From the IMG/VR virus record IMGVR_UViG_3300005096_000003, positions 1 through 26,474 of that record: a stretch of DNA of 26,474 nucleotides. One strand, given 5' to 3'. Under the pieces are notes generated by a model that saw only the letters and a program-made list of their open reading frames with translations, was not told where the DNA came from and searched no databases. The position numbers and the translations under genes were made by a program. Each line of letters begins with the position of its first letter. Position 1 is the first letter of the stretch. Positions 1 to 26,474 of this stretch are shown one piece after another. Origin of the DNA: a virus.

Positions 1-327
1 GGGTTCGGGTTCGTCCTCTTTCTTTTCTTTCTTCTTGCTCTTCTTGCTCTTCTTGGTGTCACTGGTTTCCGTTGCTGTTTCCGTGGGGGTGTCGCCCTTC
101 TTCTTTCCTCCAGCCTCCACAGTAATTTCGGTTCCGGCTTTGTTTGCTTTGAGCACGTTTTTCAGAAGTTTGGCGGCTTCTTTGTCGTCCAACTTCTTGT
201 CTTTGATATCCGGCAAATCGAACAACTTCATCAACTTTTGTGCGCAGCGGGTGGCGTTCCACTTGTTCGCCGTTTTGAAATCCAACAATAAAAAAAGTGC
301 AATGGCTTGTGCGCGTGTGACTTGCAT
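1..327 (-). CDS. Lysine-rich protein of unknown function, C-terminus beyond the window
   Basis: An open frame of 109 codons runs from an ATG at 327 to the left edge with no stop, so the C-terminus is missing. The start is preceded by GAGGTAG, a fair ribosome-binding site. Residues 1-70 look like a compact helical domain (starts MQVTRAQAIALFLLLDF, then KTANKWNATRCAQKL). Residues 72 onward are low-complexity, rich in Lys, Glu, Thr and Ser (KKSKKSKKKEKKEDEPEP at the edge), typical of a linker to a further domain. It is the last gene seen in the leftward operon and lies 28 bp beyond a terminator-like hairpin. I do not recognise the family with confidence. The layout, a helical head and a charged linker, resembles small phage proteins that end in a DNA-binding domain, but that part is not visible. 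Confidence 0.75.
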   Translation of the reverse strand, partial: MQVTRAQAIALFLLLDFKTANKWNATRCAQKLMKLFDLPDIKDKKLDDKEAAKLLKNVLKANKAGTEITVEAGGKKKGDTPTETATETSDTKKSKKSKKKEKKEDEPEP

Positions 328-354
328 AGTGTCTACCTCGTTCTCAAAAAGGGT

Positions 355-387
355 TAAAAATATGTTGGCGCTCACAGTCGCCAACAT
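355..387 (-). terminator. Probable rho-independent terminator or attenuator
   Basis: On the minus strand a perfect 9-bp stem (ATGTTGGCG / CGCCAACAT, arms 379-387 and 362-370) with an 8-base loop is followed at once by ATTTTTAACC. This is the standard shape of an intrinsic terminator for the leftward operon, 52 bp after the stop of the membrane-protein gene. The next gene starts only 28 bp further on, which leaves little room for a new promoter. Partial read-through (attenuation) is therefore as likely as full termination. Confidence 0.7.
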
Positions 388-438
388 TTCCTTGCTAACC
401 TATTATCGGAGTGTGGTTACATCCAGATCCAAAAATTT

Positions 439-969
439 TTAATTTGTCGAAATTATTTGCAATAAATTAGAAATGTATGCAATAACCAGTGTCTTGTTCG
501 CCGCGTGGTTTGTGTTCGCCGTGATGGCTCGCATGGTTCTTACTCCCTTCTCACGCCCACCCTTTTTATATGCGTGGCTCCACGCTTCACTTGTCAAAAT
601 CTCTTCAGCGAATTCGATGGACTCCTCAGGTAGGGTGTCCGTTATTTTGACAAGATCCCTGCGCAGGTCTCGGAGTGTGTCACTTTGGTTTTGTTTGCGC
701 TTTTTCTTTTGCTTGTCGGTTAGAACAATCAACTCACTTGCGCTTAACCGCCAGCCTTTTCCAATCACAATTTTTTCATCGAACATGGCATCCTCAATGG
801 TGCGTGCACCGCTTGTGTTTCCATAAACTTGATACGTAACATCCACCAGACGTTTTCTTTTGTAGTTTGAGTTTATTATCGGCCTTGATTCAGAAACAAC
901 TGAGAACCGCCACGTTAGCAATATCACGGCAACCAGCAACGTGCACACAACGGGATGCGCTGAATGCAT
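439..969 (-). CDS. Membrane-anchored protein of unknown function
   Basis: The 176-residue product begins MHSAHPVVCTLLVAVILLTW, a hydrophobic stretch at residues 5-23 that should be a signal anchor or transmembrane helix. A soluble, basic domain follows. Residues ~40-80 (VTYQVYGNTSGARTIEDA, then GKGWRLSASELIVL) faintly recall the LysM-like domain of small tail proteins; this similarity is weak. Residues ~85-135 are charged and helical. The first 80 bases lie inside the 3' end of the helicase gene in another frame. No good ribosome-binding site is visible. A TTG at 984 would add five residues, but the ATG at 969 is the simplest choice. Its position at the end of the replication operon gives no clear role; a lysis or membrane-tethering function is possible but unsupported. 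Confidence 0.6.
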   Translation of the reverse strand: MHSAHPVVCTLLVAVILLTWRFSVVSESRPIINSNYKRKRLVDVTYQVYGNTSGARTIEDAMFDEKIVIGKGWRLSASELIVLTDKQKKKRKQNQSDTLRDLRRDLVKITDTLPEESIEFAEEILTSEAWSHAYKKGGREKGVRTMRAITANTNHAANKTLVIAYISNLLQIISTN

Positions 970-2281
970 CTTCACGTAGGACAATAAAATTGAGTCTCAT
1001 GCTGTCCATACTCTTTTCATCTTCGGTTTGATTCAAACCGATCATGGCTGTTACGTGCGCCATCTTTCTTTTATCGTCACTGAAATTCTGCATGTCAATG
1101 ATACTGGTTCTATATGATGCAGCATCGGATTGTGTTGCGGTGACAACTAGACAGTGTAGCGACTGTGACAGCGCCCGCAACTGCATCCACGTAGAATTGA
1201 TCTGGTCTCTGGTGTCAGCAGTGCCAGACCGTGGAGCAAGAATATCGGCGTAGTCAATTACAAGAACGTCAGGCACCCAGCCCTCTCGTTCCCAGCCACG
1301 CACAATTCCTGCCACCCCGTCAACTGTAATAGATCCGGCTGGGTGTGTAGACAGTTTGAAGAACTTGCGATCCGAGCGGACTAATTGCTGCATGATCTTT
1401 TGCGTGTTTCCCCATGCTTTGCCCCATTCTAATGGGTTTTTGTATGTTCTATGCTTGTGGGCAACTTCGGCAAACTGCTCATCTCCGTCTCGGGAAATTT
1501 CAGTTGGAAATTTCATCTCCTTTGCCCTAAGAGGACGGTTTGACGCCCTAGCGGCTAGACGCCTTATGGTCTGGTTCTGACTCATGTCACCCACGGCAAA
1601 GAACGCTACTCGTTTACGCTGCAGCATAGATCGCCACGCCACATCAAGCAACCAAAATGATTTGCCGCGTTTCTCCGGTCCCATGAACGACACGAATGCG
1701 TCCCGCTCTAATGTGTTACCGAAGAACCTACCAAGTGGCCCAGGGTACGTGACCAGAGGTTCCTGCTGTGCTTCAAACGCCGCCTGCCACACTGACCGGT
1801 CATGCATGACATCGACCGAACTTCCAGCTCCAAGTTCTACCCCACTAAAATCAAGAACAGATTGAAGTGCTTTCTTTTGTTTGCCCGAATCTATATTACC
1901 ACTGATAGCGTCCGCCAGCCTACCCAATTGGACGCGGCTGAATAATTTTCCTGCAATGTCAATAATATAATCGGCGTTTTGATCTTTGCGCAGTTGCTTA
2001 TACTCACCGCTAATATGGTGAAGAAACGACTCCACGAGTTTTATGGTCTCGTCATCTCCTCCACCTGCCCACGCTTCAAACATCCCTTGGATTGCTTTGC
2101 CAGGAGATTTTCCATAACTATGAAAAAACTCTACGCACCACCCACCGATTAAATTCGACCACTTTGACCCAAATTGCGAACCGTCCCATTTGGAACTTAT
2201 CCTTGCTAAAACAACTTGATCCACCACCATCCCAATAAGAATACGTCTTTCATGGGAACCATCAAGCTTCTGCACTTTCAT
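890..2281 (-). CDS. DnaB-like replicative DNA helicase
   Basis: This 463-residue protein has the RecA-type ATPase core of DnaB-family helicases, which unwind duplex DNA ahead of the fork as hexamers. Visible motifs are a P-loop (GPEKRGKS, residues 201-208), a Walker B strand (VLVIDYADIL, ~339-348, close to the VIDYLQ motif of DnaB) and a polar strand with the sensing Gln (TATQSD, 381-386). The C-terminal strands (RLNFIVLREDAF) match the usual end of such proteins. Residues 1-190 should be the N-terminal domain that contacts primase or loader. The start at 2281 overlaps the previous gene by 20 bases, and the 3' end overlaps the membrane-protein gene by 80 bases. With the adjoining primase and organiser it forms a compact phage primosome. 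The helicase call is strong; oligomeric state and loading route are inferred from the family. Confidence 0.88.
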   Translation of the reverse strand: MKVQKLDGSHERRILIGMVVDQVVLARISSKWDGSQFGSKWSNLIGGWCVEFFHSYGKSPGKAIQGMFEAWAGGGDDETIKLVESFLHHISGEYKQLRKDQNADYIIDIAGKLFSRVQLGRLADAISGNIDSGKQKKALQSVLDFSGVELGAGSSVDVMHDRSVWQAAFEAQQEPLVTYPGPLGRFFGNTLERDAFVSFMGPEKRGKSFWLLDVAWRSMLQRKRVAFFAVGDMSQNQTIRRLAARASNRPLRAKEMKFPTEISRDGDEQFAEVAHKHRTYKNPLEWGKAWGNTQKIMQQLVRSDRKFFKLSTHPAGSITVDGVAGIVRGWEREGWVPDVLVIDYADILAPRSGTADTRDQINSTWMQLRALSQSLHCLVVTATQSDAASYRTSIIDMQNFSDDKRKMAHVTAMIGLNQTEDEKSMDSMRLNFIVLREDAFSASRCVHVAGCRDIANVAVLSCF

Positions 2282-2984
2282 GCACGAACTCCATTAGTTT
2301 GCCCCAGGACGCGGCGTCGCTGAGATATTCGTTAGCCCACGCACGTCCTGTGCGTGTAAACTTTTTTGAATCCATAGAAAATACCATCCTTTGCAAATCT
2401 CCAGACCACGCATCCCATCCATCAATATCGGTTTGGACTTGTAACATCCATTCCTCTACAAATATCACGGGCCGTGGTAACTGAGTAAAAACCCAACCGG
2501 CAAAACGGGTCAACCTGCCATCTGGTGTTTTTGACTCAAGTAGTGCTTTTCTAAACGCCCTAAAATTTTGTAGTGATGTCTCAACCGTGGCGTCTAGTTC
2601 CCCTTCTGAACCCTCCCAATTTTTACGGCGCAGTTTTTCAACAACACCTTTTGCTTCATCACTCACCACTTCTATGACGCCATCTCGTCCAGCCACATCT
2701 TCAATGCGTAAAAACTTATCTCTGAAATCCTTGGCGGAGCGGACGACTGGCGTATAAGCATTGCGAAGATTTTCACACAACCAATTGAGTGCATTGAAGA
2801 TTCGTGATTCACGGATACCATCCGATTCACGTAATAACCGAAAAGATTGGGACCACTTTTTAACACTCCATTTTCTGGTGATATTTGTTTTCTTTTGAAT
2901 GGTGGCGATGAGTGTTTGGGCACACTGGCAGTCAAACTCACTAGGTTTCTTTTTGCTGTCTTTTTTAATTTCAAAGAACGGCAT
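2262..2984 (-). CDS. Probable replisome organiser / helicase-loading protein
   Basis: The 240-residue product has a segment at about residues 38-92 (KWSVKKWSQSFRLLRESDG, then a helix with NALNWLCEN, then SAKDFRDKFLRI). This matches the pattern seen at the end of phage replication initiator and DnaD-like proteins: Trp, 'FR-LR--DG', a helix with 'LNWL', and 'S-K-FR-KF'. The rest is helical, with conserved-looking Trp residues and no ATPase motif, so it is not a DnaC-type loader. It sits between primase and helicase and overlaps the helicase start by 20 bases, suggesting coupled translation and joint action at the origin. The start codon at 2984 follows a GAGGGTG sequence. Function is inferred from the motif and neighbours; direct origin binding cannot be judged from sequence. 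Confidence 0.6.
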   Translation of the reverse strand: MPFFEIKKDSKKKPSEFDCQCAQTLIATIQKKTNITRKWSVKKWSQSFRLLRESDGIRESRIFNALNWLCENLRNAYTPVVRSAKDFRDKFLRIEDVAGRDGVIEVVSDEAKGVVEKLRRKNWEGSEGELDATVETSLQNFRAFRKALLESKTPDGRLTRFAGWVFTQLPRPVIFVEEWMLQVQTDIDGWDAWSGDLQRMVFSMDSKKFTRTGRAWANEYLSDAASWGKLMEFVHESAEA

Positions 2985-3006
2985 GGGGCACCCTCAGTGA
3001 CACGGA

Positions 3007-3030
3007 GGAAACCCCTTTAAGGGGGTTTCC
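3007..3030 (-). other. Intercistronic hairpin without T-tract
   Basis: GGAAACCCC and GGGGTTTCC form a perfect 9-bp stem with a 6-base loop between the primase stop and the organiser start. No T-run follows on either strand, so an intrinsic terminator is unlikely. An mRNA processing or stability element, or a translational spacer, fits better. Two similar GC-rich, T-less hairpins lie at 7107-7138 and 10093-10116 in the same operon. Confidence 0.65.
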
Positions 3031-3045
3031 GTAGTGGGACAATTT

Positions 3046-3915
3046 TCAGTCGAGAAATTTTCTTAATCGTTTCACTTCTTTTTTACTTGCTGCGCCAGGA
3101 TCTTCCGCATCCAACTGCACGTTGTATGTCTCACCCGGAAAAGTAGCTAATGTCTGTGCTAAGTCATTTGCTCGTCTTTGAGCGGGTAGCGACGAGTCGA
3201 AGCAAATGACCCGACGCATGTATTTGCTGATAGATAGGACTTGTGCGGTTGAGAATCCCGTCCCACAAGTAGCAGCCGCACCGGGTCCAGTTCGCCAGAC
3301 GTCCGTGGGTCCTTCGTGCACGATAACCACGTGCCTGCAGTAGTCCGCCCCATAGAGTATTGACTTGTGTGGTATTGACTCCTGCTCCATTGATGCTGAC
3401 AACCACCTCAAGCCGTTGTCCTGAATGCTTCTTGTCGTCCATGAAACCACCTCACCGTGATAGTGAATTGGAATAAATATACGCCACGGGATTTCCGAGT
3501 CGTAGCCTAGTCCTTGAATCCGCCATAGGCGGCGAAGGGCTTTGTACTTGTATTGTCGGCCTTGAAGATAATTCTTATGACAATCCAGCAATTTACCAAT
3601 TCCCTTTGGAAGGATGAGTTTGCCTCTCTTACGTTCGGGCGCTTCATCAAACTGTAGATCATCTGTCAATTCAAATGCTTGGCGGCGTGTGAGACCTGTC
3701 AGTTCTGCCAGCATATTCACACGATTGTGGGGACCACACTGCCAGCAGGTGAAGTTGCCATAAGATAGATTGAATCCGAGGTGCCAGCGCTCACTTCCGT
3801 CGTCACAATATGGGCAGCACAATTGCTCCCAGCCCGGTCTCCGGTGATGGTTATCATCGGGTGCTATTGAGATGTTATATTGCTCAACTATTTCTGCAAA
3901 TGTAGAGCTACTCAT
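3046..3915 (-). CDS. DnaG-type primase (zinc finger plus TOPRIM)
   Basis: The 289-residue protein should make RNA primers for phage DNA synthesis. It has an N-terminal zinc-binding motif (CPYC at 34-37 and CWQC at 57-60), as in CHC2/DnaG and T7 gp4 primases. A TOPRIM domain follows, with VVIVHEGPTDV (Glu201 and Asp205). The second metal-binding motif, normally DxD, reads CFDSSLPAQ: Asp240 is present but the second Asp is Ser242. LDAEDPGAAS near residue 268 corresponds to the usual 'DPdd' turn. There is no helicase domain; the separate DnaB-like protein supplies that function. The start at 3915 lies eight bases inside the ribbon-helix-helix gene. The primase call is firm; activity with the altered DxD motif is uncertain. 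Confidence 0.85.
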   Translation of the reverse strand: MSSSTFAEIVEQYNISIAPDDNHHRRPGWEQLCCPYCDDGSERWHLGFNLSYGNFTCWQCGPHNRVNMLAELTGLTRRQAFELTDDLQFDEAPERKRGKLILPKGIGKLLDCHKNYLQGRQYKYKALRRLWRIQGLGYDSEIPWRIFIPIHYHGEVVSWTTRSIQDNGLRWLSASMEQESIPHKSILYGADYCRHVVIVHEGPTDVWRTGPGAAATCGTGFSTAQVLSISKYMRRVICFDSSLPAQRRANDLAQTLATFPGETYNVQLDAEDPGAASKKEVKRLRKFLD

Positions 3916-4102
3916 TCCAGTGAACTTTCAGTTTTTCATCGACGGCAGAGGCTTCTTTCATAAGACGTATGACCTCCGTAATCATGTCGGAACCGCGTCG
4001 AGAGCAATAAGATTTGAATTGATCTCTTACGTGCCGGGGAAATTTACGAAAGTTTAGATTTATATTGCCGACGTCATGCGGCTCTCTTATTTGCGCTGGC
4101 AT
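3908..4102 (-). CDS. Small ribbon-helix-helix (Arc-like) DNA-binding protein
   Basis: The 64-residue product shows a short strand (INLNFRKFP), a helix (RHVRDQFKSYCSRRG) and a second helix (DMITEVIRLMKEA). This is the order of the Arc/MetJ ribbon-helix-helix fold, which binds DNA as dimers through the strand. A strong ribosome-binding site (GGAGGAG) precedes the ATG at 4102. The gene overlaps the end of the SNF2-like gene by 29 bases and the primase start by 8 bases, so all three are probably translated together. A role as repressor of the early operon, or as an origin- or Holliday-binding accessory, is possible. The fold is inferred from pattern only. Confidence 0.62.
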   Translation of the reverse strand: MPAQIREPHDVGNINLNFRKFPRHVRDQFKSYCSRRGSDMITEVIRLMKEASAVDEKLKVHWNE

Positions 4103-5477
4103 TCAGCAGCTCCTCCATTAGTAGATCAAACACCTGTAAGTCGCCTCCTTCACTTGTATTGTCAAGAATTGCACCTAGTACATCTTGCTTGTCTTGTATG
4201 ATACGGCATAGGCGTTCTTCGATTGTGTCTTGTGCCACAAGATAGTAGCAGTTCACTGCGTTAGACTGTCCGATGCGGTGGAGCCTGTCCTCTACTTGTG
4301 TTAGGTCTGCCGGCGCCCACGGTAGTTCGATGATTGCTATGTTGGATGCTGCACCTTGCAGACCGTCCACCCCAACTCCAGTTGCCTTAATTTGGCCAAT
4401 GAACAATCGTATGTCCTTGTCGCTCACGAACTGATCTATTGCCCGCCTACGTTTGCGCCCCTTAACTCTGCCGTCCACGATAACGGAGTTCTCGTGGTAA
4501 CGCTCTCGTAGCGGACGGAGGATTGGTTTGTGGAGCCCAAAGACAACCAACTTCTCATCCGTAGAATCTAGAAAATTGTCAATCCATTCATAGACTGCTT
4601 TTAATTTTAGTTCGGCGGCAAGACGTTTGAGGTATCCCCCTTTGACCATAGCTTGCGCTTTTTTTGCTTTTATGGCACGCAGTTTAGATTTCTCACCTAG
4701 CCAGTCCATAAAATTGTGGGTGGCTCTGAGGTACTCTTTTCGGTTTGTGATTGGGAGTGGTATAACTGTGCGGGTTTTTGCTGGCAGATCTTTGAGCACG
4801 TTTTTCTTTAGGCGCCGAATCATGCACGTTCTACGCAGAAGTTTGTTGAGCTGTCCTAAGTTATCAGCCCCATCCCACGTCCAGCCCCATCGCTTCTTTT
4901 CCGGGCGACAAAATCTTGTACCGAACGACCAAAATGAATCGAACACCTTTGGGCGCAGCATGCTAAGAATAGGCCATAATTCTCGTGGACGGTTTGTGAG
5001 AGGAGTCCCACTCATTCCAATAATGTGTGGGACATCTTGGCAGAGATCAAATGTGTGGCGTGTTCGTTGTGATTCGATATTTTTTATGTATTGGACTTCA
5101 TCCAGGAACACCACTTCTGGTGCTAGTGAGTGGAGGTAAGGAAGCCACGCTCCGAGTATGTCGTAGTTGATGATGGTGATCGGATGCATAATGCCAAAGC
5201 GGAGGCGTTTTGGTGGTTTTCGTCCCTCTAAAACTTTGCATCGCAGATTAGTGTGTTTTTGGATCTCTCGTTCCCAAGTGTACTTGACAGACGCCGGGCA
5301 AACAACAATAGCAGGACCCAGGTGTTTGTCGCGCTTTCTTTTTTTCATAAACCAACGAAGCACTTGAAAAGTTTTTCCTAGCCCCATTTCATCGGCTAGG
5401 ATCATTCTGCCATTAAATTTCTCAATCCCGCGAATCCCCTTTTTTTGGTAGGGTCGTGCTTTTGTTTTTTGCTTCAT
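4074..5477 (-). CDS. SNF2-family superfamily 2 DNA-dependent ATPase
   Basis: The 467-residue protein carries the full series of SNF2 helicase motifs: ADEMGLGKT (Walker A, 28-36), VVFLDEVQYIKN (motif II, DEVQ in place of DEAH, at 126-129), GMSGTPLTNRP (motif III, from 154), an Ile-Val-Asp-Gly region of the second RecA lobe, and DRLHRIGQ (motif VI). It is short and SMARCAL1-like, with no extra domains. Such enzymes translocate on duplex DNA; phage copies are assumed to remodel forks or displace bound proteins. The ATG at 5477 is preferred because GAGGAAC lies eight bases upstream; an in-frame TTG at 5510 would add eleven residues. It overlaps the gene before it by 56 bases and the ribbon-helix-helix gene after it by 29. 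The family call is secure; the exact role is not. Confidence 0.9.
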   Translation of the reverse strand: MKQKTKARPYQKKGIRGIEKFNGRMILADEMGLGKTFQVLRWFMKKRKRDKHLGPAIVVCPASVKYTWEREIQKHTNLRCKVLEGRKPPKRLRFGIMHPITIINYDILGAWLPYLHSLAPEVVFLDEVQYIKNIESQRTRHTFDLCQDVPHIIGMSGTPLTNRPRELWPILSMLRPKVFDSFWSFGTRFCRPEKKRWGWTWDGADNLGQLNKLLRRTCMIRRLKKNVLKDLPAKTRTVIPLPITNRKEYLRATHNFMDWLGEKSKLRAIKAKKAQAMVKGGYLKRLAAELKLKAVYEWIDNFLDSTDEKLVVFGLHKPILRPLRERYHENSVIVDGRVKGRKRRRAIDQFVSDKDIRLFIGQIKATGVGVDGLQGAASNIAIIELPWAPADLTQVEDRLHRIGQSNAVNCYYLVAQDTIEERLCRIIQDKQDVLGAILDNTSEGGDLQVFDLLMEELLNASANKRAA

Positions 5478-5868
5478 AAATCTGTTCCTCAAATCCTTGA
5501 AACGCTTCAAAGCGGGTAAGTGGGAAAATCTGCTCTAGGATGGGTCCCCCAGCGAAGCCTAATCCCGGAGTTATTTTGGTTCCAGTTTGCTGTAGATGAG
5601 CGTTACCGAAGATGTCGAGCAGCAGGAAATACATAGTACCAGACAGAACATTATCGGTGGTGGGTGACCGCGTTGCCGTAACACTGTGCAGGATAAAGCA
5701 TCGAGGTCCGTGATCTAAAATTGCAATGTCGATTACATGATGCAGGCAGTCCACGAGAAGGCTGTGGACACCAACCCAAGTCTCGCCTTTTTCAATTGTT
5801 ATGTGGTACTGCACAGGCCACAAGGGTGCTCGGAACATTTTAGCGTGGAAGTTGTCGGCTTCGCTCAT
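5422..5868 (-). CDS. Conserved-looking phage protein of unknown function
   Basis: The 148-residue product (starts MSEADNFHAKMFRAPLWPV) looks like a mixed alpha/beta globular protein without signal peptide, metal-binding cluster or ATPase motif. Its ATG at 5868 overlaps the TGA of the sigma-like gene (ATGA), and its 3' end overlaps the SNF2-like gene by 56 bases, so it belongs to the same translation unit. A longer frame reaches upstream to 5928, but only by running inside the preceding gene. I do not recognise the family. The context points to replication, recombination or early expression. Confidence 0.65.
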   Translation of the reverse strand: MSEADNFHAKMFRAPLWPVQYHITIEKGETWVGVHSLLVDCLHHVIDIAILDHGPRCFILHSVTATRSPTTDNVLSGTMYFLLLDIFGNAHLQQTGTKITPGLGFAGGPILEQIFPLTRFEAFQGFEEQIYEAKNKSTTLPKKGDSRD

Positions 5869-6404
5869 TTGCCCACCAGCGCACGCCCAATCTCTGCGAA
5901 TGACTCTGTGATGCGGCGCCCACTCCAACCCAGGTCAGTGAAGAATTCTCGAATGGCGCTGCGATGGTTTGCCGGGCTTCCGGTGTTTCGTTGTGCATAC
6001 GCCATTTTTAGATCCATAGGTGGATCGAAAAGTGCTTCAACAATACAGCGTGCATCTGTTGTCAATTCTTCGACAAATTCAAACAAGTGAAAACTTGACG
6101 GAACTACACCCCTTTGATCCATGTCGTCCGTCAAGTTTTCTTCAATTTGTGCTCTTCTTCTAGCAAACCGGCGTCGCTCCTCAAGTAGCAATTTCCACAG
6201 TAAGAAATTGAACCACGTTGTGAAGTCACCATTTTTCGGTTGATAGGTTAGGAATGCTCTCATGAAAATTGTGTTACTCTGTGAATAATACTCATCAAAA
6301 TCTCCACCGTAGACTTTTTGGAACCGCTGAATGAGTCCTATAGTGAGACCTCGGACGTCTGAGTGTGTTTCCGCAGCGCTGTCCTGCGCCAGTGTTTGAG
6401 GCAT
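5865..6404 (-). CDS. Sigma-factor-like protein (region 2 and HTH-like C-terminus)
   Basis: The 179-residue product has a segment at about residues 30-85 (DEYYSQSNTIFMRAFLTYQP, then DFTTWFNFLLWKLLLEERRR). It follows the sigma-70 region 2 pattern: 'Q--N--F--A---Y-p--G-F-TW----------R'. The C-terminal part (SAIREFFTDLGWSGRRITES) looks like a helix-turn-helix that could stand for region 4. It may redirect host RNA polymerase to phage promoters, or it may be a degenerate relative used in replication; the sequence cannot decide. The ATG at 6404 is chosen for the AGGAG seven bases upstream, within a leader (ACCACA) shared with the next gene. It ends in an ATGA overlap with the following gene. Region 2 similarity is fairly clear; true sigma activity is unproven. 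Confidence 0.62.
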   Translation of the reverse strand: MPQTLAQDSAAETHSDVRGLTIGLIQRFQKVYGGDFDEYYSQSNTIFMRAFLTYQPKNGDFTTWFNFLLWKLLLEERRRFARRRAQIEENLTDDMDQRGVVPSSFHLFEFVEELTTDARCIVEALFDPPMDLKMAYAQRNTGSPANHRSAIREFFTDLGWSGRRITESFAEIGRALVGK

Positions 6405-6464
6405 TGTGGTTCTCCTGTGGTGGTTTTGCCCAAAACGGGTTTGTAACATATACAAGTTGTTGTG

Positions 6465-6779
6465 TCAACCGTGCCCATAATAGTGGTTAATGTAGCGATC
6501 GAGCGCCGTCCCGGTGAGTCCACCTGATTCTTCGCAGCAGTGGTCGTGCAAGCTTATTGGTGGTGACACGGCTTGTTCGTATTCTGGCACATCATAAGCG
6601 ATGGTTTGGGTGGTGGGTTTTGGGATGTCCTTTCCTGCGTCAAACAATTTGACGCAGGAACCACATATGTTGCCATGGTTGATGTCTGGTCGGCAGTGGG
6701 CTTTCGTGGTGTCTGGTCGAATAGTGGCGCATTTCTGGCAAATCCAAGTTCCGTTTCCGTGCGCGTCGAAGTGGGGCAT
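6465..6779 (-). CDS. Small zinc-ribbon protein
   Basis: The 104-residue product has two Cys pairs spaced like a zinc ribbon, CQKC (~14-17) and CGSC (~39-42), with a further Cys and His between them. A Pro/Thr-rich stretch follows, then a His/Cys-rich segment (LHDHCCEESG). This suggests a metal-binding protein that contacts nucleic acid or protein. The ATG at 6779 sits after tandem copies of AAAGGAAAACCAC, so translation is likely strong. No close family is recognised. Confidence 0.62.
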   Translation of the reverse strand: MPHFDAHGNGTWICQKCATIRPDTTKAHCRPDINHGNICGSCVKLFDAGKDIPKPTTQTIAYDVPEYEQAVSPPISLHDHCCEESGGLTGTALDRYINHYYGHG

Positions 6780-6780
6780 T

Positions 6781-6814
6781 GTGGTTTTCCTTTGTGGTTT
6801 TCCTTTGTGGTTTT
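6781..6814 (-). repeat. Tandem 13-bp repeat containing Shine-Dalgarno motifs
   Basis: The unit AAAGGAAAACCAC (minus strand) occurs twice in a row, with a third partial copy, directly before the ATG at 6779. Each full copy carries an AAGGA core. Related AAGGAAAACCAC text precedes the gene starting at 7050. Confidence 0.8.
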
Positions 6815-6834
6815 GTTGGTAGTAACCTCAGTAA

Positions 6835-7050
6835 TCAGTTCGATGTCCAAAATTCCTTTTCGCAACACCATTCGATCATCGCTTTGACTTTTAGGTTGCG
6901 GGTCAATACATAGTATTCGGAGGTAATTTCTTCATAACTTGCAGACTCACTTCGATACTCGGCGGCAATTGCTTCGTAGCATTCGGACTCAGTCAATCCA
7001 CAAAACCAGTTTCTGACGTGCATCCTGAGTGATTGTTCTAATGTTCTCAT
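6835..7050 (-). CDS. Small protein of unknown function
   Basis: The 71-residue product (starts MRTLEQSLRMHVRNWFCGLT) is acidic and helical, with several Tyr, Trp and Cys residues. The ATG at 7050 follows AAGGAAAAGCC, with a second AAGGA-like site (CCAGGAAAACCAC) 15 bases further upstream. The frame is open upstream to 7257, but that extension runs through a GC-rich hairpin and into the preceding gene, so it is not coding. It lies in the early operon between a T-less hairpin and the zinc-ribbon gene. No family recognised. Confidence 0.6.
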   Translation of the reverse strand: MRTLEQSLRMHVRNWFCGLTESECYEAIAAEYRSESASYEEITSEYYVLTRNLKVKAMIEWCCEKEFWTSN

Positions 7051-7106
7051 GGCTTTTCCTTGTTTGTGGTTTTCCTGGCGATGTGGTGCGGTGTGGTGCG
7101 CAGTCC

Positions 7107-7138
7107 GCGCCGGCCGAGGCAAACACCTCGGCCGGCGC
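7107..7138 (-). other. GC-rich 13-bp hairpin between genes
   Basis: GCGCCGGCCGAGG and CCTCGGCCGGCGC form a perfect 13-bp stem with a 6-base loop, starting 10 bp after the stop of the DUF932-like gene. The leftward transcript has no T-run after it (GGACTGCGCACC), so it is not a standard terminator. It is very stable and could block exonucleases or cause pausing. Confidence 0.75.
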
Positions 7139-7148
7139 CTTTCGTCGC

Positions 7149-7874
7149 TTACAGCGCAGCCACGGGTAGCAGTTCGCGAAACTGGTTCATGCGGTCCATC
7201 TGCTGCAGAACTGGCAGTTCCTTGGCGATGTGAGTAAACGCATTGAGTAAGGCCCAACTCGTTCCGGTTCCGTGTTCCGAAAATGTGGGTGTGCGGTACT
7301 CGGAGTCCACTTTGCAGATTCGACTCCAGCTCATGACGTTACTGCGTCCGGCGTCCATCAGAATTGCTTCCGCTTGGTATGAAGCCAATTTGCATTCACG
7401 TAGAGAAGCAACCGTCGCTGGCATTTCCAAGACGCGTTCTGCATAGACAGTTAATGCGGAATCAATTTCGTCAAAAATATCAAAACCTGTTGTGTGCCTT
7501 TTGTTTAGCACAATTTCTCCGGTTGCCATGCCATTGTGGCAACAGGCAATTGTAGCGCCAACAACCATTTTGAGGCTTCTCTTGCGTGCGTTGGATGTGA
7601 GAATCCCAAGGCCAAGGGACATCCCCTTAGGAACGTCCACTTTGGGAATGACGACCCCAAATCCTGCTGCTAACTCAGTGCCACTTTTATCCACGCTGAA
7701 TTTCATGTCATTGATCTCCCAGCCTCGGCTATGGGCTTCGTCAATGATGGTATCAGCAAGATCTCCGTGCTGGATTCCCTGCCAGTAACTGCCGGCGCCC
7801 TCGGGTGCCTCTAAGGCGATCTTGTGCAAGTCGTGGAGTTCCGTATTGGCGCCGTAAACTGTGATGAGTGACAT
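7149..7874 (-). CDS. DUF932-like early phage protein
   Basis: The 241-residue product has a central part (MKFSVDKSGTELAAGFGVVI, then SLGLGILTSNARKRSLKMVV, then ACCHNGMATGEIVLNKRHT) that follows the course of DUF932 proteins: a 'G---SN-----S-----G----C-NG----g------H' pattern, then a helical C-terminal half. DUF932 proteins are common in phages and mobile elements; their function is unknown. The ATG at 7874 follows CAAGGAAAATTACC. The gene is followed by the 13-bp hairpin at 7107-7138 and may be expressed strongly, as members often are. The family assignment is by pattern memory and should be checked. Confidence 0.55.
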   Translation of the reverse strand: MSLITVYGANTELHDLHKIALEAPEGAGSYWQGIQHGDLADTIIDEAHSRGWEINDMKFSVDKSGTELAAGFGVVIPKVDVPKGMSLGLGILTSNARKRSLKMVVGATIACCHNGMATGEIVLNKRHTTGFDIFDEIDSALTVYAERVLEMPATVASLRECKLASYQAEAILMDAGRSNVMSWSRICKVDSEYRTPTFSEHGTGTSWALLNAFTHIAKELPVLQQMDRMNQFRELLPVAAL

Positions 7875-7938
7875 GGTAATTTTCCTTGAAAACTTTTAGT
7901 GAGGTGCACCCCAACATTGAGGCACAAAAGGATGTGAT

Positions 7939-8115
7939 TTACTTTTCCAAATCGAACAGGATTTTTCTGGCAATGTCGATCAATGTTTCTGCCTGTTTGA
8001 GATCTTCTTTTTGGTGGAGTGTTGCGGGTTCTTGAATTGTGCCATTTTGCAGGGAACTCAGGAAACTGGAAACCCCTGTGAGTTGTTGTCGAGCCCGTTT
8101 GATTTGTTCGTCCAT
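7939..8115 (-). CDS. Small helical protein of unknown function
   Basis: The 58-residue product (starts MDEQIKRARQQLTGVSSFLS) is charged and should form one or two long helices. It is the first gene after promoter-cassette copy 1. The ATG at 8115 is preceded by ACAAAGGAACAAGGCA, the same leader found before the gene starting at 11080. An in-frame ATG 14 codons upstream (8157) would start within the cassette itself, just after the -10-like TATAAG and without a ribosome-binding site, so the shorter form is preferred. Confidence 0.55.
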   Translation of the reverse strand: MDEQIKRARQQLTGVSSFLSSLQNGTIQEPATLHQKEDLKQAETLIDIARKILFDLEK

Positions 8116-8159
8116 TGCCTTGTTCCTTTGTGAAAGTGATGTGGTTGCGTTTGTCATTT

Positions 8160-8188
8160 CTTATACCACCACAATAACGAGTGAATAA
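8160..8188 (-). promoter_or_regulatory. Putative early promoter, copy 1
   Basis: On the minus strand TTATTC (8183-8188) and TATAAG (8160-8165) are spaced by 17 bases. The -10 matches the consensus at five of six positions; the -35 is poor. The same arrangement is preserved in all three cassettes, which supports function and suggests help from an activator or another sigma factor. Confidence 0.5.
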
Positions 8189-8212
8189 GAGTCGTCCAGT
8201 TCAGTTCGGTAT

Positions 8213-8228
8213 AAATCTTGAAAGATTT
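8213..8228. promoter_or_regulatory. Operator-like palindrome, cassette copy 1
   Basis: AAATCTT-GA-AAGATTT is a perfect 7-bp inverted repeat with a 2-base spacer, 25 bp upstream of the -35-like box. Copy 2 (10792-10807) is identical. Copy 3 has a different palindrome with the same centre. Confidence 0.5.
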
Positions 8229-8281
8229 CTGAAATAATCAAAAAGGCAAGGCCGGGAAAACAAGGATTAAGTGATTCGGAT

Positions 8282-8572
8282 TCATGGTGAGATGTGCGAC
8301 CAACGTCCATATCTGGTGGCAATCAGTTTGACGAGACTACAAATGAGCTGTTCGTTAATCTTTGGTTCTGGAGCGCCTTGTTTGAACAGTGACCAAACGT
8401 GGTCGGCGGTTTCTTGGTTGTTGGGGTAAAAGTTGACTTTGCGCTCACAGTCTTCCATCTGCAGTCGGATGTCTGCGCAGTCGTCAACACCTACTCCTTC
8501 ATACCAGCGGATTCGGCAACACCATTTTCCGCCTCTACCATTTCGCCACTGCCGTCGTAGTTCACGTTTCAT
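8282..8572 (-). CDS. Small protein of unknown function
   Basis: The 96-residue product starts with a basic stretch (MKRELRRQWRNGRGGKWCCR) followed by a more acidic part. Three Cys residues lie in the first half, but not in a clear zinc pattern. The ATG at 8572 overlaps the TGA of the DUF2786-like gene (ATGA), so the pair is probably co-translated. Promoter-cassette copy 1 begins directly after the stop. No family recognised. Confidence 0.6.
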   Translation of the reverse strand: MKRELRRQWRNGRGGKWCCRIRWYEGVGVDDCADIRLQMEDCERKVNFYPNNQETADHVWSLFKQGAPEPKINEQLICSLVKLIATRYGRWSHISP

Positions 8573-9543
8573 AGGTCGCTCCCTTTTCCTTTATATGGCA
8601 GTTCAGTAAATTCGGCGACTGCCTTTGCCTTTTCGATAGCCACGTCCTCGCTGCGGAATCCTTTAGCCTTCACGGTCTTGTCAAGGAATCCACCGTTCCA
8701 CTGCAGCACCCAATAGCATTGCTGGGTGACGTCCCATCTGTAATCCACAAAGCGGTGAGTTGGTATTATTTTGAGGCGTTTTACTGCTAGTGTTTGATTG
8801 TTGGGTGGCGTTTCGTTGGTGACGGCTTTGCCGGCCGGTTGTTGTGGCAGTTCATAATCTTCTGAGTCCTCCACTCCTTGACGATATGCATCAGAGTTTC
8901 GTTGTGATGTGGGCTTTGTTTTTCGTTCGGTTAGTTGCTTCTTCTCCATGCGAGTTTGGATGGCTAGGGATCTTCGAGATATGAGTGCCGTTGTATTTGC
9001 TGCTGCCGCCCTTTGGTGTTTTTGTTTTTCCTGCCAGAGCCGGGAAAACAATCCGTCGGCAAATCCAAGACAATACTTTTTCCGGTCGAATTGTTTTTTG
9101 ATTCCTGTTGCTCGCGCCATTGCTTGCGTTGTGATGATGAGTTCAATGAACAACAGTTTGGCGAACGCCACATCCATTTCCAGTCCAACGGCAATCCATT
9201 GATTGACGCGGCCCCCGTACCCTTTTTTTGCTTTTGGATCCCAGGGGTGTGCCCAGTAAAATTCCACGTTGCAGGCGAGGCAGATTACTTGCATTAAACG
9301 GGCCTCGTGTTTATCAATCTGACCTGTGACACGAACGGTATCCTCCACAACGTCCTCAGCCGTGATTGTTTTTCCTCCGGCCGCCATCACATCGGCCATT
9401 TCAATCTCATGTTTTTGCATCATTTTTTGTGCAATTCTCATTGCACTATCCACTTCGGCTTCGCTAGCACCGTTTTCGCGGGTCTTGGACATCAGTGCTT
9501 GGAGCTTACTGAGGATTCGTTTGCGTTCAGTGTCGTTTGTCAT
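8569..9543 (-). CDS. DUF2786-like protein
   Basis: The 324-residue product opens with RILSKLQALMSKTRENGASE, then EAEVDSAMRIAQKMMQKH. This is the DUF2786 pattern (short helices with 'I--KL-aLl-kt--nGatE-Ea--A---a--lm-kh-i'). A second region (VICLACNVEFYWAHPW, then WIAVGLEMDVAFAKLLFIEL) matches the domain that usually follows DUF2786. Residues ~195-245 are a charged linker. The last ~80 residues form a small beta-rich domain that may bind nucleic acid. DUF2786 proteins are common in phage early regions and plasmids; their role is unknown. The ATG at 9543 lies just after the previous stop. Family call is good; function is not known. Confidence 0.78.
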   Translation of the reverse strand: MTNDTERKRILSKLQALMSKTRENGASEAEVDSAMRIAQKMMQKHEIEMADVMAAGGKTITAEDVVEDTVRVTGQIDKHEARLMQVICLACNVEFYWAHPWDPKAKKGYGGRVNQWIAVGLEMDVAFAKLLFIELIITTQAMARATGIKKQFDRKKYCLGFADGLFSRLWQEKQKHQRAAAANTTALISRRSLAIQTRMEKKQLTERKTKPTSQRNSDAYRQGVEDSEDYELPQQPAGKAVTNETPPNNQTLAVKRLKIIPTHRFVDYRWDVTQQCYWVLQWNGGFLDKTVKAKGFRSEDVAIEKAKAVAEFTELPYKGKGSDL

Positions 9544-9548
9544 TGTCC

Positions 9549-9860
9549 TTATCCTTGAAATTCGGGGTTCATGGTGGTTGTGAGTGTGTTGACGGCGGCA
9601 GTAAGTAGCTCAGGATTCCATTCGTCTCTGACGGCGTCTAAGACGGTTTGTAGGACAAGCGACGCGGCGTCGCAGCGGGCGGAGTCCACAGCGTCGCCAA
9701 TCTCATTACTGTAGCGGAGGAACAGGTCTGAGGCGGTTTGTAGTGCGTTGACGGCTTTCTCTTTTGTGCGGATAGGTTCGGTGGGATACGTGCCGTGCAC
9801 GGGACAAAACCATGTGCCGTGGACGTTTTCGTGGCAAATACAATTGGTGAGGTGGTTCAC
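9549..9860 (-). CDS. Small protein with Cys/His motif
   Basis: The 103-residue product starts at a GTG (9860) with AGGAG nine bases upstream. Its N-terminus contains CICHENVHGTWFCPVHG, a likely zinc-binding cluster (C-x-C-H and C-x2-H). The remainder is helical (ALQTASDLFLRYSNEIGDAV). No ATG alternative keeps the metal cluster. It ends six bases before the DUF2786-like gene. No family recognised. Confidence 0.6.
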   Translation of the reverse strand: MNHLTNCICHENVHGTWFCPVHGTYPTEPIRTKEKAVNALQTASDLFLRYSNEIGDAVDSARCDAASLVLQTVLDAVRDEWNPELLTAAVNTLTTTMNPEFQG

Positions 9861-9890
9861 AGCAATGCTCCTAAAAAGAGAGAGGGGGGG

Positions 9891-10073
9891 TCAAATTCTC
9901 ACAACCATCCAAAACGTAGTTCCGGTCCTGCTACTCACACAATAGTCTTCCAAATTGTAGAGATCCGTGATTTGCGCCGTGTCAAATGGAACTTCAATCA
10001 GGGCGATTGCACCGTAATGTGTGGGAGGCGTAAAATCTATTTTGCGTTCGGCGCACCATTGTTTGAGTGTCAT
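9891..10073 (-). CDS. Small protein of unknown function
   Basis: The 60-residue product (starts MTLKQWCAERKIDFTPPTHY) looks globular, with an IALIEVPFD strand and a hydrophobic end. The ATG at 10073 has an AAGAGAA sequence upstream, a modest ribosome-binding site. A GC-rich hairpin (10093-10116) lies just upstream of the start. No family recognised. Confidence 0.5.
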   Translation of the reverse strand: MTLKQWCAERKIDFTPPTHYGAIALIEVPFDTAQITDLYNLEDYCVSSRTGTTFWMVVRI

Positions 10074-10092
10074 AATAATTCTCTTGGAAATG

Positions 10093-10116
10093 GCCCGGGG
10101 GTTCGCACCCCCGGGC
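10093..10116 (-). other. GC-rich 9-bp hairpin between genes
   Basis: GCCCGGGGG and CCCCCGGGC pair perfectly around a 6-base loop, 16 bp after the stop of the repeat-domain gene. The leftward transcript continues CATTTCC with no T-run. It resembles the hairpins at 3007-3030 and 7107-7138. Confidence 0.7.
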
Positions 10117-10132
10117 GGTGAAGGTGATGGGA

Positions 10133-10693
10133 TTACTTGCAGTTGGCTTTGAGTGTCTTCCAGTTAGACGGACTCAGGTCTGCCGGTGTGCCCCGTTGTC
10201 CTTTGCGTCCTGCAGACAGTTGCAAGCGAACTGTGACCTCACTGATGTCCGCAGCACCAAGTGTGGTGACAGCAATGAGTGTGGCAGTGAAGTCCCAGCC
10301 TTTTGCGCCCATCGCACGGATGACGGCAGTGACCGGAAAATTGAAGATTTTGGCGCGGCAGATTTTGCGTTTTTCGATTGTTTTGCCGGTTCGACGGTCG
10401 ACGCTCTTTCCAGATTTTGCTGCTTCTTTGCGGAAAGTAATTTCGGCTTCCCGTCGTTCGGAGCGTTCTATTTTTTGTGCTGTTTGCTCCTGTTTTCGGA
10501 TTTCAATCAATTCGGACTCAGTACCATTCTTGCGACATTGACTAGCGTAGGCGATGCAAGCGGTTTTTTCTTCTTTGTAACTGCAGTTGGCGGCGATCGC
10601 CTGGATGGCGGGGTTTTTGAATCCGCGGCTGAGCAGGTGCTCGACGAATGATTTGGCATCGGCACTAATTTTGACTTGCGTGGTTTTGGTCAT
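10133..10693 (-). CDS. Early protein ending in an 'IRxMG' repeat domain
   Basis: The 186-residue product has a helical N-terminus (~1-60), a very charged middle (~60-115) and a C-terminal domain (~124-186). That domain reads VIRAMGAKGWDF ... TVRLQLSAGRKGQRGTPADL and occurs twice more, inside the MuF-like protein (residues ~384-442 and ~494-552). Shared features are I-R-x-M-G, an aromatic-x-F, T-[VI]-R-x-Q-L-x-A-G and G-x-R-G-x-P-A. The pattern of helices and the 'T-IR--L--G' turn suggest a small helix-turn-helix that binds DNA, but this is inference. The ATG at 10693 is chosen because AAAGGACAG lies just upstream; the open frame continues upstream into promoter-cassette copy 2. It may be a DNA-binding or packaging-related protein. 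Confidence 0.7.
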   Translation of the reverse strand: MTKTTQVKISADAKSFVEHLLSRGFKNPAIQAIAANCSYKEEKTACIAYASQCRKNGTESELIEIRKQEQTAQKIERSERREAEITFRKEAAKSGKSVDRRTGKTIEKRKICRAKIFNFPVTAVIRAMGAKGWDFTATLIAVTTLGAADISEVTVRLQLSAGRKGQRGTPADLSPSNWKTLKANCK

Positions 10694-10700
10694 CTTTTCT

Positions 10701-10856
10701 GTCCTTTGTGAAAGTGATGTGGTTGCCGTGACACGTTTCTTATACCACCACAATAACGAGTGAATAAGAGTCGTCCAGTTCAGTTCGGTATAAATCTTGA
10801 AAGATTTCTGAAATAATCAAAAAGGCAAAGGCCGGGAAAACAAGGATTAAGTGATT
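10701..10856 (-). repeat. Promoter cassette, copy 2
   Basis: Near-identical to copy 1 (8121-8276), including TATAAG (10739-10744), the TTATTC box 17 bases away and the palindrome AAATCTT-GA-AAGATTT (10792-10807). The TAA stop of the upstream gene (10847-10849) lies inside the cassette, in the TCACTTAATCC block. It drives, or separates, the repeat-domain gene at 10133-10693. Confidence 0.85.
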
Positions 10857-11080
10857 TTTCCGTAAGGTCCATTATCAGGACTTGGGCCGGAACCGTTCGT
10901 CAAATGGTTGTGCAAACCTTCCACAATCTGCAAAGCGCACACCTGAGTCAATTTGGATGTGCACAATTTTTCCGCTTTTTTGATTGCTTTTGCCATGGCT
11001 TTGACACTGGTGGCTGCTTTGATGTTCCATTCACGGTATTCGCCATTCGTGAAGCTGACTTCAATTGTAAAATTTCTCAT
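10847..11080 (-). CDS. Small protein of unknown function
   Basis: The 77-residue product (starts MRNFTIEVSFTNGEYREWNI) looks like a small alpha/beta protein: two strands, then a basic helix (AATSVKAMAKAIKKAEKL). The ATG at 11080 is preceded by ACAAAGGAACAAGGCA, the same leader as at 8115. The C-terminus runs into promoter-cassette copy 2, which supplies the stop codon. No family recognised. Confidence 0.55.
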   Translation of the reverse strand: MRNFTIEVSFTNGEYREWNIKAATSVKAMAKAIKKAEKLCTSKLTQVCALQIVEGLHNHLTNGSGPSPDNGPYGKIT

Positions 11081-11117
11081 TGCCTTGTTCCTTTGTAAAA
11101 GTGGTTTTGGTTGCTGG

Positions 11118-11282
11118 TCAGTTGGATTTGAGAATTTCGATGGCACGATTCCAGTGCCAGAGGTGTGCGTTGACGGACTCCATTCGATGTGCTGTGCGTT
11201 TTGCGGCGGCGAGCGCTTTTGCTTTCGATCCCTTTGATTTGATAAGTTCGTCGACGATTTGTTGTGCAATTGATTTCGTCAT
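11118..11282 (-). CDS. Small basic helical protein, first gene of the leftward arm
   Basis: The 54-residue product (starts MTKSIAQQIVDELIKSKGSK) is basic and helical and could bind nucleic acid. It is the first leftward gene after the divide, directly behind promoter-cassette copy 3. The ATG at 11282 has ACAAAGGAACGAAAAG before it. An in-frame upstream ATG at 11324 lies within the cassette, next to the -10-like box, and is less likely. First-position genes of this kind are often early regulators or host-takeover proteins; nothing in the sequence proves that. Confidence 0.5.
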   Translation of the reverse strand: MTKSIAQQIVDELIKSKGSKAKALAAAKRTAHRMESVNAHLWHWNRAIEILKSN

Positions 11283-11288
11283 CTTTTC

Positions 11289-11435
11289 GTTCCTTTGTGA
11301 TGTGGTTTTGGTTGCGTTTGTCATTTCTTATACCACCACAATAACGAGTGAATAAGAGTCGTCCAGTTCAATTCACCAAGAAAATTAGAATTTTTCCAAA
11401 ATAATCAAAAAGGCCGGGAAAACAAGGATTAAGTG
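11289..11435 (-). repeat. Promoter cassette, copy 3 (diverged centre)
   Basis: Shares TATAAG (11327-11332), TTATTC and the GACGACTC block with copies 1 and 2, and the outer GGCCGGGAAAACAAGGATTAAGTGA block. The 30 bp between them differ. The palindrome here is AAAATT-AG-AATTTT (11381-11394), centred at the same position. It should drive the whole leftward arm. Confidence 0.82.
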
Positions 11436-11566
11436 AGTCAGTCAAATCCCGAAACCGTGTCCCATAATAGGTTTCGTCACTATTATTATCGGTTACAAGG
11501 ACTGCAGTCCTTTCGGCAAAAGTTCCGGTTTTTGGTGTTTCATTGATATCTGTGACGTATGTAACA

Positions 11567-11596
11567 TTGACAAGACCTGTTGTCAGTCCTTACCGT
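11567..11596 (+). promoter_or_regulatory. Putative rightward promoter of the packaging operon
   Basis: TTGACA (11567-11572) is a perfect -35. The best -10 after 18 bases is TACCGT, a poor match. The -35 lies in an inverted repeat (TGACAA/TTGTCA), and a CAGTCCTT half-site covers the spacer. The weak -10 suggests activation or a phage-specific factor. Confidence 0.45.
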
Positions 11597-11618
11597 GTCG
11601 TCCTTCAATGTGGGAACG

Positions 11619-11627
11619 ATACAAGGA
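11619..11627 (+). promoter_or_regulatory. CsrA-like site at the terS ribosome-binding site
   Basis: AUACAAGGA matches RUACARGGA at all nine positions and includes the Shine-Dalgarno sequence of the small terminase gene. CsrA bound here would block initiation. The phage carries its own csrA at 23736-23933. Confidence 0.45.
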
Positions 11628-11635
11628 AACATCAA

Positions 11636-12418
11636 ATGGCAAAATCACCGTGGAAGACTGCGCATTACGTTGAAGCGTATAAACTGGCGCGGAGCGGAAT
11701 GAGCGATAAGCAAATTGCGGGGGCTCTCGGCATTACTGTGGTCACACTTCGGAAGTGGAAGGACGGGAAGGATGGCTTTGCAAAAGCCATTAATGATGGC
11801 CGAGAAGAAGCAAACGGAGAATCTGGAGCCGCGGCATCATTCCAAAACTACGTCTATGAGAATCTGCCGCCAGCCATCCAAGTGACATGGGATCGAATCT
11901 TTGAAGCACAGCTTGAGGAAAATGGTGTGCGTAAAGTTGAAAAGCTTCTTCGGGATAAAGGCAAACGAACACGCCAAATGCTTTTCCTGCACGCCGTCAT
12001 CGTGTCCAACTTCAATGTCTCTCAAGCCTGCCGCCTAGTCCAAACTCCACGCAAAACGTTTGAGACTTGGGCCACAACAGACCCGGATTTCTCGGCGTTG
12101 GTTGATGGTATCATGGAAGTGAAGAGGGACTTTTTTGAATCAGCGCTGGTTAAACTTGTCAAACGTGGTGACAGTCCCGCTATCATTTTTGCTAACAAGA
12201 CATTCAACAGAGAACGTGGTTATGGGGAGAAGACCACGGTGGATGTGAATGTGGCTGGATCGGTGAAGCACTTGCACGCTCACGTTGCAGTCGATGAATT
12301 GGAACTATCACTTGACGTCCGCAAACAACTGTTGAAGGCGGTGCGCAAGCGTAAAGCAATTGAGGCCAATGGTAGTGCAAAGAACGAACCTCCTCGATTA
12401 CTGGAGCACATAGCATGA
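11636..12418 (+). CDS. Terminase small subunit (TerS-like)
   Basis: The 260-residue product opens the packaging block, immediately ahead of the large terminase. Residues ~15-50 form a helix-turn-helix (ARSGMSDKQIAGALGITVVT, then LRKWKDG), and a second such segment lies around residues 130-165 (FNVSQACRLVQTPRKTFETW). It should recognise the packaging site and feed DNA to the large subunit. The C-terminal ~60 residues are charged and helical. The ATG at 11636 is chosen because AUACAAGGA lies nine bases upstream; the open frame extends 31 codons further without a good site. That leader also matches the core of the CsrA-binding consensus (RUACARGGA) exactly. The call rests on two helix-turn-helix motifs and position. 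Confidence 0.75.
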   Translation: MAKSPWKTAHYVEAYKLARSGMSDKQIAGALGITVVTLRKWKDGKDGFAKAINDGREEANGESGAAASFQNYVYENLPPAIQVTWDRIFEAQLEENGVRKVEKLLRDKGKRTRQMLFLHAVIVSNFNVSQACRLVQTPRKTFETWATTDPDFSALVDGIMEVKRDFFESALVKLVKRGDSPAIIFANKTFNRERGYGEKTTVDVNVAGSVKHLHAHVAVDELELSLDVRKQLLKAVRKRKAIEANGSAKNEPPRLLEHIA

Positions 12419-12618
12419 CTGAGCAACCCAATTCCAGTAGCAGACTATTAGAAGACCTCACAGATCGAATTGATTACTTCCGTCAGGAGTTTGATATCAC
12501 TTACGTGCAAGTCATTGGGATCCTGGAAGTAATGAAATCCAATTTGCTCATGGAGATAATGCACTTTGATAGTATGGAAGAAGACATAGAAGATGAGGGG
12601 GAAGAATGGAAACAATAG
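12415..12618 (+). CDS. Small acidic protein between the terminase subunits
   Basis: The 67-residue product (starts MTEQPNSSSRLLEDLTDRID) is acidic and helical, ending EEDIEDEGEEWKQ. Its ATG overlaps the TGA of terS (ATGA), and its end overlaps the start of the large terminase by 13 bases, so all three are translationally coupled. It may be a packaging accessory or only a coupling frame. No family recognised. Confidence 0.6.
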   Translation: MTEQPNSSSRLLEDLTDRIDYFRQEFDITYVQVIGILEVMKSNLLMEIMHFDSMEEDIEDEGEEWKQ

Positions 12619-14087
12619 CAAAATCAGAACGAGTAGCTCTTAGTGAACGGGATCTGCTGCGCTCCATCCTCACAGAGTCCTATGAAGAGTTCGTGCGTGA
12701 GATGTGGGAGACCGTGGTTCCGGAGAAGTTGGTATGGAATTGGCACATGAGTGTGATGTGTCGTGAAATACAGAAAGCGGTAGAGAGGCTAATTGCTAAG
12801 AAACGGAAGAAGTATGATCTGATATTTAACATCAGTCCGGGAACATCAAAGTCCTCCATCTGCAGTGTGTTCCTCGTTCCATGGATTTGGACAAGGATGC
12901 CAACTCTCCGGAGTATTAACGCCAGTCATACACAAGACCTTGTATTGGATCTCAGCCGCAAGTCTCGTGATGTTGTGCGCAGTGAAAAATATCAAGAGCT
13001 ATTTCCTGAGGTAGAACTCCGGGAGGACCAAGACACGAAAGGATATTGGGTTAATACCTCCGGAGGTGATAGGTTCTCATGCACAGTGGGTGGAAAAACT
13101 CCCACGGGGTTTCATGGTCATCTTTTAATTGTGGATGACCCGTTAGATCCACAGAAGACCGCTAGCGAGCAGGAATTGAAAACTGCTAATAACTTTATGC
13201 GTGAGACGCTCCCCACTCGGAAGGTGAATAAGAAAACCGCTTTGACTATTCTGGTCATGCAACGCCTCCACCAAGACGACCCTACTGGCAATAGATTGGA
13301 TCGTTTGAAAGATGGCAGTGGAGCGGCAGTCCGCCATATATGTCTTCCCGCCACACTCGACAGACCGGGAGTGGTGCGTCCAAAGAAGTTGGAGAAGAAC
13401 TATAAGAAGGGTCTGATGGACCCCAAGCGCATGGATCGCAGAGTATTAGACGATGCAGCAACTGAGTTGGGTGAGTATGGCTACGCTGGCCAGTTTGACC
13501 AACATCCTATTCCAAGGGGTGGCGCGTTATTCAAACCGTCACAATTGCAGGTCGTCCGTATGAGTGTGGAAGAGGCTATGCGCAAATGTCAGCGCACTGT
13601 GCGCTATTGGGACAAGGCCGGAACGGCTGGAGGTGGCGCTTACAGTGTCGGTCTGCAAATGGGGTATCAGATGCGTGGCAGGGACCCACATTACTATATC
13701 ATGGACGTGGTGAGAGGACAGTGGGGCGCCACAGATCGAGAAGCGCAAATCCTGCAGACGGCAAAGTTGGATGGACGTGGAGTGAAGATAGGCGTAGAAC
13801 AAGAACCGGGGAGCAGTGGAAAGGAAAGTGCGGAAGCCACGGTGCGTATGTTGGCAGGGTTTCGGTGTCTAATGGATAGACCAACGGGGGACAAGGAGGT
13901 GCGTGCAGAGCCGTTTGCTGGGCAAGTAAACATAGGGAACGTCACTATTTTAGTGGGAACGTGGAACAAAGCGTTCATAGACGAGATGACTATGTTTCCG
14001 AAGTCCCGTTACAAAGACCAGATCGATGCGGGGAGTGGTTCATTTCATATGTTGACTAAGAAACGAACTATAGCGGGAGCTATTTAA
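12606..14087 (+). CDS. Terminase large subunit (ATPase and nuclease)
   Basis: The 493-residue protein pumps DNA into the prohead and cuts it. The ATPase shows a Walker A of the terminase type (SPGTSKSS, 77-84), a Walker B (LLIVDDP, 173-179) and a coupling stretch (LVMQRLHQDD, ~216-225). The RNase H-like nuclease shows an acidic residue on its first strand (YWDKAGT, Asp335), a second (VEQEPGSSG, Glu398 or Glu400), and KDQIDA (Asp471/Asp474). Length and motif spacing are normal for TerL. The start at 12606 overlaps the small gene before it, with GGGGGAAG just upstream. It belongs to the family with 'PGTSKS' P-loops; headful packaging is possible but not shown. Confidence 0.93.
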   Translation: METIAKSERVALSERDLLRSILTESYEEFVREMWETVVPEKLVWNWHMSVMCREIQKAVERLIAKKRKKYDLIFNISPGTSKSSICSVFLVPWIWTRMPTLRSINASHTQDLVLDLSRKSRDVVRSEKYQELFPEVELREDQDTKGYWVNTSGGDRFSCTVGGKTPTGFHGHLLIVDDPLDPQKTASEQELKTANNFMRETLPTRKVNKKTALTILVMQRLHQDDPTGNRLDRLKDGSGAAVRHICLPATLDRPGVVRPKKLEKNYKKGLMDPKRMDRRVLDDAATELGEYGYAGQFDQHPIPRGGALFKPSQLQVVRMSVEEAMRKCQRTVRYWDKAGTAGGGAYSVGLQMGYQMRGRDPHYYIMDVVRGQWGATDREAQILQTAKLDGRGVKIGVEQEPGSSGKESAEATVRMLAGFRCLMDRPTGDKEVRAEPFAGQVNIGNVTILVGTWNKAFIDEMTMFPKSRYKDQIDAGSGSFHMLTKKRTIAGAI

Positions 14088-14106
14088 TCCTAACAGAGGA
14101 CTATTC

Positions 14107-14505
14107 ATGTCAGATGCACCTCAAGATGAGCAGCTAAGAATCGCCAAACTTATTCACCGCACTGTGAATAAATTGAGAAAGGGTATTGAATATGGACCTA
14201 CAATTTTCACTGACCACACGCTTAGAGGTGGGCGCTGTAATGGCACGGAGCAATTGAGCACTATCGTGCGTAATTTGAGAGAATTACGTGAGTATAGAGA
14301 TCAGCGCACTGCAGAATTAGTGCTTTTGACTGAGCACGTAGCTAAGACTGAGGCTGGAATAATTAAGATCACGACTGAATTCGACAAAACTTTGAGAGTC
14401 TGTTCGCTGTGTCAGGGGTGTGGAGGGACGGGCAGGAATGGTTGCTATGTAGATCCTTGGGAGGATTGCACAACTTGTTATGGAAAGGGGTGTGTGAAGA
14501 AATGA
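14107..14505 (+). CDS. Coiled-coil protein with DnaJ-type zinc finger
   Basis: The 132-residue product has a helical, probably coiled-coil middle (residues ~48-97). It ends in a Cys-rich segment at 99-129: CSLCQGCGGTG, a spacer, then CTTCYGKGC. This is the CxxC-x-G-x-G repeat of the DnaJ central zinc finger, reduced to two halves. It has no J domain. Such fingers bind unfolded protein or act as structural zinc sites, so an assembly role in head formation is possible. AGAGGAC precedes the ATG at 14107. Not a full DnaJ. Confidence 0.66.
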   Translation: MSDAPQDEQLRIAKLIHRTVNKLRKGIEYGPTIFTDHTLRGGRCNGTEQLSTIVRNLRELREYRDQRTAELVLLTEHVAKTEAGIIKITTEFDKTLRVCSLCQGCGGTGRNGCYVDPWEDCTTCYGKGCVKK

Positions 14506-14702
14506 TGTTATTGACGGATACGGAGAGGAAGAGGTTTTTAGCATATCTCAATAACAGTATTGAGACATCACGTGCAATTATTGAGCAGATGGAGAAGTTG
14601 CCGGGTGCTTCAGTGTTAGTTCCTCAGGAAAAGACAAATCTTGCCGGACACTTGATTGTGGCGTCTCACTTAAAATCTATGACTGTCGAAACCATTACAT
14701 GA
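14502..14702 (+). CDS. Small helical protein of unknown function
   Basis: The 66-residue product (starts MMLLTDTERKRFLAYLNNSI) should form two helices, with a middle GASVLVPQEKT loop. Its ATG overlaps the TGA of the zinc-finger gene (ATGA), which decides the start; the longer open frame to 14409 lies inside that gene. No family recognised. Confidence 0.58.
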   Translation: MMLLTDTERKRFLAYLNNSIETSRAIIEQMEKLPGASVLVPQEKTNLAGHLIVASHLKSMTVETIT

Positions 14703-14720
14703 GTTTGAGAAGGGGGTGGG

Positions 14721-15125
14721 GTGTTGCGCAACACAGATAATGTTCAGAGGCGATTTGACGAGAATGGGAATGAGTCGAGAGTTCGTTTTTGTTCATTTTG
14801 TTCCACAGATAATAAATTGCAAAACAAAATGTGTGGAAGCTGTGGGACTGTCATAAATCCGAAGTCCTATTATGACATTGCGTCGATGGTTGGGGAATCG
14901 GAAGATGTCGCATCTATAAAAGAGCGCATTCATCTAGAGCGTTGTGCGAGTATGGTGGAGGGTGGACCAACGATTGAAGAAGCAGCTCTTATGTCCTATG
15001 AGGAGTTGCGGAGTTTCAGAACTACTAATGTGGGGGAGGAGTTTGATGGGGAATTCACAGGAGAAGGATACTTTGGGCCTCGGCACAATTCCACAGGGGG
15101 CAATCATCGAGCCAGCGCAGAGTAA
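14721..15125 (+). CDS. Small zinc-ribbon protein
   Basis: The 134-residue product contains CSFC (~24-27) and CGSCG (~38-41), a zinc ribbon of about 35 residues. An acidic C-terminal half follows, with a Gly/Asn-rich tail. The likely start is GTG at 14721, after AAGGGGGTGGG. The following gene begins inside its 3' end (80-base overlap). Its function in the head block is unknown. Confidence 0.6.
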   Translation: MLRNTDNVQRRFDENGNESRVRFCSFCSTDNKLQNKMCGSCGTVINPKSYYDIASMVGESEDVASIKERIHLERCASMVEGGPTIEEAALMSYEELRSFRTTNVGEEFDGEFTGEGYFGPRHNSTGGNHRASAE

Positions 15126-15306
15126 ACTGTTGAGTCACGTTGATGGTTTGCAGATGAATTGGGTGCCGAAACCCGAAACCGGACCGGATGATGGTGAAGC
15201 ACTTTACGTGTGGATTGAAAACTCCGGCGGTGAGCGTGTTTACTTATTTTGTTCTCATGATTTAGAACTCAAACAAGGAGAGATCGATGAAGAAGAAAAA
15301 GCGTAA
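15046..15306 (+). CDS. Small acidic protein before the portal gene
   Basis: The 86-residue product starts at an ATG (15046) with a strong GGAGGAG five bases upstream, which supports the large overlap with the previous gene. The middle is beta-rich (GEALYVWIENSGGERVYLFC) and the end acidic (EIDEEEKA). It overlaps the portal start by 20 bases. No family recognised. Confidence 0.6.
   Translation: MGNSQEKDTLGLGTIPQGAIIEPAQSKLLSHVDGLQMNWVPKPETGPDDGEALYVWIENSGGERVYLFCSHDLELKQGEIDEEEKA
15273..15279 (+). promoter_or_regulatory. CsrA-like ACAAGGA at the portal ribosome-binding site
   Basis: ACAAGGA (followed by GAG) forms the Shine-Dalgarno sequence of the portal gene and matches the ACARGGA core bound by CsrA. 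The same core precedes terS and csrA itself. Confidence 0.35.
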
Positions 15307-16822
15307 GGGTGGACGGAAAAGTGAAGCGCCAATGTATAACTTTGGTGGCAATCGTTTTGGGGGTAATATGAATGCCCCCACTGTCAATGCTTTATTGACG
15401 AGACAAGGGTTACTCAATAATCTGTTTGATTCCAGGCGGGATATTGACGATGAGTGTGGCTACCCAAAAGTGGTGACGCCTACGCAATACAAATATCTGT
15501 ATGAGAGGGAAGGTATTGCGGAGCGCGTTGTCAATGTGTGGCCAGAGGAGACCTGGGTCTTGGAACCGAGCATCACCGAGAATGAGGATGCTGAGTCCAC
15601 GGCATTCGAGGAGACATGGGAAGATTTGAACGATGAGTTCCGGTTCTGGCACTATCTAAGCAAAGTCGATTTGCTGTCTGGAATTGGACACTTTGGGATT
15701 TTGTTGTTGGGCATTGATGATGGGTTGGAGCTTGTTGAGCCTATTGATGGAATAGGACCTGATGGAAAATCAGACTCCCCCCTGAGTCACGAGTTGGTTT
15801 ACCTGCGTGCTTATGATGAATCTCAAATTACGATTGACCGCTACGATAAGGACCCCAGTTCCCCACGGAATGGTCTGCCTGATATATACTCTATTCAAGA
15901 AGGGGTTGTTTCTACGCAGCAAACTAATTCGGACAATTCTAAGTCAGTCAAAGTTCATTGGACTCGGGTGATTCACGTTGCTGAGACACAGAAAACAGCA
16001 AGTGAAGTTTTTGGCGTTCCACGCATGCGCCCTGTCTATAATCGGCTGTATGACCAACGCAAGCTATTGGGTGGTTCGGCCGAGATGTTTTGGAAGGGTG
16101 CGTTCCCTGGGTTTAGCTTTGAGCTCAATCCTGACATGGTAGGTGACGTCGAATTGGACAAGAAAGCGTTGCGTGAGGAATTCGAGAACTATAGCAATGG
16201 CCTCCAACGCTATCTTGCAACCCAAGGACTTCACGTTCGGTCATTGGCTCCTCAGGTTGCTTCGCCGAAAGAGCACTTTGAAATTCAGATGCGTGCCATC
16301 AGTGTAACCATTCGTGTTCCTATCCGTGTTTTTATGGGTACTGAGGAATCAAGGCTTGCTGCGGACCAGGATACGAAAGCGTTTAATAAGCGTCTCACTT
16401 GGCGACAAAATCATTTCGTTGAGCCTATTATTGTGAGACCTTTCATAGAGCGTCTTATCGCCCTTGGAATTCTGCCCGAAGTGGAATCATTTGATATCAC
16501 GTGGGTTGACTTGGCATCTCTGAGTGAGCAGACCCGTGCCGAAATTGGTAAGCTCAAAACTGAAGCGATTGTCAAGTATGCTGCAGGTGGCGCGGAGACG
16601 TTGATTCCACCGAGGGAGTATTTCATCCATATCCTTGGTATGGATGAAGACACGGTCGAAGCTATTATTGATGCGGCCGAGGAGGTTCAAGTGGAATTGG
16701 ATCTGCAAGCCGAAGACGAAGCAATAACCGACGAGTTTGGTAACCCCGTAGAGCAGGACGGAGAGGTTGATGAATTTGGCAACCCGATTAAGGAAGAAGG
16801 GTCATTCAAGAAAGCGGCCTAA
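15287..16822 (+). CDS. Portal protein (DUF1073-like)
   Basis: The 511-residue product forms the ring at the capsid vertex through which DNA enters. Its course is that of the DUF1073 portal-type proteins: a basic N-terminus, 'YKYLYEREGIAERVVNVWPE' (residues ~67-86), a FRFWHYLSKVDLLSGIGHFG region (~118-137), 'LRAYDESQITI', and a C-terminal half with FMGTEESRLAADQDTKAFNKR (~350-370), typical of portals. The last 40 residues are acidic, with a short repeat (DEFGNPVEQDGEVDEFGNPI). Position directly after terminase and before a MuF protein is standard. The Pfam family is nowadays labelled after the anti-CBASS protein Acb1, but nothing here indicates that activity. Start at 15287 follows AAGGAGAG. 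Confidence 0.85.
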   Translation: MKKKKRKGGRKSEAPMYNFGGNRFGGNMNAPTVNALLTRQGLLNNLFDSRRDIDDECGYPKVVTPTQYKYLYEREGIAERVVNVWPEETWVLEPSITENEDAESTAFEETWEDLNDEFRFWHYLSKVDLLSGIGHFGILLLGIDDGLELVEPIDGIGPDGKSDSPLSHELVYLRAYDESQITIDRYDKDPSSPRNGLPDIYSIQEGVVSTQQTNSDNSKSVKVHWTRVIHVAETQKTASEVFGVPRMRPVYNRLYDQRKLLGGSAEMFWKGAFPGFSFELNPDMVGDVELDKKALREEFENYSNGLQRYLATQGLHVRSLAPQVASPKEHFEIQMRAISVTIRVPIRVFMGTEESRLAADQDTKAFNKRLTWRQNHFVEPIIVRPFIERLIALGILPEVESFDITWVDLASLSEQTRAEIGKLKTEAIVKYAAGGAETLIPPREYFIHILGMDEDTVEAIIDAAEEVQVELDLQAEDEAITDEFGNPVEQDGEVDEFGNPIKEEGSFKKAA

Positions 16823-16834
16823 TCAACTCCGATA
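16821..16834 (+). repeat. 14-bp direct repeat, copy A
   Basis: AATCAACTCCGATA overlaps the portal stop codon. An exact second copy lies at 23367-23380, overlapping the stop of the second methyltransferase-like gene. Both are followed by AT-rich -10-like sequence. Confidence 0.7.
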
Positions 16835-16886
16835 ATAAGGATGGACCGTATTGTTTTGTGTTTCCTGTCTAATGGAGGAGAGTGTT

Positions 16887-17420
16887 ATGAGATATGTTAA
16901 GATGCTGATTGGTTGGTTGCTTATTGGTTGTGCTGTCTATGGCTCCCCTAAAGCGGAGGTCATCAAAAACAAGAAGGCACTTGAGGCGAAGAGGGCTTAC
17001 GAGACTGTTTTGAAGCAAGCTAGAGCACGCTACGTCATCCAATTAAGTGAGTCAATCAAGGAGGAGGGAGCAAAAGGGAATTTGAAGCAAGCCAATTTAT
17101 TGAATGAGATGAAAAACAAACTTGAAGCAGGTGAAGATGGAAGTGAGGTCTCTGCTATTATGCGTGCTCAGAAGAAGTTGGAGGGGACACGTTGGGGACC
17201 GACGGTGAAAAACAGTATTTTGTTGTTGACAAATCGTAGAGTTCTGTTTGGAAATAAAACGTCCGGAGTTTGGATTTTAACAGGTACTCGGACCCTAGTG
17301 TTGCAGAGTAGCAGCAGTGTCAATATCACAGTTTGGAGCTTTAATGATAGATTGAATTCCGCCACTGTTCACACATTCAAACACGCTAGAGGTTCCCGGG
17401 TCTACAATAGGCAGAGGTGA
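16887..17420 (+). CDS. Secreted or lipid-anchored protein, planctomycete-type layout
   Basis: The 177-residue product has a signal sequence (MRYVKMLIGWLLIGCAVYG) with a possible lipobox, LIGC (Cys15). A charged helical region follows (~25-90: KKALEAKRAYETVLKQARAR), then a beta domain beginning KLEGTRW and containing GVWILTGTRTLVLQ. The order helical 'AL-A---Y---L--A' region, then 'L-GT-W ... G-W---G---L-L' is one I associate with secreted proteins of Planctomycetes and Verrucomicrobia. The ATG at 16887 follows GGAGGAG. It sits between portal and MuF, where an extra gene of this kind may be a moron acting on the host envelope. Function is unknown. Confidence 0.65.
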   Translation: MRYVKMLIGWLLIGCAVYGSPKAEVIKNKKALEAKRAYETVLKQARARYVIQLSESIKEEGAKGNLKQANLLNEMKNKLEAGEDGSEVSAIMRAQKKLEGTRWGPTVKNSILLLTNRRVLFGNKTSGVWILTGTRTLVLQSSSSVNITVWSFNDRLNSATVHTFKHARGSRVYNRQR

Positions 17421-17468
17421 GTGTGTTTAATTAGGTGCTGCACTTCACAGTTTTTGGGGGATTGAGTT

Positions 17469-17795
17469 ATGGTCTGGTTAGGTTTTTTAGCATGGGGCTC
17501 CAAGGCCGATGAGTATGGAGTTGTTCCGATGCTGCCTGGAGTTATCCAGAGTCTAGTTGATGGGGATGGGAAAGACTGGACTGAGGAACGCGTTGCTTGG
17601 ATAGATTTTGCACATGGTATTATCGGCGTGCAGGATACATCCAGTGGGCAACTGATTATTGAGGATGGTGACGTTGTCTGTGTGGCACATAAAGTCAAAC
17701 GTCCGTTAGAAGTTATTTTTAAGGCCGATGCGTTCAAAGGCATGGATCCAGCAAATGTGTTTCGTGACTATGGTATCATTATAGAGGGGCAGTAA
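17469..17795 (+). CDS. Conserved-looking head-region protein of unknown function
   Basis: The 108-residue product (starts MVWLGFLAWGSKADEYGVVP) is mostly beta (LIIEDGDVVCVAHKVKRPLE). It starts with a short hydrophobic stretch that is too brief for a clear signal peptide. The stop overlaps the next start (TAATG). No family recognised. Confidence 0.58.
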   Translation: MVWLGFLAWGSKADEYGVVPMLPGVIQSLVDGDGKDWTEERVAWIDFAHGIIGVQDTSSGQLIIEDGDVVCVAHKVKRPLEVIFKADAFKGMDPANVFRDYGIIIEGQ

Positions 17796-18097
17796 TGAAC
17801 GTCCGATGCGGTGAATGCAAGCGTGTCTATAATGACGAGTTCTGTTGGACGTTGTGTCCTCATGGTCCTCTTGAAGAGCCGCAGATAATTACGTTGGACA
17901 TGGCGACCATCAACACAATTGAAAATTGCTTAACAGAAGATCAAAATAGACCAATTCCGAACGAAGTAGAATTTATCAATTTCTGTCCGCGATGTGACAC
18001 ACTGATCACTCGGCATGGTTTATGCCAGCATCAGATAATTCATGTGGAAGCCGCCCAGCGACGGAGTAAACAGAATGGCAAAGTTGAAGACGCGTAG
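17795..18097 (+). CDS. Small protein with two Cys clusters
   Basis: The 100-residue product has a Cys-rich N-terminus (CGECKRVYNDEFCWTLCPHG) and a second cluster near residue 70 (CPRCDTLITRHGLCQHQ). Each could hold a zinc ion. It is coupled to the gene before (TAATG) and overlaps the MuF-like gene by 23 bases. It may be an assembly accessory; no family recognised. Confidence 0.6.
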   Translation: MNVRCGECKRVYNDEFCWTLCPHGPLEEPQIITLDMATINTIENCLTEDQNRPIPNEVEFINFCPRCDTLITRHGLCQHQIIHVEAAQRRSKQNGKVEDA

Positions 18098-20780
18098 GCG
18101 CCCCGCAAATACTTTGAGGCAGGACCCTACCCGAACGACCGGGTTGCGCCGGAGGTTTGTGGCGGACATGCGCCGGAGGGTTTTGGCAATTAAGAATTCT
18201 GTATGGCGCCTGATTGTTACTGAGGACGCGTTTGGTCTCAAGATAACTCAGTCGGCGCAGGACATACGCAAGACCTTATCTGCTGGTCGATTTGATCGTT
18301 CTCTTGGTCTAGTGGGGAATACAAGATTTGCGTTTGGCACGGATGCCGATAAAGTGGAGGGGTTCAATCAATGGTTTCAGGAGCAAGTTGATGCTGGACT
18401 ACTGCAGGTTGATGGTGACACTGGTAAGCCCTGGACTTCGCGCTATGTTGACAGTTCCTATCGTCAAGGTGCGGTGCGCTCTTACACAGAGACCAATCGT
18501 CCGGAACTCACAGGCAACCTGGATTTCTATCAAGGCACAAAAGCTCAATTCTTGCGGGACGCGTTTTCGCAACCGGAAATGGTCAGCAAGGTCAAACTGT
18601 TAGCGACCAGAAACTTTGCTCAGCTCAAAGGTATTGGTGCGGCAATGTCAACTGACATCAGTCGCATTCTTTCGGATGGGATATCTAATGGATTAGGACC
18701 GCGGGAGCTTGCACGGAGTCTCAACAAGTCTATAGACGCCATCGGTAAGAAGCGTGCGCTGACAATGGCACGCACTGAGGTTATTCACGCCCACTCGGAA
18801 GGTCAATTGGATTCCTTTAAGTTCTTGGGAGTCGAAGAAGTTGGCATTATGGCCGAATGGAGCACAGCGGGAGATGATCGTGTGTGTCCGCTGTGTGGTC
18901 CGTTGGGTGGAACAGTGATGACTGTCAAGGAGGCGCAGGGTCTCATCCCACGTCATCCTAATTGTCGATGCGCATTTGTGCCAGCAAACATTGGCGAGTC
19001 CACCAAAGGACAGAAGCGTGGGAAAAGGAAAAGACAAGAAGCATTTGACGAGTCTGTTGGGGCTGGTTTTGGGAGAGACACTTCATTGGCGGAGGCGCGT
19101 CTTCGGTCAGCATGGCCCGGCGCAGATACGCGGTTTCTTAAACTACCGAAGAAACTAAGAGAGCCCAAAATTTCGGAGCGCATAGGGGCCCCTGCTTCTG
19201 GTTTATGGGGGCACCAACCCACCTCAGTTATTCGTTGGATGGGAAAAGAAGGGTTCAATTTCAAGCAAGCGAAGAGGGCGCTGGAAGCTAGTGGCGTAGA
19301 CATGAAGGACGCCACTATTCGTGCGCAATTGTCGGCTGGTAAGAAGGGTCTGCGAGGGTCTCCGGCAAACTTAACACCAGAGCAAGCATCCCGTTTACGT
19401 TTCCGCACCGCTAGAAGAGACCCCGGTCCTGCACCGCCCCCAAAACTGCCCCCGCTCCCAAAACCTGTCATTCCCCCAAAACCACTTCCCCCAAAGCCTC
19501 CAGTTATTAGTCCGGACAAATTAGTGGAGGGTATTAAGGCGAAGCCCAAAACTAGGATTATTCGTTGGATGGGAAAAGAGGACTTTGATTTCAAGCAAGC
19601 CCGTGCAGTTTTAGATGATCTTGGAATCGACGTGAAGGACTCCACTATTCGTGCTCAGTTGCGTGCAGGGAAGATAGGAAAGCGTGGAGCGCCGGCAAGT
19701 TTTACGGACGCACAGAGTGCACTGTTGAGGGACAAGAAGAACCGGTTTAGAGTGGACCCGAGTCCTAGACCGAAGCCGAAACCAGAACCACCCACTCCTA
19801 AGCCTACTCCAGAACCGGCTGCTAAGTCTGTGAGTACCGCACCGGAGCACCTCGGATTCAGTGGGGACAACGTCACTGATTTTAGTAAGCGGGTGTGGGG
19901 TGAAGTTGGAGATGGACTTGAGGACGAAGTCCATGCGCGGCGAGTGGGCAAATTGTTTCGGGAAGAAATTCAGAGGGATCCACGTTTTGTGGCGCTGGAG
20001 AAAAACATAACAAAGTTTGAAAAAATAGAAGCTGACTTTATAAAAAAGGGTGCGCTAAAGGAGCTGCCCGCTGGCGCTAGTGTGAAAGAAGCCGAGGTGT
20101 TTAATAAGTCACGCAAGCAGTTTTGGTTGAACCGTCGCCGCCTAGAAAACACTCAAAACAATAGAAGTACACTGATGACTGAGTTGATGCATGAAAAGCT
20201 ACCTGAGATTCGGGACATAGGTGGGCAGCGTATTAAGACTTTCAGCGCAGGAGACACGCCAAATGAAGTGAACGCCAAAGTTTTTGTGCAGGATGCCTCT
20301 AAGAAACTCCCTAAAACTTGGATGAAAGATGTTGATGAGTTTACTGAGTTGCGAGTAAAGGCTGAAAGCCGCGGTTACTTTTTTGAGGGTCCTCTCAGAT
20401 TGGAGGGCCGGACCATAAGTGAGTTGGCGTTGAATCCAACGGGTCCTAAATTGGGACCAATGAGCACGTCTACGCATGAATTAGTCCATGCTGTAGAAGC
20501 TTCCAATAGAAGAGCAGGGAGGCTGCAAAGACAGTTCAAACTAAGACGTCAAGCAGCTTCTGCCGGGGAAAAGGGGAAGTTGTCTCGTATCTATAAGGGT
20601 AGTGAAGAGTGGGGTTTCAAGGACGAGTTTACTGAGCATTACATGGGTAAAAACTATAGTGGCAAGCATCATGAAATACTGACAATGGGTGTAGAAGGCC
20701 TCTACCACAATAAATTTCAATTGTGGGCGAAGGATGAGGACATGGTGGATTTTATTCTTGGCATGCTAGCGGGGCTTTGA
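18075..20780 (+). CDS. MuF-like head protein with two repeat domains and a C-terminal HExxH domain
   Basis: The 901-residue protein combines several modules. Residues ~120-315 carry the Mu gpF/SPP1 gp7-type domain: ARTEVIHAHSEGQLD, then EWSTAGDDRVCPLCGPLGG (Cys271, Cys274), then IPRHPNCRCAF. MuF proteins are packaged with the head and help assembly. Two copies of the 'IRWMGK' domain follow (~384-442 and ~494-552), separated by Pro/Lys-rich linkers. After a second Pro-rich linker, residues ~590-901 form a domain with HELVH (801-805) and possible third ligands at Glu867 or Glu874, the signature of zincin metallopeptidases. MuF proteins with toxin-like or enzymatic C-termini are known in phages. 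The ATG at 18075 follows CGGAG. The MuF part is firm; protease activity is inferred from the motif. Confidence 0.82.
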   Translation: MAKLKTRRRPANTLRQDPTRTTGLRRRFVADMRRRVLAIKNSVWRLIVTEDAFGLKITQSAQDIRKTLSAGRFDRSLGLVGNTRFAFGTDADKVEGFNQWFQEQVDAGLLQVDGDTGKPWTSRYVDSSYRQGAVRSYTETNRPELTGNLDFYQGTKAQFLRDAFSQPEMVSKVKLLATRNFAQLKGIGAAMSTDISRILSDGISNGLGPRELARSLNKSIDAIGKKRALTMARTEVIHAHSEGQLDSFKFLGVEEVGIMAEWSTAGDDRVCPLCGPLGGTVMTVKEAQGLIPRHPNCRCAFVPANIGESTKGQKRGKRKRQEAFDESVGAGFGRDTSLAEARLRSAWPGADTRFLKLPKKLREPKISERIGAPASGLWGHQPTSVIRWMGKEGFNFKQAKRALEASGVDMKDATIRAQLSAGKKGLRGSPANLTPEQASRLRFRTARRDPGPAPPPKLPPLPKPVIPPKPLPPKPPVISPDKLVEGIKAKPKTRIIRWMGKEDFDFKQARAVLDDLGIDVKDSTIRAQLRAGKIGKRGAPASFTDAQSALLRDKKNRFRVDPSPRPKPKPEPPTPKPTPEPAAKSVSTAPEHLGFSGDNVTDFSKRVWGEVGDGLEDEVHARRVGKLFREEIQRDPRFVALEKNITKFEKIEADFIKKGALKELPAGASVKEAEVFNKSRKQFWLNRRRLENTQNNRSTLMTELMHEKLPEIRDIGGQRIKTFSAGDTPNEVNAKVFVQDASKKLPKTWMKDVDEFTELRVKAESRGYFFEGPLRLEGRTISELALNPTGPKLGPMSTSTHELVHAVEASNRRAGRLQRQFKLRRQAASAGEKGKLSRIYKGSEEWGFKDEFTEHYMGKNYSGKHHEILTMGVEGLYHNKFQLWAKDEDMVDFILGMLAGL
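19227..19730 (+). repeat. Duplicated 'IRWMGK' domain in the MuF-like gene
   Basis: Copy one is 19227-19400 and copy two 19557-19730. DNA identity is high at both ends (ATTCGTTGGATGGGAAAAGA and the CCACTATTCGTGC block), so the duplication looks recent. A single, more diverged copy forms the C-terminus of the early protein at 10133-10693. Confidence 0.85.
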
Positions 20781-20781
20781 T

Positions 20782-21066
20782 ATGTATCGAATTAAAGGCA
20801 GCTTTCCTGGGTCACGGCGAAAGCTAGAGATAGAATGGGATGATGGTGTTATCACAGGGGATGACGATGCTGTTTTTGGTTTGATAACCATGGCAGAAAC
20901 GGCTGAGGACATTGGGTTTCCTGGAATGAGAATTTTTAGTGGCATGGCGATCCTAGGCGATGGCACCGCCACCTGGGTTTTCATCAATCGCATTATGGAT
21001 GATGTGGAAATTATATTAGGAAAACTTCCGAAACTTCCGAAGACGCCAAAAGGGTCCATCCAATGA
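20782..21066 (+). CDS. Small protein following the MuF-HExxH gene
   Basis: The 94-residue product (starts MYRIKGSFPGSRRKLEIEWD) is acidic in its first half and beta-rich, with a basic, Pro-containing tail. The ATG is one base after the MuF-like stop, so it is probably translated by re-initiation. A small acidic protein coupled to a possible toxin or protease could be its inhibitor or chaperone; this is a guess from position. It overlaps the next gene by four bases. Confidence 0.6.
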   Translation: MYRIKGSFPGSRRKLEIEWDDGVITGDDDAVFGLITMAETAEDIGFPGMRIFSGMAILGDGTATWVFINRIMDDVEIILGKLPKLPKTPKGSIQ

Positions 21067-21710
21067 GCAGACCATTCCATATGCGCTGGCAATTGGTAAA
21101 TTTAATGGCACAAACTCTAGGGCATAGAACGTATCTAGAGATTGGTTGTCGGGGTGTAAAAGTGGGGGAGTGCTTCAACAAAGTTCTTATCCACACAATG
21201 AAGCACGGCGTAGATCCTCAGCCTATGGAGCATGAAGAGTATCCTGGGGATAATGTGGTGCTCCACGAAATGACGTCGGACCAGTTCTTCACAACTATGC
21301 TGAGACAATTAACCTTTGACACCATTTTTATTGATGGTCTGCACACGTCTGCTCAAGTCATGAAAGATGTGCGCAATTCCTTACTGCGTTTGAATGATGG
21401 TGGCGCTATAATTTGTCATGACTGCAATCCGCGCCATTCGCACATGCAAAGGACGGGTCGTAATGGAACCTGTTGGCAAGCAATTGTTGAGTTGCGTTGC
21501 ACAGCACTAGATGTTGACGTTTGCGTCATTAACGCCGATCAGGGTTTGGCCGTCATCAGAAAGAGAGACGAATTGAGGACAGTTCCAGCACTTCAAATTA
21601 CGAACAAAGATTGGCGGTCTTGGTTGTGGTTTAAGAAAAATCGGGAGCATGCGCTCAACCTCCAGTCTGTTCAGCAATTCAATACGTGGTTTTGGAATCA
21701 AGGCCGATAA
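21063..21710 (+). CDS. SAM-dependent methyltransferase-fold protein (Methyltransf_24-like)
   Basis: The 215-residue product shows a class I methyltransferase core: YLEIGCRGVKVGECF (motif I, residues 24-38), HGVDPQP (acidic end of strand 2), FDTIFIDGLHTSAQVMKDV (motif IV region, ~85-103) and LRLNDGGAIICHDCNP. The FIDG-H and 'GG-I--HD' features point to the Methyltransf_24 group, often found next to glycosyltransferases and in phage genomes. Substrate is unknown. The ATG overlaps the previous stop (ATGA). A second methyltransferase-fold gene lies on the far side of ThyX. Confidence 0.78.
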   Translation: MSRPFHMRWQLVNLMAQTLGHRTYLEIGCRGVKVGECFNKVLIHTMKHGVDPQPMEHEEYPGDNVVLHEMTSDQFFTTMLRQLTFDTIFIDGLHTSAQVMKDVRNSLLRLNDGGAIICHDCNPRHSHMQRTGRNGTCWQAIVELRCTALDVDVCVINADQGLAVIRKRDELRTVPALQITNKDWRSWLWFKKNREHALNLQSVQQFNTWFWNQGR

Positions 21711-21758
21711 TGTATTACATGAACCACATTATTTCCACAATCACATTAGGGGAGAGTT

Positions 21759-22607
21759 ATGGCTTTTGAAGCGAGTATTCTTGCTGATTCGTGTAATAAC
21801 AAAGGGTGTCGTCTCACAACATTTCAAGTGACATACCCACGTTGTGTGCATTCCGAACTTATGACTCATCGTATGTTTAGCCGGAACTCCTCCAGCAGTC
21901 GGGCCATTCCGATAGAGAAAATGTTGAGGGATGTAGAGACTGACCCATTTATACCAATTGAGTGGGGACGGAATCAGAAGGGGATGCAAGCGAGTAAAGT
22001 GGTCAGTGTGAATATGGGGGTTTTGGCCCGTAGAACGTGGTTGCAGGCTAGAGATTCGGCATTGGATCACGCATGTCATCTCAGTGTAGATTGCAATTTG
22101 CACAAGCAAATTGTAAACCGGATTGTGGAGCCATGGATGTGGATTACTGTCATCATCACCTCCACAAATTATGCCAATTTTTTCAAGCTCCGATGTCATC
22201 CGGATGCGGAACCCCATATTCGGTATATAGCGGAAATGATGAGACTGCTCTATGAAGAGTATAGACCCGATGTGTTAAAGGCTGGTCAGTGGCACCTTCC
22301 ATTGTTTGGTTTTGAGAAAGATTCCGAAATTTCAAATCCTTACGAATGTGCAAAATTATCTACGGCGCGTTGCGCACGTGTCTCATATAAAACTCACGAT
22401 GGCCGAAGAGACACAGAAAAAGATATTGAGTTGCATGACAAATTAGTCTCCAGTAGGCACTGGTCCCCTTTTGAGCACGTTGCTCAGGCCACAGATCAAG
22501 AATTCTACCCAAGAAGTAATTTTGATGCGGGTCCGACGCTATGTGGGTGGAAGCAGTATAGGAAATTTTTTGGTGCAGAGGAATGCGTTTCACAGGGTGT
22601 GTATTAA
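21759..22607 (+). CDS. thyX: FAD-dependent thymidylate synthase
   Basis: The 282-residue protein makes dTMP from dUMP using methylene-tetrahydrofolate, FAD and NADPH. The signature RHRxxSxNxxSxRY appears as THRMFSRNSSSSRA (36-49); the first Arg and the last Tyr are replaced. Other family features are clear: NRIVEPWMWITVIITSTNYA with NFFKLRCHPDAEPHI, LSTARCARVSYK, and HWSPFEHVAQA near the end. Length fits the longer phage-type ThyX. The ATG at 21759 follows TAGGGGAGAG. It sits among late genes rather than in the replication arm. It supplies thymidylate for phage DNA. Confidence 0.93.
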   Translation: MAFEASILADSCNNKGCRLTTFQVTYPRCVHSELMTHRMFSRNSSSSRAIPIEKMLRDVETDPFIPIEWGRNQKGMQASKVVSVNMGVLARRTWLQARDSALDHACHLSVDCNLHKQIVNRIVEPWMWITVIITSTNYANFFKLRCHPDAEPHIRYIAEMMRLLYEEYRPDVLKAGQWHLPLFGFEKDSEISNPYECAKLSTARCARVSYKTHDGRRDTEKDIELHDKLVSSRHWSPFEHVAQATDQEFYPRSNFDAGPTLCGWKQYRKFFGAEECVSQGVY

Positions 22608-22622
22608 GAAACGTTTCATTTG

Positions 22623-22778
22623 AGGACTCTAACTTTGATAGCTTGACGCACATGCAGGGGGACGCCTTTGCCTACGTTTGAGTTGTTGGAGTTGGATGCG
22701 CTTAGGCCCGCATGGAACATCAAGTGGGATGACGGTATATCCCACACAACGCGTGGCGGTTTGACGAGTTAGAGTCCT
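22623..22778 (+). repeat. 12-bp inverted repeat bracketing a small open frame
   Basis: AGGACTCTAACT (22623-22634) and AGTTAGAGTCCT (22767-22778) are perfect inverted repeats, 132 bp apart. They enclose most of the gap between ThyX and the second methyltransferase, including a 34-codon open frame. Transcribed, they could close a long stem. Confidence 0.65.
22668..22772 (+). CDS. Possible 34-residue peptide
   Basis: A TTG start at 22668 has AGGGGGA six bases upstream. The frame encodes 34 residues (PTFELLELDALRPAWNIKWD, then DGISHTTRGGLTS) before TAG. The composition is protein-like, but the frame is short and the start non-standard. It lies within the 22623-22778 inverted repeat. Confidence 0.35.
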   Translation: MPTFELLELDALRPAWNIKWDDGISHTTRGGLTS

Positions 22779-22797
22779 TAATTTTTAGGGAGATGCG

Positions 22798-23367
22798 ATG
22801 GGTGTTCTCACAGGCTTAGGAATGGTTGATATCTTAAACAAGGGGCCTCAGCCCTGGCCAACTTACGCATTTATTGAGACAGGCACAGGGAATGGCGCGA
22901 CTTGTATGAGTATGCGAAACGTGTTTGATGAGGTGCACACAATTGAGAGATCATCAAAGTGCCATTTGCGTCTCATACAGAGGTTTGGTTTAATGCGTGT
23001 CATTTTTCATTTTGGTGATACGATTGATGTTCTTCCTGAATTGATGCCACACTTTATGCACCCAATCGTATTCTTTTTGGATGCTCATTTTTGTAAGGGT
23101 AGTGTGCGTGATGCGGCAGGTGCCAACGACTTCCCATTGTGGAGAGAATTGGAGTTGATAAAAGCGCGTCATGAAAAGCATGGATTTGCTGATGTTGTGA
23201 TTGTTGATGATGTTCACACGTTTGGTGAGCGTAGAGGGGATCATTTTGGTGATTGGCAGAATGTTGGTCCTTCCTCATTAGAAGCGTCCTTAGGTGGGCG
23301 CTCTAAATTATCACGTGCTTCTTTTATTTTCCAAGATTCTTACGTGATGTTTCTCGATGAGAGGTGA
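22798..23367 (+). CDS. Second SAM-dependent methyltransferase-fold protein
   Basis: The 189-residue product shows FIETGTGNGATCMSMRNVFD (motif I and following helix, residues ~25-44), EVHTIERSS (strand 2 with acidic end) and HPIVFFLDAHFCKGS (motif IV region, ~88-102). VVIVDDVHTFG follows. This is the class I methyltransferase fold, shorter than the first one and not a close copy. Substrate unknown; a sugar or small-molecule acceptor is typical of the group. AGGGAGATGCG precedes the ATG. The stop overlaps the 14-bp repeat. Confidence 0.68.
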   Translation: MGVLTGLGMVDILNKGPQPWPTYAFIETGTGNGATCMSMRNVFDEVHTIERSSKCHLRLIQRFGLMRVIFHFGDTIDVLPELMPHFMHPIVFFLDAHFCKGSVRDAAGANDFPLWRELELIKARHEKHGFADVVIVDDVHTFGERRGDHFGDWQNVGPSSLEASLGGRSKLSRASFIFQDSYVMFLDER

Positions 23368-23380
23368 ATCAACTCCGATA
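23367..23380 (+). repeat. 14-bp direct repeat, copy B
   Basis: AATCAACTCCGATA, identical to 16821-16834, at the stop codon of the second methyltransferase-like gene. TATAAT follows directly (23382-23387). Confidence 0.7.
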
Positions 23381-23558
23381 GTATAATATCTACGACTCGT
23401 TCGGTGCCCTGTACTTTTTGCTAAACTTCAGACCACGGAGGTGTGCACACTTCTTGCCGATTGGTAGCAGGCAGCACTCTGATTTGGATGTGAGCTGTTT
23501 TCACTCACTCAGTATCACATTCGGGACGAGCGAGTTGTTTTGAGATTAAGGTCACCCA
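23381..23558 (+). promoter_or_regulatory. Intergenic region with -10-like box and palindrome
   Basis: No gene or tRNA is visible. TATAAT (23382-23387) is a perfect -10 but lacks a -35 at the right distance. GTGTGCACAC (23441-23450) is a perfect 10-bp palindrome and a possible operator. The rest shows only weak short repeats. Confidence 0.35.
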
Positions 23559-23723
23559 ATGAAGCTTTTAGATATGATACAGGAGATCGATGAAGAAGGT
23601 GAGGATCTCACTGAGTGGGAAATTGACTTCATTGGTGGTTTTATTGACGATGGTGTTACGAGTTTTACAGACAAACAAGCAGAAATTGTGGAACGCATTT
23701 ACAACGAACGAATACCCAAGTAA
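23559..23723 (+). CDS. Small acidic protein upstream of csrA
   Basis: The 54-residue product (starts MKLLDMIQEIDEEGEDLTEW) continues EIDFIGGFIDDGVTSFTDKQ and ends EIVERIYNERIPK. It looks like a compact three-helix domain of the 'L-eWE--Fi ... lt-KQ---le-I' type seen in many phage and plasmid proteins. Function unknown. The stop lies 12 bp before the csrA start, so the two form a small operon. Confidence 0.68.
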   Translation: MKLLDMIQEIDEEGEDLTEWEIDFIGGFIDDGVTSFTDKQAEIVERIYNERIPK

Positions 23724-23732
23724 CAAGGAAGT
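23723..23732 (+). promoter_or_regulatory. CsrA-like site at the csrA ribosome-binding site
   Basis: ACAAGGAAGU matches the ACARGGAUGU consensus of CsrA targets at nine of ten bases and includes the Shine-Dalgarno sequence of csrA. It suggests negative autoregulation, as known for host csrA. Confidence 0.5.
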
Positions 23733-23735
23733 CTT

Positions 23736-23933
23736 ATGCTCGTTCTTTCCCGCAAACCTCAGGAACGTATTTTTATCGGGGATGACATTATTGTGACCGT
23801 CCTAGAGTCGGATTGTAATAAAGTTCGGCTTGGTATTGATGCCCCCACACACATAAACATTGTTCGTGAGGAATTGGTTTGTAAAGCTATTTCTGTTGAG
23901 ATGGAAAAAGAGTCTCAAAGGTTTACTTCTTGA
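23736..23933 (+). CDS. csrA: Carbon storage regulator CsrA (RsmA)
   Basis: The 65-residue product is a complete CsrA: MLVLSRKPQERIFIGDDIIV (residues 1-20), VRLGIDAP (~30-37) and INIVREELV (~40-48), with the RNA-contacting Arg44 of the 'VREE' motif in place. CsrA dimers bind GGA in mRNA leaders, mainly over ribosome-binding sites, and alter translation and stability. A phage copy could retune host metabolism or time the phage's own genes. ACAAGGAAGU lies just upstream, a likely self-target. A terminator follows directly after the stop. Confidence 0.95.
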   Translation: MLVLSRKPQERIFIGDDIIVTVLESDCNKVRLGIDAPTHINIVREELVCKAISVEMEKESQRFTS

Positions 23934-23957
23934 ACGGAGCTGACGGCTCCGTTTTGT
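23933..23957 (+). terminator. Intrinsic terminator of the csrA operon
   Basis: AACGGAGC and GCTCCGTT form an 8-bp stem with a 5-base loop, followed by TTTGT. It begins at the csrA stop codon. Confidence 0.85.
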
Positions 23958-23959
23958 GG

Positions 23960-24067
23960 CCGACGAAGGTGATGGCTTAGGATTTGTGGCAATGGGGTTT
24001 GTGGTTATCCTCCACCCACGTTACTGGCTGCCGGGCTAGTTATGAGTCCTTTGTCTCCCTTCGTCGG
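23960..24067. ncRNA. Possible structured RNA between csrA and the tail module
   Basis: CCGACGAAGG (23960-23969) and CCTTCGTCGG (24058-24067) could close a 10-bp helix around 88 bases. Inside, only short helices are seen (GTGG-7-CCAC). On the minus strand the region holds several GGA motifs, as in CsrA-sequestering RNAs, but they are not in clear hairpin loops. The strand and even the existence of a transcript are uncertain. Confidence 0.3.
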
Positions 24068-24078
24068 TCCTCTATAAC
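24051..24078 (+). promoter_or_regulatory. Putative promoter P1 ahead of the inverted repeat
   Basis: TTGTCT (24051-24056) and TATAAC (24073-24078) are 16 bases apart. Transcription would start near 24085, just before the 27-bp inverted repeat, so its RNA would contain the whole hairpin. Confidence 0.4.
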
Positions 24079-24090
24079 GACTTAGGTCCA

Positions 24091-24161
24091 CCCTTGACAA
24101 AATTATGTGTTTGTCCTAGACTACCAAACTACACAGGACAAACACATAATTTTGTCAAGGG
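24091..24161. repeat. Perfect 27-bp inverted repeat with 17-base loop
   Basis: Arms 24091-24117 and 24135-24161 are fully complementary, with no mismatch, and begin CCCTTGACAAAATTATG in the left arm. The right arm ends in CAAGGG, part of the Shine-Dalgarno sequence for the gene at 24173. Each arm holds GACAA and TTGTC half-sites, four in total. It lies 134 bp beyond the csrA terminator, at the border of the tail-like module. Confidence 0.95.
24094..24122 (+). promoter_or_regulatory. Putative promoter P2 inside the inverted repeat
   Basis: TTGACA (24094-24099), a perfect -35, lies in the left arm; TAGACT (24117-24122), four of six matches to the -10 consensus, starts at the last base of that arm. 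Spacing is 17 bases. Transcription would begin near 24129, in the loop, so this RNA lacks the left arm and cannot form the hairpin. Confidence 0.6.
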
Positions 24162-24172
24162 AAGGCGTACCA

Positions 24173-24583
24173 ATGACGTTCAAGATTGCAACTGATACCC
24201 GCAACAAAGCCTGTGACGCTATTGTCGATGATGTTGATGCGGGCGCCGCGGCTGGTTATGTTGAGATAAGAACAGGCGCACCATCCGGCCCCAATGCAGC
24301 AGACTCCGGCATATTGCTCGCCACACTGCCGATGAGCGATCCTGCGTTTGGTGCTGCGGTTGCCGGCGTGGCAACCGCCAATGCAATCACCAACGATTCG
24401 TCTGCTGACGCCACTGGAACTGCGGCACATTTTCGGCTCAAGGACTCCGATGCTAATATCGTTGGGGAAGGCACAGTCACAGCAACCGGCGGCGGCGGTG
24501 ATATGGAACTGAACAGTGTCTCAATTATCATTGCTGCCGTGGTCTCAATCACGTCATTGACTGTCACTGTTCCAGAGAGTTAG
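24173..24583 (+). CDS. Probable structural protein at the start of the tail-like module
   Basis: The 136-residue product (starts MTFKIATDTRNKACDAIVDD) is rich in Ala, Gly, Val and Thr, beta in character, and resembles small tail or decoration proteins of phages (GYVEIRTGAPSGPNAADSG, then LATLPMSDPAF). The end (SITSLTVTVPES) is also strand-like. Base use is more GC-rich than the genes before. The ATG at 24173 is chosen over the longer frame from 24107, which would run through the inverted repeat; GGGAAGG lies seven bases upstream at the edge of that repeat. Function is by analogy only. Confidence 0.62.
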   Translation: MTFKIATDTRNKACDAIVDDVDAGAAAGYVEIRTGAPSGPNAADSGILLATLPMSDPAFGAAVAGVATANAITNDSSADATGTAAHFRLKDSDANIVGEGTVTATGGGGDMELNSVSIIIAAVVSITSLTVTVPES

Positions 24584-24627
24584 GGCAGGTTTCGACACTT
24601 AACAACCACTCAGGAAGAAATGGAATT

Positions 24628-25113
24628 ATGCCAACTCCTAATCTTACCGATCCCGAAATGCTTCTTGTCAAAACCGAACTGTCTACGGACCCGTTGCGGA
24701 AAGGCTACGCAGCGATGTCGGCGGCAGCGAAGGCGATGTCTCTTGTGAGCCGTGGCATGGTTACGAATCCAGTCGCCGTGGTGCGTGTTCCGAAGACGAT
24801 GAATCGTGACGCGATTCTCGGGATGCTGACCAGTGCATCAAGGATTACGGTCGATCCACTGCTTGTAGTTGAAATGACAAGGGCTATTGACGAGCAGGAT
24901 GTAGAAGCTGTGAAACGTTGGGCCGCGATAGCACTAACGAAGTCACAAGTATCTACTGCCGATCATAATGCAATTCGGGACGAAGCAATAAAGACAATCA
25001 ACGATCCTAATTATCGGGCGACTATGCCCGGCATCAACCGCTTGACGACGGTACTTAGGCGGCCAGCGATGGGGCTGTCCGCTGACGAAATTATAGCAGC
25101 GGAGGCCGCATAA
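24628..25113 (+). CDS. Phage protein of the tail-like module, unknown function
   Basis: The 161-residue product (starts MPTPNLTDPEMLLVKTELST) opens with an 'LTD-e---l---l--DPl--GY--MS' pattern that I have seen in helical proteins beside tail genes. The rest is helical (VVEMTRAIDEQDVEAVKRWA). A CAGGAAG sequence precedes the ATG. The stop overlaps the next start. It could be an assembly or adaptor protein; not established. Confidence 0.6.
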   Translation: MPTPNLTDPEMLLVKTELSTDPLRKGYAAMSAAAKAMSLVSRGMVTNPVAVVRVPKTMNRDAILGMLTSASRITVDPLLVVEMTRAIDEQDVEAVKRWAAIALTKSQVSTADHNAIRDEAIKTINDPNYRATMPGINRLTTVLRRPAMGLSADEIIAAEAA

Positions 25114-25547
25114 TGGCAACAAAACGAATCGGCAAGAACCTCGGATCGCTTGCGTCGGTTGACTCTTCGCTATCAATCGCGACGGGCAGTGCATGGGTCA
25201 ACGGTGCGTCTGTAGATCACGCCGAACCGGGCGGGGCCGGAACACCTGATGCGGACACAGCGATTGATCAATTTGGGGTTACCAATGCGGCATCAACAGA
25301 CGGTTATGACCTTGACGTGATTCGCCAATGGTCTGACGATAATTCGACATGGCCGGACGATGGTGAAGGCGACGTTGTGACGAACTTCTCCAACTCGACA
25401 GGCGGGGCCGATCTGACACGCTCTGATATCATGGAATTCGCGATCAAGGCACGTTATTCCCGGTGTCAATATGCGAATAACAACGGCACAGATGCCGTGA
25501 CTGTCAACCGCGAATCCGGCGATCACACTGGTGACTACGAAACATAA
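25113..25547 (+). CDS. Probable structural protein, unknown function
   Basis: The 144-residue product is rich in Ser, Thr, Asp and Gly, with few Lys residues: MATKRIGKNLGSLASVDSSL, later SDDNSTWPDDGEGDVV. It looks like an extended beta protein, as in fibre or tail-surface parts. The start overlaps the previous stop (TAATG). It sits directly ahead of the LamG-like gene and may form part of the same host-contact structure. No family recognised. Confidence 0.58.
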   Translation: MATKRIGKNLGSLASVDSSLSIATGSAWVNGASVDHAEPGGAGTPDADTAIDQFGVTNAASTDGYDLDVIRQWSDDNSTWPDDGEGDVVTNFSNSTGGADLTRSDIMEFAIKARYSRCQYANNNGTDAVTVNRESGDHTGDYET

Positions 25548-25550
25548 TCA

Positions 25551-26474
25551 ATGTCCGCAATTGTCTCATATCTCGATACGGGAATTCCGGCGTCTGGACA
25601 AGGCGATGCGGCGTTTCCAGAATTATGGGATGGGTTGGTCGGTCTGTGGCTACCCGGCCATATCAAGGAGGGCAAGCGGGCGTTTAATTGGGCAGATCAA
25701 GGCAGGGGGACGCAGTCCGTCAGTAAAGGTATCAAGAGTGTGACGGGCATTAGTGATACTGTCAAATATCGATCCAGATACGCCAAAGGAGACGGGACGA
25801 ACGGGTGGATTGATTGCGGTCCGGATGATGTTCTTAGGCCGGTGCATTCCACGTTGATGATGGATGTTATTCCACAAGACCTTAATATCTCGATATATAT
25901 GATAAATAGGTCGGGGAGTGCGGAAACGTCCGGCTCTACATTGTTCCTCTATCAAGGTAAGTGGCAGTATTGGGTACGCGCTGGGTCGCCCGCGTGGACG
26001 CAGATGTCGGGGGTGAAACTTCCGTCGATAGGATTGCGTGCGCGGCTTTGTGGTACGTGGGACGGCAGTATCATGCGATTCTATGCTGACGGAGAGGAAG
26101 ATAGCACAAGCTCTACTCCCAACGGAGATCTAATATACACTGGGAACGGTGGACAGAGATTGCTTGGAGACGACAACAGTAGTCGCTGCAATGGCCACAT
26201 GCGAAATGCGATGATCTGGTCAGAGGCATTAAATCCGGACATTATTGCGAGATTCTACACAGACCGACTTTATCATCCGCTGACACGCCGTCCAATTCGC
26301 AAATACTTCCTATCGATCGCCACGGGCGGGGGCATCACTGGAACAGCCTCGTTATCTGTTGCGGCGCCACTGACTACGGCAAGTGGAACATTCACACCTC
26401 CTGCAATCACTGGCAGCGGCACGCTGCTAGTGGGAGCAGGTATACTAAGCTCATCAGGAACATTCACACCTCCT
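25551..26474 (+). CDS. LamG/concanavalin-like protein with C-terminal repeats, cut by the right edge
   Basis: An open frame of 308 codons runs from ATG 25551 to the right edge without a stop. Residues ~25-240 follow a LamG-like beta-sandwich: LWDGLVGLWLPG, GDGTNGWIDCG, RLCGTWDGSIMRFYADGEED, GDDNSSRCNGHMRNAMIWSE and LNPDIIARFY. This order, ending in 'Y----------R', is typical of carbohydrate-binding fibre proteins. Residues ~260 onward are 24-residue repeats ending SGTFTPP. It probably binds the host surface. Only three bases separate it from the previous stop, with no clear ribosome-binding site, so translational coupling is likely. The C-terminus is outside the window. Confidence 0.75.
   Translation, partial: MSAIVSYLDTGIPASGQGDAAFPELWDGLVGLWLPGHIKEGKRAFNWADQGRGTQSVSKGIKSVTGISDTVKYRSRYAKGDGTNGWIDCGPDDVLRPVHSTLMMDVIPQDLNISIYMINRSGSAETSGSTLFLYQGKWQYWVRAGSPAWTQMSGVKLPSIGLRARLCGTWDGSIMRFYADGEEDSTSSTPNGDLIYTGNGGQRLLGDDNSSRCNGHMRNAMIWSEALNPDIIARFYTDRLYHPLTRRPIRKYFLSIATGGGITGTASLSVAAPLTTASGTFTPPAITGSGTLLVGAGILSSSGTFTPP
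26331..26474 (+). repeat. 72-bp tandem repeat in the LamG-like gene
   Basis: GGAACATTCACACCTCCT occurs at 26385-26402 and 26457-26474, exactly 72 bases apart (24 codons). The units read ITGTASLSVAAPLTTASGTF and ITGSGTLLVGAGILSSSGTF, each followed by TPP. The array continues beyond the edge. Confidence 0.75.

Follow-up and report, generated by a model that had tools for sequence, protein, structure and literature searches.

The stretch of DNA analysed here (the window, 26,474 nucleotides) covers the opening 26.5 kb of a 65.8-kb record of an uncultivated virus, which is recognisable as a tailed phage from its genes for terminase, portal protein, MuF, a DUF2213-type protease and major capsid protein. 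In relatives, as little as 64 bp and as much as about 7.5 kb separate the MuF gene from the protease gene. Here the interval extends over about 10 kb, from window position 20782 to approximately position 30850 of the record, and carries thyX, csrA, a long inverted repeat and appendage genes. Because this interval varies among relatives, the repeat is regarded as lying in cargo DNA, and the G+C content shifts from 0.43 to 0.52 in the repeat region. Relatives found in IMG/VR and in genome contigs by means of the capsid protein share 33-61% identity with it; the portal protein, csrA and the protein encoded at 5868-6401 retrieved none or one relative when used as queries, and no similar DNA was found in GenBank phages. 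The last of these proteins, encoded on the minus strand, resembles a small sigma factor by eye (regions 2 and 4), without support from Pfam, PHROG, PDB or structure. In locus L011, genes that by eye resemble folE, queC, queE and queD, judged from their translations, are clustered (16167-19382, minus strand; 62167-65382 of the record that holds this locus), which suggests 7-deazaguanine DNA modification. The features surrounding the repeat are compiled in Table 1.

Table 1. Features from csrA to gene 24173 (positions are those of the window).
Feature	Position	Strand	Basis
Phage csrA	23736-23933	+	PF02599, 9e-22
Terminator-like hairpin, ACGGAGC..GCTCCGT then TTTTG, just 3' of csrA	23934-23955	+	
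Strongly folding leader/intergenic stretch, csrA to repeat	23957-24069	+	z -4.73
Weak promoter-like TTGTCT-16-TATAAC, 9/12, without final T, background level	24051-24078	+	Sequence; under scan criteria
Left arm of 27-bp perfect inverted repeat	24091-24117	+	Inverted-repeat search, shuffles
Promoter-like TTGACA-17-TAGACT, 10/12; -35 in left arm, -10 at arm/loop border	24094-24122	+	Consensus scan
Loop, 17 nt; predicted inner transcription start near 24128	24118-24134	+	Sequence; start inferred from distance to -10-like hexamer
Right arm; last five bases AAGGG (24157-24161), one Shine-Dalgarno candidate	24135-24161	+	
AAGG, second Shine-Dalgarno candidate, adjoining stem end, 7 nt 5' of ATG	24162-24165	+	
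Gene 24173: 136-aa virion protein, neck/tail-fibre-like fold, PHROG 3758 (head and packaging)	24173-24583	+	

The perfect inverted repeat described in an earlier note on this DNA was confirmed as real and far beyond chance. Its arms are complementary at 27 of 27 positions, compared to a next-longest perfect arm of 14 in the window and of 15 in the rest of the record, and to longest arms of 9-14 in each of 100 first-order Markov shuffles of the whole record. The RNA fold computed for the region has an energy of -53.1 kcal/mol (z -7.35), and the repeat also stood out on both strands in a coarse folding scan of the whole window. A comparison set of 68 inverted repeats with a score of at least 14 was assembled from 2.1 Mb of DNA of this phage and of related phages. 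Nine of these repeats sit immediately before a plausible start, and the present one is the longest hairpin found immediately 5' of a start codon (27 bp vs 18 bp for the next).

The repeat was absent from every relative examined, the capsid relatives being at most about 61% identical, and no comparable hairpin was detected upstream of the homologues of gene 24173 (36-61% identity). Equally long homologous hairpins were likewise lacking in approximately 2.1 Mb of related loci, which yielded a few hairpins of 14-18 bp and one imperfect 41-base repeat; the latter (locus L046, 6697-6796, GGCTTTTAACCACAGATGAA...) is near-perfect and of the small-mobile-element kind. No further copy of the arm is present elsewhere in the record, and its exact 23-mer core has no match in IMG/VR or in GTDB genome contigs, so that the repeat is not a common mobile element. 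A search of the window against Rfam gave nothing above the gathering score, only sub-threshold microRNA-like matches of the kind given by any long hairpin. The defining feature of an intrinsic terminator, a G+C-rich stem followed by a T run, is not displayed by the repeat, which is followed by AAGGCGTACCAATG and was not among the sites listed by the scan that gave the promoter matches. A perfect 18-bp hairpin in a related phage (L141, 7879-7917), located 21 nt 5' of the start of a 493-aa ORF, has no T run either. Repeated leaders of another sort occur on the minus strand of the window, where three copies of a roughly 150-nt sequence (8122-8276, 10701-10856 and 11289-11438; 81-100% identity) stop exactly at gene start codons. 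Kinship of the right arm with the early leader repeats was considered and rejected, the 18-19 shared bases out of 27 being about what chance would give by a rough binomial estimate.

The promoter-like sequence said to start within the left arm is present as described, with TTGACA at 24094-24099 and TAGACT at 24117-24122, the -10 hexamer beginning at the last base of the arm. RNA initiated there is predicted to start in the loop and would lack the left arm, as had also been claimed. Sites at least as good start in a 27-nt interval at a rate of 0.0012 as judged from this record, or 0.0026 as judged from the related loci; the placement is therefore suggestive, although it was noticed after the fact. 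The second promoter proposed upstream fared less well: its hexamers exist (TTGTCT at 24051-24056, TATAAC at 24073-24078), but the site fails the consensus scan and has to be considered as background, since sites of the listed class are equally common in shuffled sequence (8 found vs 8.8 expected). A different motif, TCAANNCCGATA, mostly continued by ATA, occurs in 7 copies in the 66-kb phage vs 3 in 955 kb of other loci. Copies are located at 16823, 21698 and 23369 on the plus strand and at 888 on the minus strand of the window, and at 51798, 56027 and 64886 on the minus strand of record G000. Most of them immediately follow a stop codon or precede a gene, none is at the hairpin promoter, and this motif probably serves as a promoter or regulator site specific to the phage.

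RNA from the upstream promoter, or read-through past csrA, had been proposed to fold the two arms together and to cover part of the Shine-Dalgarno sequence of gene 24173. Such folding is indeed predicted in long RNAs, but the terminator-like hairpin between csrA and the repeat makes read-through itself uncertain, and would limit it. The stretch which follows this hairpin and a second structured, multibranch stretch (23386-23552, z -1.91) together flank the pair formed by g23559 and csrA, and both are possible non-coding RNAs near the phage csrA gene as judged from folding models. GGA cores, the usual target of CsrA, are present where the right arm begins and at the Shine-Dalgarno sequence.

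The protein encoded by gene 24173 gave a structural model with a pLDDT of 91.7. In fold comparisons this model matches the tail-fibre chain of Agrobacterium phage 7-7-1 (E 1e-7) as well as the neck proteins of Bas63 and Sf14, and the sequence itself had no match among GenBank phages at 1e-5. The gene product looks like an appendage or neck protein. Its earlier assignment to a tail-like module was roughly right by fold, with neck or tail-fibre appendage as the more exact description.

Partial cover of the ribosome binding site by the stem, as suggested in the earlier note, is evident from the position of the stem end at 24161, with AAGGG inside the stem and AAGG outside. Pairing of the two candidates with the anti-Shine-Dalgarno sequence is about equally strong (-5.3 kcal/mol for AAGGG and -5.5 kcal/mol for AAGG). 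In the folding model, the probability of being unpaired is 0.00 for AAGGG in all long RNAs and 0.47 in the short RNA; values of 0.47-0.54 for AAGG and of 0.40-0.79 for the AUG were obtained in the long RNAs. Opening the sequence from AAGGG to position +15 would cost 17-19 kcal/mol in long RNAs vs 7.6 kcal/mol in the short one, a difference of about 9-11 kcal/mol. With AAGG as the Shine-Dalgarno sequence, the cost would be 5.9-7.8 kcal/mol vs 5.0 kcal/mol, a difference of only about 1-3 kcal/mol.

Ribosome entry may also be hindered by the hairpin itself, as formalised in the standby-site equation (PMC3936740), which treats access as blocked where a hairpin exposes little single-stranded surface. 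For an RNA beginning at 24085, this model, calibrated on E. coli, from which the host of the phage may differ, predicts a standby penalty of 9.0 kcal/mol and an approximately 56-fold block even when the free AAGG is used, and a block of about 190-1200-fold when AAGGG is used instead. An RNA beginning at 24079 would incur a penalty of 3.3 kcal/mol (4-fold) by the same E. coli-based calculation. Read-through RNA in which 20 bases are free 5' of the stem would have a penalty of about zero with AAGG and a block of about 190-fold with AAGGG. The lock would thus, by this prediction, be tight for some combinations of RNA 5' end and Shine-Dalgarno sequence and leaky for others.

These features may be read as a leader switch, in which translation of gene 24173 is tied to its own promoter through a hairpin of the T4 type. 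RNA arriving from upstream, by read-through from csrA or from a start just before 24091, would pair its two arms into the 27-bp hairpin, bury AAGGG and crowd the ribosome platform, so that gene 24173 would be poorly translated. RNA begun at the inner promoter would lack the left arm and leave the ribosome site open for translation. The net effect would be to couple translation of the module to a private promoter rather than to read-through. Here we infer the use of the inner promoter, the read-through and the difference in translation. Among the readings considered, the leader switch was rated highest because no other accounts both for a promoter-like match within the left arm and for a stem that stops at the ribosome site; we hold it tentatively, as possible but somewhat short of probable. 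The resemblance to the T4 lysozyme gene put forward earlier stands in part: the excess of the hairpin over chance, the geometry of the inner site and the existence of a precedent speak for it; the weak upstream site, indistinguishable from background, the terminator-like hairpin and the closer Shine-Dalgarno candidate, uncovered and suitably spaced, speak against it. The lack of hairpins in relatives and upstream of gene 24173 homologues also weighs against a switch, as does the perfection of the repeat even at positions where RNA would tolerate G-U pairs or mismatches, a pattern equally compatible with a young duplication and with a role at the DNA level.

The foremost rival concerns RNA processing or stability. 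Host RNase III might cut the stem of read-through RNA, or the hairpin might protect the 5' end of the RNA, so that the level of expression would depend on how the RNA is cut or how long it lasts, and a cut might even uncover the ribosome site. The uninterrupted duplex speaks for such a role, and the authors of the standby-site study gave their long hairpins internal loops to avoid RNase (PMC3936740). It is also compatible with a stem that halts at the ribosome site and leaves AAGG free, and with an RNA from 24085, which would start 6 nt ahead of the stem. As it leaves the promoter-like site in the left arm unexplained, we consider processing or stability unlikely, though deserving of serious attention.

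Alternatively, control might be exerted at the DNA level, with the arms acting as identical repressor operators in opposite orientation that flank and overlap the inner promoter. The arm centres are 41 bp apart, or about four helical turns, and each arm contains an imperfect dyad, GACAAA-N8-TTTGTC, of which the first lies over the -35 hexamer and spacer and the second downstream of the start; recognition of the sequence by a protein would predict such perfect identity of the DNA. However, no third copy of the dyad was found in the window and no copy of the arm elsewhere in the record, and no repressor-type HTH_3 domain scored above the cut-off in the record, where the only match, below the cut-off, was in the region of the terminase small subunit. 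Moreover, a 6-bp inner dyad would be expected in a 27-nt arm roughly 5% of the time by chance (own estimate), and the repeat extends beyond the dyad. Paired operators thus appear rather unlikely. Much the same low likelihood is given to a functionless recent inverted duplication, or a scar at a module joint, marking the border between the csrA-side cargo and the appendage genes. A young duplication would account for the perfection of the arms, and the location within the variable MuF-protease interval, the change in G+C content and the relatives without the repeat would all fit. Against it, the repeat stops precisely where the ribosome site lies and contains a promoter-like match; no target-site duplication was seen, and the 23-mer core is without another copy in viral and genome contigs. 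An invertible promoter, in which recombination between the arms would flip the loop with its -10 element, is very improbable: perfect inverted repeats do enclose a segment holding the -10-like hexamer, and the other strand offers a -35 at the same distance, but its hexamer TGTGTA does not qualify as a -10. Moreover, 17 bp would be an unusually small size for an invertible segment, and the record has no match to tyrosine recombinases or resolvases (PF00589, PF00239) under conditions in which positive controls were detected.

Several known systems invite comparison with the element. Small hairpins with a 7-bp stem and conserved bases around -17 to +1 serve as promoters for the virion RNA polymerase of phage N4 (PMC4496689), and also tie an inverted repeat to a promoter, but the geometry here differs. 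The processing stems of RNase III, such as those of rnc and pnp, are long uninterrupted duplexes in 5' leaders (PMC3997798), which the present stem resembles; a promoter-like sequence within an arm does not belong to that class. Leader hairpins are documented for T4 genes e, soc, 49 and I-TevI (PMC3014915), and also for segB and for mobE of Aeh1 (PMC2988022). The gene e precedent works as the earlier note had stated (PMC3014915). As in this class, an inverted repeat precedes a late-type gene, the promoter-like site is so placed that its RNA would lack the 5' arm, and longer RNAs are predicted to hide a ribosome site. The differences are a perfect 27-bp stem, a promoter-like site of ordinary sigma-70 type instead of a T4 late promoter, and one Shine-Dalgarno candidate that stays outside the stem. 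The nearest match in geometry is the seg43 hairpin of Aeromonas phage 25 (PMC2988022), a very stable structure whose stem is immediately followed by the ribosome site, itself not buried. There the gene encodes a homing endonuclease; here the Shine-Dalgarno region lies partly in the stem, the left arm is promoter-like, and the product is a virion protein.

It would be bolder to propose that a phage with no kinship to T4 came on its own to an arm-promoter switch for a host-attachment module, with a partly buried Shine-Dalgarno sequence, a terminator after csrA, a structured leader and possibly an input from CsrA, such that the module would be produced from its private promoter alone; this we regard as improbable. 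If the leader switch works as read, a T4-type lock separating early from late translation would exist independently in an uncultivated phage lineage, on a gene for an attachment appendage, and would offer a clean test of the extent to which a hairpin ending at the ribosome site, rather than covering it, blocks translation, a question open for seg43 of Aeromonas phage 25. The hairpin may work like the leaders of the T4 gene e type or of seg43; membership of the T4 class is not claimed, since the promoter is present only as a sequence match and burial of the Shine-Dalgarno region is partial. By its sequence, the element is likely to be a phage leader hairpin that varies on a known sort.
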